Both the position numbers and the translations under genes were made by a program. A DNA stretch of 64,000 bases from Methanoculleus sediminis (GTDB lineage Archaea; Halobacteriota; Methanomicrobia; Methanomicrobiales; Methanoculleaceae). The stretch is taken from positions 223,033 to 287,032 of the forward strand of contig NZ_JXOJ01000002.1 in the NCBI RefSeq assembly GCF_001017125.1. Direction: 5' to 3'. The notes beneath the pieces were generated by a model that did not search any database, was not told the DNA's origin, and saw nothing but the letters and a program-made list of their open reading frames with translations. Position 1 is the stretch's first letter. Each line of letters starts with the position of its first letter. Shown here piece by piece: positions 1 through 64,000 of the stretch.

Positions 1-454
1 CCAGCTCTCGGTGATCGAGTACGCGCGGCATGTCCTCGGCATCGAGGATGCCACGAGCGAAGAGATGGGCGACGGGACGCACGTCATCGCCATCCTTCCC
101 GAGCAGGAAGAAGTCAGCGACCTCGGCGGCACGATGCGCCTCGGGGACTGCGACGTCGTCCTGAAAGATGGGACGAGGGTGACCGGCCTTTACGGGAAGA
201 CGGCAATCGTGGAGCGGCACCGTCACCGCTACGAGGTGAACCCCGCGTTCATCGCGGACCTCGAAGATGCCGGGCTCGTCTTCTCGGGAACCTGCGGGCC
301 GCGGATGGAGGTCTGCGAACTCCCGGATCATCCCTTCTATCTCGCGACGCAGTTCCACCCCGAGTTCAAATCGAGCCCGACAAACCCCTCCCCACCCTAC
401 ATCGGATTCGTAGAGGCATGCAAGAAGAATAAATCATCATCAGAGACCAGGTGA
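1..454 (+). CDS. pyrG: CTP synthase, C-terminal part (5' end outside window)
   Basis: This is the end of the glutamine amidotransferase domain of CTP synthase, which aminates UTP to CTP in pyrimidine synthesis. The reading frame is open from base 2, so the start and the synthetase domain lie upstream of the window. Visible marks are the Y-G-K-T / [10 protein letters not shown] segment, where UTP-site and amidotransferase residues lie, and the catalytic-triad His-Pro-Glu in [12 protein letters not shown] near the end. The stop is 9 bases before the GMP synthetase gene, so the two nucleotide genes are probably co-transcribed. The family call is firm; only the missing N-terminal part cannot be assessed. 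Confidence 0.95.
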
Positions 455-463
455 GACAGCAGA

Positions 464-1381
464 ATGGTAAACGTCGAGAAGTTTATCGACCGGGCAGTCA
501 AGCAGATACGCGATGCTGCCGGCGAAGAAAAGGTCGTGATGGCGCTCTCCGGAGGCGTGGACTCGTCGGTCTGCGCGGCGCTCGCGACCCGCGCGATAGG
601 CGACCAGCTCGTCCCGATATACGTGGATACCGGCCTCATGCGGAAGGGAGAGACCGATCGCATCCGGTCGCTCTTTGCCGACGCAAACCTCCGCGTCGTG
701 GATGCCGCAGACGAGTTCTTCGAGGCTCTCGCGGGCATCGTCGACCCCGAGGAGAAGCGCAAGGCCATCGGCGCGAAGTTCATCAGGATCTTCGAGCGGG
801 AAGCGAAGCGGACCGGGGCGACGATGCTCCTGCAGGGGACGATCTACCCCGACCGCATCGAGAGCGAGGGGGGCATCAAGAGCCACCACAACGTCGGCGG
901 CATGCCCCTCGATATTGAATTCAAAGGCGTCATCGAACCGCTTGCCGACCTCTACAAGGACGAGGTCCGCGAGGTCGCCGGCGGGCTCGGCCTTCCCGCG
1001 GAGATCCAGCACCGGATGCCCTTCCCGGGCCCGGGGCTCGCCGTCCGGGTGCTCGGCGAGGTGACGAAGGAGAAGATCGCGATCGTTCGCGAGGCGAACG
1101 CCATCGTCGAGGAGTGCCTGGTGGAGGAGTACCGCCCCTGGCAGTGTTTCGCGGCGCTGATCGGGCTCGGAACCGGGGTCAAGGGAGATGTCCGGCTCCA
1201 CGGCTGGATCGTCGCCGTCCGGGCCGTCGGGTCGCGGGACGGGATGACCGCCGATCCGCTACTCCTGCCTTACGAGACGCTTTCCCGGATGGCAACAAGG
1301 ATCACCGCCGAGATCCCCGGCGTCGCCCGGGTCGTCTACGACGTCACCCCCAAGCCCCCGGCGACGATCGAATACGAGTGA
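464..1381 (+). CDS. guaAB: GMP synthase, ATP-pyrophosphatase subunit (subunit B)
   Basis: A 305-residue protein that adenylates XMP and uses ammonia to make GMP. The PP-loop SGGVDSS lies near residue 30. A C-terminal dimerisation domain ends in KPPATIEYE, typical of GuaA. No glutamine amidotransferase domain is fused, as is usual in archaea where that subunit is a separate gene (not in this window). The ATG follows a GAGAC-like ribosome site and begins 9 bases after the pyrG stop. Its length fits the archaeal subunit-B family. Confidence 0.95.
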
Positions 1382-1385
1382 TATC

Positions 1386-2510
1386 ATGGCAGAAGACTCA
1401 CGCGTGCTCGATGCACGCTACTATATGCCCGCGTTCAGCCGGACGATGAAAATCGTCCGCGGTGCGGGGTCGCGCGTCTGGGACGACCAGGGGCGCGAGT
1501 ATATCGACTGCGTGGCGGGTATTGCGGTCTGCAGCACCGGCCACTGCCACCCGTTGGTCGTCGAGGCGATCTGCAGTCAGGCAAAAGAGTTGATCCACTG
1601 CTCAAACCTCTACTACATCCCGAACCAGGCGGAGCTCGCGGAGAGACTCGTGGGAATCACGGGGCTTTCCAAAGCCTTCTTCTCGAACTCCGGCGCGGAG
1701 GCGAACGACGGTGCGATAAAACTCGCCCGCGTCCGGACGGGGAGAAAGAAGTTCGTCGCGTTCGCCCACGGGTTCCACGGCCGGACCTGCGGATCGCTTG
1801 CCGTCACCCACAAGCCCGCCATAAGGGAGCCGTTCGAGCCGCTCTCGACCCCCTGCACCTTCGTCGACTACGGCGACCTGGACGCTCTTGCGGGAGCGGT
1901 CGATAAGGATACCGCCGGGGTCTTCGTCGAGCCGATCCAGGGCGAAGCGGGCGTCCTGATCCCGCCCGACAAGTTCCTCCTTGGCGTCCGGGAGATCTGC
2001 GACGATACCGGCGCGCTGATGATCGTCGACGAGGTGCAGACCGGCATGGGCCGGACCGGAAAGTGGTTCGCCTTCCAGCACTCCGGGGTGACCCCCGACA
2101 TCGTCACGATAGCAAAAGGGCTCGCGAGCGGCTTTCCGATCGGCGCGCTCGTCGCCCGCGAAGGGCTCGAGTTCAAGAAGGGCGAGCACGGGAGCACCTT
2201 TGCCGGAGGGCCGCTCGCCTGCGCGACGGCGCTCGCGACGATCGGCGTCATCGAGGAGATCCTCCCCGATGTCGCGCGGAAGGGCGAGCGGTTCAAGAAG
2301 GGCCTTGCCGCCCACAACCCCCGGGGCCGCGGCCTGATGATCGGCATGTCGGTCGGCGACCGGTGTCCGGAGGTGCAGCAGACCTGCGCCGATAACGGGG
2401 TGCTCGTCAACTGCGCCGCCGACGGAAACCTCCGGCTGATCCCGCCGCTGGTGATCACGGACGAGGAGATCGACGCGGCTGTCGGTGTCATCAATGCGGC
2501 GCTTGGTTAG
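1386..2510 (+). CDS. argD: Acetylornithine aminotransferase (class III PLP aminotransferase)
   Basis: A 374-residue class-III aminotransferase that most likely makes N-acetylornithine in arginine synthesis. It has the class motif SNSGAEANDGAIKLAR, the Asp of IVDEVQTGMGRTG that contacts the PLP ring nitrogen, and the PLP lysine in IAKGLASGFPIGA. The length is normal for ArgD. It starts 4 bases after the guaAB stop and its end overlaps hisC, which suggests translational coupling. Related family members can use succinylornithine or 4-aminobutyrate, so the exact substrate is inferred from family resemblance and the amino-acid synthesis setting. Confidence 0.88.
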   Translation: MAEDSRVLDARYYMPAFSRTMKIVRGAGSRVWDDQGREYIDCVAGIAVCSTGHCHPLVVEAICSQAKELIHCSNLYYIPNQAELAERLVGITGLSKAFFSNSGAEANDGAIKLARVRTGRKKFVAFAHGFHGRTCGSLAVTHKPAIREPFEPLSTPCTFVDYGDLDALAGAVDKDTAGVFVEPIQGEAGVLIPPDKFLLGVREICDDTGALMIVDEVQTGMGRTGKWFAFQHSGVTPDIVTIAKGLASGFPIGALVAREGLEFKKGEHGSTFAGGPLACATALATIGVIEEILPDVARKGERFKKGLAAHNPRGRGLMIGMSVGDRCPEVQQTCADNGVLVNCAADGNLRLIPPLVITDEEIDAAVGVINAALG

Positions 2511-3552
2511 GGCGTGCTATACGGGCACGGGCGGTTACTCCTACGCGAAGAAGGCCGACGACGTCGCACGGGAGCACGGCTTCGACCGGGTGGCCCGTCT
2601 CGCGAGCAACGAGAACCCCCGGCCGCCGTCGCCCGCCGCGCTGGAAGCGGCAGAGGCCGCTCTCCGGGAGGGGAACCGCTACCCGGACGAGCGGGCATCT
2701 GCGCTCGTCGAAGCCCTCCGCCGCTACCACGGCGACTACCGGTTCGTCACCGGCGCCGGGATGGACGGCGTCATCGAGACGGTGATCCGGACGGTCGTCG
2801 AGCCCGGCGAAGCGGTGGTCGTCTCGACCCCGACCTTCTCGTTCTACGGGATCGCGGCCGCGGCGCACGGGGCCCGGGTGGTGAACGCCCCCCGGAGGGA
2901 GGACTTCTCGGTCGATCCGGCAGGATTCGTTGAAGCCTGCCGCGGGGTGAAACTCGCCTTTCTCTGCTCCCCGAACAACCCCACAGGGAACTCGGTTCCG
3001 ATCGAGGACGTCGAGGCGATCCTCGAGGGGATGGACGGGCTGCTCTTCCTCGACAACGCCTACGTCGATTTTGCGGATATCGATTACCGGCCGCTGATGC
3101 GGCGATACGAGAACCTGGTCCTCGGGCGGACGATGTCGAAGATCTTCGCCCTTGCCGGGTTCCGGGTCGGCTACGCATTCGTCCCCGCATGGTTCGAGCC
3201 GTTCTACCAGAGGGCCGCAACACCGTTCGCGCTGAACTCGGTCTCGATGGCCGCGGGCGCAGGAGCGCTCGCCGACACCGAACAGGTGAGGGAGACCCGC
3301 GACCATGTGCGGGAGTGGCGGCGGCGGTTCCTTGAAGAGGTGCCGTTCAAAGTATACCCCTCGGACGCAAACTTCGTCATGATCGACGTCGGCCCCCACA
3401 CAGGCGACGAGGCAGTGGCGCGCCTCGCGGCGAAGGGCGTCCTCGTCCGGTCCTGCACCAGTTTCCCGGGGCTCGGGAGCCACTACATCAGGGTCTGCAT
3501 CGGTGAAGACTGGGAGAACATCCGATTCCTCGAGGCGATCAAGAACTTATGA
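2494..3552 (+). CDS. hisC: Histidinol-phosphate aminotransferase
   Basis: A 352-residue fold-type I aminotransferase that converts imidazole acetol-phosphate to histidinol phosphate. It shows ASNENP near the N-terminus, CSPNNPTGN, the Asp/Tyr pair in FLDNAYVDF and the PLP lysine in TMSKIFALAGFRVGY. The ATG at 2494 lies inside the end of argD; a GTG at 2485 would add three residues. The stop overlaps the next gene as ATGA. Overlaps on both sides suggest one polycistronic message. Confidence 0.9.
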   Translation: MRRLVRACYTGTGGYSYAKKADDVAREHGFDRVARLASNENPRPPSPAALEAAEAALREGNRYPDERASALVEALRRYHGDYRFVTGAGMDGVIETVIRTVVEPGEAVVVSTPTFSFYGIAAAAHGARVVNAPRREDFSVDPAGFVEACRGVKLAFLCSPNNPTGNSVPIEDVEAILEGMDGLLFLDNAYVDFADIDYRPLMRRYENLVLGRTMSKIFALAGFRVGYAFVPAWFEPFYQRAATPFALNSVSMAAGAGALADTEQVRETRDHVREWRRRFLEEVPFKVYPSDANFVMIDVGPHTGDEAVARLAAKGVLVRSCTSFPGLGSHYIRVCIGEDWENIRFLEAIKNL

Positions 3553-4061
3553 TGACGGGCATCACCGGCACGCCGGGAACAGGGAAGACATCCATTGCGG
3601 CGGAACTCGAGCGGCGCGGATATATGATCGTCCGGCTGGCGGATACGGTGCGACCCTACGTCATCGAGGAGGACCGTGACCGGCAGACGCTGGTGGTGGA
3701 CGTCGACCGGTGGGCGGAGGAGTTCGAGCCCCTCGACGGGATCGTCGAAGGCCACCTCGCCCACCTCCTCCCCTGCGACCGGGTGGTGGTGCTCCGGTGC
3801 CGGCCGGACGTCCTCGCCGCGCGTCTTTCCCCGAGGAACTATCCGGAGGAGAAGATCACGGAGAACGTCGAGGCGGAGGCGCTCGACGTCATCCTGATCG
3901 AGACGCTCGAGGAGCACCCGGACGAGCACGTTCTCGAGGTGGATACGACCGATCTCTCCGTCGACGAGTGCGCCGACCGGATCGAGCGGTTCGTCCGGGG
4001 AGGACTCCCGCCGTCCTGCGGCTCCATCGACTGGTCGGAGTACCTGGAGGTCGGGAGATGA
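3549..4061 (+). CDS. AK6/Fap7-type putative adenylate kinase
   Basis: A 170-residue P-loop nucleoside monophosphate kinase of the AK6 (hCINAP/Fap7) family. Walker A is GTPGTGKTS at residues 7-15. RLSPRNYPEEKITENVEAE matches the R-x-Y-x-x-K-x-x-E-N-x-x-A-E signature of the family. In eukaryotes and archaea this family links adenylate kinase/ATPase activity to small-subunit assembly through uS11. The gene overlaps hisC by 4 bases (ATGA) and the next gene by 4 bases. The second ATG at 3552 is an equally good start. The ribosome-assembly role comes from the family, not from this sequence. Confidence 0.85.
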   Translation: MMTGITGTPGTGKTSIAAELERRGYMIVRLADTVRPYVIEEDRDRQTLVVDVDRWAEEFEPLDGIVEGHLAHLLPCDRVVVLRCRPDVLAARLSPRNYPEEKITENVEAEALDVILIETLEEHPDEHVLEVDTTDLSVDECADRIERFVRGGLPPSCGSIDWSEYLEVGR

Positions 4062-4660
4062 CACTCGACCAGTTCCGGCCGCAGGTGCAGGGCATCATTC
4101 AGCCCGTGGTGAACCTGATGCGAAGGCTCGGGGTCACCCCGAACGCGCTGACGATTGCATCGTTCCTCGTCTCGGCACTTGCGGGCATCGCGTTCTATGC
4201 CGGAGGGGTCGTCTTCGGCACCGTCATGGTCGCGTTCAACGCCGTCTTCGACGCGCTCGACGGGGCGCTCGCCCGGGACATGGGGGTCGCGGGCCTCCGC
4301 GGGGACTTTCTCGATCACGTCATCGACCGCTACGCCGACATATTCATCATCACCGGGATATTTGCGGGCGGGGCCGCACCCTGGCAGATCGGCGTCTTCG
4401 CGCTGACGGGCGTCCTGATGTCCTCCTACCTCGGCACCCAGGCGCAGGCCGTCGGGGTTGGCAGGTTCTACGGCGGAATCCTCGGCCGGGCGGATCGGCT
4501 GGTGCTGATCATCATCGCAGGCGCCCTCACGGTGCTGATACCGGGAGAGATCTACGGCCTGAACTATCTCGGGTGGCTCCTCGTCATATTCGGCTTCCTC
4601 GGGCACTACACCGCGTTCCAGCGGTTCGCCCACGTCTGGCGGCAGATAGAAAAACAGTAG
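4058..4660 (+). CDS. CDP-alcohol phosphatidyltransferase, likely archaetidylinositol phosphate synthase
   Basis: A 200-residue integral membrane enzyme with about six hydrophobic segments. The complete CDP-alcohol phosphotransferase signature D-x2-D-G-x2-A-R-x8-G-x3-D-x3-D runs from DALDGALAR to GDFLDHVIDRYAD near residues 67-96; these Asp residues bind metal and the CDP-lipid. In archaea this type joins CDP-archaeol to inositol phosphate. The preceding AK6 gene overlaps it by ATGA. The transferase fold is certain. The acceptor alcohol (inositol-1-phosphate versus serine or glycerol phosphate) is inferred from similarity to the archaeal AIP synthase group. Confidence 0.82.
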   Translation: MTLDQFRPQVQGIIQPVVNLMRRLGVTPNALTIASFLVSALAGIAFYAGGVVFGTVMVAFNAVFDALDGALARDMGVAGLRGDFLDHVIDRYADIFIITGIFAGGAAPWQIGVFALTGVLMSSYLGTQAQAVGVGRFYGGILGRADRLVLIIIAGALTVLIPGEIYGLNYLGWLLVIFGFLGHYTAFQRFAHVWRQIEKQ

Positions 4661-4753
4661 AAACTTCCGCTCATTTTTGTGGCCCGAAGGATTTCGGCCC
4701 ACGTGCATCCTGTGGCTCGCACAGGGTCCCCTCGCCGTGACGGGGTGCAGCAT

Positions 4754-4779
4754 CCCCGCATTGCCCAAAAAAAGCGGGG
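4754..4779 (-). terminator. Probable terminator of tspO
   Basis: CCCCGC and GCGGGG arms flank a 14-base loop. Read on the minus strand the loop carries seven consecutive T, 14 bases past the tspO stop. Archaeal termination mainly needs the T-run, so this fits the end of the minus-strand transcript. Confidence 0.5.
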
Positions 4780-4792
4780 TTGTCGACGACCC

Positions 4793-5275
4793 CTACGGGT
4801 TGAGGACGTAGATGCCGTAATTGAGATAAGCCGCGAAACTCACCCAGAGCAAATAAGGGACGAGCAGAATCGCCGCGGGCACCGAGACCCGGTCGAAGGC
4901 GACTATCGTCATGAGGATTGCAACCCAGAGGAACAGGATCACGATGAGCGCGAAGAACGGCGCCTGCATTCCGAAGAATACGAACGACCAGACGACGTTT
5001 AAGATCAGTTGAGCGCCGAAGATCGCCGTCGCGACGTGCACGTTCTTATGCCATCCCTTGCTCCAGACGAGATAGAGCGCGATGCCCATGAGGATGTAGA
5101 GCACCGTCCAGACGGGGCCGAAGACCCATGAGGGCGGGCTGAACGCGGGCATTGTAAGACCGGCGTACCAGGTGGGGATCGCCGGCATCGTGAAGATCGA
5201 GCCGATCTGCCCGGCCGCGAGACTGACCCCTATCGCCACGATGAACTGGATGATTCGGACGTAGGCTGGTGTCAC
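4793..5275 (-). CDS. tspO: TspO/MBR-family membrane protein
   Basis: About 160 residues with five hydrophobic helices and the tryptophan-rich features of TspO (FSPPSWVFGPVWTVLY, VVWSFVFFG, VSFAAYLNYGIY). TspO proteins bind porphyrins and tetrapyrroles and take part in stress or light signalling; the ligand here is unknown. The GTG at 5275 (VTPAYVRI) gives the usual family length. Longer in-frame extensions to 5326 look like read-back into the promoter region. The neighbouring kinase is on the same strand but upstream of it, with a small gap. Confidence 0.88.
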   Translation of the reverse strand: MTPAYVRIIQFIVAIGVSLAAGQIGSIFTMPAIPTWYAGLTMPAFSPPSWVFGPVWTVLYILMGIALYLVWSKGWHKNVHVATAIFGAQLILNVVWSFVFFGMQAPFFALIVILFLWVAILMTIVAFDRVSVPAAILLVPYLLWVSFAAYLNYGIYVLNP

Positions 5276-5382
5276 GTTGGGAAATAATGTTTCCTGCGCT
5301 CTTAAGCCTTTTGATCCACGCAGCAATCGTCAGTCAGGGTTCCGACGGAAAGCCGACGATGCGCCGTCTTCACCACGGAATT

Positions 5383-7362
5383 TTATTCGCACTCCTCTCC
5401 GTCCGGGGTATCGTCATCCTCGTCGTCGCCGGCGGGGAGAACCTCATGGAGGGTGAACCTGAATGCCGCACCGAGATCCGGCCGCCCTTCCACCCGGTCC
5501 TCCACCCGGATGCTGCCGCCGTAGCGCTCGACCAGGGCACGGACGATGAAGAGGCCGAGGCCGTCGCCGTATCCCCCGACCCATCCCCGCTCGAACCGGG
5601 AAAAGATCGACTCCTTCATGGGATCGGGTATGCCCGGCCCGGTATCCTCGACCGAGACCAGCACGCTCTCGCCGTCGTAATCCTCCACCCGGATGGCGAT
5701 CCTGACCTCCTGGCCGCCGAACTTGACGGCGTTCCGGATGAGGTTCGCAAAGACCTCGGGGAGAAGGTCGTCCGCCCAGACCCGGGCGAGGGCGCTCCCC
5801 GCAAACTCGATCGCGACGTCCGGGAAGGCGGCGACCTCTTCCCTGATGACGGCGTCGAGGTCGACCGGCCCGACGTCGGGCGAGTCGTGATGGATACGGC
5901 GGATCGTGGTGACGTTGCCGAGGATCTCCGCGCTCCGATGAATGCTGCTCCGGATCTTCCTCGCGTAGAGCGCGGCCTCTCCGTCAAGCATCTCGAGGAG
6001 GAGATCGGTGTAGAGGTTCGAGACATTCTCGGCGTTCTTGATGTCGTGCGTCATGATGTCGAGGTAGAGGTTCGCCTCCCGGTTGGCCGCCTCGAGTTTC
6101 TTGTGCAGCATCCCCTTCAGGATCCCCGACCCGATCTCCTGCCCTATCGTCTCGAGGAGTTCCCTCTCATCCCGGGAGAAGGATGCTTTCGTTCTGCTGC
6201 CGGCATATACCGCACCGACGACGACCGACTCCGCGACGAGGGGGATGCAGGCGAGTGCGGAGACCTCGAGTTCCCGGAGTATGCTCGCCTCGATGGTGTT
6301 GAGGTCGGCCTGCTGCTCGATGTAGCGGGGCTGGCCGGCGATGAAGATGAAGTTGAACGGCCAGTGGTGAACCTTGATCAGGCGGTTCCGGGTCAGGGCC
6401 GATTCCGGCATCCCCTTCTGGTGCTGCAGCAGCGCCCGTTTTCGCTCGGCGTCGAGCATATAGACGATACCGACGTCGAGCCTCATCAGTTCGAGTGTCT
6501 TTTCGAGAGACTCCTCCAGGAGTCCGGCGAGAGAGAGGGAAGCGGCCGTGACGCCGATCACCTGGTTGAGCACCATGAGGTGCTCGTTCCGGACCCGGAG
6601 TTCCTCCTCGGCGCGTTTGCGCTCGGTGATATCCATGACACCGGCAATCGAGCCCCGGAACCTGCCGGACTCGTCGGTGACCGGCGACGTGACCACGAGC
6701 GCGTGGACGCACCCGCCGTCGCCGTGGAGGAGATCCAGTTCGAACTCCAGTCTCTCTTCGGTCTCCCGGCAGAACGGATTCTTCGAAGCGGTTCCCTCCG
6801 GACCGGGGGCATCGAAGAACCCGGCGACCGGCGATCCGACCAGGCGTTCCGCGGAGCAGCCGAGGATCTCCTCCATCGCCGGGTTCGCGAAGGTGATGCA
6901 ACCGGCCTCGTCGACGGCGATGACACCTTCGTTGAGGTTCTCGACGAGCCTCCGGTACATCGCTTCAGAGTGCCGGAGCGCGACCTCCACCCTTGTGCGC
7001 TCGAGCGCGTACCGGATCGCCCGGCAGAGCAGTTCCGCGTCGGTCTTTCCCTTGACCAGGTAATCCTGCGCGCCGTTCTGCATCGCGTGGAGCGCAGCGG
7101 GGTCTTCTCCCGCCGCGGTGAGCACGATGACCGGGACGTCGGGGACCGTACGGCGCAGGCGGTCGAAGGCCGCCGCCCCCCGTCCGCCCGTGAGATCGAG
7201 GTCGAGGAGCACGACGTCGATTCCGCCCCCCGATACCGCGGCAAAACCGTTCTCGGGCCGCTCGCAGTGGATAAACTCGACGTCGCGCCCGCACTCGCGA
7301 AGCATCTCCCCGAGATTGCCGGGACTTTTCCCGATCAACAGCACGCGTAAGGGTTCGCTCAT
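5383..7362 (-). CDS. Sensor histidine kinase with receiver, PAS and GAF domains
   Basis: A 659-residue soluble signal-transduction protein. It has an N-terminal receiver domain (about 5-120, phospho-acceptor Asp54 in VLLDLDL), a PAS domain (about 130-250), a GAF domain (about 275-425), a phospho-acceptor helix with His in IMTHDIKNAENV (about 440), and a HATPase module (about 540-645) with N-box NLIRNAVKF, DTGPGIP and GYGDGLGLF. There are no membrane segments, so it acts in the cytoplasm. The H-box lacks the common HELRTPL form, as in many methanogen kinases. No output regulator lies beside it. The acidic tail is EDDDTPDGEECE. The signal is unknown. Confidence 0.9.
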   Translation of the reverse strand: MSEPLRVLLIGKSPGNLGEMLRECGRDVEFIHCERPENGFAAVSGGGIDVVLLDLDLTGGRGAAAFDRLRRTVPDVPVIVLTAAGEDPAALHAMQNGAQDYLVKGKTDAELLCRAIRYALERTRVEVALRHSEAMYRRLVENLNEGVIAVDEAGCITFANPAMEEILGCSAERLVGSPVAGFFDAPGPEGTASKNPFCRETEERLEFELDLLHGDGGCVHALVVTSPVTDESGRFRGSIAGVMDITERKRAEEELRVRNEHLMVLNQVIGVTAASLSLAGLLEESLEKTLELMRLDVGIVYMLDAERKRALLQHQKGMPESALTRNRLIKVHHWPFNFIFIAGQPRYIEQQADLNTIEASILRELEVSALACIPLVAESVVVGAVYAGSRTKASFSRDERELLETIGQEIGSGILKGMLHKKLEAANREANLYLDIMTHDIKNAENVSNLYTDLLLEMLDGEAALYARKIRSSIHRSAEILGNVTTIRRIHHDSPDVGPVDLDAVIREEVAAFPDVAIEFAGSALARVWADDLLPEVFANLIRNAVKFGGQEVRIAIRVEDYDGESVLVSVEDTGPGIPDPMKESIFSRFERGWVGGYGDGLGLFIVRALVERYGGSIRVEDRVEGRPDLGAAFRFTLHEVLPAGDDEDDDTPDGEECE

Positions 7363-7508
7363 GGTCTCACTCGCATCCAGGGCCGGTACCTGCCCGTATC
7401 GGTGTAGATTCAGGTTTCCCGGCCGCAGACGGCCGCCGCGGGCATGATCGCACGCGGCCGGGTTCTCATTACTGTAGTACGGTTCTCCGGGAATTTATAT
7501 CTCGTTCT

Positions 7509-7703
7509 TTGAGTGCGCCCGCCGCACCGGGCCGGGGGCTTCGGGGACGGCGGTGTCGTACGCGGCCAGCAGGGCCCGGCGCAGAGCAGACCCCGATCGT
7601 CCTTGCAGCCGGGGTGATCCTGGTGCTCACCGCCGGCGGGTTCCTGGTCCGCCGCTGGTGGACGCACCGGCAGAGCCCGGCGCTCTTCCGGGACTACGAC
7701 TGA
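7509..7703 (+). CDS. Possible small single-span membrane protein
   Basis: A 64-codon frame from TTG. The first half is Arg/Gly-rich and unremarkable. The second half reads as a hydrophobic helix (PIVLAAGVILVLTAGGFLV) followed by RRWW and a polar tail. It could be a small membrane protein or the relic of a surface-protein C-terminal anchor. A TATA-like TTTATAT lies at about 7495, but the expected transcript start would fall inside the frame, so the start is doubtful. I do not recognise the protein. Confidence 0.25.
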   Translation: MSAPAAPGRGLRGRRCRTRPAGPGAEQTPIVLAAGVILVLTAGGFLVRRWWTHRQSPALFRDYD

Positions 7704-7865
7704 CTCCGCGATCGATGAACCGGGGCAGATTGCCCCCATATTTTTGTAAGGGGATTCCCGGGAGTCTCTATCAATACACTATATTAAGGGGAAAACCGGA
7801 TTTGTTGAAATCCTTCCCCGGAGGACGAATCACCTCCTAACCATACATCACTCCTGCATAGTTGC

Positions 7866-8164
7866 CTCACGCGAAGGCGCGAACTCCGGCATCTAGTGCA
7901 TTGTATCATCTTATTTCAGAAACTTTTGTCGCATGTTGGGACGGACACTCCGGTCTCATGCGGGAGTGCGCGAAGGTTGATATAATCCCCCTGAAACGTC
8001 CCTTCGCGCTCTTCGCGGCTTCGCGTGAGGGATACTAGAGCGTAGCGAAGTCTCACGCGAAGACGCGAAGGTCGCGAAGAGGGATGGGCGATCTCTAATT
8101 TTAAGATGACAACAAGCACTAGTTTCCGGCGACCCTTCGCGTTCTTCGCGGCTTCGCGTGCGCC
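7866..8164. repeat. CGCGAAG-type dispersed palindromic repeats (four copies)
   Basis: Related units of the form TCACGCGAAG-N-CGCGAAGG-N-CGCGAAG lie at 7866-7882 (partial), 7999-8032 (inverted), 8050-8083 (direct) and 8132-8164 (inverted). The second and third face each other across 17 bases and can form a long hairpin of about 30 pairs. Units like this recur in the gaps of many archaeal and bacterial genomes and generate spurious Arg-rich proteins. There are no regular spacers, so this is not CRISPR. Confidence 0.8.
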
Positions 8165-8323
8165 GTGGGGATACACCCTCACCCCGGGTGTGATGGTTTG
8201 TGAGTGCGACTACCGTCCTGGCAGGAACTCGAGCACTATCAGGCGCGAAGATGCTATTAGCCTTACGGGTTCCGCGCAAAGCAACGGTGCAACTGAACGG
8301 TCGGGACAAACACTACGGGTTCT

Positions 8324-8329
8324 AAAAAA
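8324..8329 (-). terminator. T-run downstream of DUF1894 gene
   Basis: Six A on the plus strand give a T6 run on the minus strand four bases past the DUF1894 stop. It is the likely end of the long minus-strand operon that starts at iscS. Confidence 0.4.
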
Positions 8330-8332
8330 GGG

Positions 8333-8608
8333 TTACTTCTTCCCCGCCCGCAGCCGCGCGATCTCCTCGCCGCCGGCGACCTTCACCACGAACGTCCCGT
8401 GGCAGGGCTTGGTGTAGGGGAAGATCAGGTTCTCGCCCTCGACGCCGACATAGAGCGGCGGGACGCCGATGATGTGGACGTCGAATATCCGGTAGCCCGG
8501 CTCCACCTCGTGATACTCCCGGACGTTCTTCTTGATGTACTCCCGCGCCTCCTTAAAAGACGACTGCGAGAGGATGATCTCGGGTTTCAGCGCTTCGAGA
8601 CAGCCCAT
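8333..8608 (-). CDS. DUF1894 family protein (methanogen-conserved)
   Basis: A 91-residue protein recognised as DUF1894 from its start MGCLEALKPEIIL, the central EPGYRIFDVHIIGVPPLYVG and FPYTKPCHGTFVVKV. The family is known almost only from methanogenic archaea and has no assigned reaction. It has no membrane segment or signal peptide. Conserved candidates for function are Cys3 and the Cys of KPCHG. The start overlaps the DUF1890 gene by 22 bases, so the pair is probably translated together. Function remains unknown. Confidence 0.82.
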   Translation of the reverse strand: MGCLEALKPEIILSQSSFKEAREYIKKNVREYHEVEPGYRIFDVHIIGVPPLYVGVEGENLIFPYTKPCHGTFVVKVAGGEEIARLRAGKK

Positions 8609-9060
8609 TGCATCACCTCGTCGAGTCTCCGCTTCAGCGGCATGGGGTTATGGACGGCCTTCGCCGCGACGACCTCACAGGGGAACTCGATCTCGCCGGC
8701 GAGTTCCTCCGCGTGCTCCCCGAAGAGGAGCGCATACAGCCGTGCCTTCGATATGTAGGCCATCGTCCCGGCATACGCGACTCCCGAATCGTTGTGGATG
8801 AAGACGAAGCAGAGGTCGAAGTCACGCTGCTTCTCCGCAATCGCGTCGATCGCGTCGTCGAGATCGGCCATCTCCGAGAGGTAGTGCCGGGACGGGTCGG
8901 CCGTCTCCATCAATTTTCGTGCCGCAGGCGTCCCGGCAACCACCGGCCGGATGCCCTGCTCTCTCAAGCCGTGCACCAGGTAAAGCGCCATGCTCGTCTG
9001 GACGGGCACCTGCGGGCACCCGAGCAGGATCAGTGCAGTTTGTTCGTCGTTCTCCGTCAT
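8587..9060 (-). CDS. DUF1890 family protein (methanogen-conserved)
   Basis: A 157-residue soluble protein resembling DUF1890, another family seen mainly in methanogens. It opens with an alternating hydrophobic strand, ALILLGCPQVPVQTSMALYL, suggestive of a Rossmann-like or DsrE-like fold, and holds FCFVFIHNDSG-like hydrophobic strands further on. The ATG at 9060 overlaps the fdhD stop by 4 bases. It always seems to travel with DUF1894; their partnership here suggests a complex or shared pathway, which is inference. Confidence 0.78.
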   Translation of the reverse strand: MTENDEQTALILLGCPQVPVQTSMALYLVHGLREQGIRPVVAGTPAARKLMETADPSRHYLSEMADLDDAIDAIAEKQRDFDLCFVFIHNDSGVAYAGTMAYISKARLYALLFGEHAEELAGEIEFPCEVVAAKAVHNPMPLKRRLDEVMQWAVSKR

Positions 9061-9806
9061 GCTCTGGTCTTCTCCAGTTGTTCGAGGACTTCGGGCACCC
9101 GTTCGGGGTGCGTGTAGATGGTGAACCGCTCCCCCCGCGAGAAGCCGATAAGGGTGAGCCCCGCGCGCTCCGCTGTGAGGATGCCCCGGTCGGTCGTGGC
9201 GGCGCGGGAGACGACGATCGGGATCCCCGCGTTCGCCGCCTTCGCGACCATCCCCGCCGGCTGCCGGCCCGTGCAGCCGAGGATGCACTTCGACCGGTCA
9301 AGTCCCCGGAGAGCCGCATGACCCACGACCTTGTCGATGGTGTTGTGCCTCCCGACATCGCACGCCCGGGTGATGAGCTCGCCGTCGCAGAAGAGGACCG
9401 AGCAATGGACGCCGCCGGTTCTCCGCCACGTATCGGACTCGATCGCCGCCGTGACCGCCCGGATGCCGTCCGCCGTGATCGTGATCGACGACGCGACCGA
9501 CCCCGGCTCGCCGACCACGCGGGCACCGCCGGACGACTCCGTCTCGAGCCTGATCTCCTTTCTCACCGGGGTGGTGATGTAGACGTCCTTTCCGGCGACC
9601 TCCACCGACTCGACGTTCTCGGCCAGCCCCTCGCAGACGACGAACCCGGCCCCGAGATCGTCGAGCCGGTCGGCGCTCGCCACGAGCGCCGTGAGGAACT
9701 CACCGTTCAGGAAGAGCCGGACGTGGTCCTCGACGATGATGTCGTCGTGAACCTCGCGTGCACCGTCACCCGTCATCTGGATGCCGGCGCGGCAGACGAT
9801 CTCCAT
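9057..9806 (-). CDS. fdhD: FdhD-like sulfurtransferase, without the usual CxxC
   Basis: A 249-residue FdhD family protein. FdhD passes sulfur from a cysteine desulfurase to the molybdenum/tungsten cofactor of formate dehydrogenase. Family marks are TGGVHCSVLF, DVGRHNTIDKVVG, CTGRQPAGMV, and GFSRGERFTIYTHPER near the end. The CGxCG loop that carries the sulfur in E. coli FdhD is absent: the equivalent stretch (ESSGGARVVGEPGS) has no Cys. The gene sits with iscS and iscU, a likely sulfur source. It overlaps cutA by 1 base and DUF1890 by 4. A changed mechanism or a different client is possible. Confidence 0.85.
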   Translation of the reverse strand: MEIVCRAGIQMTGDGAREVHDDIIVEDHVRLFLNGEFLTALVASADRLDDLGAGFVVCEGLAENVESVEVAGKDVYITTPVRKEIRLETESSGGARVVGEPGSVASSITITADGIRAVTAAIESDTWRRTGGVHCSVLFCDGELITRACDVGRHNTIDKVVGHAALRGLDRSKCILGCTGRQPAGMVAKAANAGIPIVVSRAATTDRGILTAERAGLTLIGFSRGERFTIYTHPERVPEVLEQLEKTRA

Positions 9807-10123
9807 CAGGCCGTCTCCTCCCGGACCCAGTCGAGGTACGGGGCGTAACCGCCGACGATGGGAAGGGCGATGATCTCAGGTGTTTCGTAGGAGTGGAGCT
9901 CCCTGATCCGTTCGATGAGCGGCTCGAGCAGGCGGTGCTGCGTCTTCGCGACAAGGAGCCGCTCGGCCTCGCTCTCGACCGTGCCCTCCCACCGGAAGCA
10001 GGACTGCACGTCGACGACGTTCACGCAGGCGGCGAGGCGTGCATCGACGAGCGCTCTTGCAAGGTCTTCCGCCTCGCCGGCGGGTGCCGTGCAGAAGACC
10101 ACGACGAATTCCGGGAGAACCAT
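9806..10123 (-). CDS. cutA: CutA-family divalent cation tolerance protein
   Basis: A 105-residue ferredoxin-like trimer-forming protein of the CutA1 family. Marks are AACVNVVDVQSCFRWEGTVE, LLVAKTQ and HSYETPEIIALPIVGG. CutA binds divalent copper and was linked to metal tolerance in bacteria, but its molecular job is unsettled. It overlaps fdhD by one base and follows iscU by 25 bases in the same operon, consistent with metal or sulfur homeostasis. Confidence 0.92.
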   Translation of the reverse strand: MVLPEFVVVFCTAPAGEAEDLARALVDARLAACVNVVDVQSCFRWEGTVESEAERLLVAKTQHRLLEPLIERIRELHSYETPEIIALPIVGGYAPYLDWVREETA

Positions 10124-10148
10124 GGTTTACCTTTCGTAGCGCCCGTAT

Positions 10149-10595
10149 TTAATCGTTCCCGGGGCAGGAATCGCAGCCGCCCTCCCCGGAGCAGCAGCAG
10201 CCCGACCCCCGCTCCAGGGGCTCGAGTCCCCGGCGGGTTCGGAAGTCGTTGATCGCGGCCCGGATGGCATCGCGGGCAAGGAGCGAGCAGTGTACCTTCG
10301 GTTCCGGGAGGCCGCCGAGGGCGTCCACCACGTCGGCGTTCGAGAGGTCCCATGCCTCGGCGAGGGTCATCCCCAGGATCATCCGGGTGGCCATCGAACT
10401 CGAGGCGATCGCCGCTGCACACCCGAAAGTCTGGAACCGGGCGTCGGTGATCCGGTCGCACTCGACTTTCAGGTAGATCTTCATGATATCCCCGCAGGTG
10501 GGGCTCCCCGCCTCGCCGACGGCGTCGGCGTCGGCCAGTTCGCCCACGTTCTGCGGGTTCGTGAACTCTTCGATTACTTTCTCCGTATACATCAT
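10149..10595 (-). CDS. iscU: IscU/NifU-type Fe-S cluster scaffold with Cys-rich tail
   Basis: A 148-residue scaffold on which iron-sulfur clusters are built. The three conserved cysteines are in SPTCGD, TFGCAAAIASS and KVHCSLLA, and the Asp of the first motif is present. The start overlaps the iscS stop as ATGA, so enzyme and scaffold are coupled. After the IscU core there is a short tail with six cysteines (GCCCSGEGGCDSCPG) that is not part of bacterial IscU. It could hold an extra metal site. The scaffold call is firm; the tail's role is unknown. Confidence 0.92.
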   Translation of the reverse strand: MMYTEKVIEEFTNPQNVGELADADAVGEAGSPTCGDIMKIYLKVECDRITDARFQTFGCAAAIASSSMATRMILGMTLAEAWDLSNADVVDALGGLPEPKVHCSLLARDAIRAAINDFRTRRGLEPLERGSGCCCSGEGGCDSCPGND

Positions 10596-11791
10596 TCGGC
10601 CTCCGGTACCCGGGTGCGGGCAGGCGTCAGCGGCGATATCCGCCGGAGCCGCCCGATCACCTCCGGCAGCACTTCAAGGACATGATCGACATCTTCCCCG
10701 GTGTTGGCGTCGCCGAGCGTCAGCCGGAGCGAGCCGTGCGCCTCCTCGTGGGAGAGTCCGGTCGCGAGCAGGACGTGCGACGGTTCCGACGACCCCGAAG
10801 AGCAGGCGCTTCCCGTGGAGGCGCAGATCCCGCGTCCGTCGAGCAGCAGCAGGATCGACTCCCCCTCGATGTAGCGGAAACTGAAGTTCGCGTTGTTCGG
10901 GAGGCGCTCGGTCGGGTGGCCGTTCAGCCGTGAGTCCGGGACGGAGCCGAGGACACCGCGGACCAGCCGGTCGCGCATCGCGGCGATCCGGCGGTTGTGC
11001 CCCTCGATATCGGCGGTCGCAAGTTCGATCGCCCGCCCGAGCCCGACGATGCCGGGAACGTTCTCGGTCCCGGCCCGCCGGCCCCGTTCCTGCCCGCCGC
11101 CGTGGATCAGGGTCTCCACCCGGGTTCCCTGCCGGATGTAAAGCGCTCCCGTCCCCTTCGGGCCGTAGAACTTGTGCCCGGAGAGCGAGAGGAGATCGAT
11201 CCCCATCCGCTCCACATCTATCGGCACCGCCCCGATCGCCTGGACGGCATCGGTATGGAAGAGGACGCCCCGGTCGTGCGCGACGCGGCCGATCTCCGCA
11301 ACCGGCTGGACTGTCCCGATCTCGTTATTTGCCGTCATCACCGAGACGAGGATCGTCTCATCGGTGATCGCCTCCCCGACTCTTTCCGGCTCCACCCGCC
11401 CGAACCCGTCGACGGGGAGATAGGTGACCGAGAACCCCTGCCGCTCCAGCCACTCGCAGGTGTGGAGGACGGCGTGATGCTCGATCGCGGAGGTGACGAT
11501 ATGGTTGCCGCGGTTCCGGTTCGCAAGAGCGATCCCCTTGATCGCCCAGTTGTCGGCCTCCGTCCCGCCGGAGGTGAAGAAGATCTCGCCGGCGCTTGCG
11601 CCGACGGCCGCCGCAACCTGCCCCCGCGCCTCCTCGACGCCGTTTTTTGACTCGCGGGAGAACCGGTAGAGGGACGAGGGGTTGCCGAAGTGCTCCGAGA
11701 GGTACGGGGCCATCGCCGCGACGACCTCGGGCTTCATGAATGTCGTCGCCGCATGATCCATATAGAGGGTGCGTTGATCCTGGTCGCTCAT
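10592..11791 (-). CDS. iscS: Cysteine desulfurase (IscS/NifS)
   Basis: A 399-residue class-V PLP enzyme that removes sulfur from cysteine for Fe-S clusters and other cofactors. It shows MDHAATT, the PLP-stacking His in SAIEHHAVLH, the PLP lysine in LSLSGHKFYGPKGTG, RRAGTENV, and the mobile active loop with the catalytic Cys in STGSACSSGSSEPSH. It is the first gene of a run to fdhD, cutA and the DUF1890/1894 pair. It diverges from dapL across a 111-base gap. Confidence 0.95.
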   Translation of the reverse strand: MSDQDQRTLYMDHAATTFMKPEVVAAMAPYLSEHFGNPSSLYRFSRESKNGVEEARGQVAAAVGASAGEIFFTSGGTEADNWAIKGIALANRNRGNHIVTSAIEHHAVLHTCEWLERQGFSVTYLPVDGFGRVEPERVGEAITDETILVSVMTANNEIGTVQPVAEIGRVAHDRGVLFHTDAVQAIGAVPIDVERMGIDLLSLSGHKFYGPKGTGALYIRQGTRVETLIHGGGQERGRRAGTENVPGIVGLGRAIELATADIEGHNRRIAAMRDRLVRGVLGSVPDSRLNGHPTERLPNNANFSFRYIEGESILLLLDGRGICASTGSACSSGSSEPSHVLLATGLSHEEAHGSLRLTLGDANTGEDVDHVLEVLPEVIGRLRRISPLTPARTRVPEAE

Positions 11792-11874
11792 GTCCGGTAG
11801 ATCGTTGGTTTTGGGAGCGTATCAGCGTTACCGGTCAGGGGGACACCGGGAACCGTTCCACCGCGAGTAAGAAG

Positions 11875-11881
11875 TTAAATA
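11875..11881 (+). promoter_or_regulatory. TATA box for dapL
   Basis: TTAAATA centred about 25 bases before the ATG at 11903, which would put the transcript start at or next to the start codon (leaderless or near-leaderless mRNA). Confidence 0.5.
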
Positions 11882-11902
11882 GGGTCCTGTGCGCAATATC
11901 TG

Positions 11903-13054
11903 ATGATGTATTCGAGACGCATGGATCACCTTCCCCCCTACCTTTTTGCACGCATTGACGAGATGAAAGAGGAGAAGCAGCGTCAGGGTGTCGACGTCAT
12001 CGACCTCGGGGTCGGCGACCCGGATCTCCCCACCCCGCCGCACATCGTGGAGGCGCTCTGCGACGCGGCCCGTGACCCGAAGAACCACCACTACCCCTCC
12101 TACACCGGCATGCTCGCCTACCGCGAGGCGGTGGCCGACTGGTACCGGAACCGGTTCGGGGTCGACCTCGACGCGAAGAAGGAGACCCTCGCGCTCATCG
12201 GATCGAAAGAGGGCATCGCTCACATCGCCGAGGCCTTCGTCAACCCCGGAGAGGTCGTCCTCGCCGCCGACCCCGGTTACCCGGTCTACAAGACCTCCAC
12301 GCTCTTTGCCGAGGGGAAAGTCCACGAACTGCCCATCCGGGCGGAAAACAATTTCCTCCCGGTGCTCGAGGATATCCCTGCCGGCGTCGTGAAGCAGGCG
12401 AAGCTGATCTTCATCAACTACCCGAATAACCCCACGGCCGCAATCGCGCCCCTCTCGTTCTTCGAGGAGGTCGTCGAGTTTGCACGGGAGCATAACATCG
12501 TCGTCGTCCACGACAACGCCTACTCCGAGATCACCTTCGACGGCTATAAGGCGCCCTCGTTCCTCGAGGTCGACGGCGCGATGGAGGTCGGGATCGAGAT
12601 GCACTCGCTCTCGAAGACCTACAACATGACCGGGTGGCGGATCGGGATGGCCTGCGGCAACCGCGATATCGTCGCCGGGCTCGGCCGGGTCAAGACCAAC
12701 GTTGACTCGGGCGCGTTCGACGCCATCCAGCACGCCGCGATCACGGCGCTGACCGGGCCGCAGGACTGCGTGGCGAATGCCTGCTCGATCTACCAGGAGC
12801 GCCGGGACGTGCTGGTTAAAGGGCTCACCGAGATCGGGCTCGACGTCACGGCACCGAAGGCCACCTTCTACGTCTGGGCGCCGGTCGACGACTGCATGGC
12901 GTTCTCCGCGAAACTCCTCGATCAGGCGGGGATCGTGGCGACACCCGGCGTCGGGTTCGGGAAGAACGGCGAGGGGTTCGTCCGGTTCGCGATCACCCGG
13001 TCGATCGAGCGGATCAACGAAGCCGTAGAGCGGATGCGGGGGATTGACCTGTGA
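11903..13054 (+). CDS. dapL: LL-diaminopimelate aminotransferase
   Basis: A 383-residue fold-type I aminotransferase that makes LL-diaminopimelate directly from tetrahydrodipicolinate. It shows [19 protein letters not shown], the Asp/Tyr of HDNAYSEI and the PLP lysine in [14 protein letters not shown]. The lysA gene follows with a 4-base overlap, which supports a lysine-pathway role over other aminotransferase families. Starts at 11903, 11906 and 11921 are possible; the TATA spacing favours 11903. Confidence 0.88.
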
Positions 13055-14343
13055 TTCTCCCCTCGCACCTGACGGTCCGGGATGGCCGCCTCGCGATCGG
13101 GGAGCACGACACGGTCGAACTCGCGGAACGGTTCGGCACCCCGCTCTACGTCACGAGCGAAGACCGGATCCGCGAGAACTTCCAGCGCCTCTCCGGCGCG
13201 CTCACCGCCCATTACCCGAAGGTCCGCATCCTCTACGCCGCGAAAGCGAACGGCAACCTGGCGATCTTCAAGACCCTCGCATCCATGGGCGCCGGAGCGG
13301 ACGTCTTCTCTGCAGGAGAGGTCGCACTCGCCCTCACCTCCGGGATGCGCCCGGAGTCGCTCCTCTTCAACGGGAGCTCAAAGACCCCCGCCGACCTCGC
13401 CCTCGCGGTCGAGAGGGGCATCCGGGTCTCGGTGGACTCGCCCGATGAACTCCGGCAGCTCGATGCCGCGGCCGCAGAGACGGGCAAGACCGTTGATATC
13501 GCCTTCCGGGTCAACCCGGCGATCGAGGTCCCCACCCACCCGAAGATCGCGACCGGTCTTGCGACGAGCAAGTTCGGTATTCCCGCAGGGCAGATCCTGG
13601 ATGCCTACCGGGAAGCGCTCGCGCTCGAGCACGTGAACCCGGTCGGGATCCACTGCCACATCGGCTCGCAGATCCTCGCCGTGGAGCCGTTCGCCCGCGA
13701 GGTCGAGGTGCTGATCGGCGTCGCCCGGAACCTCATGGATATCGGGGTCGAGCCGAAGTTCATCGATATCGGGGGCGGCCTCGGGATCCCCTACCACCGG
13801 GAGACCGACCGCGCCCCGACGCCGGAGGAGTACGCGGGAGCGGTCATGCCGGTCTTCCTCCGGGGCATCAAGGAACTCGGGATCGAGCCCGAACTCTGGG
13901 TCGAACCCGGCCGGTGGCTCATCGGCGACTCGACGGTCCTCTTGACAAGGGTCAACTCCGTCAAGACCGCCCACAAGACGTTCGCGAACGTCGACGCCGG
14001 GTTCAACCTTCTCGTCCGGCCGACGATGTACGACTCCTACCACGAGGTCGTGGCGGCGAACAGGGCCGACGCGCCCGCCGTGCGGGAATACTCCGTCACG
14101 GGGCCGATCTGCGAGACCGGCGACATCCTCGCGAAAGACCGGATGCTCCCCGAACTCGAGGCAGGCGATCTCATCGCGGTGCTGGACGCCGGAGCCTACG
14201 GGTTTGCGATGTCGTCGCAGTACAACAGCCGTCCCCGGTGCGCCGAGGTCCTCCTCGCCGGCGTTAAGGCGGCCCTGATGCGCCGGGCCGAGACGATCGA
14301 CGACCTGACCGCCCCCATGGTGACGGTGCCCTGGCAGGAGTAG
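13051..14343 (+). CDS. lysA: Diaminopimelate decarboxylase
   Basis: A 430-residue alanine-racemase-fold PLP enzyme that decarboxylates meso-diaminopimelate to lysine. The PLP lysine is in LYAAKANGN (about 66). [22 protein letters not shown] and the C-terminal active-site Cys in GPICETGD are all present. The GTG start overlaps the dapL stop (GTGA). An epimerase (DapF) needed between the two steps is not in this window. Confidence 0.94.
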
Positions 14344-14359
14344 GACCGGAGCCGCAGCC

Positions 14360-15649
14360 GTGAAGTTCCACTACCTCCTGGTCGACGACCTCCTCGCAAA
14401 GGAAGAGTTCGAACGGCGGGTGGAGGAGAAAGTGGCGGAGTCGGGGGACCTCCTCGACGAACGGACAGCGGCGATGCTGGTCGTCAGGGATCTGGGCCGC
14501 TCGCACATCCGGATACGCGACCTCGCGGCGGCCCCGAGCCTCGCGTGCTTCTTTGCGAAAGTCCTCTCCGTCGGGGAGCCCCGGGAGTTCGAGCGGCCCG
14601 ACGGCACCCCCGGCATCGTCGCGAACGTGACGGTGGGCGACGAGACCGGCAGGGCCAGGCTGACCCTCTGGGACGAGAAGGCCGCCGCGGTCGCGGAGAT
14701 CGAGGCGGGCGACGTCCTCGAGATTCTCGGGCGGCCGAAGGGCAAAGGAAAGGTCCCCGACGTCACCGCCGTCGCCGTCCAGGAGGCGGCATGCGAGATC
14801 TCCTGCGATGAGGACGCGGACGCTTCGGTTCCAGGGCCGGCGGGGGATCTCGAGGCCCGGTTGATCTCGATCGGGAGCCCGCGGACGTTCACGAGGCGCG
14901 ATGGGACACCCGGCGAGATGGTCGAGGCGGTGATCGGGAACGAGGACGGCGTCTTCCGGCTCGTCGCCTGGGCGCCGGATGTCCTCCTCGGGGTGGAGCC
15001 GGGGGAGATGGTCGTCATCCGCGGGGCGGTTGCACGCGAGAGCGACCGGGGGATCGAGTACAGTCTCGGCGAATCCGCGTCCGTCTTACGATCCGACCGT
15101 GAGATCGATCTACCCATGGACACCATCGCCGGGATCGAGGAAGGCGGGGCCTACTCGCTTGCCGGGACGGTTCTCTCCGTGCAGCCTTCCCGATCGTTCA
15201 CCACGCGGAACGGGCGGCAGTCCTCGGTCAGGAATCTGGTCATCGCCGATTCGACCGGCGAGATCCCGCTCGTCGCCTGGGGCGAGAAGGCGGACGAGCA
15301 CCTGGTGCCCGGCGACCGGATCGAGGTCTACAACGCGACCGCACGGCGGGGTCGGTACGGCGACCTCGAAGTACACCTCTCGTGGGGGAGCGCTCTCGTC
15401 ATCCTCGCACAGGAGGAGGAGGAGATCGAGGTGACGGGGACGATCGTCGCCACCCGGCAGGGAACCGCTCTCGACACCGGCGACGCCTGCTACCTCCTCG
15501 ACGAGCCGCTGCCCGTCGGGTACGTCGTGCGCGCGCGAGGCACGGTGCACAGGGGCGTGATCAGCCCGAGCAGTCTCGAGGCCGTACAACCCGATCCCGA
15601 CGGCCTGCAACGCCGCCTGGATCGGTTTGCCGAAGAACCCCGATCCTGA
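14360..15649 (+). CDS. Replication protein A, multi-OB-fold single-stranded DNA binding protein
   Basis: A 429-residue protein with three clear repeats of the RPA-type OB fold, each marked by a x-S-x-G-x-P-R-x-F-x-x-x-D/N-G pattern: [13 protein letters not shown] (about 71), [13 protein letters not shown] (about 170) and [13 protein letters not shown] (about 273). A degenerate fourth segment sits at the C-terminus. A helical domain of about 60 residues precedes the first fold. There is no zinc finger. It binds and protects single-stranded DNA in replication and repair. The GTG start is 17 bases after lysA, and radA follows, so this is a recombination cluster. Confidence 0.88.
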
Positions 15650-15700
15650 TCTTCACTTTCACCCCGCACGGCAAGCGACCTTTATGTCTCCGGCTAGAGA

Positions 15701-15733
15701 CTCTAGTGTATCATACAGAAACACACTATAGAG
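15701..15733. promoter_or_regulatory. Inverted repeat just upstream of radA
   Basis: CTCTAGTGT at 15701-15709 faces ACACTATAGAG at 15723-15733, an imperfect palindrome with a 13-base centre. A TATA-like CTTTATG lies at about 15680, so the palindrome would cover the expected transcript start and leader of radA. It could be an operator or a leader hairpin. Confidence 0.4.
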
Positions 15734-15750
15734 ATCAAGTGAGGATTGAG

Positions 15751-16725
15751 ATGTCAGAGATTGATCTTGAAGATTTACCCGGCGTCGGAGCGACCACTGC
15801 CGAAAAGCTCCGCGAGGCCGGATACGGGACCGTCGAGAGCGTTGCGACGGCCACCACGTCGGATCTCGCCGAGGCGGCGGAGATCGGCGAGGCAACCGCA
15901 AAGAAAGTGATTCTCGCCGCCCGGAAGATGGCGGATATCGGAGGGTTCAAGACGGGCCGCGATATCCTCGATAAGAGGAAGGATATCAAGAAGCTGAGCA
16001 CGCTGGTGCCCGAGTTCGACGAGCTGGTCGGCGGCGGCCTCGAAACCCAGGCGATCACGGAAGTTTACGGCGAGTTCGGGTCCGGTAAGAGTCAGCTCGT
16101 CCACCAGATGGCCGTCAACGCCCAGCTCCCCGAAGAACTCGGCGGCCTCGCCGGCGGAGTCATCTACGTCGACACCGAGAACACCTTCCGGCCGGAGCGG
16201 ATCGAACAGATGCTGAACGGCCTCCCCGAAGGGGCGGAGATCGGAGAGATCGAGGAAGTCCTCGAACGGATTCACGTCGCGCGGGCGCACAGTTCCGACC
16301 ACCAGATGCTGCTCCTCGAGACCGCACGGGAACTTGCAAACGACCTGCGGAACTCCGACTATCCGGTCAGGCTCTTCGTCATCGACTCGTTGACGTCGCT
16401 CTTCCGCTCGGAGTACGCGGGACGGGGCACCCTCGCTCCCCGGCAGCAGAAGCTGAACCGGCACATGCACGACCTCCTGAAGCTGATCGACGACCACAAC
16501 GCCGTCGGTCTCGTGACCAACCAGGTGATGTCGAACCCCGGCGTCCTCTTCGGCGACCCCACGAAACCGATCGGCGGCAACATCGTCGGCCACACCGCAA
16601 CATTCCGGATCTATCTGCGGAAGAGCAAGGGCGGCAAGAGAGTCGCACGCCTGGTGGACAGCCCGAACCTCCCCGAGGGCGAGGCGGCGTTCATGGTCGA
16701 GCAGGCAGGGCTCAGGCCGTGCTGA
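15751..16725 (+). CDS. radA: DNA repair and recombination protein RadA
   Basis: A 324-residue archaeal Rad51/RecA-type recombinase that forms filaments on single-stranded DNA for strand exchange. It has a helix-hairpin-helix N-domain ([17 protein letters not shown]), Walker [10 protein letters not shown], Walker [12 protein letters not shown], and the conserved NQVMSNPG and [17 protein letters not shown] loops. The length is normal. The ATG at 15751 gives the usual [13 protein letters not shown] start. The end overlaps the HAD phosphatase gene by 7 bases. Confidence 0.96.
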
Positions 16726-17423
16726 AGGCGCTCGTAACGGACGTCGACGGCACCATCACCGATCGGCGGCGGCGGATCAACACCGCTGCCGTCGAGGCCG
16801 TCCGGACCCTCGTCGACGCCGGGATAGCAGTGGTGCTTGCAAGCGGCAACACCGTCTGCTTCATGGACGGTCTCTGCAAGATGGTCGGGACGGACGGGAC
16901 GATCATCGGGGAGAACGGCGGCGTCTACCGGAGGGAGTTTTCAGGTACCCTCCGCATCCCCGGCGACAAGAAAGCCTGCCTCGCGGCATTCGAGGTTCTC
17001 AAAGACTATTTTACCGAAAAAGGCGTGGAACTCGAGCTCTACAGTGCGCAGTACCGGTTCGCCGACGTTGCCTTCGCCCGGAACATCGACCCCGACGAGG
17101 CAAGAGCGGTCATCCGCGACCACGACCTCCCCGTCCGGGTGCTCGATACCGGGTTTGCAATCCACCTCCAGACCCCCGGCGTGAGCAAAGGAACGGCGCT
17201 CGTGGAACTTGCCCGCGAGATGGGGCTTGCCCCTTCCGAGATGATGGCCGTCGGAGACTCCGAGAACGACACCGAGATGCTCGAAGCCGCCGGCATCGGC
17301 GTCGCGGTACGAAACGCCCCGGCACGAACCCGATCGGCAGCGGACTGGGTCTCCGAAGGGTCTTACGGGGACGGATTCGTGGAAGCGGTAAAAAAGTATT
17401 ATCCCTATCTCTTCAGCAGGTAG
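16719..17423 (+). CDS. Archaeal phosphoglycolate phosphatase (HAD family)
   Basis: A 234-residue HAD-type IIB hydrolase of the archaeal phosphoglycolate phosphatase group. Motif I is TDVDGTIT, motif II is LASGN, the Lys is in GVSKGTAL and motif III is GDSENDTEM. It would remove phosphoglycolate, for example from DNA repair or from the oxygenase side reaction of RuBisCO. The GTG start lies inside radA. The end overlaps the convergent PRC-barrel gene by 19 bases. Other sugar-phosphate substrates are possible. Confidence 0.83.
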
Positions 17424-17656
17424 CGGTCGACGACGACGTAATCTTTTATGTCCTTCACCGCCTCGAAGGGGACGAGCATCTTGTCTCCATCCGTCCTGTA
17501 GCCGTCGGTCTTGAACGTCTCGTCCGGTTTGACGAGCAGGTCGACAACCTGCCCCGTGTTGAGGTCGACTATGATATTCTTGATGGTCCCGATGAGCATG
17601 CCATCGTTACTCATCACTTTCTTCCTGGCTAGGGAGCGGCAGAAGGTTTTGCTCAT
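17405..17656 (-). CDS. PRC-barrel domain protein
   Basis: An 83-residue single PRC-barrel domain (MSNDGMLIGTIKNIIVDLNTGQVVDLLV). Archaeal stand-alone PRC-barrel proteins of this length interact with division or RNA-processing partners; the partner here is unknown. The ATG is 25 bases from a TATA box, so the message is probably leaderless. The tail overlaps the end of the convergent phosphatase gene. Confidence 0.85.
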   Translation of the reverse strand: MSKTFCRSLARKKVMSNDGMLIGTIKNIIVDLNTGQVVDLLVKPDETFKTDGYRTDGDKMLVPFEAVKDIKDYVVVDRYLLKR

Positions 17657-17680
17657 ACAAAACCGTGGGGCGTTTGTACT

Positions 17681-17688
17681 ATTTAAAT
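17681..17688 (-). promoter_or_regulatory. TATA box for the PRC-barrel gene
   Basis: ATTTAAAT, with its centre about 28 bases before the ATG, in a short AT-rich stretch. Confidence 0.5.
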
Positions 17689-17862
17689 CTTCTAAAGTCT
17701 ATAAAATCACGGGAAAACAGATTTATAGATAATTACCGGAAGGGCAGGCGCCACCGTTGCCCGCGGCGGAAGAAAGTACGGTATAGAGGCTTTCTTCACC
17801 AGCGAGCCGCATGTCGGATCGCCCTCATTGCAGTCTTCCCGGATCTGCGGGCGTACCACGAA

Positions 17863-17880
17863 ACAAAAAGAGTTTTTTGT
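17863..17880 (-). terminator. Terminator of the histone gene
   Basis: A near-palindrome whose minus strand reads ACAAAAAACTCTTTTTGT, giving a T5 run a few bases past the histone stop codon. Confidence 0.5.
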
Positions 17881-17884
17881 AGGG

Positions 17885-18094
17885 TTACTTCACGGTCTCG
17901 GCCGCCATCCGGACATCGGTTGCCTTGACCGTCTTCCTGCCTGCATGACCCGCCAGCTTGATCGCCTCTTTCGCGATCCGTGACGCGTACTGCTCCATTA
18001 ATTTTGCGAGTTCTTCATTGGCATCGGAACTCACGCGCTCCGCGCCGGACTTCTTTACGATTCTGCCAACAGGCGCCAGTGGTATATCAGTCAT
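17885..18094 (-). CDS. Archaeal histone (HMf-like)
   Basis: A 69-residue histone fold that dimerises and wraps DNA. It opens with IPLAPVGRIVKKSGAERVS and ends with the RKTVKATDVRMAAETV helix, both standard for HMfA/HMfB. The ATG at 18094 is preceded by a strong purine ribosome site (AAGGGGGAA), whereas the upstream in-frame codons lie in the leader. The leader is about 60 bases long from the TATA box. As an abundant chromatin protein it probably has a strong promoter. Confidence 0.96.
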   Translation of the reverse strand: MTDIPLAPVGRIVKKSGAERVSSDANEELAKLMEQYASRIAKEAIKLAGHAGRKTVKATDVRMAAETVK

Positions 18095-18178
18095 GATCCA
18101 TTTCCCCCTTTTCATTGAGTTCTGTGAAATGCACTCACACACAGAACTCGTTTTACAGAAGCACCATAGGTATTCTCA

Positions 18179-18186
18179 TATAAATA
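18179..18186 (-). promoter_or_regulatory. TATA box for the histone gene
   Basis: TATTTATA on the minus strand, about 88 bases before the histone ATG, implying a leader near 60 bases. Confidence 0.5.
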
Positions 18187-18237
18187 CTTATCCGTCGTCA
18201 GAGGGGTTGAAGCACGAAATTTCGAACGGGGAGGGGA

Positions 18238-19119
18238 TCAAAGTGAGGGAAAGACCCGAATTATATCGGTCTGGGTAACGATCCCGACGGGCTTGCCGTC
18301 CTCGACCACAATCAACCTCCCGATCTCCCGTTCCTTGAACCGGCCCACGAGTTCGTAGAGCCGGATCGTCGACGGCGCTTCCACCACATCGGCGGTCATG
18401 ACCCCTGCAACGGGCGCATCCAGGGTCAGGCCCTCATCCAGGCCGCGGACGATATCGCTCAGCGTTACGATGCCCGCGAGTTCGCCGCCGTCCTTCAGCA
18501 CCGGCGCACCGTGGATATGATGGGTATTGAAGAGGCGGACGGCATCGCGGAGGGTGGCGGTGAGCGGCAGGGTCAGGAGCGGGGTGCTCATATAGTGCTT
18601 GATGGGCTGTTTCGGGAGGGATATCATCTCCGAGACACTGATAAGAAGCGCCTGCAGGTTCTCGTCCATCCCGAAGACCTCGCCGCGGACGAGGAGTTTA
18701 TTCACCGGCGTAGGTCCGATCGAGACCATATCCCCGACACGGAAGAGCTTCACGCTCCCGATGATCCGGACCATCGCCTGGCACAGGTCGGGGTGGCAGA
18801 GGGTGGTGAACCCGAGCTCCCTGACACGGACGCCCTTCACCTTCTCACCGTCGCGGAAGATCGGCACCTCGGACTGGTGCTCGAGATCCCCGAGATTCAG
18901 CTCCCTGTACGCACCTGCGGTCGGGCTGTATCCTCCTTTCGGGCCGGGAACGCCGTCGACCAGCCCGAGGGCTTTCAGGGCCTGCATCTGGTTGCGGACG
19001 GTGCCGGGGTTGCGCTTCAGCACCTCCGCGATCTCCTCACCTTTTATAGAGTGGGAAGACTGATGGTATAGGGTAATCAGGGTTATCAGGATATCCTTCT
19101 GAATCGGAGAGAGCTCCAT
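18238..19119 (-). CDS. HTH transcriptional regulator with paired CBS domains
   Basis: A 293-residue predicted regulator. Residues 1-75 form a winged helix (KGEEIAEVLKRNPGTVRNQMQALKALGLV). Residues 75-165 are a middle domain with HPDLCQAMVRIIGSV, and residues 170-293 hold two CBS repeats (MSTPLLTLPLTATLRDAVRLF and VMTADVVEAPSTIRLYELV). CBS pairs bind adenosyl nucleotides, so the protein probably senses energy state or SAM. Its regulon is unknown. It shares a TATA-like element with the divergent GTPase gene. Confidence 0.85.
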   Translation of the reverse strand: MELSPIQKDILITLITLYHQSSHSIKGEEIAEVLKRNPGTVRNQMQALKALGLVDGVPGPKGGYSPTAGAYRELNLGDLEHQSEVPIFRDGEKVKGVRVRELGFTTLCHPDLCQAMVRIIGSVKLFRVGDMVSIGPTPVNKLLVRGEVFGMDENLQALLISVSEMISLPKQPIKHYMSTPLLTLPLTATLRDAVRLFNTHHIHGAPVLKDGGELAGIVTLSDIVRGLDEGLTLDAPVAGVMTADVVEAPSTIRLYELVGRFKEREIGRLIVVEDGKPVGIVTQTDIIRVFPSL

Positions 19120-19141
19120 AATTATCAGTCATTATACGTTG

Positions 19142-19147
19142 TTTAAA
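19142..19147. promoter_or_regulatory. Palindromic TTTAAA element between two divergent genes
   Basis: TTTAAA is its own reverse complement. Its centre is 25 bases from the CBS regulator ATG (19119) and 23 bases from the GTG at 19168, so one TATA box could serve both directions, giving leaderless messages. Confidence 0.45.
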
Positions 19148-19167
19148 TACATTAGGTTGTGCGTAAC

Positions 19168-20148
19168 GTGGAATTCGAAACCATCCCGACCGTTCCTACG
19201 GCGGACGAAGTGCTCGACCGCAGTCTTCGCAGGGCGGCAGCCAAGAAGAAGCTGAAGACCAACGTCGATACCGCGAACGAGGAGTTCGTGAGAGCGGTCG
19301 CGAAAGCCATCCACGACAAATTAAAGAGTGTGGTCGGCTCGTTCCCGAGCTTCGAGCGCCTCTCGCCCTTCTACCAGGAGGCGACCGACATCCTGGTCTC
19401 GCTCGACCGGCTGAAACGATCCCTCGGCGCCGTCAACTGGGCGGCCGACCAGGTCTGGGTCATCGGCTCCGGTTACGCCCGCAGCATGCGATCCGGAGTA
19501 GACACACCCCCAAAACGGCGGCAGGCCGTCGCTCGCATAGCCTCCATCGTTCACCAGGTGGAAGACGATCTCGTATACTTAAACGAGGCCCGCAACATCC
19601 TGCGGAAACTCCCGCACGTGAACGACGACAACTTCACCGTGGTGGTGGCGGGATTCCCGAACGTCGGGAAATCTTCATTTATCAGGCTCGTCTCGACGGC
19701 CGAACCCGAGATCGCCGCCTACCCGTTCACCACCAAGGGGATCATCGTCGGCCACCGCGAGATCGGCAAGCGCGACCGGATCCAGTTCATCGACACGCCC
19801 GGCGTCCTCGAGCGCCCGGCAGAGGAGAGGAACCCCATCGAGCGGCAGGCGGTCAGCGCCATCATCAACACGGCCGACGTCGTCCTCTTCGTCCTGGACG
19901 CAAGCGAACACTGCGGCTACTCGCTCGACGATCAGAACAGGCTCCTTGCGGAGATCAAAACACTCATCGACATCCCGGTGGTGACGGTCGTAAACAAGGC
20001 GGATATCCGGGGAATCGAGGGCTACCCGGAGATGTCCACGCTCACCGGAAAGGGGGTAGAGGAGGTGCTCGATCTTCTGCTCACATTCAGAAAGGAAGCC
20101 ACGAAAACGAACCTGCGAGAGCCGCCCCAACCAGAAACCCAAGAATAG
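19168..20148 (+). CDS. Nog1-related GTPase (OBG/NOG1 superfamily)
   Basis: A 326-residue GTPase related to eukaryotic NOG1, which acts in large ribosomal subunit maturation. A helical N-terminal domain of about 155 residues precedes the G domain: G1 GFPNVGKSS, G2 region PFTTKG, G3 DTPGVLERP, G4 NKAD. I chose GTG 19168 because it gives the family-like start MEFETIPTVPTADE and fits the TATA spacing; GTG 19159 would add three residues. Its last 62 bases overlap the convergent presenilin gene on the other strand. Confidence 0.88.
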   Translation: MEFETIPTVPTADEVLDRSLRRAAAKKKLKTNVDTANEEFVRAVAKAIHDKLKSVVGSFPSFERLSPFYQEATDILVSLDRLKRSLGAVNWAADQVWVIGSGYARSMRSGVDTPPKRRQAVARIASIVHQVEDDLVYLNEARNILRKLPHVNDDNFTVVVAGFPNVGKSSFIRLVSTAEPEIAAYPFTTKGIIVGHREIGKRDRIQFIDTPGVLERPAEERNPIERQAVSAIINTADVVLFVLDASEHCGYSLDDQNRLLAEIKTLIDIPVVTVVNKADIRGIEGYPEMSTLTGKGVEEVLDLLLTFRKEATKTNLREPPQPETQE

Positions 20149-20992
20149 CCCCGCCGTTTAAGGGCGGGAGCCCCGCCTGGGGATTGCCCCTGTTGACGAA
20201 GTAGAGGAGCACCGCAAGGCCGACGAGCGCTCCCGCCATCGCGCCGAGTGTCGGGGCGGAGAGGAGCCAGAAGACCGCGGGCGCATCCACGAAGACGTGC
20301 GACGACGCGACAAGGATCGAGGGCATGATAAGATCGCCCATACCCATGACGAACGCGCCGCGCTCCTCCCCCTCACCGATGTTGAGCCCCTCTTTCCTGA
20401 ACGAGTAGTCCGCCCTCTTCGGAACCACGACCATGATGGGCGCCTTCGTCTCGAGAACGCCTTCGGCCAGCGTGATCATGTGTTTTGTCCGGTAGACCGA
20501 TATGGCGTCGTAGACCGCGAGCAGCACGAGCAGCATGATCACCGGCAGGACGGCAAGGGATATCCCGAAGATGGAAGCAACCCCGGCGGATATCAGCACC
20601 CCCAGAACATCGATGACGTACCATTCCGGGTAGAGGTAGAGGAGCGCAGTCGCCGCGACGGCACCGATGAGCGTTCCGGCCGCGGCGGCGGTGGTGGGCC
20701 CGAGCGCGAGGAGGGAGAGCGCGCCGAATATGTAGAGGAACGTCATGAAGAGGGCAAACCCGATGAAGAGGGCGATGAAACGCCGGCCCCCGGTCCGGAG
20801 CAGAAAGAGCAGAACCAGGGTGAAAGCGAGCAGCATCCCTATGAATATCAGGGGATTCGCCACCGATTCGGGATCTTCAAACGCAACAAGCCCCGCCGCC
20901 TGCATGGGCATGACGAGGACGATAGCGATGATCTGGACGAACAAAAGCATCAGGGGCATTCCAAGAAGAGGCAGCCAGTCGCGTATCTGCAT
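20087..20992 (-). CDS. Presenilin/SPP-family intramembrane aspartyl protease
   Basis: A 301-residue, nine-helix membrane protease. Catalytic Asp162 lies in LAVYDAISVY and Asp220 in MGMGDLIMPS, and the PAL-type motif is LPPLNGG near residue 280. Starting at ATG 20992 (MQIRDWLPLLG) gives exactly the 162/220 numbering of the crystallised Methanoculleus marisnigri JR1 homologue (PSH/MCMJR1), which fixes the start against the GTG at 20995. It cleaves membrane-spanning peptides; natural substrates in archaea are unknown. Confidence 0.95.
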   Translation of the reverse strand: MQIRDWLPLLGMPLMLLFVQIIAIVLVMPMQAAGLVAFEDPESVANPLIFIGMLLAFTLVLLFLLRTGGRRFIALFIGFALFMTFLYIFGALSLLALGPTTAAAAGTLIGAVAATALLYLYPEWYVIDVLGVLISAGVASIFGISLAVLPVIMLLVLLAVYDAISVYRTKHMITLAEGVLETKAPIMVVVPKRADYSFRKEGLNIGEGEERGAFVMGMGDLIMPSILVASSHVFVDAPAVFWLLSAPTLGAMAGALVGLAVLLYFVNRGNPQAGLPPLNGGAILGFLVGAALAGSFSWLPF

Positions 20993-21019
20993 CACAAAAC
21001 TCCACTCATTATAGGTAGG

Positions 21020-21027
21020 TTAATTAA
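21020..21027 (+). promoter_or_regulatory. TATA box for the 21050 gene
   Basis: TTAATTAA centred about 26 bases before the ATG at 21050, which implies a leaderless transcript. The element is palindromic and lies between divergent genes. Confidence 0.45.
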
Positions 21028-21049
21028 TGCATCCTCATTACTTTAAATT

Positions 21050-21364
21050 ATGGAGATTCGCGAACTCATTGGCGATATCGTTCTCACCATCGTGATGGTG
21101 GTCTCCACCGTCGTGCTGGTGATGCGGTTCTGGCAGGACCTGATCATAGCGACTGCTGCGACGTTCATGATGCTCTCTCTCGGAGGCCTGCTCATCTCTC
21201 TCGGCATGAAGATCGTGAGCCTCGAGGCGAGCGTCGTGCAGCGGGAGCGCACCATGCGCGTGAACATGGAGGAGATGGGAAAGACGATGACCGCCAGGTA
21301 CGACAACACCATAAGCCACATCGAGGAGATCGTCGACGGCCTCTCCCGGCGGATGTACCGGTGA
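21050..21364 (+). CDS. Small membrane protein with coiled-coil tail
   Basis: A 104-residue protein of unknown function. Two closely spaced hydrophobic helices (IVLTIVMVVSTVVLVM and LIIATAATFMMLSLGGLLISL) are followed by a charged amphipathic helix of about 50 residues rich in Glu and Arg with heptad-like spacing. The cytoplasmic tail could oligomerise or bind a partner. It diverges from the presenilin homologue and precedes fen by 48 bases. I do not recognise a named family. Confidence 0.7.
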   Translation: MEIRELIGDIVLTIVMVVSTVVLVMRFWQDLIIATAATFMMLSLGGLLISLGMKIVSLEASVVQRERTMRVNMEEMGKTMTARYDNTISHIEEIVDGLSRRMYR

Positions 21365-21412
21365 ACCGGATCGCCATCTTAATGGCATCTCCCTCTCTCA
21401 TGATCAGGTAGC

Positions 21413-22414
21413 ATGGGCGTTGCTATCCGAGACCTCCTGGCAGACTGTAAAGAGACGTTGACGTGGGACGATCTTTCCGGCATCGCCGCATTGGATGCTC
21501 ATAACGCACTTTACCAGTTCCTCTCCATCATCCGGCAGCCGGACGGCACCCCGCTGATGAACGGTGCGGGCCGGATCACCTCGCATCTCTCCGGCATCCT
21601 CTTTCGGACGGTCAACTTCCTGGAAAAGGGCGTCCGCCCGGTCTTTGTCTTCGACGGGAAGCCCCCGGAGTTCAAGCAGGAGACGATCAACGAGCGGCGC
21701 GAACATCGCGCCCGGGCCGACGAGGCCTGGAAGACGGCGCTCAGGGAGGGCGATATGGAGGAGGCCTACAAGCAGGCGAGCGCATCCGCCCGTATCGACA
21801 GTCACATCATCGCATCGTCCCGCGAACTCCTCGACCTCCTCGGCATCCCCTGGGTGCAGGCGCCGAGCGAGGGCGAAGCGCAGGCGGCCTACATGGTGCG
21901 CAGGGGGACGGCCGCCTACGCGGTCTCCCAGGACTACGACTCGCTCCTCTTCGGCTCCCCGGTGCTGGTCCGGAACCTCACCGTCAGCGGCCGGCGAAAG
22001 ACCAGGGGCCGGACGATCACGGTGAGCCCCGAGCGGATCGTCCTCTCCTCACTTCTCGACCGTCTCGGCGTCACGAGAGAGCAGCTCGTCGAGATCGGCA
22101 TCCTGGTGGGCACGGACTTCAACCCGGGGATCCGGGGCGTCGGCGGCAAGACAGCCCTGAAGATCGTGCGGAACGGCGAGTTCGAGGGAGTGATCGCCGA
22201 AAAGCAGCCCGACTTCGACCCCGCTCCGGTCCGGGAGTTCTTCCTCGACCCGCCGGTCACCGACGACTACGCCCTCGAGTGGAGGACGCCGGACGTCGAG
22301 GGCGTCGTGGAGATGCTCTCTAGCCGCTACGACTTCTCCGAAGAGCGGGTCAGGAGCGCTCTCGCCAAGGTCTCGGTGAAGGCGACGCAGAAGACGCTGG
22401 ACGCCTGGTTCTGA
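21413..22414 (+). CDS. fen: Flap endonuclease 1
   Basis: A 333-residue structure-specific nuclease that removes 5' flaps in Okazaki fragment maturation and repair. Metal-binding acids are in [35 protein letters not shown] and [12 protein letters not shown], with a later Asp in [18 protein letters not shown]. The C-terminus ends with the PCNA-binding motif QKTLDAWF. The length is typical for archaeal FEN-1. The ATG follows AGGTAGC. Confidence 0.96.
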
Positions 22415-22797
22415 CCGCCGAAACCGCGAGCGTCCGAAGACAAAGAGCCGGCTTGAGTTGTCCGATGGGCTAAAAAAACCCTATTTTTCACTGAATACGG
22501 ACTCCGGCGAACGACACAAGAGATATATGTGAGGACGACCCATCAGGCCGATTGAAGACTCCATACCGGGATCTCAGGGCAGTATGGAGGGTGCACGAAC
22601 CAGAAAGAGGGGATCGTATCCCTGATCGCCGTCCTCCCGGCTCTTCGGGCCTTGTTACCGGGGCCACACCGTCCGCATTCTCCATCGCCGGAGCAGTGCC
22701 GCTGGATCCGGAGGTTCCTCAGGAACCGCCGTAAGAATCGCTTTCTCGAACATGCTGTCCGAAGGACCGGGCAGCAGGAACCATACAGGTGATTGAT
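22415..22797 (+). promoter_or_regulatory. fen terminator, promoter and about 250-base leader of the DUF2193 gene
   Basis: No gene is seen. GGG-ctaaaaaaa-CCC followed by T5 at 22467-22488 can end fen. A TATA-like AGATATATG at 22521-22529 predicts a transcript start near 22550, leaving about 250 bases of leader. Local hairpins are GGGAT/ATCCC near 22617-22627, GGTTCC-TCA-GGAACC at 22713-22727 and GTCC-GAA-GGAC at 22757-22767. An AGGTGAT ribosome site at 22787 precedes the ATG at 22798. I could not match it to a known riboswitch. Confidence 0.45.
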
Positions 22798-24297
22798 ATG
22801 AGAGAACTCTACGAGAAGATGATCAACGAAGCCATGGCCGCCCAGCGGGCGGACGTGGAGACGGTAAAAGCAAAACGCGGCCAGAAGTTCGTCCTCGCGG
22901 ACACGAAACCCTACATCGACGCCGTCCGGGGGATGACCGCGATCGGCGACCAGAGCCGGGCGGTCATCGACCTCCACAAGAACTCGGTGATCTCGCATGC
23001 CGAGGTCCTGCAAAGCCTCACGACAACCGTCCGCCCCGAAGACGATCCCTTCGTCGAGCACTACCAGACGCCCGTGGTGCTCGATATCCTCAAAAGCCAG
23101 GACGAAGCGTTCGCAAAGAGCGTCGACGCCTTCACGAAGGCGATCGCGGACACGGAGGCCAGGATCGGCCTTGAAGCGGTCCGCCGCTACGGCGGGTTCT
23201 ACGGCCCCACCTGCGTCGTCGACTTCGCGCTGATCCCGGGCAGCACGAGCAACGTGGTGAACCGGGTGCTCCAGAAGACCGATATCCCGGTCGAGCACAA
23301 GCGCGCGATCCTCGCCGCCAAATCGTGGGGGATGAACACCTCCTACGGGTTCGGGGAGTTCTTCGCCCACGCCCTCGAGGAGGGCGCCACCCCCGGCGAG
23401 GCGACGGCGAAAGAGGTCGAGATCATGCAGAGGATCTACCGCGACCCGATCGAGGCCCAGGCGGAACTGATGGATGCGGCGGGAATGTCGTCGTTCGACC
23501 CGCGGAAGTACATGGCCGAGTACCGGCGGCGGATGGAGCCGACGGTTCGGGCCGCTGTCGACGACGGCGTCCACTACGCGAACATCCTGACGGTTCCCGC
23601 CTACAGCGTCGGCGACGTCGCGCACCATATCGCCCAGTCGACCTTCAACATGTGCAAGGACGACGTCGTGATGGCGATCATCGAGGCGGTTACCGGGGTG
23701 ATGGAGTCGTCGCTCAAGAACTCGCTCGATGCCTACAAGAGTTACTGGGACGTCCTCTCGCTCGCGACCGGCGCATCCGCGGCGGCCACCGAGTACATCC
23801 TCGAGCTCGACGCGCTCAACGCCCCCATGGTCGTCGACCTGCTCACGAAGAGGTTCCACAACTACGTTGTCTGCTATCCGGCCCGGGGGGCCGCTGCGGA
23901 ACTCCACAACTGCGACTTCATGGACATGATCTACCGCGGCTGGAAACTCATCGACAAGGCGCGGAAGTATCGGAACGGAGCCGACGAGACCCTGACCCCG
24001 ATGGTCGGCAAGTACCCCGTCGACCTCTCACCCATCCACGCAAACGAGGTGCTGATGAACCCGCAGTGGTACGCCTACCCGGCCTGCGCCATAACCGTCC
24101 GGTTCTCCGCCCTGATGCGCCTTGCCGACTACCCGTGCCTCCTGACGAGCGAGCCCGTGACCGCGACGATGATGACGAACATCATCGCTCTCGAGAAGGA
24201 GACCGCCGCCGCGCCGGTGCGGGCCTGCAAGAACTGCGCCACGACGAGCCTTGTCGACCAGCGGCAGCGCTACTGCCAGTGGAAAGAGGCGATCTAG
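22798..24297 (+). CDS. DUF2193 family protein (methanogen-conserved)
   Basis: A 499-residue soluble protein I recognise as DUF2193, found in methanogens and without known function. It is largely helical with no membrane segments. Notable conserved-looking parts are GGFYGPTCVVDFALIPGSTSNVVN (about 138-161), SFDPRKYMAEYRRRMEPT (about 232), HNCDFMDMIYRGWKL (about 373) and a Cys-rich end, CKNCATTSLVDQRQRYC, that could bind metal. ATG 22798 has an AGGTGAT site 5 bases upstream and is preferred over the GTG at 22789. The zinc-ribbon-like DUF2180 gene follows by 11 bases. Confidence 0.85.
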   Translation: MRELYEKMINEAMAAQRADVETVKAKRGQKFVLADTKPYIDAVRGMTAIGDQSRAVIDLHKNSVISHAEVLQSLTTTVRPEDDPFVEHYQTPVVLDILKSQDEAFAKSVDAFTKAIADTEARIGLEAVRRYGGFYGPTCVVDFALIPGSTSNVVNRVLQKTDIPVEHKRAILAAKSWGMNTSYGFGEFFAHALEEGATPGEATAKEVEIMQRIYRDPIEAQAELMDAAGMSSFDPRKYMAEYRRRMEPTVRAAVDDGVHYANILTVPAYSVGDVAHHIAQSTFNMCKDDVVMAIIEAVTGVMESSLKNSLDAYKSYWDVLSLATGASAAATEYILELDALNAPMVVDLLTKRFHNYVVCYPARGAAAELHNCDFMDMIYRGWKLIDKARKYRNGADETLTPMVGKYPVDLSPIHANEVLMNPQWYAYPACAITVRFSALMRLADYPCLLTSEPVTATMMTNIIALEKETAAAPVRACKNCATTSLVDQRQRYCQWKEAI

Positions 24298-24308
24298 AGA
24301 GAGGGATC

Positions 24309-24518
24309 ATGAAGTGCTACTACTGTGCCCTCGAGGGGAAGGATAGCGAAGCGGTGGCGATCTGCATCGTCTGCGGGATGGGGCTCTGCATGGAGCACGC
24401 GATCAGAAAGGACGTCGACGTCTGGGAAGGCGGCTACCCGCTCCCCAGCAAGCGCGTGAAGGCTCCGCTGCCGCGGATCCTCTGCCCCGCATGCTATAAC
24501 GCCCTGTATGCGAAGTAA
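24309..24518 (+). CDS. DUF2180 family small zinc-binding protein
   Basis: A 69-residue protein with eight Cys and one His in paired patterns: MKCYYCALEG, CIVCGMGLCMEH and LCPACYNALY, a B-box or double zinc-finger arrangement. It resembles DUF2180, a small methanogen family. A GAGAGAGGG ribosome site precedes the ATG. It lies 11 bases after DUF2193 and before a terminator, so the two form a two-gene operon and probably act together. The function is unknown. Confidence 0.82.
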   Translation: MKCYYCALEGKDSEAVAICIVCGMGLCMEHAIRKDVDVWEGGYPLPSKRVKAPLPRILCPACYNALYAK

Positions 24519-24530
24519 AAGCACACCCAG

Positions 24531-24545
24531 GCCCTTTTTTTGGGC
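24531..24545 (+). terminator. Terminator of the DUF2193-DUF2180 operon
   Basis: GCCC-TTTTTTT-GGGC; the T7 run lies 16 bases past the DUF2180 stop. Confidence 0.55.
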
Positions 24546-24586
24546 TAAGGTTCATTAAAAGGAGTATCCTACGTACTGGTGAAACC

Positions 24587-25330
24587 ATGACTATATCTCT
24601 TGGAAAACGATGCGTCGCCGAAGCCGTCGGGACGTTCATCCTGGTCTTCTTCGGGACCGGCGCCGCAGTCGTCACGCTGATGCTCGCCGCGGGGACGACC
24701 CCGGCGACCCCCTTCAACATAGGGATCGGGGCGCTCGGGGGGCTCGGCGACTGGCTCGCCATCGGACTTGCCTTCGGCATCGCCATCGCCGGGTCGATCT
24801 ACGCCCTCGGGCGGATATCGGGCTGCCACATCAATCCGGCGGTGACGATAGCCCTCTTTGCGACCCGCCGGCTCCCCGGCCGCGACGTCGTCCCGTACAT
24901 CGCCGCCCAGCTCGTCGGCGCCGCGGCTGCAAGCCTCCTCTTCGCCTGGGCCGTCGGCCCGGACGCCGTCACGATCGGGGGCCTCGGGGCGACGGCACCC
25001 TTCTCCGGTATCGGCTACCTGCAGGCGATCGTCATCGAGGCGGTCGGGACGTTCCTCCTGATGCTCGTCATCATGGGCGCCGCCGTCGACGAGCGGGCCA
25101 CGCCGGGCTTTGCCGGGCTTGTGGTGGGTCTCGCGGTCGCGGGCATCATCACGACGATCGGGAACCTGACCGGCGCGTCGCTGAACCCCGCCCGTACGTT
25201 CGGCCCCTACCTCGGGGACTGGCTGCTTGCCGGCCAGAACCTCTGGGAATTCTTCCCGATCTACATCATCGGCCCCATCGCCGGTGCGGTGCTCGCCGCG
25301 TTCCTCTACGACTACCTCACCGGCGAGTGA
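24587..25330 (+). CDS. aqpM: Aquaporin (AqpM-type MIP channel)
   Basis: A 247-residue six-helix channel for water and small neutral solutes. Both half-helix motifs are present: GCHINPAVTIALF and ASLNPARTFGPYL. ISGCHINPAVT is typical of methanogen AqpM. It starts with its own TATA-like CATTAAAAG about 30 bases upstream, after the terminator of the previous operon. AqpM in methanogens also passes glycerol weakly; selectivity cannot be read here. Confidence 0.93.
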   Translation: MTISLGKRCVAEAVGTFILVFFGTGAAVVTLMLAAGTTPATPFNIGIGALGGLGDWLAIGLAFGIAIAGSIYALGRISGCHINPAVTIALFATRRLPGRDVVPYIAAQLVGAAAASLLFAWAVGPDAVTIGGLGATAPFSGIGYLQAIVIEAVGTFLLMLVIMGAAVDERATPGFAGLVVGLAVAGIITTIGNLTGASLNPARTFGPYLGDWLLAGQNLWEFFPIYIIGPIAGAVLAAFLYDYLTGE

Positions 25331-25849
25331 TCCAGCCCCGCCCCTCTTTTACCATCGCGACGTTCCAACGGAACGGAGCTTGAGAAGACCGAAAGTCTTT
25401 GAGTTGCGACCGGCGGGAGCGTCGTGCGATGCGCCGTGAGGAGCGGGGCAGGAGCATGAGAAGACCGAAGATCTTCGAGTTGCGACGGGCCGAGGGTGCG
25501 ACCGCCAGCCATACGGCCGTCGCGTAAACTCTGTAGAAATCCTTCTGGAGAACGGTTTCACACAACCCCGGGATGCCCTACCGGGAACGACTGACCAGCA
25601 GAAGAGCGGTGAACCGGAGCGGATCCGGTTTGCCGCAAGTATGCCCGGGACGCCCGTTCGGGCCACCCGGGATCCCTCAGCGTGGAGCGAACAACGAGTT
25701 CTCGATGCTCCCACCCGGATCGATATCCGGAGATCCGCGCTTGCCCGTATCGGGCGCCGTCGACCGGACACCCGCGACCGGGCTGTTCACATTTACCCTC
25801 GCCCCTCATTCCCGCGGGAGACATTTATAGATTTCGGATATGCCGCGCC
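25331..25849. other. Gene-free region with two AAGACCGAA repeats
   Basis: I find no believable gene. It holds two copies of a 36-base dispersed repeat (separate entry), then GC-rich sequence without coding character. A TATA-like ACATTTATAG at 25823-25832 has no sense gene in reach. Confidence 0.5.
25375..25486. repeat. Two copies of a 36-base AAGACCGAA repeat
   Basis: Copies at 25375-25410 and 25451-25486 follow GGAGC-N-TGAGAAGACCGAA-NN-TCTT-Y-GAGT-Y-GCGAC. A third copy is at 49625-49660. The centre is a hairpin, GAAGACC-GAA-GGTCTTC in the best copy. The two copies here are 76 bases apart. Confidence 0.8.
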
Positions 25850-27439
25850 TCACTCGAACCGTTTCGGATCGGTCTCGATATCGACGACGACGGGCACGTT
25901 CATGCGCACAGCACGGGAGATCGCGTCCGCAAGGTCCTGCGGCCGGGCCACCCGTATCCCGGCACCGCCGCAGGCCTCCGCATACGCCGCGAAGTCGGGA
26001 TTCGTGAGTTCGGTGCCGTAGGGTGGATAGTTCGCCTCCCTCTGCTCCTCCCGGATCATGGCAAGCTCGTGGTTGTTCATGATCGCGACGACGATGGGAA
26101 GGTCGTACCTGACCGCCGTGACGAAGTCGGCCATGACCATCGAGAATCCCCCGTCCCCGGTGATGCAGACGACGGTCGCATCGGGGTAGGCGAGTTTCGC
26201 CGCGATCGCCCCGGGGAGCCCGAACCCCATCGTCCCGAGGTAGCCGGACATCGCGAACCGCTGCCGCTTCATCCGGAAGTTCCTCCCGAACCACCACTGG
26301 TTCTCCCCGACGTCGAGGGAGATGACCGCGTCCTCCGGGAGGGTCTCGGAGAGGACTTTCATGATGTAGGGCGGGCGGATGGGGACCGCTTCCGGGTCGG
26401 CCTCCCGGTCGAGGTTCATGAACCACTCCCGTTTCCGCTCCGCGAGCCACGCCCTGGCCCCCGTATCATCCCGCGGCCTGACCCGCTCCCGGATCAGGGG
26501 TACAGCAACGGCGCAGTCGCCATAGACCCCTGCCGCAAGCGGGTGCTTGCCGAGCTGGAGCGGATCGATATCGATATGGACGGCCTGCTTCTCACCGGGG
26601 ATCCCGGTGAAGTCGGAGAAACTCGCCCCGCAGGCGATCACGAGGTCCGACTCCGCGACGAGTGTGCGGGCGTGCGGTGTCCCGAGCGGCCCGTGCACTC
26701 CGGCAACCCACTCGTTCTCGTCGGGGAGGATACCCTTCGCCCTGAAGGTGGTGACGATAGGCGCCCGGATCGTCTCCGCAAGCTCGAGGACCGCTCCCGC
26801 CGCACGCATGGCGCCGAACCCCGCGAGGATGACCGGCCGCTTTGCGCCGTCGATCGCCTCCGCCGCCGCCCGGACGGCCCCGTCGGTCGGGGCCGCCGCG
26901 ACCGCCGAAAGGCATGTCTCGCGTTCGCAGTAGGCGGGTTCGAGCGGCTCCCTCTGGATATCGTTCGGAAGAGAGAGCTGGGCGACGCCGCGGCCGATGA
27001 TTGCATAGCGTAGCGCCCGGGTGAGGAGTTTGACCGCCGTCGACGGATCGGCGACGGTGTTGTTGAAGACCGCGATCGGACGGAAGAACGCGTCCTGGTC
27101 GATCTCCTGGATGCCACCGGGGCCCGCGTACTGCGCCTGCACCTGCCCGTTCAGGGAGAGCACGCTCGCCCGATCCTCTTTCGCGTCATACAGGCCGGTA
27201 GCGAGGTTCGTCGCCCCCGGCCCGGCGATGGTCAGGCAGACGGCGACCTTCCCCGTGAACTTGTTGTAGGCCGAGGCGGCGAGCGCAGCGGTCTGCTCGT
27301 GCCGGACGACGATGTAGCGTGCGTCCGGGTTCCTTCTGACCGCGTCCACGAGCGGAAGCGACGATGAGCCGGGGATGCCGAGGTACAGGGTGATCCCCCA
27401 GGCCGCGAGCTCCGAGACCAGCACGTCGGCCACGGTCAT
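25850..27439 (-). CDS. Thiamine-diphosphate enzyme, pyruvate oxidase / acetolactate synthase-like
   Basis: About 529 residues with the three-domain layout of ThDP-dependent decarboxylases and oxidases: N-terminal Pyr domain with catalytic Glu in VVRHEQTAALAAS, a central domain, and a PP domain with the cofactor motif GDGGFSMV...IMNN. It resembles the pyruvate oxidase/acetolactate synthase group, but the exact reaction cannot be fixed. There is no small regulatory ilvN-type gene beside it. ATG 27439 has a GAAGGGGG site upstream and is preferred over ATG 27469, which overlaps the rubredoxin gene. A linked rubredoxin hints at an oxidase using electron transfer. Confidence 0.8.
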   Translation of the reverse strand: MTVADVLVSELAAWGITLYLGIPGSSSLPLVDAVRRNPDARYIVVRHEQTAALAASAYNKFTGKVAVCLTIAGPGATNLATGLYDAKEDRASVLSLNGQVQAQYAGPGGIQEIDQDAFFRPIAVFNNTVADPSTAVKLLTRALRYAIIGRGVAQLSLPNDIQREPLEPAYCERETCLSAVAAAPTDGAVRAAAEAIDGAKRPVILAGFGAMRAAGAVLELAETIRAPIVTTFRAKGILPDENEWVAGVHGPLGTPHARTLVAESDLVIACGASFSDFTGIPGEKQAVHIDIDPLQLGKHPLAAGVYGDCAVAVPLIRERVRPRDDTGARAWLAERKREWFMNLDREADPEAVPIRPPYIMKVLSETLPEDAVISLDVGENQWWFGRNFRMKRQRFAMSGYLGTMGFGLPGAIAAKLAYPDATVVCITGDGGFSMVMADFVTAVRYDLPIVVAIMNNHELAMIREEQREANYPPYGTELTNPDFAAYAEACGGAGIRVARPQDLADAISRAVRMNVPVVVDIETDPKRFE

Positions 27440-27449
27440 GGCGCCCCCT

Positions 27450-27653
27450 TCAGAGGTAGTCTTCGTCATTCATCTCCACCTCACCCTCTTCTTCACCGGC
27501 TCGCACGAACGCCTCCTTTCCCGCGCTGCAGCGGGGGCACCGCCAGTCGTCGGGAAGATCCTCGAAGAGTGTTCCCGGCGGCATCACGGTTGCCGGGTCT
27601 CCCGCCTCCTCAACATACTCGTAATCACAGACACTGCAGACCCATCGTGCCAT
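27450..27653 (-). CDS. Rubredoxin
   Basis: A 67-residue one-iron electron carrier. The four iron ligands are in WVCSVCDYEY and WRCPRCSAGKEAF, with the usual PPGTLFEDLPDDW between. The acidic tail after the core (GEEEGEVEMNDEDY) is longer than in classic rubredoxins. It lies 10 bases upstream of the ThDP enzyme start and 92 bases after the slipin stop on the same strand. Rubredoxins commonly serve oxygen-detoxifying flavoproteins such as the FprA encoded nearby. Confidence 0.93.
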   Translation of the reverse strand: MARWVCSVCDYEYVEEAGDPATVMPPGTLFEDLPDDWRCPRCSAGKEAFVRAGEEEGEVEMNDEDYL

Positions 27654-27745
27654 ATCCTCCACACTCCGAGAGTGACTCTCCGGGCCGTACCCCATCTTCA
27701 CGTATAAAAATGCCTCGCCGCCCGGTGGCCGGGCCGGGGTTCCGG

Positions 27746-28702
27746 TCAGGGAACCCCGGGCCCTCCCGTTGCAGGCGGACGGGCTGTCTCGTCGCCGGCC
27801 GGGGTTCCCCGGCGGTCCCTGTCGCCTTCCGTCACATGTTTCGCAAGCGCCGAGAGGCCGAGGGTCGTCCCGAGGTTCATCGTATCGAGCACCGATGCGG
27901 GGACGAGGACGAGCGTCGCCTTCTCTTTGAGGCCCTCGTAGAGCATGTTCATCGCCCGGAGGTGGAGGGCGGTCGGGTTGTCCTGGTAGGTTCTCGCCGC
28001 CTCCTCGAACTTCTTTGCGACCTGCAGTTCGGAGTCGCCGAGGATCACCCGCGCCTGCCGCTCCCGCTCCGCCTGTGCCTGCATGGACATCGCGTCCTGC
28101 AGCTCGCGGGGGATCAGGATGTCGCGGATCTCGACAGAACTGACGTGGATACCCCACTGCTCCGTCCGGACGTCGATGATCCGCTGCAACTCCGCGTCCA
28201 GCCTCTCCCGGCCTTCGAGCATGTTTGCGAGATCGGACTTCCCGATCACCTCCCGGAGCGCCGTCTGCGCCGCCCAGCTGATGGCCGAACGGTAGTCCTC
28301 GACCTCCAGCGCCGCCCTCTCCGGGTCCCTCACGCGCCAGAAGAGGACGGCTTCGACATCGACCGGCACGGTGTCCCGGGTGAGGGTCTTCTCCGCCCGA
28401 AACGACGTCGTGATCGTCCGAAGATCGATCCAGTAGGCCACCGTATCGATGAGCGGCACGATGGCAAAGACTCCCGGACCCCTGAGGCCCGAGAACCGGC
28501 CCAGGCGCAGCACGAGCGCTTTCTCCCACTGGTCGGCGATCTGCACCGAGGCGGCGGCGAACACCCCCGCGAGGACGACGGCGGCGGCAGCCCAGAGGAG
28601 AGGAGAGAGACCGGGAATCGTGAGAGCGGCGTATGCGATCAGTGCTCCGAAGAGCGCGATCAGGAGAGCAATCGCATAACGAATCGGGTTATTGCGGCTC
28701 AT
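27746..28702 (-). CDS. Slipin (stomatin/SPFH family membrane protein)
   Basis: A 318-residue membrane-scaffold protein. Two N-terminal hydrophobic helices (about 8-32 and 34-52) are followed by the SPFH/band-7 domain (EKALVLRLGRFSGLRGPGVF to IHVSSVEIRDILIPRELQ), a coiled-coil stretch with QAQAERERQARVILGDSE, and a Pro/Gly-rich tail. Stomatin-like proteins organise membrane microdomains and often partner NfeD, which is not seen here. It diverges from the endonuclease V gene. Confidence 0.9.
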   Translation of the reverse strand: MSRNNPIRYAIALLIALFGALIAYAALTIPGLSPLLWAAAAVVLAGVFAAASVQIADQWEKALVLRLGRFSGLRGPGVFAIVPLIDTVAYWIDLRTITTSFRAEKTLTRDTVPVDVEAVLFWRVRDPERAALEVEDYRSAISWAAQTALREVIGKSDLANMLEGRERLDAELQRIIDVRTEQWGIHVSSVEIRDILIPRELQDAMSMQAQAERERQARVILGDSELQVAKKFEEAARTYQDNPTALHLRAMNMLYEGLKEKATLVLVPASVLDTMNLGTTLGLSALAKHVTEGDRDRRGTPAGDETARPPATGGPGVP

Positions 28703-28791
28703 AGGACGTTACCCGTGGTGTGCTGCATGTCCCAAGCATATAATAGTAGGTATATACACCACCACCCTGATCCGGATAGCGGGAGACGGCC

Positions 28792-29496
28792 ATGGAGATC
28801 AGAGAGGCACACCCCTTCGACCTGACGCCGGCGGAGGCGATCCGCCTCCAGGAGAGGCTCCGGGAGCAGGTCCGCCGTTCCGGCGATGCCGGGGAGGTCT
28901 CCCTCGTGGCCGGCGCCGACGCCTCCTACGCGAAGGGCGAAGACGTCATCCACGCAGTCGTCGTCGCTCTCAGTTACCCCGACCTCACCGTCGTCGAGCG
29001 GGTCTCCGCCGCCGCCGTGACGCCGTTTCCCTATATCCCCGGCCTCCTGACCTTCCGGGAAGGCCCTGCCCTCATCGAGGCGTTCCGGAGACTGCGCTCC
29101 GAGCCGGACGTGATCTTCTTCGACGGGCAGGGGATCGCCCATCCCCGGGGGCTCGGCATCGCAAGCCACATGGGCGTCCTTCTGGACCGGCCCGCCATCG
29201 GGGTCGCAAAGAGCCTCCTCGCGGGTACGGTGTCGGAGCCGGGGGCCGGCAGGGGATCGACCGCCCCCATCCTCCGCGACGGCGAGACGATCGGGATGGC
29301 GGTGCGGACGAGAGAGAGGGTGAAGCCCGTCTACGTCTCGGTGGGCCACCGGATCGATCTTTCGCAGGCGGTCGACCTCGTCCTCGCGACCGCACGGGGG
29401 TACCGGCTCCCGGAACCGACCCGGCAGGCCCACCTCTTTGCAAACGCCGTCAGGAGAGGGGACGGGCAGGCCACCCTCCCTTCCTCCACGAGATAG
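28792..29496 (+). CDS. nfi: Endonuclease V
   Basis: A 234-residue enzyme that cuts DNA (and RNA) near deoxyinosine or inosine. Metal-site residues are in VAGADASYAKG, FFDGQGIAHPRGLGIASHMG (Asp in DGQG) and the PAIGVAKSLL lysine. PYIPGLLTFRE matches the wedge motif (PYxPGxLxxRE). The length is normal. A TATA-like GGTATATAC lies about 40 bases upstream. Confidence 0.93.
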   Translation: MEIREAHPFDLTPAEAIRLQERLREQVRRSGDAGEVSLVAGADASYAKGEDVIHAVVVALSYPDLTVVERVSAAAVTPFPYIPGLLTFREGPALIEAFRRLRSEPDVIFFDGQGIAHPRGLGIASHMGVLLDRPAIGVAKSLLAGTVSEPGAGRGSTAPILRDGETIGMAVRTRERVKPVYVSVGHRIDLSQAVDLVLATARGYRLPEPTRQAHLFANAVRRGDGQATLPSSTR

Positions 29497-29654
29497 AGCG
29501 AAACCGTTATCAGCGTTCGCGCCGGAGAGACGTCTGCCGGACGGCGCGACAGAGATACGCCGGGACGGTTAAAAGTCAATGGAGCACGAAGCATGTCGGA
29601 TACCATGATACGCCGGAAATCGGCCGGAACACGACCAATGGAGGCGACGGGATA

Positions 29655-30845
29655 ATGGCAGCACGTGAGATCGTGCCGGGCGTCTTTTCCGTCGGCGCCA
29701 TCGACTGGGACCGCCGGCTCTTCGACGAACTGATCCCGCTCCCCGACGGCACCACCTACAACAGCTACCTGGTGCGGGGCAGCAAGAAGACAGCGCTGAT
29801 CGACACTGTCGACCCGACCAAGACCGCGGAACTCATGGGGAACCTGGAGTCAATCGGGGTCGAGACGATCGACTACATCGTCTCCAGCCATGCCGAGCAG
29901 GATCACTCGGGCTCGATACCGGCGATGCTCGAGCGGTTCGGCGATGCGAAGGTGGTGACGAACCAGAAGTGCCGCGACTTTCTGGTCGATCTTCTCCACG
30001 CCCCCGAAGATCGGTTCATCGTCATCGGCGACGGCGACACGCTCGACCTTGGGGAAAGAACGTTCGAGTTCATCATCGCCCCCTGGGTCCACTGGCCGGA
30101 GACGATGCTGACCTACCTCAAGGAAGACCGGATCCTCTTCCCCTGCGACCTCTTCGGCTCGCACTACGCGACGAGTTCCCTCTACGTCCCCGACGAGGGC
30201 GCGGTCTACGAGTCCGCGAAACGCTACTACGCCGAGATCATGATGCCGTTCCGGTCGAGCATCAAGGCGCACCTTGCAAAACTCGCGACACGCGATATCG
30301 ACCTGATCGCCCCGAGCCACGGCCCGATCTACGACCACCCGGCGTTCATCGTCGACGCCTACCGGGACTGGACGGGCGACGCCGTGACGAACACGGTGGT
30401 GCTCCCGTACGTCTCCATGCACGGAAGCACCCAGGCGATGGTCGAGCACTTCGTCGACGCCCTGATGGAGCGCGGCGTCGAGGTCCAGCCGTTCAACCTG
30501 CCCCGGACCGACATCGGCGACCTCGCAAAGGCGCTCGTGGACGCTGCGACGGTCGTGATCGGGGCGCCGACGGTCATCTTCGGCCCGCACCCGCAGGCGG
30601 TATACGCCACCTACCTCGCAAACCTCCTCCGCCCGAAGACCCGCTACGCGACGGTGATCGGATCCTACGGCTGGGGCGGAAAGACGGTCGACACCATAGT
30701 GGAGATGCTCGGCAGGCTCAAAGTCGAGTTCCTCGACCCGGTCTACGTCAAAGGCCACCCGAAGGAGGAGGACTTCGCGGCGCTCGACCGGCTCGCCGAC
30801 GAGATCGCAAAGAAGCACGAGGAGGCGGGGATCCTCCCTTCCTGA
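29655..30845 (+). CDS. fprA: A-type flavoprotein, probable F420H2 oxidase
   Basis: A 396-residue flavodiiron protein. The metallo-beta-lactamase domain carries the diiron ligands H-x-E-x-D-H (SHAEQDHSG, about 81-86), H in WVHWPE, D in FPCDLFGSHY and a later SHGPIYDHP. The flavodoxin domain starts near residue 255 (VLPYVSMHGSTQAMVEHF, FMN site). In methanogens this enzyme reduces oxygen to water with coenzyme F420H2. No NADH-rubredoxin domain is fused. The ATG follows GGCGACGGG. A TATA-like GGTTAAAAG lies near 29571. Confidence 0.93.
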   Translation: MAAREIVPGVFSVGAIDWDRRLFDELIPLPDGTTYNSYLVRGSKKTALIDTVDPTKTAELMGNLESIGVETIDYIVSSHAEQDHSGSIPAMLERFGDAKVVTNQKCRDFLVDLLHAPEDRFIVIGDGDTLDLGERTFEFIIAPWVHWPETMLTYLKEDRILFPCDLFGSHYATSSLYVPDEGAVYESAKRYYAEIMMPFRSSIKAHLAKLATRDIDLIAPSHGPIYDHPAFIVDAYRDWTGDAVTNTVVLPYVSMHGSTQAMVEHFVDALMERGVEVQPFNLPRTDIGDLAKALVDAATVVIGAPTVIFGPHPQAVYATYLANLLRPKTRYATVIGSYGWGGKTVDTIVEMLGRLKVEFLDPVYVKGHPKEEDFAALDRLADEIAKKHEEAGILPS

Positions 30846-30946
30846 CCATACCATCCTTTTTCACGGCTGCCGCCCCGTTCCCGAACCGGCCGGCCCGCAC
30901 CGAAATCTTAACACGCCAGGATACCGACCAACCTTCGAGCTGAATC

Positions 30947-31969
30947 ATGCCCCCGTCCGACTTCAAGAGAGTCATTGCCGAGTCGCCCTACGTCTTCATC
31001 ATCGGCGTCGCCGGAGACAGCGGGTCCGGAAAGACCACCTTCACCCGGGCGATCCGGGAGATCTTCGGGGACGATCTCGTCTCCACCATCACCATTGACG
31101 ATTACCACAGATACGATCGCCGGGAACGCAACGAACTCGGGATAACCCCGCTCGTCCCCGAGGCGAACCGGTTCGACCTCTTAGAGCAGCATCTTGCCGA
31201 ACTGAAGGCGGGAAGAGCGATTGAGAAACCGGTCTACAACCACGATTACGGCCGGTTCGATCCCCCGGTGCCCTTCAGCCCCACGAAGATCCTGATCCTC
31301 GAGGGGCTGCACCCGTTCATCACCGGGACGCTTCGGGGCCTGATCGACTTCAAGCTCTACGTGGACCCGGACCCCGACGTCAAGCGTGCCTGGAAGATCA
31401 AACGCGACGTGGAGCGGCGGGGCTACTCCACCGAGGCCGTCCTCCGGGAGATGGAGGAGCGCAAACCCGACTACGAGCGGTACGTCGCGCCGCAGTGCCT
31501 GTTTGCGGATGCGGTCATCCGGATTGCCTTCTCGAAGTACGGCAGAGACGTGAGCGAGAAACGCAACGTCTACCGCGTCACCCTCTGCCAGAGCAGGCTT
31601 GATAAGAGCATCGGGGACGTCGACCTCTCGATCGACCTTTTCGGGCTCCTCTCGCTCTCCGAGCGCGACTTCATGGTCGAGTTCACCATCGAGGACGTCG
31701 AGGGGACGGCGATGGGGGCGCTCACGTTCGACGGGGAGCTGAACGACGCCGTCGCGAGAAAGCTGGAGCGGAATATCGAGATTCAGACACAGGTGGAGCC
31801 CATCGACATCAGCCAGGACAGCGACTATCTGACGGCCGGGGATATGGCACAGCTCATCCTCGCCTGGCGGATCATCAACCGGCGCATCTTCATCGAGAGC
31901 GCTCCGGGAGCGGCCGAAACCGGACGGACGGTGGCCGGTAACGACGGGTGCGAATGCGGCCGAAGGTGA
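30947..31969 (+). CDS. prk: Phosphoribulokinase (methanogen type)
   Basis: A 340-residue P-loop kinase that makes ribulose-1,5-bisphosphate. Walker A is GVAGDSGSGKTTF (20-32). TITIDDYHRYDRRERNELGITPL carries the substrate-site Asp/His/Arg residues and ILILEGLHPF the Walker B Glu. This matches the archaeal PRK characterised from Methanospirillum hungatei, which works with RuBisCO in the reductive hexulose-phosphate pathway. RuBisCO is not in this window. The Cys pair that regulates plant PRK by redox is not apparent. The tail is polar and variable. Confidence 0.9.
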   Translation: MPPSDFKRVIAESPYVFIIGVAGDSGSGKTTFTRAIREIFGDDLVSTITIDDYHRYDRRERNELGITPLVPEANRFDLLEQHLAELKAGRAIEKPVYNHDYGRFDPPVPFSPTKILILEGLHPFITGTLRGLIDFKLYVDPDPDVKRAWKIKRDVERRGYSTEAVLREMEERKPDYERYVAPQCLFADAVIRIAFSKYGRDVSEKRNVYRVTLCQSRLDKSIGDVDLSIDLFGLLSLSERDFMVEFTIEDVEGTAMGALTFDGELNDAVARKLERNIEIQTQVEPIDISQDSDYLTAGDMAQLILAWRIINRRIFIESAPGAAETGRTVAGNDGCECGRR

Positions 31970-32049
31970 TTTTAGCCCCACTACGACCCCGGGAAGTCGA
32001 ACGGCCGCACAGGAGAAAGTAGATAAGAGCGCCCGGAGAACGTGTAACG

Positions 32050-33507
32050 ATGGATAGGATCGAGCAGTTCTCGATCATCGCAGCAGACATCGGCAGCATC
32101 TTCAAGTACATGAGCATCGCCACGGCGCTGCCGCTTGTCGTGGCGGTGATCTACCAGGAGTGGGAGATGATCCTGCCCATGGTCTCCGTCCCTGTCGTCC
32201 TCTTTATCCTCGGAATGTTTCTTGTCCAGGTGCCCCGCGAGGATCGCGAGGCACCCCTATCCGCCGCCCTCATGGCGGTCGCCCTGATCTGGCTGATCAT
32301 CGCGCTGGTGAGCGCACTCCCGTTCTGCCTCGGACTCGGCGTCTCATACCTCGACGCCGTCTTCGAGGCGATGTCCGGGTGGACGGACACGGGCCTGACG
32401 ATGATGCGGTCGGTCGAAGAGATGCCCCGGACGCTTCTTTTCTGGCGGTCGCTGATGCAGTGGCTCGGCGGCATCGGAATCGTCGCCTTCACCGTCGCGA
32501 TGGCCTCGAGAACCGGGCTGACCCAGTTCCGCCTCTACCGGTCGGAAGGCCGCTCGGAGGCGCTGATGCCGAGCGTCGTCGCGACGGGGTTCGAGATGTG
32601 GAAGATCTACCTGGTGCTGACCGCCGCTTCGATCGGCCTCATCCTGCTCTCGGGGATACCGGTCTGGGACGCGGTGAACATCGCCCTCGTCGCCATCGCC
32701 ACCGGCGGGTTCTCCGTTCACTCGGAGGGAATACCGTTCTACAACAACCCGCTGCTCGAAGTCCTCATCGTCCCGGTCATGATCGCCGGCGCCCTCCCGT
32801 TCAAACTCTACTACCTCCTCTACCGCCAGAGAGACACGAGGTTCTTCGGCGACCAGCAGGCGCGTCTCCTTCTCATGCTCATCGCGCTCGGGATCGTCGT
32901 GATAGCATGGGATCTCGTCACGCTCACCGCGACCGATCTCCCCACGGCCGTCCGCCAGGCGCTCTTCATGGCTACCGCGGCGGCCACCAGCACCGGGTTT
33001 CAGGTCGCTTCCCCGAACGAGTGGGCGAGCGTGACCGTACTCTTCCTCGCGATGCTGATGGTGATCGGCGGAGCATCCGGGAGCACCGCCGGCGGTATCA
33101 AACTCTCCCGGGTAGTCCTCGGGTTCCAGAGCCTGGTCTGGTGGTTCCGGCGGATGTTCGTCTCCGGGAAGGTGCTCGTGCCGTTCAAGTACGACGGCAA
33201 GGTGATCCCGAAGAACGTCGCCGACCTCGAGGTCTCGCGGAACATGCTGACGATCATGCTCTACTTTTTGATCATCTTCGTCGCCACGATACTGGTGATG
33301 CACCTGCAGCCGACGTCGTTCGATTCGAGCAACGTGATCTTTGAGGTCGTCTCCGCGATGTGCAACAACGGCATCTCCACGGGGTTCGTCTCGCCCGATA
33401 TGGAGTCTCCGGCGAAGGCCCTCTTCATCCTGATCATGTGGATCGGGCGACTTGAGGTCATTCCGGTGATCATGCTCGTTATGGGTCTCTTCAAGCGGTC
33501 CGACTGA
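32050..33507 (+). CDS. trkH: TrkH/KtrB-type potassium transporter
   Basis: A 485-residue potassium-uptake channel subunit with about ten membrane helices and four pore loops. Selectivity-loop motifs are visible as EAMSGWTDTGLTMM, IATGGFSVHSEG, AAATSTGFQVASP and MCNNGISTGFVSP. GGASGSTAGGIK is the conserved signature. It normally needs a TrkA/KtrA regulator, which is not adjacent. The start is ATG 32050, about 80 bases after prk. Confidence 0.93.
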   Translation: MDRIEQFSIIAADIGSIFKYMSIATALPLVVAVIYQEWEMILPMVSVPVVLFILGMFLVQVPREDREAPLSAALMAVALIWLIIALVSALPFCLGLGVSYLDAVFEAMSGWTDTGLTMMRSVEEMPRTLLFWRSLMQWLGGIGIVAFTVAMASRTGLTQFRLYRSEGRSEALMPSVVATGFEMWKIYLVLTAASIGLILLSGIPVWDAVNIALVAIATGGFSVHSEGIPFYNNPLLEVLIVPVMIAGALPFKLYYLLYRQRDTRFFGDQQARLLLMLIALGIVVIAWDLVTLTATDLPTAVRQALFMATAAATSTGFQVASPNEWASVTVLFLAMLMVIGGASGSTAGGIKLSRVVLGFQSLVWWFRRMFVSGKVLVPFKYDGKVIPKNVADLEVSRNMLTIMLYFLIIFVATILVMHLQPTSFDSSNVIFEVVSAMCNNGISTGFVSPDMESPAKALFILIMWIGRLEVIPVIMLVMGLFKRSD

Positions 33508-33532
33508 AGGGGCCGATCCACGGAGGGGCTGC

Positions 33533-33540
33533 AAAAAAAA
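33533..33540 (-). terminator. T-run ending the 33552 gene
   Basis: A8 on the plus strand gives T8 on the minus strand, 12 bases past the stop of the 33552-34172 gene. Confidence 0.5.
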
Positions 33541-33551
33541 GAACCAGCCGG

Positions 33552-34172
33552 TTACTCCGGCCGGTAGTTCAGGTACAGGTCGTCCACCGCCGCCCGGTCA
33601 CCGCCGTTCTTGACGAGCAGGTCCATGTAGGTGTGAACCTCCGGGGCGTACTTCTTCAGGACTGCCGGGGAGGTGTGGTAGAGCATGAAGGCCTCGGCGA
33701 AGATCGCCGCTTCCCTCTCCTCACCGGCGGGAGGGGTGATCCGGGCCAGGTAGGTGCCCGGGTTTTCAGCAAGCGCCGCAAACGCCTTGCTCTCCCCTAA
33801 TTCCATCGTGTGGTAGACGCGGTAGCCCACCTGCTGGACAAAGACCTCGTCGGCTCGCGCCGGATCCCTGTCCGACCGGATGTAGACGGCGTTCTCCTCG
33901 GGGACGTAGACTCCGCTCACGTCCCCGGACACACCCTCCCGCCTGAACACTTCGCTCCTGCTGTCGATGTAGACGGTGAGATTCTCCATAAATTTTTCTC
34001 TGATCTTGGTGCTCTGCTGCAGCACCAGGGCCTCCGCAAGTGCTGCTTCGGTGCCGCTCCCATCCCTGTTCTCCAGACGGAAACCAGCAACCGGGCTCAC
34101 TGAGAAGACCGAACAAACGACGAAAATGAGAATGATCGCCGCAACCAATCTTGATCGGAATCGTGGGTCCAT
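33552..34172 (-). CDS. Secreted protein resembling a metallopeptidase that lost HExxH
   Basis: A 206-residue protein with an N-terminal hydrophobic signal segment (about 9-30). The C-terminal half looks like the anthrax lethal-factor-like zincin layout: a helix where HExxH should be (FVQQVGYRVYH, 111-121) and, about 45 residues on, the second helix FAEAFMLYHTSPAVLKKYAP (158-177), which in active members is E-x-FAE-x-F. The zinc-binding HExxH is missing, so it is probably not a peptidase. ATG 34172 has an AGAGGGA site. The family link is my inference. Confidence 0.6.
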   Translation of the reverse strand: MDPRFRSRLVAAIILIFVVCSVFSVSPVAGFRLENRDGSGTEAALAEALVLQQSTKIREKFMENLTVYIDSRSEVFRREGVSGDVSGVYVPEENAVYIRSDRDPARADEVFVQQVGYRVYHTMELGESKAFAALAENPGTYLARITPPAGEEREAAIFAEAFMLYHTSPAVLKKYAPEVHTYMDLLVKNGGDRAAVDDLYLNYRPE

Positions 34173-34210
34173 GGTTTTCCCTCTGCTTGACAAGAGTTTC
34201 AAACTGTTCA

Positions 34211-34219
34211 TTATATACT
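34211..34219 (-). promoter_or_regulatory. TATA box for the 33552-34172 gene
   Basis: AGTATATAA on the minus strand, about 43 bases before the ATG at 34172, inside an AT-rich gap. Confidence 0.45.
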
Positions 34220-34330
34220 TTTCTAATTTTAAAAATTAAATTATAAATGTCAGAATATCAAAAAGACGCAGATAAAGAAATACTTTGTTTGAAGAACCTT
34301 CCAGAGATGAGGATCGAACTACAACAAAGG

Positions 34331-34337
34331 ATATATA
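34331..34337 (+). promoter_or_regulatory. TATA box for the NifH-like gene
   Basis: ATATATA about 64 bases before the ATG at 34398, giving a leader near 40 bases. The gap 34200-34400 is clearly AT-richer than its surroundings. Confidence 0.5.
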
Positions 34338-34397
34338 GTTCCATGACATGAACGGCACCCGACACCTAATTACCCATGCAAGCGCATAGTAGATGCA

Positions 34398-35216
34398 ATG
34401 AAACAGATCGCCCTCTACGGGAAGGGGGGAATCGGGAAATCCACCACTGCAGCAAACCTTTCGGCGGCACTCGCGGGAGAAGGGCTCGATATCCTGCAGA
34501 TCGGGTGCGATCCGAAGCACGACAGCACCCGCATGCTGATGCACGGGACCTGGATCCCGACGGTCCTCGACCTCATCCGGGAGCGCGGAGACGAGAGCAT
34601 CACCGCCGACGACGTGGTCTACCGGGGCTTTCGCGGCGTGCGCTGCGTGGAGGCCGGAGGGCCCGAGCCCGGGATCGGGTGCGCCGGCCGGGGGATCATC
34701 GCGACGTTCCAGCTCCTCGAACGCCTGGACGCCCTCAAAGGCGACGTGATCGTCTACGACGTCCTCGGCGACGTCGTCTGCGGCGGGTTTGCGATGCCGA
34801 TGCGGGAGGGGTACGCCCAGGAGATCTACCTGGTCACCTCCGGCGAGTTGATGTCCATCTACGCGGCAAACAACATCGCAAAAGCCATCGCCCGCCTCTC
34901 GCGCCGGGTGCGGAGCAGGTGCACGCTCGGGGGCGTGATCTGCAATGCAAAGAACATCGAGGGCGAGCGGGAACTCGTGGAGGAGTTCGCCCGCCGGATC
35001 AACTCCCGGCTCATCGCCTACATCCCCCGCTCGAGGGTCGTCCAGGTCGCGGAACTGCAGAAACAGACGGTCGTCGAGTACGCCCCCGAGTCCGACCAGG
35101 CGGCGGTCTACCAGGAACTCGCACGCACGGTCTACGGAAACGAGACGACGAGCATCCCCACACCCCTCGAGATGGATGAACTCGAATCCTTCGCCCTCGA
35201 ATTCGTCCAGGTTTGA
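34398..35216 (+). CDS. NifH-like nitrogenase reductase family ATPase
   Basis: A 272-residue dinitrogenase-reductase homologue. Walker A is GKGGIGKST (8-16). The two Cys that bridge a [4Fe-4S] cluster in the dimer are Cys95 (GIGCAGRG) and Cys128 ([10 protein letters not shown]). The protein should donate electrons with ATP hydrolysis to a component-1-type partner. [14 protein letters not shown] and the end [12 protein letters not shown] look more like true NifH than like CfbC of coenzyme F430 synthesis. The downstream component-1-like gene overlaps it by 41 bases. The nif genes needed for nitrogen fixation are not present around it, so the substrate is open. Confidence 0.85.
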
Positions 35217-36243
35217 GGGGTGTACCCTGACCGGAGCGCTCTCGGTACTCACGGAGGTACGGGACGCCGTCTCCGTCATCCACGGCCCGGCGGGATGCAC
35301 GCACCACAATTTCTCTCTCCTGCACGCCACCCACCTTGCAAACGACCGGCTCGAGGTCCCCCGCCTTCTCTCCACCCGCTTAACGGAGAACGGGATCATC
35401 TTCGGGGGCGAAGACGCGCTGGAGGAGACTATCGCGCAGGCGCTCTCCCTCTCGCCCGCCTCCGTCTTCGTCCTCTCAACCTGCATCGTCGAGACGATAG
35501 GAGACGACGTCGCGGCGATCTGCGCGAAAAGCCGGGGCGTCCCGGTGATCCCCGTGCCGACCGCCGGGTTCCTCGGGGGGGTCTTCGAGACGGGGGTGAA
35601 AAACGCCCTCTCCTCCGTCGCATCGCTTGCCGGTCCTGCGGACGCAAAAACCCTGTCGGCAAACCTGATCGGCGAGAAGAACCTGGAGTACGGCGTCGAC
35701 GAGAACGCAGCCGAGATCGAGCGCCTTCTTTCCCGGCTCGGCATACCGGTCAACCTCCGGTTCGTGCGGGGGCTCGGTACACTGGATATCGGACGGCTCG
35801 GCTCGGCCGCCGTGAATATCCTCCGGGAACCGGCGCTCCGGCCGGTCGGTGAAGACCTCGAACAGAGGCTCGGCACGCCGTACGTCGACTCGTTCCCGGT
35901 GGGTCTTGCCGGAACGTGCCGGTTCCTCGAAGAGGTCGGCCGGATCTGTGGGATCGATGCATCGATCGCCGTCGAGGAGGAACGGGCCCACCAGGCAGAG
36001 ATGCTCGGGCGGTTCGACGATATCGCCGGGAGCCGCGTGCATTTCCAGTCCCCCCACCCCATGCTCAGGGGCGACCCGGGTGCGGAGGCGATCTGCACCG
36101 AGTGCGCCGAAGCCCTCGATCTTTCCGTCGACCCGGACGGGGCGGCGATCCCGCTCCCGTATCCGGCGCCCGTCGGGACCGCCGGTCTTGGACGGATGCT
36201 GCACCGGTGGCGGGTGCTGATCCGGGAGAAGCGGCGGGGGTGA
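35176..36243 (+). CDS. Short nitrogenase component-1-like protein (NifD/E-like)
   Basis: About 355 residues of the nitrogenase component-1 superfamily, shorter than NifD (about 480). The three P-cluster-type Cys are kept: Cys16 (FEGCTLTG), Cys41 (HGPAGCTHH) and Cys103 ([11 protein letters not shown]). [16 protein letters not shown] matches the common component-1 segment. The best in-frame start is ATG 35176 inside the NifH-like gene, so the two are coupled; the homologous part begins near residue 12. No second component-1 gene follows directly. Substrate unknown; a role in tetrapyrrole, cofactor or sulfur-compound reduction is possible. Confidence 0.75.
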
Positions 36244-36310
36244 GGGGACGGGGCCCGCAGGCGGCAGGCAGCCCCGTACCCACCTCGTCCTCCGGCGCCC
36301 GCACAATCTC

Positions 36311-36317
36311 TTTTATA
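36311..36317 (+). promoter_or_regulatory. TATA box for the UspA gene
   Basis: TTTTATA about 46 bases before the ATG at 36360. Confidence 0.45.
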
Positions 36318-36359
36318 CCTCCTCTGCAGAAAAGGTCTCATCGGAGAGAGTGCCTGAGT

Positions 36360-36833
36360 ATGTTCGAACGCATCCTGTTTCCAACGGACTTTTCAGCGCC
36401 TTCCATGAAGGTGCTGGACTACATCCCCGTGCTGCACGAGGCGGGAACCCGGGAGGTGGTTCTCGTCCACGTCATCGACTCAAAGGAGATCACGCTGATC
36501 GCTTCGGGCGGGCAGGGGTTCCTCGGGACCGTGCCCGACCGGGAGACCGAGGCCCAGAAGGAACTGCGGGAAGAGATCCAGCACCGGATCATCGACACCC
36601 GCCGGGCGCTCGAGAAGCGAGGCGTGAAGGTGACCGTCCGGACGCCCGTCGGCATCCCGGGAAAGGAGATCGTGACCGCGGCCGATGCGGAAGGAGCCTC
36701 CCTCATCGTCATCGGCTCCCACGGCCGGTCGAACATCCGCGACCGCCTGCTCGGGACAGTCTCGGAGTACGTGATCAAGAACGCCCGCCAGCCGGTCCTG
36801 GTCATCAAGCGGGAGACGATCGGTGGGAGATAG
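36360..36833 (+). CDS. Universal stress protein (UspA family)
   Basis: A 157-residue single-domain UspA protein with the ATP-binding signature G-x2-G-x9-G-S/T as GSHGRSNIRDRLLGTVSEYV near the C-terminus. It begins FERILFPTDFSAPS, typical of ATP-binding USPs. The client process is unknown. It has its own TATA box and lies 116 bases after the component-1-like gene, so it is probably not in that operon. Confidence 0.92.
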   Translation: MFERILFPTDFSAPSMKVLDYIPVLHEAGTREVVLVHVIDSKEITLIASGGQGFLGTVPDRETEAQKELREEIQHRIIDTRRALEKRGVKVTVRTPVGIPGKEIVTAADAEGASLIVIGSHGRSNIRDRLLGTVSEYVIKNARQPVLVIKRETIGGR

Positions 36834-36867
36834 GCCTCCCCCACCTCCCTGCATCGTAAAAAGGTGT

Positions 36868-37455
36868 CTATCGATCCTGCCGGGCCTCGAGCAGCCGCCG
36901 GATCGCCCGCAGTTCCTCCACCACCGCATCGGCTGCCGGCCCCTCTGCCGGCTCGCCGCCGGTCGCGGCGACCGGCCTGGTAGTCCGCACGAAGTTCATG
37001 ATCGTCTCCTGAAGATCCTTCGGGTCCGCTATCCCGTTGAGGATGATCTCCGCCCGGGCCTGCGCCGAGTAGCCGGCGGTCTGCACCCTGACCGCCGAGA
37101 AGGAGAAGAACCGCATCAGGGGCCCCTGGGCGATATCGACGTTCGTGATCCGGTTGTAGGGGACGATCCCCGTCTGCCGGAACCAGACCCCGCGCTGCCA
37201 GGTCACTTCGGTGACGGTGAGACGGTAGACGATGCTCTCGTGGTAGAGCGGGATCCAGTAGGCGACGAAGACGACGATGGCGAGCACCGGCACGGCAATG
37301 GCGAGAGCGACGGGCAGCGGGCTGAAAACGACGATGGGAGCGAGCCATGGCAGGACGAAGGCGACGACGGCCAGGATCAGGGACGCGTAGAGGTACAACC
37401 GGAACTGCGGCACCGGTTTGAACGATTCCCCTAGGCGGAAGGTGGTGAGGGACAT
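36868..37455 (-). CDS. Membrane protein with bacterial PH (YdbS-like) domain
   Basis: A 195-residue protein with two hydrophobic helices (about 22-44 and 48-68), then a YdbS/DUF304-type PH domain (YRLTVTEVTWQRGVWFRQTGIVPYNRITNVDIAQGPLMRFF) and a Glu/Ala-rich C-terminal helix. Such proteins sit at the membrane facing the cytoplasm; their ligand is unknown. It converges on UspA across a 34-base gap. Confidence 0.82.
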   Translation of the reverse strand: MSLTTFRLGESFKPVPQFRLYLYASLILAVVAFVLPWLAPIVVFSPLPVALAIAVPVLAIVVFVAYWIPLYHESIVYRLTVTEVTWQRGVWFRQTGIVPYNRITNVDIAQGPLMRFFSFSAVRVQTAGYSAQARAEIILNGIADPKDLQETIMNFVRTTRPVAATGGEPAEGPAADAVVEELRAIRRLLEARQDR

Positions 37456-37484
37456 GATATCGCACTGATCTCAATCGGAACAGA

Positions 37485-37946
37485 TTAAATCTTGCCGGTG
37501 AGGCCTCTTCGGAGGATACAGCGATCGCCTCCCTCGCCAAAGTAGGCCGGGCAGAAGTCCGTCTCCCGAAAACCATGCCTCTCGTAGAGCGCGCGGGCGG
37601 CATGGTTTTCCGGCGCGACCGAGAGGTAGACCTCGTCCGCTCCCCGCTCCCGGAGGGCGGCGAAGACGGCGGCGACGAGGTTCTCCCCGAACCCCCTGCG
37701 CCGGTACCGTTCCGCCACCACCAGCCGGACGATCCATCCCGTTGCCTGCCGGTGCTGGACGAGGGCCCCGATGGTGTAGCCGGCCACCTTCCCGTCATGT
37801 TCCGCAACCAGAAACGTATCGCCAAAGAGGACGCCGGCCTGCCGGATGAAGACCTCGGGCTTGCAGCCCTGCGGGCTGTTCTCCCTCTCGAGGGCACAGA
37901 CCGCCGGAAAATCCGTATCAACGTATCCCCTGATCGTCAGGTCCAT
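37485..37946 (-). CDS. GNAT-family N-acetyltransferase
   Basis: A 153-residue GCN5-related acetyltransferase. Motif A with the acetyl-CoA pyrophosphate loop is VVAERYRRRGFGENL (R-x-x-G-x-G-type), and ENHAARALYERHGFRE is the downstream B-motif helix, as in RimI-like enzymes. It may acetylate protein N-termini or a small amine; the substrate cannot be told. Confidence 0.88.
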   Translation of the reverse strand: MDLTIRGYVDTDFPAVCALERENSPQGCKPEVFIRQAGVLFGDTFLVAEHDGKVAGYTIGALVQHRQATGWIVRLVVAERYRRRGFGENLVAAVFAALRERGADEVYLSVAPENHAARALYERHGFRETDFCPAYFGEGGDRCILRRGLTGKI

Positions 37947-38019
37947 GCCGGTAGATTCGTCGTGATGGGTAAAAAAGAGGAGACAATCCCCTGACGGGGA
38001 ACATTTCCGGACCCGGCGC

Positions 38020-38229
38020 TCACGTCTTCTTGATGCTCGCCTGAAGCATGTCCCGCGCCATCTTGTAGGTCTCGATCTTGTACTGCATCAATTCGATATG
38101 CTGTTCCTTCGTCCGGATGCGAGACTCGATCATCCGTACCATCAACTGCCGCATCTCGTCCTCGTCGAGGAGATCGTACATCCTCGCGAGAAGCATATCG
38201 TGGGCGCCGTATCCACCGTGGTGCGTCAT
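38020..38229 (-). CDS. Small helical protein, unknown function
   Basis: A 69-residue protein, MTHHGGYGAHDMLLAR onward, almost all helix, with many Met, Glu, Arg and Lys (MRQLMVRMIESRIRTKEQHIELMQYK). A strong GGGAGGT ribosome site lies 5-6 bases before ATG 38229 and a TATA box about 70 bases upstream, so it is a real gene despite its size. It follows the second component-1-like gene on the same strand (176-base gap). The His/Gly N-terminus could bind metal. I do not recognise the family. Confidence 0.65.
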   Translation of the reverse strand: MTHHGGYGAHDMLLARMYDLLDEDEMRQLMVRMIESRIRTKEQHIELMQYKIETYKMARDMLQASIKKT

Positions 38230-38295
38230 ACCATAACCTCCCTCTCGTACCGGCCCGCCCAGCGGACGAGCCGGCTCCCCGGTATCCGCCGGTTC

Positions 38296-38302
38296 ATAAA
38301 TA
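38296..38302 (-). promoter_or_regulatory. TATA box for the 69-residue protein
   Basis: TATTTAT on the minus strand, about 70 bases before the ATG at 38229. Confidence 0.45.
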
Positions 38303-38404
38303 TCTATGGCAGGTACGGCCGCTCGCCGGGAGGGCAAGAACGGATGGCCGCGTTTTGCCCGGTCCCCGGACGGATGTGCCGGCACCGGGAGAATTGACGC
38401 TTTG

Positions 38405-39571
38405 CTAGAAGAATTCCGCACCCTCTCCCCCGGGGCGCCGGTTCCGGTTGATGCAGGCGTTGAGCACCTCTTCCATCAGCCGGAGCGCCCCTTCCACCCC
38501 GGCGATCGCGTGGGAGGAGAGAGCGACCCTGTCCCGGAGAGGCGGCGTCAGCCCGACGAACGCGGCGCCGGGAGCGATCGCCGCCTCGTAGGTGGAGCCG
38601 AGGATCAGGTCGGGTTCGGCGCCACGGATCGTCTCCCGGATGACCGAGAAGTCGGTCGTATGGATAATACCGCCACCGGATGTACCGGGACTGTTCCGGG
38701 CGGCGACGCAGGCGATCTCGGCACCGAGATACCGGTCGAGGAGGTCGGCGGCAAACGAGGCATACGCGGCGCCGCCGGCAATCGCCACGCGGGGAGGGTC
38801 GAACCTCCTGAGGTACTTCTCGCAGGCTTTTCGGATCCGGGCATCGGCCCATGCGACTTCGTCCATGACCGGGCGGATATCAGCACCGTCGATCTCTGCG
38901 CCAAGCCGCTCGAACGCCTCACCGACCGCATCGAGGCCAAGGAGCGAACCGCAAGAGGTTCCGACGCCGCTCGCGAGATCCGGGTCCGTCCCGACGGTGA
39001 ACGGCGCCGCCCGGCGGGTCGCGGCGTAGCGGTCGAGGCAGAAGGTGGTAGCGACACCGACGCCTGCAAGGCCGAGCAGGCGCCGCGCCTCGAGGGCGTT
39101 TCCCCGGCAGAAGGGGTCGGTGCGGCAGATGCCGTCGATGTTGACGCCGAGAACGTCGGGGTCGACCTCCGGCGCGATCGTATCGAGAGCACGGCGGTAG
39201 CCGGCCTCGAGGTCGCCGAGGAAGCCGGGGCTGTCGACGACGAGGACCTGCCCCTCATCGGCAAGGTCGCCGATATCCTCACCCATGATCGCGGGGACGC
39301 AGGTGTTGACCACGGCTATCCGGGCGTAGCGGCCGGCGAGTTCCCGGATCACTTCCGCGAGGCGGGACTCCGTCCCGAAGATGATCTCGTTCTCGACGAG
39401 GAACGTCCCGTGGATGGGAACCCCGACGAGCGATGCGGGGTAGAAGTAGCACCCGCTCGAACCGTGGACGACGACGGCGACGTCCTCGAATCCCGAGAGA
39501 CAGGCGACCGCCCCGGTCATCGCACAGGGCCAGAGGGGGTTCTCGCACGGTGTCTGCTGCTCTTCCGGCAT
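38405..39571 (-). CDS. Second nitrogenase component-1-like protein (NifK/N/VnfE-like)
   Basis: A 388-residue component-1 superfamily protein. The cluster-binding Cys triad is kept at Cys16 (LWPCAMTG), Cys41 (HGSSGCYFY) and Cys91 (VNTCVPAIMGEDI); the first two fall at the same residue numbers as in the 35176-36243 protein. LVENEIIFGTESRLAEV is the shared segment. Further Cys lie in ICRTDPFCRG and GTSCGSLLG. It has its own promoter, opposite to the NifH-like operon about 2.2 kb away. It could be the missing second subunit of that system or a separate reductase. Confidence 0.75.
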   Translation of the reverse strand: MPEEQQTPCENPLWPCAMTGAVACLSGFEDVAVVVHGSSGCYFYPASLVGVPIHGTFLVENEIIFGTESRLAEVIRELAGRYARIAVVNTCVPAIMGEDIGDLADEGQVLVVDSPGFLGDLEAGYRRALDTIAPEVDPDVLGVNIDGICRTDPFCRGNALEARRLLGLAGVGVATTFCLDRYAATRRAAPFTVGTDPDLASGVGTSCGSLLGLDAVGEAFERLGAEIDGADIRPVMDEVAWADARIRKACEKYLRRFDPPRVAIAGGAAYASFAADLLDRYLGAEIACVAARNSPGTSGGGIIHTTDFSVIRETIRGAEPDLILGSTYEAAIAPGAAFVGLTPPLRDRVALSSHAIAGVEGALRLMEEVLNACINRNRRPGGEGAEFF

Positions 39572-39600
39572 CGTTCTACAAGATCATGGCGGTGCGGGGA

Positions 39601-39608
39601 TATAAAAG
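39601..39608 (-). promoter_or_regulatory. TATA box for the second component-1-like gene
   Basis: CTTTTATA on the minus strand, about 33 bases before the ATG at 39571. Confidence 0.5.
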
Positions 39609-39748
39609 ACAGTACCTTGAGGGAAATGGCTTTCTTTGTTGAAACCGTTTTCGGGTCATCCTCCCTACCTTGGCGAAATTGATACTAGAATAGGCTTGTC
39701 CCTGGAATCAGTTTTTTCTTCGAGCGTGTTCCCATGCAGTGAACCGTG

Positions 39749-40024
39749 GTGGCTATCGCCACTGGGGGTGGGGCTGACGGGGAGTGCGATGGGCGGAACG
39801 CCCGGAGCTCGACCACCGTCAGGTGGGGAGGGGGTCTCCCCCTCCCCTGTCTCCACCTCACTACAATCCGCACATCCCATCAACCCCACCCCACCCGCGC
39901 TTCGCGCTCCTCAATCGCACCTGACGGTGCTTCAACTCCACTCCTGGCGGAGTGTCGCACTCCGCACCTTCGGTGCTCAAACTCCTGCTGTTCCAGCAGT
40001 CGTTCCCCGCCCCAAAGGGCGGGG
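39749..40024. repeat. Array of about ten perfect short hairpins
   Basis: Stems read in order: GTGGC/GCCAC (39749-39762), GGGCG/CGCCC (39791-39803), CCACC/GGTGG (39813-39826), a 10-pair GGGGAGGGGG/CCCCCTCCCC (39825-39847), GCG/CGC (39897-39907), GCACC/GGTGC (39917-39930), CACTCC/GGAGTG (39939-39954), GCACC/GGTGC (39964-39976), CTGCTG/CAGCAG (39985-39999) and CCCCGCCC/GGGCGGGG (40005-40024). Loops are mostly 3-5 bases. GGAGTG at 39949 can also pair with CACTCC at 39958-39963, an alternative fold. Confidence 0.75.
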
Positions 40025-40197
40025 GCAGTCATGGCGATATGCGATGGACACAACCAACATCCGGAGCACGAGCACCGCAAGTGCGCAACCCGGTGGAAAG
40101 TCGTGCCCAAGAGTTCCTCTGGGTTGCAAACGTCTGGCGCAAGCAGGCAGGGCTTGAGCAAAGCCAAATAAAAACAGGAGACGAAAGGCCGGCGGCC

Positions 40198-41319
40198 CTA
40201 CACCGTCTTCACGAGCGAGGCAAGGTACCGCCCGACCTCGCTCGTCTTCTTCGCGCCGCCCATATCCCGGGTGACGTAGCCGTCGAGGATGCTCCTCTCG
40301 ATTGCCGCGAGAACAGCCGCCGCCGCCTCGTGCTCGCCGAGGTGGTCGAGGAGCATCGAGCCCGCCCAGACGGTGGCGAGCGGGTTCGCGACGTCCTGGC
40401 CGCGGTACTTCGGCGCGGAGCCGTGGATCGGCTCGAACATCGAGGTGCCCTTCGGGTTGATGTTTCCGCCGGGGGCGAGCCCGAGCCCGCCCTGGATCAT
40501 GGCCCCAAGGTCGGTGATGATGTCGCCGAACATGTTCGGGGTGACGACGACGTCGAACCACTCGGGGTTCTTGACGAACCACATCGTGACGGCGTCGACG
40601 AAGTTGAACTCCGTTGCAACGTCCGGGTAGCCGGCGGCGACGTCGGTGAAGACGTCCCGCCAGAGGCCGTAGACGTCGGAGAGGACGTTCGCCTTGTCGA
40701 CCGACGTGACCTTCTTCTCCCTTCGTTCGGCAAGGTCGAAGGCGTAGCGGATCGCCCGCTCGGCACCCTCTCGCGTGACGACGCCGATCTGGTAGGCGAG
40801 CTCTTCGGCGTCGGTCTCGACGTCGAGGCCGAACCTGACGCTGTAGATGTCGCGGACGACATCGAGGGTCTTTTTCTCGCGTTTTCCGGCGAACCGCGAG
40901 CCGATCCCGACGTAGAAATCCTCGGTGTTCTCCCGGACGACGACGAAGTCGATATCCTCGGGGCGCTTGTTCGCGAGCGGCGTCGCAACCCCGTCGAGGA
41001 GTTTGATCGGCCGGAGGTTGACGAACTGGTCGAAGTGGAACCGGATGGCAAGCAGGATGCCCTTCTCGAGGATCCCGGGCTTCACCCGGTCGTCGCCGAT
41101 GGCGCCGAAGTAGATCGCGTTGAACTTCGAGAGCTCGGCGATATCCTCCTCGGTCAGGAGCTCGCCGGTCGCGAGGTAGCGGTCGGCCCCGATATCGAAG
41201 TCGGTCCACGCGATATCGAACCCGTAGCGCTCTCCCGCGGAATCGATGACCTCTTTACCCGCAGCAACGATCTCGGGGCCGATCCCGTCCCCGCCGATTG
41301 CGGCTACTCGGTGCTGCAT
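40198..41319 (-). CDS. leuB: 3-isopropylmalate dehydrogenase-type beta-decarboxylating dehydrogenase
   Basis: A 373-residue NAD-dependent enzyme. It shows [10 protein letters not shown], the Arg cluster in [30 protein letters not shown], the catalytic Tyr/Lys region [12 protein letters not shown] and VDKANVL, and [10 protein letters not shown] plus [10 protein letters not shown]. It would oxidise 3-isopropylmalate in leucine synthesis or, in methanogens, homoisocitrate-type substrates for coenzyme B. It overlaps leuD by 16 bases. ATG 41319 is the natural start. Confidence 0.87.
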
Positions 41320-41795
41320 CTCTTCACCTCGTCCAGGTTCTTCGCGTAGGCCACCAGGCCGCCGGCATCGACGATCTCCTTCATGAACCCGGGCACCGGC
41401 TCGATGGGGAGCCGTCTCCCGCCCGCCTCGATGTAGCCGTCGGCGAGGTTCACCGCCACGGCATCGCCGTCCCGGATACTCTCCGCCTCCGGACAGACCA
41501 GCGGCAGGAGCCCGGTGTTGACGGCGTTCCGGTAGAAGATCCGCGCAAACGACTTCGCGACAACGACCTTCACCCCGGCGCCGAGGAGCGCGAGCGGCGC
41601 GTGCTCGCGGGAGGAGCCGCACCCGAAGTTGCTGCCTCCGACCACGACGTCGCCCTCCCGCGCCTCCTTCGCGAACTCGTCCCTCGTTCCCTCGAACGCG
41701 TGCTTCGCGAGTTCCGCCGGGTCATAGATGGTGAGGAACCGCCCGGGGATGATTGCATCCGTATCGATATCGTCGCCGAACTTCCAGACCCGCAT
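41304..41795 (-). CDS. leuD: 3-isopropylmalate/homoaconitate isomerase small subunit
   Basis: A 163-residue swivelling domain of the aconitase family. Motifs are [30 protein letters not shown] and [12 protein letters not shown]. The loop that sets substrate choice reads [11 protein letters not shown]. It matches neither the homoaconitase form (YLRT) nor the plain isopropylmalate form exactly, so leucine versus coenzyme B pathway use is open. ATG 41795 has a GGGAGGTG site; GTG 41801 overlaps leuC. Confidence 0.85.
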
Positions 41796-41797
41796 GA

Positions 41798-43051
41798 TCA
41801 CACCTCCCTCGGGTCGGTGATCTCGCCGTAGAGGGCGGTCGCCGCCGCCGTCGCCGGCGAGGATAGGTAGACCGACGCCTGCGTGCTCCCCTGCCTCCCC
41901 CGGAAGTTCCGGTTCGACGTCGAGAGCGAGACCTCCCCCGATGCGAGGAGGCCGAACGCCCCGCCCATGCAGGGGCCGCAGCAGGGAGCCTCGACGAGCG
42001 CACCCGCCTCGACGAACCGCTCGATCAGCCCTGCCCGGAGGGCCTTCAAATACTCCGTCCGCGAGGCCGGGATGACGATCACCCTTACACCGTCCGCGAA
42101 CCGGTCGGCGTCCCCCATCACCTCCGCCGCCTCGAAGAGGTCCTCGTAGCGGCCGTTCGTGCAGGAGCCGATGAAGACCTGGTCGACCTTTGTTCCCGCG
42201 ACATCGCTCACGTCCACGACGTTGTCGACGTTGTGCGGGACGGCGACCTGCGGGGCGAGGTCCGTGACGTCGTAGCGGCGGCGCTCCGCGTATGCGGCGT
42301 CCTCATCGCCCGCAAGGTCGAACGGCTCGATCTCGCGGCGGGCGGTCACGTAGTCCCAGGTTGCCGCATCGGGTGCCACGATCCCCGCCTTCGCCCCCAT
42401 CTCTATCGCCATATTCGCGCAGGTCATCCGGCCCGCCATACCCATCTCGCGCATCGCCCGGCCGGTGAACTCGAGCGCCATGTAGGTCGCCCCGTCGGCG
42501 CCGATGTCGCCGGCGAGGGAGAGGATGAGGTCTTTTGCCCCGACTCTTTTGCCGAACGCACCCTCGACCTCAAGGAGGATGCTCTCGGGCACCCGGAAGT
42601 AGAGCGCCCCGAACTTCAGGACGAAACCCATATCGGTCGAACCGATCCCGGTCGCGAACGCCCCCGCCGCACCGTAGGTGCAGGTGTGGGAGTCGGTGCC
42701 GACGATGATCTCGCCGGGCGCCGCCCGCCCCTTCTCCATCACGACCTGGTGGCAGACGCCCTCGAGGAGGTCGTAGTTGTGGATTCCCTGCTCTTCAGCA
42801 AACTGCCGCATGAAGACGTGGTTCTCGGCGGCGGGTATCGAGTCGGCGGGTACCTGGTGGTCGAAGAGCATAATGATCCGCTCGGGATCGAATACGCGCT
42901 CTCCACCCATCTCGCGAAAGACCCTGACCGCAAGCGGGCCGGTGATGTCGTGGATCATCGCTGCATCCACGGGTGCCATCACAACCTCTCCCGCACGGAC
43001 GGGTCTCCCGCACCGTTGCGAAAATATCTTTTCTGCGATAGTCGCCGACAT
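41798..43051 (-). CDS. leuC: 3-isopropylmalate/homoaconitate isomerase large subunit
   Basis: A 417-residue Fe-S hydro-lyase, length typical for the archaeal LeuC/HacA type. The cluster Cys are in GSCTNGR and [34 protein letters not shown] and [11 protein letters not shown] are conserved substrate-site parts. It forms a heteromer with the next gene product. It has its own promoter near 43088 and starts the leuC-leuD-leuB operon. Confidence 0.88.
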
Positions 43052-43083
43052 ACTGTATCGTGTCTTTGGTACGCGTTCCGGAC

Positions 43084-43093
43084 GTATTTAATT
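43084..43093 (-). promoter_or_regulatory. TATA box for the leuCDB operon
   Basis: AATTAAATAC on the minus strand, about 37 bases before the leuC ATG at 43051. Confidence 0.5.
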
Positions 43094-43196
43094 TGTCCGG
43101 GGCCGCCGGAGTGGTGCAGTAAATCGGAGCCTTTTGTGGCCGATTTTCGGGACAGTACCCTTATGTGGCCCCGTGCGGATTCTATAAGGAGAAGCG

Positions 43197-45818
43197 ATGA
43201 CCGACGGACCGACCCCGGCAATGCGGCAGTACTATTCAGCGAAAGCCAGGTACCCCGACGCCGTCCTCTTCTTCCGGATGGGGGACTTCTACGAGACCTT
43301 CGGCGAGGATGCCGGCGTGGTGGCCCGCGAACTCGACATCACCCTGACGGCCCGGGGCAGGGACAAGAACGGCGACCGGATGCCGCTCGCGGGCGTCCCC
43401 CACCACGCCGCCGACGGCTACATCGCCCGCCTGGTGAACAAGGGCTACAAGGTGGTGATCTGCGACCAGGTGGAGGACCCAAAGACCGCAAAAGGCGTGG
43501 TCAAGCGGGACGTGACCCGGGTGATCACCCCCGGAACCCTTATTGACTCCTCGATGCTCGTCTCGGCCGGCGCCCACTACCTGATGGCGGTCGCACCCGA
43601 TCGGAAGGAGACCTTCGGCCTCGCGTTCCTGGACGTCTCCACCGGTGAGTTCTTCGTCTCCTCGGGGAGCACCGGGCGCGACTACGCCGAGATCGTCTCG
43701 GAGGTGGTCAGGTACCGTCCGACGGAGGCGATCGTCCCCGAAAGCCTCGCGGACGGCCTCCCCGCCCGGCTCGAAGCCCTCGGGGTGCCGGTGAGCCGCT
43801 ACCGCGACGATGCCTTCGATCCCGACACGGCCTGCGAGCGGCTCTGCGAGGCTTTCGGGACGGCGACGCTCGATGGCTACGGGTGCGCTGAAATGCCGGG
43901 AGCAGTCGCCGCGGCAGGTGCGGCGCTCCGCTACGCCCAGGATACGCAGCAGTCGCCCCTCTCCCACATCTCGGGGCTCTCGACGCGGGTTCCGTCGGGG
44001 AACATGGCGCTCGACGCGATCACCCTCCGGAACCTGGAGATCACGGCGGGCATACGGGGCGAAGGCGACGCAAACACCCTTCTTGCCGCGCTCGACGCCA
44101 CGGAGACCTCGATGGGGAGCCGGACGATGCGGTCGTTCCTGATCGCCCCCCTGCTCGGGAAGACCGCCATCGAGGAGCGGCTCGACGCGGTTGAGTGGTT
44201 CTTCGACCACGCGCTCGAGAGGCAGGCGCTTCGCGCGACCCTCGGCGACTTCGCCGACATCGAGCGGATCGGGGGAAGGATCGCCTACGGGAACGCAGGG
44301 CCGAGGGATCTCGCGACGCTCCGCGACTCTCTCTGCACGATACCGGACGTAAAAGCGCTCTTCTCCGCCGATGCCCCGGCCCTGGTCCGCGAGGCCCTCG
44401 CCGCGATGAGCGATCACGCTCATGTCGTCGATCTCGTCGGCCGGGCGATCGTCGACGAACCCCCGGCACGCGCGGTGGCCGGCGGGATGATCCGGGAAGG
44501 GTTCAACGAGAAACTCGACGAACTCCGGCACCTCGCGACGACCGGGAAGGACTGGATCGCGGAGTTCCAGCAGCAGGAGCGGGAGAGAACCGGAATAAAA
44601 TCCCTCAAGGTCGGCTACAACCGGGTCTTCGGCTACTACATCGAGGTGACGAAACCGAACCTGCACCTGGTGCCGCCGGAGTACGAGCGGCGGCAGACGA
44701 CCGCGAACGGCGAGCGCTACACGATCCCCGACCTCCGGGAGAAGGAGGCGATGATCGCGACCGCCGAAGAACGGCTCGGCGCCCTCGAAGCGGAGATTTA
44801 CGCCGAACTCGTCCGGACGCTCGCGGCGGAGGTCGCCGGCCTCCAGGCGACCGCCCGGGCGGTGGGGCTCCTCGACGTCTATGCGGCGCTCGCCGAGGTC
44901 GCCGCCCGCTACGGCTACACCCGCCCGGCGATCGAGGAGAGCGGCCGGGTAGTCGTCCGCGACGGCCGCCACCCGGTGGTGGAGCGGCACCTCCCGGTGC
45001 CGTTCGTCCCGAACGACACGGAGCTCGACTCCGCCGGCGACCAGATCATGATCATCACCGGAGCGAACATGGCGGGCAAGTCCACCTACATGCGGGCGGT
45101 GGCGCTCTGCTGCATCATGGCCCAGATGGGAAGTTTCGTTCCGGCCCGGCACGCCACCGTCGGGATCGTCGACCGGGTCTTCACCCGGGTGGGGGCGTTC
45201 GACGACCTCGCCTCCGGGCAGTCGACGTTCATGGTCGAGATGCTGGAACTCGCGAACATCCTGAATAACGCAACCCCGCAGAGTCTCGTCATCCTCGACG
45301 AGATCGGGCGGGGGACGAGCACGCTGGACGGGTGCTCGATTGCCCGGGCGGTGGTGGAGTTCCTGCACGGGAAAGCGGTTGCCGGGCCGAGGACGCTCTT
45401 TGCGACCCACTTCCACGACCTGATCGACCTTGAGGGAACCCTCAAGCGGGTGAAAAACTTCCACTTCGCGGTGAAGGATACCGGAACCGACGTCGTCTTC
45501 CTCCGTAAGATCATCCCCGGTGCGACCGACCGGAGCTACGGCGTCCACGTCGCCCACCTTGCCGGGATCCCGAAGAAGGTGACCGAGCGGGCGATGGAGA
45601 TCCTGAAAGAGACATCGGCGCGGGAGTTCTCCGGGGGTCCGCGGGCTCCCCGCTACACCCAGATGCTCCTCGTCGACCCCGGCGAGGGGGCCGTTCAGGA
45701 GAACCCGGCGGTCAGGGAACTCAAAGATCTGAACCCGAACGAGATGACGCCTATCGAAGCGTTAACCACCCTCTGCAGGCTCCAGAGGATTGCGAACGGG
45801 GAGAGGAGTGAGCGATGA
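43197..45818 (+). CDS. mutS: DNA mismatch repair protein MutS (bacterial type)
   Basis: An 873-residue MutS1. The mismatch-reading wedge is at the N-terminus (FFRMGDFYETFGEDA, with the Phe-x-Glu equivalent). The connector, lever and clamp domains follow, then the ATPase with Walker A GANMAGKSTYM and Walker B VILDEIGRGTSTLDG. The C-terminal region ends with NPNEMTPIEALTTLCRLQ. AAGGAG precedes the ATG. mutL follows by a 4-base overlap. Full mutSL pairs are sporadic in archaea and thought to be bacterial in origin. Confidence 0.96.
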   Translation: MTDGPTPAMRQYYSAKARYPDAVLFFRMGDFYETFGEDAGVVARELDITLTARGRDKNGDRMPLAGVPHHAADGYIARLVNKGYKVVICDQVEDPKTAKGVVKRDVTRVITPGTLIDSSMLVSAGAHYLMAVAPDRKETFGLAFLDVSTGEFFVSSGSTGRDYAEIVSEVVRYRPTEAIVPESLADGLPARLEALGVPVSRYRDDAFDPDTACERLCEAFGTATLDGYGCAEMPGAVAAAGAALRYAQDTQQSPLSHISGLSTRVPSGNMALDAITLRNLEITAGIRGEGDANTLLAALDATETSMGSRTMRSFLIAPLLGKTAIEERLDAVEWFFDHALERQALRATLGDFADIERIGGRIAYGNAGPRDLATLRDSLCTIPDVKALFSADAPALVREALAAMSDHAHVVDLVGRAIVDEPPARAVAGGMIREGFNEKLDELRHLATTGKDWIAEFQQQERERTGIKSLKVGYNRVFGYYIEVTKPNLHLVPPEYERRQTTANGERYTIPDLREKEAMIATAEERLGALEAEIYAELVRTLAAEVAGLQATARAVGLLDVYAALAEVAARYGYTRPAIEESGRVVVRDGRHPVVERHLPVPFVPNDTELDSAGDQIMIITGANMAGKSTYMRAVALCCIMAQMGSFVPARHATVGIVDRVFTRVGAFDDLASGQSTFMVEMLELANILNNATPQSLVILDEIGRGTSTLDGCSIARAVVEFLHGKAVAGPRTLFATHFHDLIDLEGTLKRVKNFHFAVKDTGTDVVFLRKIIPGATDRSYGVHVAHLAGIPKKVTERAMEILKETSAREFSGGPRAPRYTQMLLVDPGEGAVQENPAVRELKDLNPNEMTPIEALTTLCRLQRIANGERSER

Positions 45819-47572
45819 CGAAGATCTGCGTCCTCGACCCCGACACCGTGAACCAGATCGCCGCCGGCGAGGTCGTGGAGCGGCCTGCATCGGTGGTGAA
45901 GGAACTCCTGGAGAACGCGATCGACGCGGGGTCGACGAGCATCCTCCTCGATGTCTCCTCGGACATGACGGGGATCACGAAGATCCGGGTGACCGACAAC
46001 GGGGAGGGGATGGATCCGGAGGAGGCGATCCTCGCGTTCACCCCCCACGCGACGAGCAAGATCCGGGATATCGCCGACCTCTCGGCCATCCGGACCCTCG
46101 GGTTCCGGGGGGAGGCGCTCGCGAGCATCGCCGCCGTCGCGGAAGTGACCCTGGTCACCCGTCCCCGGGGAGGGGGAGCGCTCGCCGGGACACGGCTGGT
46201 GGTCCGGGGCGGCGAGATCGTGGAGAAGAGCGAGGTGGGAGCACCGGAGGGGACAACGGTCGCGGTGGAACGCCTCTTCTACAACACCCCCGCCCGCCGG
46301 AAGTTCCTCAAAAGCAGGAACACCGAGCTCGCCCACGTCTACGCGGTCGTGGAGAGTCTCGCCCTCGCGCACGGCGAGGTCGCCTTCCGGGTGGTGCACA
46401 ACGGAAAAGAGCGGATGGCGACCCAGCGGGCGGCAGGAGCCTTGAACACCATCGCGGGGCTCTACGGCGCGGACCTTGCACGGTCGCTCGTCCCGGTCGA
46501 AGGGCGGCTCCCGTTCCTCGCCATCCGCGGCTACATCTCCCGGCCGTCGGAGAGCCGGGGGAACCCCTCGCAGATATCCGTCAGTATCAACGGCAGAAGC
46601 ATCTCCTCCCGCCAGATCGCCGCCGCCGTCCGGGAGGGCTACGGCACCCTCCTCCCGAAGGACCGCTACCCGGTGGCGTTCCTCGAACTCTCGATCGACA
46701 CCGGTCTCGTGGACGTCAACGTCCACCCGACCAAACGGGAGGTCCGCCTCTCCCGGGAGCGGGAGATCACGGGGGCGATTGCCGCCGCAGTGGAAGAAGC
46801 CCTCGCCGGTCACGACCTCGCACGCGAGACCCCGGCCGAGCCGGTGCAGCAGCAGATCTCCCCGGAGGGGATCGAACCGGTGCCGTCCCCACCGCCGGTC
46901 GCCGAGCCCGGGGCGGCCTACACGGCCGACCACCGAAGTCTCACTCTCTCCGACAGGCAACTCCGCCGGACGGAGACGGAAGGCGGAGAGAACCTCCTCC
47001 CGGCGATGGAGCCGATCGGGCAGGTGGCCGCGACCTACATCGTGGCGGAGGGGACCGACGGCACCCTCTACCTCGTCGACCAGCACGCGGCCCACGAGCG
47101 CATCCTCTACGATCAGGTCGCGGAGCAGCGCAATAAGGCGGCCGGGTCGCAGGAGCTGATCACGCCGGTCGTCCTCTCGCTCCCCCCGAAGGAGTCCGCC
47201 GCACTCCGTGACGCGACCCCCCTTCTCGCGGAAGAAGGGTTCGTGGTGGATGAGTTCGGCCGGGACACCTTCGCCGTCCGTGCGGTGCCGGCCGCCCTCG
47301 GCGCGGTCGAGGATCCCGGGACGGTCCGGGAGGCGATCGCCGACCTTCTCGCCGACGAGTCCCGGACCGCCCCCGACCGGCGCGAGGCGGTCACCTGCAT
47401 CGTCGCCTGCAGGGGGGCGGTGAAGGCCGGCGCCCTCCTCACGCCCGAGCAGCAGAAGCGCCTCATCATGCAACTCGCCCGGACAAAGACCCCCTGGACA
47501 TGCCCGCACGGGAGGCCGACGGTCGTGGCGTTCGACAGGCGCAAACTCGACGGGATGTTCAGGCGAGGGTAA
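45815..47572 (+). CDS. mutL: DNA mismatch repair protein MutL
   Basis: A 585-residue GHKL ATPase. The N-terminal part shows IAAGEVVERPASVVKELLEN, DNGEGMDPEE, PHATSKI and GFRGEALASIA. The C-terminal domain carries DQHAAHERILYD, ACRGAVKAG and CPHGRPT, the set of the nicking-type MutL, though the last acid of the DQHAx2Ex4E motif is Asp. It works with MutS to start strand removal; archaea of this group lack MutH. The ATG overlaps the mutS stop as ATGA. Confidence 0.95.
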   Translation: MTKICVLDPDTVNQIAAGEVVERPASVVKELLENAIDAGSTSILLDVSSDMTGITKIRVTDNGEGMDPEEAILAFTPHATSKIRDIADLSAIRTLGFRGEALASIAAVAEVTLVTRPRGGGALAGTRLVVRGGEIVEKSEVGAPEGTTVAVERLFYNTPARRKFLKSRNTELAHVYAVVESLALAHGEVAFRVVHNGKERMATQRAAGALNTIAGLYGADLARSLVPVEGRLPFLAIRGYISRPSESRGNPSQISVSINGRSISSRQIAAAVREGYGTLLPKDRYPVAFLELSIDTGLVDVNVHPTKREVRLSREREITGAIAAAVEEALAGHDLARETPAEPVQQQISPEGIEPVPSPPPVAEPGAAYTADHRSLTLSDRQLRRTETEGGENLLPAMEPIGQVAATYIVAEGTDGTLYLVDQHAAHERILYDQVAEQRNKAAGSQELITPVVLSLPPKESAALRDATPLLAEEGFVVDEFGRDTFAVRAVPAALGAVEDPGTVREAIADLLADESRTAPDRREAVTCIVACRGAVKAGALLTPEQQKRLIMQLARTKTPWTCPHGRPTVVAFDRRKLDGMFRRG

Positions 47573-47615
47573 GGACACCCGGGCGGAGCGATGTGAAATA
47601 ACCCGGATGCTCTCG

Positions 47616-47622
47616 TTTTTTT
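47616..47622 (+). terminator. T-run after mutL
   Basis: T7 44 bases past the mutL stop, followed by AT-rich sequence. Confidence 0.45.
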
Positions 47623-47670
47623 AAAATCAATCGGGGTAAAGCACCTTAAAAAACAAAATCCCGTATCACA

Positions 47671-47907
47671 ATGGATTTATTCAGGGAGATCAGTACGATT
47701 GTACGTCGCAGCGGGCCTCCGCTGCAGACGAAACGGATTGAACCATACGACACCACTCCAGCAGATTCGCCTCCATATGAGAGGAACAGAGGACAACCAC
47801 CACAGGCCCTGATAAGCGACCGGACTATCGAATCGCACTTCGATATTCTCTCCCAGCGATCCTCCCTCTGGTCACCCGCGATCTCACGCTGGAGAAGAAA
47901 CAGGTGA
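47671..47907 (+). CDS. Possible small leaderless gene, unknown
   Basis: A 78-codon frame, MDLFREISTIVRRSG onward, polar with Pro and Arg. A TATA-like CCTTAAAAA at about 47643-47651 lies 24 bases before the ATG, and a CACC-T8-GGTG element at 47969-47984 could end the transcript. Codon use is less GC-biased than in the neighbours. No motif or family is recognised; it may be chance. Confidence 0.3.
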   Translation: MDLFREISTIVRRSGPPLQTKRIEPYDTTPADSPPYERNRGQPPQALISDRTIESHFDILSQRSSLWSPAISRWRRNR

Positions 47908-47968
47908 CGGGGAAACACCCCTAAACGTCCTGCCGAAAAATCACCTCTCAACAACTCCATTTACCCGC

Positions 47969-47984
47969 CACCTTTTTTTTGGTG
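47969..47984 (+). terminator. T8 hairpin element
   Basis: CACC-TTTTTTTT-GGTG, 62 bases past the doubtful 47671-47907 frame. Confidence 0.4.
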
Positions 47985-48041
47985 ATGCCGAATTTACAGC
48001 CAGGGCTGTCATTCTCAATGCTTCCGGAGTAATGTCCGGCC

Positions 48042-48047
48042 AAAAAA
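48042..48047 (-). terminator. T-run after the 48050 gene
   Basis: A6 on the plus strand gives T6 on the minus strand immediately past the TAA at 48050-48052. Confidence 0.45.
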
Positions 48048-48049
48048 GG

Positions 48050-48649
48050 TTAGAGGAAACGGAACGATTCTGCCGCCGGAGCCGCATCGGCGTTGTAAAC
48101 ATCGTACCCGGGAGGGAACACCGTATGCATGACCGAGTAGATGACGTCGTCCCTGACGGCGTAACGGATGACGAAGGTGTACCGCTCCTCATCGACGATG
48201 GGGACGGAGAACTCCGATCGGTATGCCGGGACGCCGTCAAGGGAGATCCTCTCCGTCGAGACCCATTCGGCATCGATCCCGGTGCGAAGATCCTCCGCAT
48301 AGGTCGCGTTCAGCGCTTCGAGAACGTTCTCCGTGTCGGTGGCGCTCTGGCCCGAGAGCGGGTTCGTGTTCACGCGAACCTCCTCGTGCTTATCCGGCGA
48401 GGAGAACCAGACACTCTCGCCGGACTCGGTGTAGAACCACCCCTCCGGGCAGGTGACGGCATACCCGTACGTGGTGTTGACGTAAGTGCCGTTCCCGGGA
48501 ACGGGCACCGGGGTAGGGGTCGGAGCCGGAGGCTGGGTCGGGTCGGGGCCGGGCGGCTGCGGCGAGGAGAGTCCCGGCAGCAGAACCGCCACGACAATGG
48601 CCAGGGCCACCACGAAAACCCCGGCGATCAGCAGATTTCGTGATCTCAT
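48050..48649 (-). CDS. Membrane-anchored extracellular protein with PsbP-like domain
   Basis: A 199-residue protein. One N-terminal hydrophobic anchor (about 7-26) is followed by a Pro/Thr linker (PPGPDPTQPPAPTPTPVPVP) and a C-terminal domain of about 145 residues that begins TYVNTTYGYAVTCPEGWFY, the pattern of PsbP-fold surface domains common in methanogens. Asn-x-Thr sites in the outer part are possible glycosylation points. Its role is unknown. TATA box about 30 bases upstream. Confidence 0.75.
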   Translation of the reverse strand: MRSRNLLIAGVFVVALAIVVAVLLPGLSSPQPPGPDPTQPPAPTPTPVPVPGNGTYVNTTYGYAVTCPEGWFYTESGESVWFSSPDKHEEVRVNTNPLSGQSATDTENVLEALNATYAEDLRTGIDAEWVSTERISLDGVPAYRSEFSVPIVDEERYTFVIRYAVRDDVIYSVMHTVFPPGYDVYNADAAPAAESFRFL

Positions 48650-48676
48650 ACTATCCGGGTACGTGGCCCGGGGAAG

Positions 48677-48684
48677 AATAAATA
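48677..48684 (-). promoter_or_regulatory. TATA box for the PsbP-like gene
   Basis: TATTTATT on the minus strand, centre about 31 bases before the ATG at 48649. Confidence 0.5.
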
Positions 48685-48692
48685 CCCTTCAG

Positions 48693-49562
48693 TCAGGATG
48701 CCCCGGCGGCCGGATCAGGTGCGGGGGCACGAAGATCGGCGAGCAGGTCGTCGAGGGTATCTACGTATTTCACCCGGATGCCGAGGTTCTCCTCGATATA
48801 CTCTTTTGCATCCACGACGATCGGCCGTTGCCGAGCGATCCGCCATCCGCCGAACGATCGGGTCTCCTCACGGTAATCGAAGACCCGGTTATTCTCCTCG
48901 GAGAGGATGAGAAGTGTCTTCCCGCCGCGGCGAGCGGCCTCGGCCTTCTCGAGGATCCCGCCGACCGGGCCGATGCTCCCGTCCTCATCGATAGTCCCCG
49001 TCACGGTCACGCTCTCGTTGAGCGCAAAGTCCTCCAGCACCGAGAGGAGCAGCGCGGCCATCAGCGCCCCCGCACTGGGGCCGTCGATCTCGGAGATATC
49101 CCCCGGCCCCTGGATGCTGAAGATGATATCGTTCTCTGTAAGATCCGCGCGGGACTGGTTGGCAGCGACAACGACCGCAAGATTCGCGGCATCCTGAAAG
49201 ACTATCCCCATCCTGGGCGTCGTCTGGACGAGCACCCTTCCTTTTCCGGGAACGACCTCGACCGAGACGTTCACCATCGCCCCCTCTTCGGTCACCTCCT
49301 CATAGAGTAACGGGCCGCCCCGGTCGACCTCGACCTTCTGGAGGATGACCGGCACCTGCATCGAGGCAGCACTCCCGTTCCCGACCACCTTCACCGGGAG
49401 CGGAGGGGCGACGGTCGCGGTCGGAGAAATTGCAGCGTCCTCGGGTTTGGAGAGCGCCGGGGAAGGGTCGTCCGCCGGCATGAGGGCGACGGCCAGGAGG
49501 AAGACGTTCGCGACGAGCGACAGAACGAGCAGAATCGTCAGGGTCTTCTCCCGTATGCGCAT
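48693..49562 (-). CDS. Membrane-anchored Lon-type (S16) serine protease
   Basis: A 289-residue protein with one N-terminal membrane anchor (about 8-30), a spacer, and a Lon proteolytic domain without an AAA+ ATPase. The Ser-Lys dyad is Ser163 (DGPSAGALMA) and Lys206 (VGGILEKAEAA), with TGTIDEDGSIGPVGG before it. By its single anchor it probably faces outside, where no ATP is available. ATG 49562 (MRIREKTL) is 31 bases from a TATA box; the longer form from 49580 would start upstream of the expected transcript start. Substrates unknown. Confidence 0.88.
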   Translation of the reverse strand: MRIREKTLTILLVLSLVANVFLLAVALMPADDPSPALSKPEDAAISPTATVAPPLPVKVVGNGSAASMQVPVILQKVEVDRGGPLLYEEVTEEGAMVNVSVEVVPGKGRVLVQTTPRMGIVFQDAANLAVVVAANQSRADLTENDIIFSIQGPGDISEIDGPSAGALMAALLLSVLEDFALNESVTVTGTIDEDGSIGPVGGILEKAEAARRGGKTLLILSEENNRVFDYREETRSFGGWRIARQRPIVVDAKEYIEENLGIRVKYVDTLDDLLADLRAPAPDPAAGAS

Positions 49563-49587
49563 ATGCTGCCCGAATACCATGCAGCCG

Positions 49588-49597
49588 GATATATATC
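49588..49597 (-). promoter_or_regulatory. TATA box for the Lon-type protease
   Basis: GATATATATCC-like element on the minus strand, about 31 bases before the ATG at 49562. Confidence 0.5.
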
Positions 49598-49624
49598 TTT
49601 GGTGCGCGATGGCTCGTTAGAGCC

Positions 49625-49660
49625 GGAGCGTGAGAAGACCGAAGGTCTTCGAGTCGCGAC
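49625..49660. repeat. AAGACCGAA repeat, third copy
   Basis: The best hairpin copy of the 36-base family seen at 25375-25486: GAAGACC-GAA-GGTCTTC within GGAGCG...GCGAC. Confidence 0.8.
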
Positions 49661-49721
49661 GCGTGCCCCGCAAGAGGCAGGCGGAGCCATCAGAATACCG
49701 TCCCTCACCCCCTAATCCGGG

Positions 49722-50519
49722 TCAGGGCTCCGGCTCTTTGACCGCCTCCACCTCAAGGCGCACCATGGGGACGTGGACGCGACCGTCGGGCGAGGGGAAC
49801 CTCTCCACGTATCGGTTCGCCACTTCTTCGATGAACACCGGCCGGAGATCGTCGGGCAGCGGCTCCAGGTAAAGGTGCCAGGTGGTCCGGACCCACCCCA
49901 TGAGGCCTTCGGGCAGATCGAACGCCATGTCTTTTCCGATCAACTCGACCCGCAGGGGCGTGAGCCCTGCCGTTTCCAGCAGTTCACGCTCCTCCTCGGG
50001 GCCGTAGAAGGCATAACAGGGGGCCGGACCGCCGAAGAGCCTCATCCACGGCTCCTCCGCGAGCATCTCGTCCGCGATCGCGATGATCGGCGCGGCGTTG
50101 CCTCTCCCGCCCATCTGGAGGAGAACCCTTCCCCCCGGCCGGAGGGCGCGGGCGATGCCCTGAAATACCCTGCCGTGGTCGGCGACCCAGTGCAGGGCGG
50201 CGTTCGAGAAGACGATGTCGAACTCCTCATCGAACGGCAGGTCGAGCATGTCCCCCTCAATGAGGCGGAGATTCGGGTACTGCTCCGGTGGGAAGCGTTC
50301 CCGGGCAAAGGCGATCATGTCGCGGGAGAGATCGATGCCGAGCGCCGAGCCGGAGGGGAGGCAGGCGGCAATCTCCGCGGTCACCTTCCCCTCGCCGCAC
50401 CCGAGATCGAGCACCCGCTCGTCGCCGGCAAGCACGAGCTTTGCAATCAGTTCATGCGCCCAGGCCTGCTGGGCGGCGGAGTGCCGCCCGTAGTCGTTTG
50501 GATTCCACGCGTGTGCCAT
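49722..50519 (-). CDS. SAM-dependent methyltransferase, trans-aconitate methyltransferase-like
   Basis: A 265-residue class-I methyltransferase. The SAM-binding motif is VLDLGCGEGKVTAEIA, with the acidic residue in ALGIDLSRDMIAFA and FSNAALHWVADH; the last is typical of trans-aconitate/ubiquinone-type enzymes. ATG 50519 has a strong GGAGGTGA site 5 bases upstream. The substrate cannot be assigned; the name reflects only the closest-looking family. Confidence 0.8.
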   Translation of the reverse strand: MAHAWNPNDYGRHSAAQQAWAHELIAKLVLAGDERVLDLGCGEGKVTAEIAACLPSGSALGIDLSRDMIAFARERFPPEQYPNLRLIEGDMLDLPFDEEFDIVFSNAALHWVADHGRVFQGIARALRPGGRVLLQMGGRGNAAPIIAIADEMLAEEPWMRLFGGPAPCYAFYGPEEERELLETAGLTPLRVELIGKDMAFDLPEGLMGWVRTTWHLYLEPLPDDLRPVFIEEVANRYVERFPSPDGRVHVPMVRLEVEAVKEPEP

Positions 50520-50771
50520 GATGTTCACCTCCGTGTTGCCTGCACGTTCTCCAGGTGAGAGGTATCGCCTCCGCCCGTCATCATACCTTCGACAACGGGC
50601 CGTCCCGGCAGGTTCTGCAGGCCATCACGCTCCGCCCCCTCACTCTTGAACCATCCAGTACCAAAAAAACCGATAACCGGCAAAATTCATCAGGATTCTC
50701 GCGCTTCGGTATGTATCGTACACAGGAACGCTTCAATACGATTTTATCCTCCTCCATCGGAAGAAAAAATA

Positions 50772-52589
50772 ATGAACCAGGTACCAGAGCGCCTCCTGCG
50801 CGTTTGCCTGCCCACGTGTATCCTCGGTGTCGCGATCCTCTTCATCGCCGCTGCGGGCTGCACGAACACCGCCTCGACCGATGGGAACTCCATCTCCGGG
50901 AGCGTCGCAGGAGATTATGCGGGAGGAACAATCTACGTCGCGGCGATCGACGCCGCGGCATATTCGGCGTCGGAGATCAGGGTCATGGAGATAGGGGAGC
51001 ATCCCGAACACTCGCAGTACGTCAGCGGTTTTGCTGCGCTCGATGCGCCGGGCGATTACGCCATCTCCGGACTCCCTCCGGGCAACTACACCGTCTACGC
51101 CTGGGCGGATACGGATGACGACGGCCGGATCGATCACCTCGACTACCGCGACCCGACCGGGTGGTACTGCACCCCGTCGCACCTCACCCCCGTCCGCGTC
51201 GCCGTTACACCGGGGAACACCACGACCGGGGTTGATATAACTCTCGTCGCCCCGGCGCCCTACCCCGACGAGGATCGGGAGATTGCGGTCGGCAACGGCG
51301 GCGGAAGGCTCACCGTCATGAAAGGCTGCCATATCCTCCAGGTGTGGGGAACGCCGGAGGAGCGGGCGTATGCCTACGGTTACCTCTGCGGCCCGCAGAT
51401 CCGGGACTGGATCGACTACGTCCTGATCGAGTCGTTCATGCAGTCGCCCGCCGACTACGAGGAACTCTTCGTCCCCTACATCAGGGAACATATGGCACCG
51501 GCAAACCCGACGTATATGGCCGAACTCGACGCCATGCTCGCCGGGATGAACGCAGGCGGCACGGATCTCTACCTCCCGCCGGTCTCGCGGAACCTCACCC
51601 GCTACGACCTCCTCGCGGAGAACACGTATGACTTCATGCTCTACTACAAACTCTACGGCCTCATGATGGGCGACCTCGGCATAAACCGCACTGTAGCGGG
51701 CGACGCCGGGGTGTCGCCGCACCTCTGCACGAGCGCGATCGCCTGGGGCAACCTGACGGAGAACGACGAGCTCGCCGGCGGGTTGATCCACGGCAAGAAC
51801 ATGGACGGCGAGAACGACCTGCGGAAGGTCACGGTGAACAGCCTGCTCGTCATCGCGACCGATCCGGGTCCGGGCGCGAAACGCACGGTCGGGATAGACT
51901 GGCCCGGGTTCATCGGGACGTTCAACGGCATGAACGAGGACGGCCTCGTGCTCGTGCCCCACTCGTCGCCGTCGATCCCGGACTGGAACGCGACCGATCT
52001 CATGCCCACCACCTTCCTCTACAGGAATACGCTCCAGAGCGAGAGCGACGTTGCCGGGGCATGGGCCTACTGGGAGAAGGCCAACGGAACCAGGACCGGC
52101 GGGAACAACGCAGGGGTCTCGGCACCCTACGGGAACGGGACGGGAAGCGTCCCGGCGGCCTTCGAGACGGACTCCTACGGCGGCGCGGTGCGAGGACCGG
52201 GCGTCGTCGAGCCGGACGGCTGCCTCTTGATCGCGAACAACTACTACCTCTACCGGGGCGCCTATCCCCGCGCCGTCGAGCGGGTGGACGGCTACCACGC
52301 CGAAGTCAGGCCCGAGGACTACCGCTACCGGAACATGCTCGCCGTTCTCGACGGCTACCGGGAGGAGGAGAGAACCATCGGCACGCCCGAGATGATCGCG
52401 CTCATGCAGTCGGCGTCCGTCTCGGAGGAGTACCGGGGCACCACCGAGTACACCTTCATCGCGTACCCCGACGCGGGTGCATTCGCCGTTGCAAAAGAGG
52501 ATCTCGCGAAAGGGCTTTTAGATGCACCGTTCGCGGAGTTCACGCACTTTGAGTTTGATGAGGTGTTCGAGCGGCCCTCCCCGGCATGA
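50772..52589 (+). CDS. Lipoprotein with C45-type Ntn-hydrolase (acyltransferase-like) domain
   Basis: A 605-residue exported protein. The signal peptide ends in a lipobox-like IAAAGC with Cys30. Residues 35-165 are a beta-sandwich of the carboxypeptidase-regulatory type (GDYAISGLPPGNYTVYAWAD). The C-terminal domain resembles the C45/phospholipase B-like family, where an internal Cys becomes the N-terminal nucleophile: Cys319 in PHLCTSAIAWGN, followed by GLIHGKNMDGE. Calcium-like DTDDDGRIDH lies at 113-122. A hydrolase or amidase acting on surface material is likely. Confidence 0.8.
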   Translation: MNQVPERLLRVCLPTCILGVAILFIAAAGCTNTASTDGNSISGSVAGDYAGGTIYVAAIDAAAYSASEIRVMEIGEHPEHSQYVSGFAALDAPGDYAISGLPPGNYTVYAWADTDDDGRIDHLDYRDPTGWYCTPSHLTPVRVAVTPGNTTTGVDITLVAPAPYPDEDREIAVGNGGGRLTVMKGCHILQVWGTPEERAYAYGYLCGPQIRDWIDYVLIESFMQSPADYEELFVPYIREHMAPANPTYMAELDAMLAGMNAGGTDLYLPPVSRNLTRYDLLAENTYDFMLYYKLYGLMMGDLGINRTVAGDAGVSPHLCTSAIAWGNLTENDELAGGLIHGKNMDGENDLRKVTVNSLLVIATDPGPGAKRTVGIDWPGFIGTFNGMNEDGLVLVPHSSPSIPDWNATDLMPTTFLYRNTLQSESDVAGAWAYWEKANGTRTGGNNAGVSAPYGNGTGSVPAAFETDSYGGAVRGPGVVEPDGCLLIANNYYLYRGAYPRAVERVDGYHAEVRPEDYRYRNMLAVLDGYREEERTIGTPEMIALMQSASVSEEYRGTTEYTFIAYPDAGAFAVAKEDLAKGLLDAPFAEFTHFEFDEVFERPSPA

Positions 52590-52608
52590 CCGAAAGGGCT
52601 CGCCACTC

Positions 52609-52614
52609 TTTTTT
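52609..52614 (+). terminator. T-run after the C45-type lipoprotein gene
   Basis: T6 20 bases past the stop at 52589. Confidence 0.4.
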
Positions 52615-52724
52615 CCATCAAAACACGCAAGAGAATCGCAGATGCCGTTTTGCGGATTATTTTCCGGCCGAGGATCCAGACAACAGGCGGCGCCGTGCGA
52701 CACTTGAACCAGCTACCCGGAAAA

Positions 52725-53291
52725 TCACGCTCCCATCCGGCAGAGGTCACGCATCCCCCGCAGAACGTAGAGCCGCTCCCCCTCGATCGGTTCCTCGTCG
52801 ACGACGAACGAGACGAACCCCGCCCGGGCGAAGAGATCCCGGACGTCATTAAGCCCGGTCAGCGACGAGACCAGGAGCAGGATGCGCCCGAAGGACGAGA
52901 GTACCCTCCCGGCATCCGCGATGAACCGCTCGATCGTCGCTCTCCCCGTCGGCCCGCCGTCGAGGGCGTACTCCAGCCAGTCGTCCATCCGCTCATCGGG
53001 AGCCGTCGGGAGGTAGGGCGGGTTGAAGAGGATGAGGTCGAAGGGGCCGGAGACGCCCGCGAAGAGGTCGGTTCGGACCGCCGCCACCCCGCGGGCGCGG
53101 GCGCACCGGGCGGCGTGGGGGTTGATATCGGTCGCGACCACGCTCGCCGCCCGGCCGAGAAGTCCGGCCGCGACATAGCCGCTCCCGGTCCCCACCTCGA
53201 GCACCCGGTCGGTTTCCCGGACCTCGGCAAGCGCCGCCCGCAGAAGGAGGAACGAGTCCTCGGCGGGAGGATAGACCTGATCGGGGAGCAT
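52725..53291 (-). CDS. HemK2/Mtq2-type protein methyltransferase
   Basis: A 188-residue SAM-dependent enzyme that probably methylates the GGQ glutamine of archaeal release factor aRF1. Motifs: VYPPAEDSFLLL at the start, VLEVGTGSGYVAAGL for SAM and the catalytic FNPPYLPT. It is the short archaeal/eukaryotic form without the N-terminal domain of bacterial PrmC. It lies 2 bases after ksgA, at the end of the translation superoperon. Confidence 0.87.
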   Translation of the reverse strand: MLPDQVYPPAEDSFLLLRAALAEVRETDRVLEVGTGSGYVAAGLLGRAASVVATDINPHAARCARARGVAAVRTDLFAGVSGPFDLILFNPPYLPTAPDERMDDWLEYALDGGPTGRATIERFIADAGRVLSSFGRILLLVSSLTGLNDVRDLFARAGFVSFVVDEEPIEGERLYVLRGMRDLCRMGA

Positions 53292-53293
53292 CC

Positions 53294-54067
53294 CTACCTC
53301 CCGCTCATCCGGTTCGCGATCAGCGCGAACTCCTCGAGCGTCAGGTCTTCGGGCCGGCGCTGCAGGAGATCGTCGGGGAGACCCGCGATCGCCCGCTCGA
53401 TCGCCTCCGGTGAAAACGCATCTTTGCCGCTCCGAAGACCCTTCCGGACGGTCTTACGCCGGTGGGAGAAGAGCACCCGGACGACGTCAGCGTAGACCTC
53501 ACGGTCCGCGATCGGGTACGGCGGCTCGTGCGGCGTGATCCGGACCACCCAGGAGCGGACCGCGGGCCTCGGCCGGAACGAACCGGGCCCGAGGTCGAGG
53601 AGCGGTTTTACCGAGGCGTAAGTCTGCACCATCACCGAGAGCCGGCCGACGTTCGCCGTTCCCGGCGGCGCGATCATCCGCTGGGCAAACTCCTTTTGGT
53701 ACATCAGGACGGCGACCTCAAAGCCCATCTCGAGCAGCCGGAACGTAATCTTCGAAGAAACAGAGTAAGGAAGGTTCGCGACGACGATATCGAACGGCGG
53801 GATATCCACCTTCTTCGCGTCGCCCCGGATGATCTCAAGGCGCCCCTCCTCGATCTCGTCGGCAAACGCGATCTCGAGCTCCTCCACGAGAGCCGGATCG
53901 ATCTCTACCGCAATGACGTCTGCATCCCGGTCAAGGAGGGCGCGGGTGAGGATCCCTTCGCCGGGCCCGATCTCGAGCACCCTCCGGCCGGAGACGTCGA
54001 CAAAACCGGCAATCTTCTCGACGGCACGCTGGTCGACGAGAAAGTGCTGATCCCTCGGAGCACTCAT
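53294..54067 (-). CDS. ksgA: 16S rRNA adenine dimethyltransferase KsgA/Dim1
   Basis: A 257-residue enzyme that dimethylates two adjacent adenines near the 3' end of 16S rRNA. Motifs: QHFLVDQRAVEKI, VLEIGPGEGILTRAL, VEIDPAL and NLPYSVSSKITFRLL. FSHRRKTVRKGL lies in the C-terminal domain. ATG 54067 overlaps the DUF655 stop as ATGA. Longer forms to 54226 lie inside DUF655 and are not needed. Confidence 0.95.
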   Translation of the reverse strand: MSAPRDQHFLVDQRAVEKIAGFVDVSGRRVLEIGPGEGILTRALLDRDADVIAVEIDPALVEELEIAFADEIEEGRLEIIRGDAKKVDIPPFDIVVANLPYSVSSKITFRLLEMGFEVAVLMYQKEFAQRMIAPPGTANVGRLSVMVQTYASVKPLLDLGPGSFRPRPAVRSWVVRITPHEPPYPIADREVYADVVRVLFSHRRKTVRKGLRSGKDAFSPEAIERAIAGLPDDLLQRRPEDLTLEEFALIANRMSGR

Positions 54068-54627
54068 CTCGATGTGAAGACGTGATACTTCTCGTCCGGG
54101 TCCTCGATCTCGCGCAGGATCCGGCTGACAATCATCCGATCCGGGTGCGGGAGGGACTTGATCCGTCCGGAGATATCGGCGAAACTCTCGAACGGCTTCT
54201 TCCCGCGCTGCTCGATGATCTCCCACATCAGTTTCTTCCCGATGCCGGGAAGCAGGTGCAGCATGTGAAACTTCGGCGTGATGGGCACGGACTTGTTGAA
54301 GAAGTCGACGAACCGCGGCTCGTTCTCGCTGACGATCTGCTCGACCACGAACGGGAGCTCGAGCTTCGCCGTCGCCGTCAGGTCGTCGTAACTGATCCGC
54401 CGCTTGACGCGCTCGATCTTCTCCCGTTCCGCATCGCCGATATAGACGCGGTCGTAAAGCTGGATATCCGCACCCGGTTTCGGGATGAGCTCGAGCAACT
54501 TGAACTGGTCCACGCCGACCGCCTGGACGACCGGCTCACGCTTGTAGGCCGGGCGCTGCTCGCTCACGTATCCCATGGGGAGGACATCGATGACTACCGC
54601 GTTCTCCTCTTTCCTTTCGGTCTTCAT
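54064..54627 (-). CDS. DUF655 family predicted RNA-binding protein
   Basis: A 187-residue archaeal protein recognised as DUF655. The N-terminal half is an OB-like domain (VIDVLPMGYVSEQRPAYKREPVVQAVG) and the C-terminal half a helix-hairpin-helix region (LHLLPGIGKKLMWEIIEQR). It is always found near ksgA, rpoF and L21e. It probably binds RNA, but its precise task is unknown. ATG 54627 follows GGGGTGGTG. Confidence 0.88.
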   Translation of the reverse strand: MKTERKEENAVVIDVLPMGYVSEQRPAYKREPVVQAVGVDQFKLLELIPKPGADIQLYDRVYIGDAEREKIERVKRRISYDDLTATAKLELPFVVEQIVSENEPRFVDFFNKSVPITPKFHMLHLLPGIGKKLMWEIIEQRGKKPFESFADISGRIKSLPHPDRMIVSRILREIEDPDEKYHVFTSR

Positions 54628-54644
54628 TGGCACCACCCCTTCAA

Positions 54645-54995
54645 TCAGAAGTGGGTCATTACCAGGTCGAGGATCTCGTCCAGCTCTTCCGTTGTAAGAT
54701 TGAACCGTTCTTTGGCGTAGATAGCCCGCAGTTCGTCCCGGGTCCGCGGCATCAGGTTCGCGATGCGGTAGGCGATCTCCTCTTTCATCTTCTCGAGCTT
54801 TAAGAGCTCCTCGACAAGGGCGTGGGCCCTCTCGGAAGATGTCTTTGAAAGCTGGTTGGCATGCTCGATGCTCTTACGAAGCTCGTAGGACATCTCCTCT
54901 CCGGATTCGAGCCGGGCTGCTTCCACCGATAGGAGAGTGTCCCGCAGTTCGGGAAGCAGCATCCGCTCTTCGCTCACAATTCGTTTTACCTTCAT
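54645..54995 (-). CDS. rpoF: DNA-directed RNA polymerase subunit F (Rpb4)
   Basis: A 116-residue stalk subunit that pairs with subunit E (Rpb7) and helps open complex formation. It matches the HRDC-like Rpb4 family: start MKVKRIVSEERMLLPE, a middle SKTSSERAHALVEEL and a C-terminal PRTRDELRAIYAKERFNLT. ATG 54995 is the natural start. It lies 21 bases after the L21e stop in the superoperon. Confidence 0.93.
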   Translation of the reverse strand: MKVKRIVSEERMLLPELRDTLLSVEAARLESGEEMSYELRKSIEHANQLSKTSSERAHALVEELLKLEKMKEEIAYRIANLMPRTRDELRAIYAKERFNLTTEELDEILDLVMTHF

Positions 54996-55016
54996 GCCAA
55001 CCACTACTGTTGAGGA

Positions 55017-55310
55017 TTATACTTTCTGCGCTTTTAGATGTTGCGGTCTCGCAATCACCTGTTTTACCGAATCTCCATCCCTGACCTCGAGCAGCCATGC
55101 GCGTCCGCGCTGTCCGATGACCGTACCGGTCTTCCCATGGAATCTCCGGTGGGGCATGCCCTTCTGGACACTCGGCTCGACCACGACGTGTACCTTCTGC
55201 CCGATCTCGAAGTTCTGAATCACCGAGGTGACCGGGGGGATGCCACGTTTTCTGAGGTCCTTCTTGAACTTATACCGCGTCTTCTTGCGTGGTCCATTGT
55301 GATGTGCCAT
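55017..55310 (-). CDS. rpl21e: 50S ribosomal protein L21e
   Basis: A 97-residue basic protein of the archaeal/eukaryotic large subunit. Marks are HNGPRKKTRYKFKKDLRKRG, SVQKGMPHRRFHGKTG and GRAWLLEV. It is 2 bases after pus10 and 21 before rpoF. The length and order match other archaeal genomes. Confidence 0.96.
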   Translation of the reverse strand: MAHHNGPRKKTRYKFKKDLRKRGIPPVTSVIQNFEIGQKVHVVVEPSVQKGMPHRRFHGKTGTVIGQRGRAWLLEVRDGDSVKQVIARPQHLKAQKV

Positions 55311-55312
55311 GA

Positions 55313-56551
55313 TTACTCACCATACTCGTTTGCTGTTGTGACCAGCACCACATCGAGGCTGACAACACTTGCGGTGCGCCCCAGGATCTGGGCAAGGCTG
55401 GGCTGGGTTCTGCCGCTGTCACCCGATACCAGTTCTTTGATGTACAGGCCCGCTTCGCCGACGACTTCCACCCAGTATCTGCCGTCGACGCTACCCGTGC
55501 ATTCGATATCGAGGACCTGCCGTTCCCGAACTTTATCTGCCCGTCGGTGTGACACCCTATTCGGGGTGCGCTGCCGTATCGTTACACCTTTTAACTGATC
55601 GAGGGCCGCCCTGAACTCATCTGGGGTTACAGAACCGTCGATCTCGACCAGGATCCTGTATTTTTTATGCGCTTTGTCGGATTTAAGGCTTTGCACCATC
55701 TTCCGATCCGCCCATCCTTCGAGGTGAACCGCCACCCGTTCGGCGGCCTCCCGGTTGATCTCCGCTTCAAGCGCCGCGAGATCCACCGAACGTTTCCGCG
55801 GCTCCTCGATCTCCATCACGAAGGGGCGGCCCGACCCGAGCATCCGGGCGTCGATATCCTCCCGGCCGGCACCGTGCAGGACGGCGTTTGCTGCGTTAAA
55901 AGCCTCGATCGCCGGCCGGCCGATCAGTTCCTCGACGGAGTCGGCGTACTGCTTGCCGGTGAAGTTACATTTCTCGCATCCCGCACCGCGGCACGCCCGG
56001 CAGTCCCAGTGGGTCTGGGGGATGCCGCGCTCGTACTTCAGGTAGCGGCCGGAGAAGAAGACGGGGTTGACCTGCACCTCGACGGTGCCTTCCCCGAGAT
56101 CGAGGATCGCGACGACGTCGGGCTTCTTGAGGTCGGCCGTCTTTCCCGATAGGGCCGAGACGGCTTTTCCGACCTCCCGGTTCATCTCGGCCTTCAGCGG
56201 TTCGGGGTCGCGGAGCGAGAGATCGCTCCAGACCATCTCCTCGCTCTCCGCGACGAGCGGCGGCACCTTCGTCCCGATAAGGAACGTTGAAAACTCGATA
56301 CCGTCCAGTGCCTCGATCACCCTCTTCGCCCAGTCTTCGGTGCGGGAGAGTTCGCCGGCGCATATCCAGCAGGAATCCGGGTCCGGTTCATGGTGCGGCT
56401 CGTTTGCCGCAATCTCGTGCGCGATCCGGAGAGCCCTGCCCCGCTCCTCGTTCGTAAGCCCAAACGACCGCTTGCCGAAGAACCGCCCGAGGCAGTGGTT
56501 GCAGGTATCGCCGTATCCAAGAATTGCTTCTACCTCTTGTATGATATCCAT
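55313..56551 (-). CDS. pus10: tRNA pseudouridine synthase Pus10
   Basis: A 412-residue enzyme that makes pseudouridine 54 (and often 55) in archaeal tRNA. It has Zn-type Cys pairs (CNHCLGRFFG, CWICAGEL), a further CRACRGAGCEKCNFTG, a THUMP-like N-part, and the catalytic Asp in GREDIDARMLGSGRPF. The C-terminal GLYIKELVSGDSGRTQPSL completes the fold. ATG 56551 overlaps the trmY stop by 1 base, so two enzymes acting on the same base are coupled. Confidence 0.94.
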   Translation of the reverse strand: MDIIQEVEAILGYGDTCNHCLGRFFGKRSFGLTNEERGRALRIAHEIAANEPHHEPDPDSCWICAGELSRTEDWAKRVIEALDGIEFSTFLIGTKVPPLVAESEEMVWSDLSLRDPEPLKAEMNREVGKAVSALSGKTADLKKPDVVAILDLGEGTVEVQVNPVFFSGRYLKYERGIPQTHWDCRACRGAGCEKCNFTGKQYADSVEELIGRPAIEAFNAANAVLHGAGREDIDARMLGSGRPFVMEIEEPRKRSVDLAALEAEINREAAERVAVHLEGWADRKMVQSLKSDKAHKKYRILVEIDGSVTPDEFRAALDQLKGVTIRQRTPNRVSHRRADKVRERQVLDIECTGSVDGRYWVEVVGEAGLYIKELVSGDSGRTQPSLAQILGRTASVVSLDVVLVTTANEYGE

Positions 56552-57120
56552 CAGGATTCCCTCCGGTCCATCTCGTTTAAGAGGACGGTGATCGTGTGAT
56601 CGGCGTGCAGCGACCGCGGCCCGACCGAGTAGCGGGGGTAGCCCGCGATCGAAGCCTCCTCCTCCGCGGTGAAGTTGTGGTGATCCGAGAGGAGATAGTT
56701 CTCCGGGAGATCGGGTGCCGCCCTGACGTCCTCGCCCGCCTCGTCGAGCACCGCGAACGGGATCTCGGCAAGCAGCCGGGAGAGCCCGCCGCGGCGGACG
56801 TAGACGCCCGGGGTCGACTCCCGGAACTCGTCCCCGCAGGGGATCGAGAGCGCCTTCTTGATCAGGGCGGCGCTGCTCCGCTCGTCCGGCGAGAGATGCC
56901 TGACCCCGGCGCCGCGAAAGAGGACGGTCTTCTCGGGCCCGGGCTCGCCGCAGAGGATGAGGTAGCACTCGACGTCGCGGCGCAGATCGTGAGAGAGGAA
57001 GAACGAGGAGTTGACGGAGCGGCAGAGGACGTCCATCCTCCCGCCGCTCCCGGGCAGATCGTTGAGGCTGAAGGTGCCGCTCGTCACGGCAAGGTGGCCC
57101 ACGACGGCAAACCGTTTCAT
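56551..57120 (-). CDS. trmY: tRNA pseudouridine(54) N1-methyltransferase TrmY
   Basis: A 189-residue SPOUT-fold methyltransferase that converts pseudouridine 54 to 1-methylpseudouridine in the T-loop. It begins [31 protein letters not shown] and ends with the knot region [22 protein letters not shown]. It overlaps srp54 by 4 bases and pus10 by 1. The order makes methylation follow pseudouridylation. Confidence 0.94.
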
Positions 57121-58448
57121 CTACTAGGTCCACCGAACTTCTTCATCATGCGCTGCATGTTGAACTTGCCGCCGCCCATGCCCCGCATGCCTTTTAAGGC
57201 ACGCTGCATGATCTTGTAGTACTTGATGAGGTCGCGGACGTCGTCGGGCGTCACGCCGGCGCCCCGGGCGATTCGCTGGACCCGGGAACTCCCGATCATC
57301 GACGGGTCGTCGAGTTCCGGGGGCGTCATCGAGTCCATGATCACCTTGTAGCGCTGCATCTTCGTGCTGGTGATGTCGTAGGCGTCGTCCGGGATCTGCA
57401 TGCCGCCGAGGGGGAGCATGCTCATGATCTGCTTCAGGGGCCCCATCTTGTTCAGGGCCTCGAGCTGCTTGTACATGTCCCGGAGCGTGAACTTGCCCTT
57501 GAGCATCGCGTTGACGTCGAGATCCTCGCCCGAGACCGCCTCCTCCGCCCGCTCCACGAGCGCTTTCAGGTCGCCCATCCCGAGCAGCCGGGAGATGAAT
57601 CCGTCCGGGTCGAACCGCTCGAGGTCTTCGATCGTCTCGCCGCTCCCGATGAAGACGATGCCGCTCTGCGTCTCGGCAACCGCCGAGAGAGAGCCGCCGC
57701 CTTTCGCCGTGCCGTCCATCTTCGTCACGAGGACGCCGTCGATCCCGATCGCCTCGTGGAACCGGCGGGCCTGCTCGCTCGCCTGCTGGCCGAGCGCCGC
57801 GTCGATCACGAGCCACCTGTGGTCGGCGTGCGAGATCTCGTTGATGTTGACGATCTCCTCGATCAGGTTATCCTCAAGGGCGTGCCGCCCCTGGGTGTCG
57901 ATGATGATGACTTCGTAGAGCTTGCGGTACTTCGGGAGGCCTTCCCGGACGATCTTGAGCGCGTCGGGCTCCTTCGGATCCCCGAAGCACGGGACGCTGA
58001 TCCGGTCGCAGAGCGTCTTCAACTGTTCGTAGGCGCCCGGCCGGAAGGTGTCTGCGCAGATCACCCCGACCCGGAGCCCCTTGCGCTGGAAGTAGCGGGC
58101 GAGTTTCGCCGTCGTCGTAGTCTTCCCGCTCCCCTGCAGCCCCGCCATCAGGATCGTCTGCGGCTCGAGCGCCACCTCGCCGGGGGTTCCCATCAGCCTG
58201 ACGAGTTCCTGGTAGACGATCCGCAGAACGTGCTCCCGCACGCCCATCCCCTTCGGGGGTTCCTCCTCGAGGGCGCGCTGCTTGATCGCCTGGGAGAGGT
58301 GCATCACGAGTTTGACGTTGACGTCGGCGGAGAGGAGCGCCCGCTGCAGGTCGCGCACCAGTTCGTCGACCGCCGCCCGGTCGATCACCGTCTTGCCGGC
58401 GAGTTTCTTGACGGCGTCCTTTAAGGACGTGCCGAGGTTATCGAGCAT
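57117..58448 (-). CDS. srp54: Signal recognition particle protein SRP54
   Basis: A 443-residue GTPase that binds 7S RNA and signal peptides. N domain (1-85), G domain with [24 protein letters not shown] and [11 protein letters not shown], then a Met-rich M domain ([42 protein letters not shown]). The usual DTAGR is DTQGR, as in most archaeal SRP54. It is one base from ftsY, its receptor. The 7S RNA is not in this window. Confidence 0.96.
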
Positions 58449-59539
58449 CAGGCTTCATCTCCCAGAAGTTCGTTCACCACCGCCCGGGGCTGAAACGGCA
58501 TGATATCGTCGTAGCCCTGGCCGGTCCCGAGGAAAATGATCGGTTTTCCGACGGTATGCGCGACCGATATCGCCGCGCCGCCCTTCGGATCCATATCCGC
58601 CTTCGTCAGGACGACCGCGTCGGTGCCGACGGCCTTGTTGAACTCGTCGGCCCGGATGACCGCGTCGTTGCCCGCAACCGCCTCGTCGACGTAGACGACG
58701 AGATCGGGCTTCATGACCCGCCGGATCTTCTCGAGCTGGTTCATGAGGTTCGCCCGGTTGTGGAACCGGCCGGCCGTATCGGCGAGGACGACGTCGATAT
58801 CGTGCGCCTTCGCGTACTGGACGGCGTCGAAGAGAACCGCGGAGGGGTCGGCGCCCGCCTGGTGCTGGATCGTCTTGATCCCGAGGCGGTCGGCGTGGGT
58901 CCGGATCTGCTCGATCGCACCCGCACGGAAGGTGTCGCCTGCGCCGATCACGACCGTAAAGCCGTTCTTCTGCAGGTACTGCCCGACTTTCGCGACGGTC
59001 GTCGTCTTGCCGGTCCCGTTCACTCCGGTGAAGAGGATCTTCACCGGCCGCTCGTGCTCGCGGATGTAGCGCGAGAGGTCGAGCCCCTCCCCCAGCACCC
59101 CGCAGAGCGCGGAGCGCAGGGTCGAGACGACCAGGTCGTCGACCGAGGCGCCGATCTTACGGCGTCTGCCCACGAGATCGCGGCGCATCCGGGCGATGAT
59201 CTCGTCCGTGACCGGGAGTGCGACGTCGTTTTCGAGAAGCACCATCTCGAGTTCGAAGAGCGGCTCCTCGACATCCTTCTCCTGGAGGAGAACCTCCCGC
59301 TCCCGGACGAGGACTTTCACCTTCTCAAAAAACGTAGGGCTCTCCCGGCCCTCGTGCACCGGCTCCTCCGCGGCCTCTGCTTCAGGCCGGGCGGCGGGGG
59401 TGGAGACGGGTTCTTCCGTCTCCGCTCCCTCCGGCAGTTCTGCAACCTGCGGCTCCGGTTCGGCCCCGGCAGCATCCTCGATATTCGAGGCGAATTTGGT
59501 CCTGATATTCTGAAGTTTTTTCTTTAAGGAATCAAACAT
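58448..59539 (-). CDS. ftsY: Signal recognition particle receptor FtsY
   Basis: A 363-residue SRP receptor. An acidic, Glu/Pro-rich N-terminal region (about 1-65) probably contacts the membrane. The NG domain holds [41 protein letters not shown] and [14 protein letters not shown]. It overlaps prefoldin alpha by 1 base and srp54 by 1 base, so the SRP pair is translated together. Confidence 0.96.
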
Positions 59540-59997
59540 TATGAACTTCCGCCCTGGCCCGCCTGGGCCTGCCGGGCCCCCCGGTACGCCGCCTCGAGGC
59601 GCCGGGAGATCTCCGTTGCCTGGCCCTGCAGTTGTTCGACCGAACCCGCGACCTTCTTCGCGAGCGCCTCAAGTTCGGTTATCCGATCCTCCAGATACTC
59701 CACCGCATCCGCGGTGGCCCTCTCGACGGAGACATCCGCCCCGATGTTCACGAGAACGTGACCGGCGTCGAGCACCTTCACCCGGAGGTACGCGCCTCCG
59801 CCGATGGGGAGAAGGACGGCACCGTCCGCGTTCTCCTGGAGAGCGCGGAGGGTCTCGATGGCGGCGGTGCCCTCAAGCCGCTGCTGCTCGATCATCGAGA
59901 GCTGCTGCGTCATGAGTTCTATCTGCTGTCCGTACTCGTTCAGGTACATCTGGAGGGTCTGTATCTCGCGAGGATCTGCCTGATTCACGTTATTCAC
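59539..59997 (-). CDS. pfdA: Prefoldin alpha subunit
   Basis: A 152-residue chaperone subunit that forms a hexamer with prefoldin beta and hands unfolded chains to the thermosome. It has two long coiled-coil helices (MYLNEYGQQIELMTQQLSMIEQQ and DRITELEALAKKVAGSVEQL) joined by the beta segment with LPIGGGAYLRVKV. It overlaps LX by 8 bases. The Gln/Gly-rich tail is short. Confidence 0.95.
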   Translation of the reverse strand: MNNVNQADPREIQTLQMYLNEYGQQIELMTQQLSMIEQQRLEGTAAIETLRALQENADGAVLLPIGGGAYLRVKVLDAGHVLVNIGADVSVERATADAVEYLEDRITELEALAKKVAGSVEQLQGQATEISRRLEAAYRGARQAQAGQGGSS

Positions 59998-60181
59998 CAG
60001 CTACTACGTTAACCGATTCGATAGTGATATAACTTCTCTTCAGGCGGTGTTTGCTCCCGATATCGGTAAGAACCTTCTCTTTTGCCTGGTTCTCGTTCGG
60101 GGCGCCGACGACCTTGCGGTACGGTTTCCACTCGTTGTTGATCTTGCACGCGCCTACAACTTCAAACGTCTGGTTCTCCAT
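59990..60181 (-). CDS. rplX: 50S ribosomal protein LX (L18Ae)
   Basis: A 63-residue archaeal ribosomal protein LX (half of eukaryotic L18A). It reads NQTFEVVGACKINNEWKPY and KEKVLTDIGSKHRLKRS. The ATG at 60181 is preferred; the longer form from 60205 adds non-family residues. It lies 8 bases after the aIF6 stop in the standard archaeal order. Confidence 0.93.
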   Translation of the reverse strand: MENQTFEVVGACKINNEWKPYRKVVGAPNENQAKEKVLTDIGSKHRLKRSYITIESVNVVAGE

Positions 60182-60188
60182 GATAATA

Positions 60189-60851
60189 TCACTCCAAAAA
60201 CCCAAAGACTTCTTCTATTCGTCCCAGTTCAAACCCGGTCGTGACGGACCCTGCGACGTAGCCCTTGCTGTTTGCAAGGAGCCCGGTACCCACGAGACCG
60301 CTTCCCATGTTGACCGACCCGAGCCCGATCGGGAGCTTGACGACCCGTTCGAGGTTCGCGAGCTCCGTATCGTTGGCTCTCGGGTGGACAAGGACACCTT
60401 TGTTCGTCGCGAACCCGGCCATGCCGACGGTCTTGATACCGCCGAGCGTTAGCCGGACCACCGGCACCCCGAGGAACGACCCGATCTCTTCGGCAACATC
60501 GAACGGCATCTCGGGGTGGACGGCGGCAACGCAATCGTTTGCGAGAATAACGTTGCCGGCCGCGTTCATAGCCCCCTCGAGCAGGAATATGTCCCGGTAC
60601 TCGTTCAAGGCCGCCAGTTCCTCGTCGGCGGCGAGGCCGCTGACAACAAGACCACGGCTGTTTCCGGCAACGAGCGAACCGATGATGCTGCTTCCCTGGA
60701 TAAAGGTGCTCACGATCTCGACGTCGAGTTCCCGCGCGAGGGCCGCGGTGAACTCCGCGGGCGCCCCGGGGTATACGATCGCTATATCCTCAAAGACTCG
60801 GGCATAAACGCCGATGTTCGGATCGCCGGCGAGATCGATCGTCCCCGTCAT
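60189..60851 (-). CDS. tif6: Translation initiation factor aIF6
   Basis: A 220-residue pentein-fold protein that binds the large subunit and prevents early subunit joining. Marks: [44 protein letters not shown] and [17 protein letters not shown]. It has the five-fold repeat pattern of the family and normal length. The L31e stop is 2 bases upstream. Confidence 0.96.
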
Positions 60852-60852
60852 T

Positions 60853-61116
60853 TCACTCCTCGGCGAGCTCGGCCTGGACCTGCCCGTCCTCGAACTTCAT
60901 CGCGCGGACGCGAATCTTTCGCGGTGGCTTGGAACTTCCGTTCTCCCAGACCTTCTCGTTGATGCTCTTATCGAGTTTGACGTCCTCGCTCTTCATATGC
61001 CGCACGAGAAACGCCCTGATATCCTTGATCGCGGTGTTGCCCCGCTTCCACCGGGGTGCACGCTTCACCTCGCGGAGGGGGATGATATAGATATGCTCCT
61101 TCAACGCTTCTGCCAT
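60853..61116 (-). CDS. rpl31e: 50S ribosomal protein L31e
   Basis: An 87-residue large-subunit protein near the peptide exit tunnel. It shows [22 protein letters not shown] and [23 protein letters not shown]. It lies 4 bases after the L39e stop. Confidence 0.95.
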
Positions 61117-61120
61117 AACC

Positions 61121-61273
61121 TTACACCTTCAGGGAACTCCGTCTCCAGTTGCGCCGCTTCGGATGGGACGCAACCGCACGGTTGGTCTTGATCATCACCC
61201 ATGCAGGCACGCGGCGATTCTGCTCGCATGCCTTTGCCAGCCGGATCTTCCGGCCCTTCATCAATTTGCTCAT
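61121..61273 (-). CDS. rpl39e: 50S ribosomal protein L39e
   Basis: A 50-residue, very basic protein lining the exit tunnel: [20 protein letters not shown] and [15 protein letters not shown]. The full family length begins at ATG 61273. It is adjacent to L31e in nearly all archaea. Confidence 0.95.
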
Positions 61274-61293
61274 AATGTTCACTCTCGTAATAT

Positions 61294-61884
61294 TCAGGTC
61301 TCTCTCCTCGCGACCACCAGCGACTGCAGGTGCCGGGAGGGGAAGAACGACGCCGGATCGATGCCGCGAGCGCACAGCGCGCTCCTTAGCTCCCCTTCGT
61401 AGTCGCCGTTCCCGATGTTGCCCGTCTCCCCGTATCGCACCACGAGCAGCCGTTCTGCGAGACGTTCCACCTCCGCTTTCCCGTAACCGAGGAGCGGCCG
61501 GACGTAGGAGCAGCCGGTTGTCATCTCCAGGTGCTGGACCTCGGAGCGTTCGAGCCGGGGAACCCGGTCTTCCCGGCGGGTGCCGTCGCCGACCACCGCA
61601 TACTCGGCCGAAAGGGTCTCGACCGCCGTCCGGTGAACCATGTCGATTGCGTCGTTCGGGTACCCGCACGTTAGAAGCAGGTCGACGGCCTCGCGAAGGA
61701 GATCCTTCCCGAGCACCCTTCGCTTGAAGGGAAGTCCCAGGGCGGCCGCTGCGGCCCGCACCTCCGGAACCTCGCGGTCGGGATCGAATACACAGGTATT
61801 CAGTTCCACGCCGTAATCGCGCGCGAGCATGATTGCCGCGAGCGCGCTGTCTTTCCCGCCCGAGAAGAGCACACCTGCTTCCAT
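61294..61884 (-). CDS. PP-loop ATPase of unknown substrate (COG2117-like)
   Basis: A 196-residue adenine-hydrolase-type ATP pyrophosphatase. The PP-loop is [12 protein letters not shown] (7-18). Later parts are [12 protein letters not shown] and [13 protein letters not shown]. Such proteins modify tRNA or small molecules by adenylation; this archaeal family sits with ribosomal genes and is often called a predicted tRNA-thiolation subunit, without proof. It overlaps the PDCD5-like gene by 1 base. Confidence 0.83.
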
Positions 61885-62222
61885 TATTTCCGCGTAATCC
61901 TGAACTCTTTCTTCGACGGCGTCAGCTGGGCAAGCAGGGCTTTCAGCTGCTCGTCGGTGATCCGCTGCCTGACCCTGCCGCTCTGGGCGAGCATCACCAG
62001 CTGCTGCTCGACCGCTTTTGCAAACTCCGGCCGGGTCAACTTGATGGTATTGAGTCTCTCCCTCGCTTCAGGTTCGAGGATCTCCATGAGCGCGGCACGG
62101 ACCTGCGCATCGATCTGCTGCTGGCGTGCGGCCTCGTCCTCCATAGCCTGCTGATCCATCGCCTGCCGCTGCATCTGTTCCATCCTGCGGCGGCGGAGTT
62201 CGGCGAGTTCGTCGTCTACCAT
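61884..62222 (-). CDS. PDCD5-family DNA-binding protein
   Basis: A 112-residue protein of the PDCD5 (TFAR19/MTH1615) family. A long charged helix at the start ([21 protein letters not shown]) leads to a three-helix bundle with [22 protein letters not shown] and [13 protein letters not shown]. Archaeal members bind DNA or ribosomes. Its place between S19e and the PP-loop ATPase is standard. Confidence 0.93.
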
Positions 62223-62241
62223 CTGTCATGCCTCCTGTCGA

Positions 62242-62691
62242 TCAGTACTTCGCAAGGCCCGGGGCGGTTGCGGCGGCCTCTGCTTTCAGGCCGTTCGCAA
62301 CGTTGTCGAGGAAAGACCTGCCCGCCGGGGTTACCGTGCGCCCCCCACTACCGTGGGCGACGTATCCGGCCGCTTCGAGCTGCTGGAAGATCTTCCGGAC
62401 GATCGACCCGCTCCCCCGCTTGAACCGGTTCGGAGCCGAGCCGCGGTCGTGCTTGCCGCCGTAGGCGGAGCGCATTCTCTGGATACCGACGGGGCCGTCG
62501 GTGTAGATCCGCCGGAATACCGCCGCTGCACGCACGTACCACCAGTCGTCATTCTCGGGGGGCATCTCTTTGTGTACCCCCGTCTTTGCAAAAGCGGCCC
62601 AGTCGGGGGGCTGAATCTGCGAATTTTTCTTGAGTTCTTCTGCCACCTGCCGGATGAGCATATCGGCAGGGATGTCATATACAGTCGTCAT
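62242..62691 (-). CDS. rps19e: 30S ribosomal protein S19e
   Basis: A 149-residue winged-helix ribosomal protein. Marks: TTVYDIPADMLIRQVAEELK, DDWWYVRAAAVFRRIYTDGPVG and RKIFQQLEAAGYV. It starts the ribosomal part of the superoperon and follows the YhbY gene by 51 bases, with a possible own start of transcription. Confidence 0.96.
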   Translation of the reverse strand: MTTVYDIPADMLIRQVAEELKKNSQIQPPDWAAFAKTGVHKEMPPENDDWWYVRAAAVFRRIYTDGPVGIQRMRSAYGGKHDRGSAPNRFKRGSGSIVRKIFQQLEAAGYVAHGSGGRTVTPAGRSFLDNVANGLKAEAAATAPGLAKY

Positions 62692-62742
62692 AGATGAACC
62701 TCACTCTCGCTAACAGTCTTTACATATTCGTCCAGTGATGTT

Positions 62743-63003
62743 TTATATATTTCGAGGACTGTGCCCGGGCGATCGGTTCCGCCGCTCCGTGAGGACGAGC
62801 GTCCGCCCCCGGACCTCGGCCAGGACCGCACCGGCCGACGCCGCTATCTCCTCCGGATCGACCTCGGTGTTCCGCAGCCATCTCACCTTGACGACCTTCC
62901 GGTCCTTGAGTTGCCGCCGGATCTCGTCGATCATGACGTTCGTGATGCCGCGTTTCCCGATCCAGATGGTGGGCTTGAGATCCTGAAACGATTCTCTGCT
63001 CAT
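62743..63003 (-). CDS. YhbY/CRM-domain RNA-binding protein
   Basis: An 86-residue CRM-domain protein: LKPTIWIGKRGITNVMIDEI carries the GxxG loop (GKRG) that touches RNA, and VLAEVRGRTLVLTERRN closes the fold. YhbY binds pre-50S particles in bacteria. It overlaps rnp4 by 4 bases (ATGA). Confidence 0.9.
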   Translation of the reverse strand: MSRESFQDLKPTIWIGKRGITNVMIDEIRRQLKDRKVVKVRWLRNTEVDPEEIAASAGAVLAEVRGRTLVLTERRNRSPGHSPRNI

Positions 63004-63317
63004 TGCCGGGGCCTCCCGACCGGGAACCGGGAACGGTGCCCGCAGGCAAGACAGGTGACGACCACGCGGCCCCGGTGAACCCTGACCCGGGCGTTCGACC
63101 CCGGGACAAGGTAGGCGTAGCACCGGCGGCAGAAGCGGCGTTTCAGCGGGCGTTCTATCCGAATCCGATGACGCATCCCGATCTTGCGGGCCAGTTCCAC
63201 GCACCGGTTGCTCCTGTCGGGGCTTTCCGGGTAGAACTCCGCTGCACGCGCAAAGAGAACGGCGATCCTCTCGCGGGCAAGTCTCCGGGAGCCTGATTTA
63301 CGTGTAGTATCTGCCAT
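63000..63317 (-). CDS. rnp4: Ribonuclease P protein component 4 (Rpr2/Rpp21)
   Basis: A 105-residue RNase P subunit for tRNA 5' maturation. The zinc ribbon is FCRRCYAYLVPG and VVTCLACGHRSRF. An N-terminal helix pair (ARERIAVLFARAAEFYPE, ANRCVELARKIGMRHRI-like) binds Rnp2/Pop5 partners. ATG 63317 is the natural start. YhbY follows with a 4-base overlap. Confidence 0.94.
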   Translation of the reverse strand: MADTTRKSGSRRLARERIAVLFARAAEFYPESPDRSNRCVELARKIGMRHRIRIERPLKRRFCRRCYAYLVPGSNARVRVHRGRVVVTCLACGHRSRFPVGRPRQ

Positions 63318-63388
63318 GGTGCGATCCGTTTCAGTGGTGGGTCTTGAGGTTGGAGGCGTGAGAATATATAAGAAATTGATGGCCGCGG

Positions 63389-64000
63389 TCAACGGACCCG
63401 CACACGCCGGCCGTCGGCCTCCAGGCGGCCTTCGCAGAAGAGTTTCACGGCGAGCGGGAGAGCTTCGTGCTCTTCTGCGAGGATTCGGTCGGCGAGCGTC
63501 GTCTCGTCGTCGTCCGGGAGGACCGGCACGCACCGCTGGACAACGATGGGCCCGGTATCCATCCCCTCGTCGACCAGGTGGACGGTACAGCCCGCGACCT
63601 TCACCCCGTACTCGATCGCCTGCCTCTGCGCGTGCAGCCCCGAGAACGCCGGGAGCAGGGCGGGATGGATGTTCATCATCCTGCCCGAGAACTCGCGGAC
63701 GATCCCGAACCCGAGGATCCGCATGTAGCCGGCGAGGACGAAGAGATCGGCCCGGCAGGCCCGCATCGCGGATAAAAGTGCCTCCTCGTATGCGGCCTTC
63801 GCCGGGAACCGCGCGTAGTCGACGACCGTCACCGGGATACCGGCGCTCTTCGCCCGCTCTATCGCGTACGCCCCCGGGTTGTCGGTGACGAGCCCGACGC
63901 AGATCCCCGGGATCGTTCCCGCCGCAATGGCATCGATCACCGCCTGAAAGTTCGATCCTCTCCCCGAGGCGAGGAACGCAATCCGTTTCTTATCGACAGA
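63389..64000 (-). CDS. purN: Phosphoribosylglycinamide formyltransferase (5' end outside window)
   Basis: The frame stays open to the window edge, where it reads RIAFLASGRGSNFQAVIDAI, the phosphate-binding N-terminus of PurN, so only a few residues are missing. It formylates GAR in purine synthesis. Catalytic residues are in MMNIHPALLPAFSGLHAQ (Asn-x-His-Pro) and VHLVDEGMDTGPIV. It lies 71 bases upstream of rnp4 on the same strand. Confidence 0.94.
   Translation of the reverse strand, partial: SVDKKRIAFLASGRGSNFQAVIDAIAAGTIPGICVGLVTDNPGAYAIERAKSAGIPVTVVDYARFPAKAAYEEALLSAMRACRADLFVLAGYMRILGFGIVREFSGRMMNIHPALLPAFSGLHAQRQAIEYGVKVAGCTVHLVDEGMDTGPIVVQRCVPVLPDDDETTLADRILAEEHEALPLAVKLFCEGRLEADGRRVRVR

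What the first reader, a model, noticed from the sequence alone, without database searches (positions are those of the whole stretch)
39749..40024. Run of about ten perfect hairpins in a non-coding gap
Ten short palindromes with 3-10 base-pair stems and mostly 3-5 base loops follow one another in about 275 bases, with short CAA/TCC-rich joints. Two neighbours can refold into an alternative pair (39939-39954 versus 39949-39963). This density is far beyond chance and suggests a structured RNA, a protein-binding array or the trace of a mobile element.
Basis: seen in the sequence. Interest (0 to 1): 0.6.

Follow-up and report, generated by a model that had tools for sequence, protein, structure and literature searches.

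The report
Hairpin-packed nested mobile element in Methanoculleus
The run of hairpins is one copy of a repeat found dozens of times in the methane-producing archaeon Methanoculleus, a small gene-less jumping element that carries a palindromic core which has collected still smaller hairpin inserts; its G-rich arm was published in 2021 as a possible G-quadruplex regulatory signal, so that signal is better read as part of mobile DNA.

Summary
In detail: ten short hairpins in about 275 non-coding bases, well above chance. It is not an isolated structured RNA. The block is one copy of a dispersed repeat (about 39 sites in this 2.49-Mb Methanoculleus genome) found across Methanoculleus and nearly absent elsewhere. 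It has three nested layers. (1) A shell, about 39628-40165, ending in inverted repeats related to GGCTYTGTTGAAACCC; eight intact relatives elsewhere in the genus have perfect 8-bp target duplications, and a complete IS5-family element with the same ends was found. The window copy is thus a decayed gene-less transposon (MITE). (2) A palindromic core, 39731-40108, with 30-nt inverted ends; its orientation flips between species at conserved sites. Its G-rich arm is the published Methanoculleus 'rPQS' G-quadruplex motif. (3) Two-hairpin modules of 36-47 nt that insert, nest and expand in tandem, differ between species about 95% alike, and supply most of the hairpins noticed. Stems are kept and loops are enriched in GNA/GNNA types that favour DNA hairpins; no strand bias points to RNA. 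What moves the modules and the shell-less cores is unknown. New here: the composite anatomy, the transposon link, core inversion and module dynamics.

The parts
39628..40165 (+). Outer unit: decayed gene-less IS5-type element (MITE) carrying the palindromic core
   Evidence: Aligns end to end (query 39634-40169) with a second copy in the same genome, L066, 73% over 558 nt; intact relatives have perfect 8-bp target duplications. No recognisable target duplication is left here.
39628..39646 (+). Left outer inverted repeat, decayed: GGCTTTCTTTGTTGAAACC (intact form GGCTYTGTTGAAACC)
   Evidence: Sequence; pattern match
40150..40165 (-). Right outer inverted repeat, decayed: GGGCTTGAGCAAAGCC (intact form GGGTTTCAACARAGCC)
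   Evidence: Sequence; pattern match
39731..39760 (+). Left end of the palindromic core, 30 nt, type B (CCCATGCAGTGAACCGTGGTGGCTATCGCC)
   Evidence: Conservation of 150 core ends drops to background about 30 nt from the start of GGCGATA
39764..39784 (+). G-rich arm GGGGGTGGGGCTGACGGGGAG: the published rPQS with CTGAC loop; its fourth G-run is displaced here by module 1
   Evidence: uninterrupted in the orthologous copy of G042
39785..39830 (+). Module 1, 46-nt two-hairpin insert, absent from the orthologous copy in G042
   Evidence: Clean presence/absence at a site about 95% identical
39825..39847 (+). G-run/C-run hairpin of the core, 10-bp stem
39855..39883 (+). Variable linker of the core
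   Evidence: Alignment A1
39884..39892 (+). CCCCACCCC arm that pairs with GGGGTGGGG (39765-39773)
   Evidence: Structure counts on 30 core copies
39897..39907 (+). Core hairpin GCGC-TTC-GCGC, replaced as a block by GGCC-TYC-GGCC in other copies
   Evidence: GCGC form in 7 of 29 aligned copies, GGCC form in 22
39913..40004 (+). Modules 2 and 3, two further two-hairpin inserts between CTCCTC and CCCCGCCCC of the core
   Evidence: Module-free cores read CTCCTC-CCCCGCCCC at this point; module grammar
40005..40024 (+). Core hairpin CCCCGCCC/GGGCGGGG
40033..40108 (+). Right end of the core (GGCGATA at 40033-40039 plus 40088-40108, type A'), split by a degenerate module 4 at 40040-40087
   Evidence: same arrangement in G042 and L066

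Best explanation
The hairpin run is the palindromic core, with nested two-hairpin modules, of a roughly 540-bp non-autonomous transposable element (MITE) of Methanoculleus. Shown: the outer shell has IS5-type terminal inverted repeats and 8-bp target duplications in intact relatives, an autonomous IS5-family element with the same ends exists in the genus, and the window unit aligns end to end with a second copy elsewhere in its genome. Inferred: an IS5 transposase supplied in trans moved shell and cargo to this site, after which the ends decayed. The core is a genus-wide repeat that also occurs, more often, without the shell, sits mostly between convergent genes, and can lie in either orientation at one site, probably by recombination or gene conversion between its inverted ends. 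The 36-47 nt modules enter the core at recurrent points, nest in each other's loops and expand in tandem; their enzyme, if any, is unknown. The hairpins most likely matter as DNA (cruciform, single-strand hairpin, G4), not as an RNA product. A cellular role, if any, would be secondary, such as a roadblock or insulator downstream of genes.
For: About 39 related sites in the own genome. All 24 same-genus genomes of the first set match and none of 16 from other genera of the order; an exact pattern hits 24 of 26 same-genus genomes and few outside, one other genus of the same family excepted; named carriers are Methanoculleus. Perfect 8-bp duplications flank eight intact shells: L376 CTAATTTC, L379 GAAAAAAC, L381 CTTTTTTG, L382 GTATAATG, L383 GGATAATC, L384 GAAATATG, L387 CGAGGTCC, L389 CTTTTTCC; of these L376, L379, L387 and L389 have an assembled core. 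Complete IS in L370: GGCTCTGTTGAA...TTTCAACAGAGCC ends, 8-bp duplication CAAGCATC, 297-aa DDE transposase, IS5 family at 230.9 bits against a cut-off of 140. Window unit against L066, 73% over 558 nt. Among 20 relatives examined the site is occupied by this element only in the sister genome G042; several have a 66-93 nt gap instead. Module gain or loss between close genomes: window/G042, L142/L145, L377/L388. Core inversion with unchanged outer flank in L168, L178 versus L171, L177, L179. 22 of 35 sites convergent against 7 of 64 gene pairs in the window, P = 1e-7.
Against: The window copy itself has decayed outer ends and no target duplication, so transposition to this exact site is inferred from relatives. 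In G000 only the window copy and L066 share the shell; core copies in general show no target duplication at their 30-nt ends (5 of 155 versus about 3 by chance), so the spread of shell-less cores is unexplained. G000 has no relative of this transposase at E up to 1e-20.
Confidence: 0.85

Rival explanations
1. A structured non-coding RNA or RNA regulatory element, dispersed in many copies, with conserved stems.
For: Stable folds on both strands; 96% of stem cells paired and 20 two-sided changes against 5 in shuffles.
Against: No Rfam match. G-T and A-C mismatches number 20 and 12, with 8 of the G-T cells in one variant block, so no strand is clearly favoured. The core lies in either orientation at the same site. 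Published work found both strands equally used (PMC8044849). GNNA tetraloops are GNYA rather than GNRA, 18 to 5.
Confidence: 0.07
2. A host DNA site: protein-binding or G-quadruplex/hairpin element acting as terminator, insulator or chromosome-architecture site between convergent genes, kept by selection and only incidentally mobile.
For: Strong bias to convergent gene pairs; positions such as L060 and L039 occupied in many species; oligonucleotides of related motifs form G4, hairpin or triplex in vitro (PMC8044849).
Against: Presence or absence varies among close relatives, and about half of the G000 sites have no counterpart found in G042. Convergent bias is also what simple avoidance of promoters would give. 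Copy number differs widely between species.
Confidence: 0.2
3. A REP/BIME-type array or IS200/IS605-like single-strand element moved by a Y1 (HUH) transposase.
For: Two-hairpin modules, insertion without clear target duplication, mosaic of units, extragenic position.
Against: No Y1_Tnp (PF01797) in G000 or in most carriers, including complete genomes; most genomes of the genus that have it carry few copies of the element. No GTAG tag.
Confidence: 0.08

Closest known systems
rPQS of Methanomicrobiaceae (Chashchina et al. 2021, PMC8044849)
   Same: The G-rich arm GGGGTGGGG-CTGAC-GGGGAG and the following C-rich tract; intergenic; about half between tail-to-tail genes.
   Different: That paper treats a ~40-nt motif as a possible regulatory quadruplex; in the passages read it does not describe the right half, the inverted ends, the modules, inversion, presence/absence or the transposon shell.
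MITEs of IS5-family insertion sequences
   Same: No gene inside; terminal inverted repeats shared with an IS5-family element; 8-bp target duplications in intact copies.
   Different: Carries a large palindromic core that exists independently and hosts nested hairpin modules; the window copy has decayed ends and no duplication.
Bacterial interspersed mosaic elements (BIMEs) / REPs (PMC2817692, PMC3733652)
   Same: Extragenic, mosaic, palindromic, multi-copy, variable unit number.
   Different: Archaeal; no GTAG tag, no Y1/RAYT transposase; different unit grammar (CGA-hairpin-GGAGYNNGAG-hairpin-CGA).

Membership tests
IS5-family MITE | Terminal inverted repeats shared with an autonomous IS5 element | tested here: met
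   L370 IS ends GGCTCTGTTGAA/TTTCAACAGAGCC match the shell ends; transposase is IS5 family. In the window copy the ends are recognisable but decayed.
IS5-family MITE | Target-site duplication of constant length | tested here: met
   Perfect 8 bp in eight intact relatives; not found at the window copy, so met for the family, not for this copy.
IS5-family MITE | No transposase gene inside | tested here: met
   No gene called between 39571 and 40198.
IS5-family MITE | Mobilisation in trans by the IS5 transposase | not testable with these tools
   Needs a transposition assay.
rPQS (Chashchina et al.) | Four G-runs with CTGAC central loop followed by a C-rich tract | tested here: met
   Present in the G042 ortholog and in most cores; in the window copy the fourth run is displaced by module 1 (39785-39830).
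REP/BIME | Associated Y1 (RAYT) transposase | tested here: not met
   PF01797 absent from G000 and most carriers.
REP/BIME | GTAG or CGTC tag at the foot of the palindrome | tested here: inconclusive
   Module hairpins are followed by GTCG on one strand, but stem lengths (mostly 4-8 bp) and the two-hairpin grammar differ from the CGTC families as described.
Known structured RNA (Rfam) | Match to a covariance model | tested here: not met
   No match at gathering cut-off in the window.

The most novel reading that the evidence does not exclude
The 36-47 nt two-hairpin modules are a self-standing class of minimal mobile DNA that inserts as single-stranded hairpins without target duplication and without a Y1 transposase, spreading through palindromes, through other MITEs and into each other, and expanding in tandem.
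Probability: 0.2. Interest if true: 0.75.

Novelty: new variant of a known kind. Interest (0 to 1): 0.45.

Why it matters
A published archaeal G-quadruplex motif, so far discussed as a regulator, proves to be one arm of a larger palindromic repeat that is in part carried by an IS5-type MITE. Statistics on its position should therefore be read with mobile DNA in mind. The system also offers a natural experiment: the same site in many species with the core in either orientation and with or without modules, which makes the origin and spread of palindromic repeats in archaea testable by comparison and by long-read sequencing.

Tried and rejected
Rfam and tRNA searches of the window gave nothing. 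A Y1/RAYT origin was tested and not supported. Inverted pairs of core ends 3.6 kb apart in G042 and G020 were checked as a possible autonomous element; in G042 they flank what looks like an ordinary PAS/sensor-kinase-type gene (read by eye). Target duplications at the 30-nt core ends were sought in 155 copies and not found above chance. Viral contigs: only 1 of 2.9 million matches the G-rich pattern and 2 the core end, so viruses are not an obvious vehicle. Other shells shared among the remaining G000 copies were sought and not found. Literature searches in the held library found no description of this composite; papers outside it were not seen.

Full report
Observation. Seven non-overlapping hairpins with stems of 5 bp or more and loops of 3-5 nt compare with a mean of 1.05 in shuffles, and both strands fold 6 standard deviations better than shuffles. 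The gap between leuB (40198-41208, minus strand; isopropylmalate dehydrogenase family) and a nitrogenase-cofactor-like gene (38405-39571, minus strand) holds no called gene.

A repeat family. A DNA search of the own genome returns 146 matches in about 39 clusters. All 24 same-genus genomes of the first set have it and none of 16 genomes from other genera of the order. An exact pattern of the G-rich hairpin over 120 genomes of the order hits 24 of 26 same-genus genomes, one genome of another genus of the same family (16 hits), and a few others once or twice. Named carriers in the genome collection are Methanoculleus and MAGs placed near it, plus two Streptomyces hits that look like chance. The own genome has 15 contigs and 2,489,717 bases, which fits the draft of M. 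sediminis S3FaT (PMC4841145); this identification is an inference.

The core. Thirty module-free cores align over about 145 nt: TATCGCCA, a G-rich arm GGGGnGGGGCTGACGGGGAGGGGG with its C-rich partner, a variable linker, CCCCACCCC, a GGCC or GCGC hairpin, a CCCCGCCCC/GGGGCGGGG hairpin, and TGGCGATA. The structure is paired in 96% of cells, with 20 two-sided changes against 5 expected in shuffles, but these are block replacements (GGCC to GCGC and a shift in the C-rich hairpin), so few independent events. From GGCGATA outward, 150 ends share about 30 nt in two types, then conservation stops. Both types occur at either end and can be mixed in one copy, so the outer part is not kept as a helix; a protein site is the more natural reading (inference).

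Known part. The G-rich arm is the rPQS of Chashchina et al. 2021, CTGAC type, reported as intergenic, about half tail-to-tail, and able, as related oligonucleotides, to form G-quadruplex, hairpin or triplex in vitro (PMC8044849). My own count in G000 agrees: 22 of 35 sites convergent and 2 divergent, against 7 and 6 of 64 gene pairs in the window (P = 1e-7). Gene calls here come from a simple codon model, and at least one flank (L039) may be misassigned.

The shell and the transposon link. The window unit aligns end to end with a second G000 copy, L066, over 558 nt at 73%; the alignment stops at inverted repeats related to GGCTYTGTTGAAACC. Intact relatives of this shell in other Methanoculleus have perfect 8-bp target duplications in eight cases, four of them with an assembled core inside; L377 and L378 also carry shell and core, with 6 and 7 of 8 matching bases. 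A complete element in G041 (L370, 505-1513) has the same ends, an 8-bp duplication CAAGCATC and a 297-aa DDE transposase of the IS5 family; a second full-length copy of the transposase is in G022 and fragments are in G012, none in G000. So the shell is an IS5-type MITE. In the window copy the ends are decayed and no duplication is left; that it arrived this way is inferred from its relatives.

Presence, absence, inversion. At the window site the sister genome G042 (about 95% identical) has the element, in the same orientation; the other 19 relatives fetched do not have this unit there, and several have a 66-93 nt gap instead. In L079 a different, shorter arrangement with related modules fills the gap. 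Of 39 G000 sites about 18 have a counterpart in G042. At the L039 site five species share the left flank and the outer core end, but the interior runs one way in L168 and L178 and the other way in L171, L177 and L179. At the L060 site both orientations also occur. Three of about 13 clear G000/G042 comparisons (L035, L050, L052) differ in orientation; in L035 the breakpoints lie further out. Inversion by recombination between inverted ends, or conversion from another copy, fits; site-specific recombination is not excluded.

Modules. The units CGA-hairpin-GGAGYNNGAG-hairpin-CGA were found 113 times after removal of duplicates, with 40 different first stems. They are absent from orthologous copies in close relatives: module 1 of the window is missing in G042; L142 has three modules that L145 lacks; L388 has three that L377 lacks at the same site. 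They also sit inside a separate 210-bp MITE, one 47-nt copy plus one 36-nt copy in L034 and about 22 tandem 47-nt copies plus the 36-nt copy in L342, with the empty form in L343 and L345. No constant target duplication is seen. Loops inside elements are GNA in 34 of 56 triloops (50 of 257 outside) and GNNA in 23 of 50 tetraloops (32 of 193 outside), P = 3e-9 and 4e-5, mostly on the same strand in both hairpins of a module. From general knowledge, such loops closed by C-G are unusually stable in DNA; GNYA outnumbers GNRA (18 to 5), though this last contrast with the outside (18 to 14) is not significant (P = 0.15).

Mechanism. Most likely an IS5 transposase acting in trans moved a shell with its core; recombination among core copies flips and converts them; modules accumulate by an unknown route, with slippage for the tandem arrays. 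The hairpins are best seen as DNA structure and as a by-product of, or signal for, this mobility. A host role at gene ends remains possible.

Limits. No transcript data, no binding data. G handles carry no species names. The whole own genome was not available as a file. Some core sites may have been missed, because only part of the first-look candidates were scored.

Noticed in passing
L343 1500-1725, L345 1501-1709, L342, L034: A separate 210-bp MITE family (GGCTTTGTTGAAACCC...TTTCAACAGGGCC) with 8-bp target duplications, which in L342 holds about 22 tandem copies of a 47-nt module.
   Followed up: partly
L200 300-1150 (G003): Three core elements in tandem with a period of about 180 nt; partial tandem orders (right half before left half) also in L040, L043, L055, L068.
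   Followed up: no
L041, L044, L050, L065: Runs of N inside module arrays of the own genome: gaps in the record at tandem repeats.
   Followed up: no
core ends, all loci: The two end types look as if a 12-nt inner segment were inverted (TGGAAAGCCGTG versus CACGGTCCACTG).
   Followed up: no
L178, L175, L180, L147: Short cores with the left hairpin only, closing directly on the inverted ends: possible ancestral or deletion form.
   Followed up: no
window 35176-36243 and 38405-39571: Two nitrogenase-cofactor-like (NifE/NifN/CfbD-type) proteins, far below the curated cut-offs of every named family.
   Followed up: no
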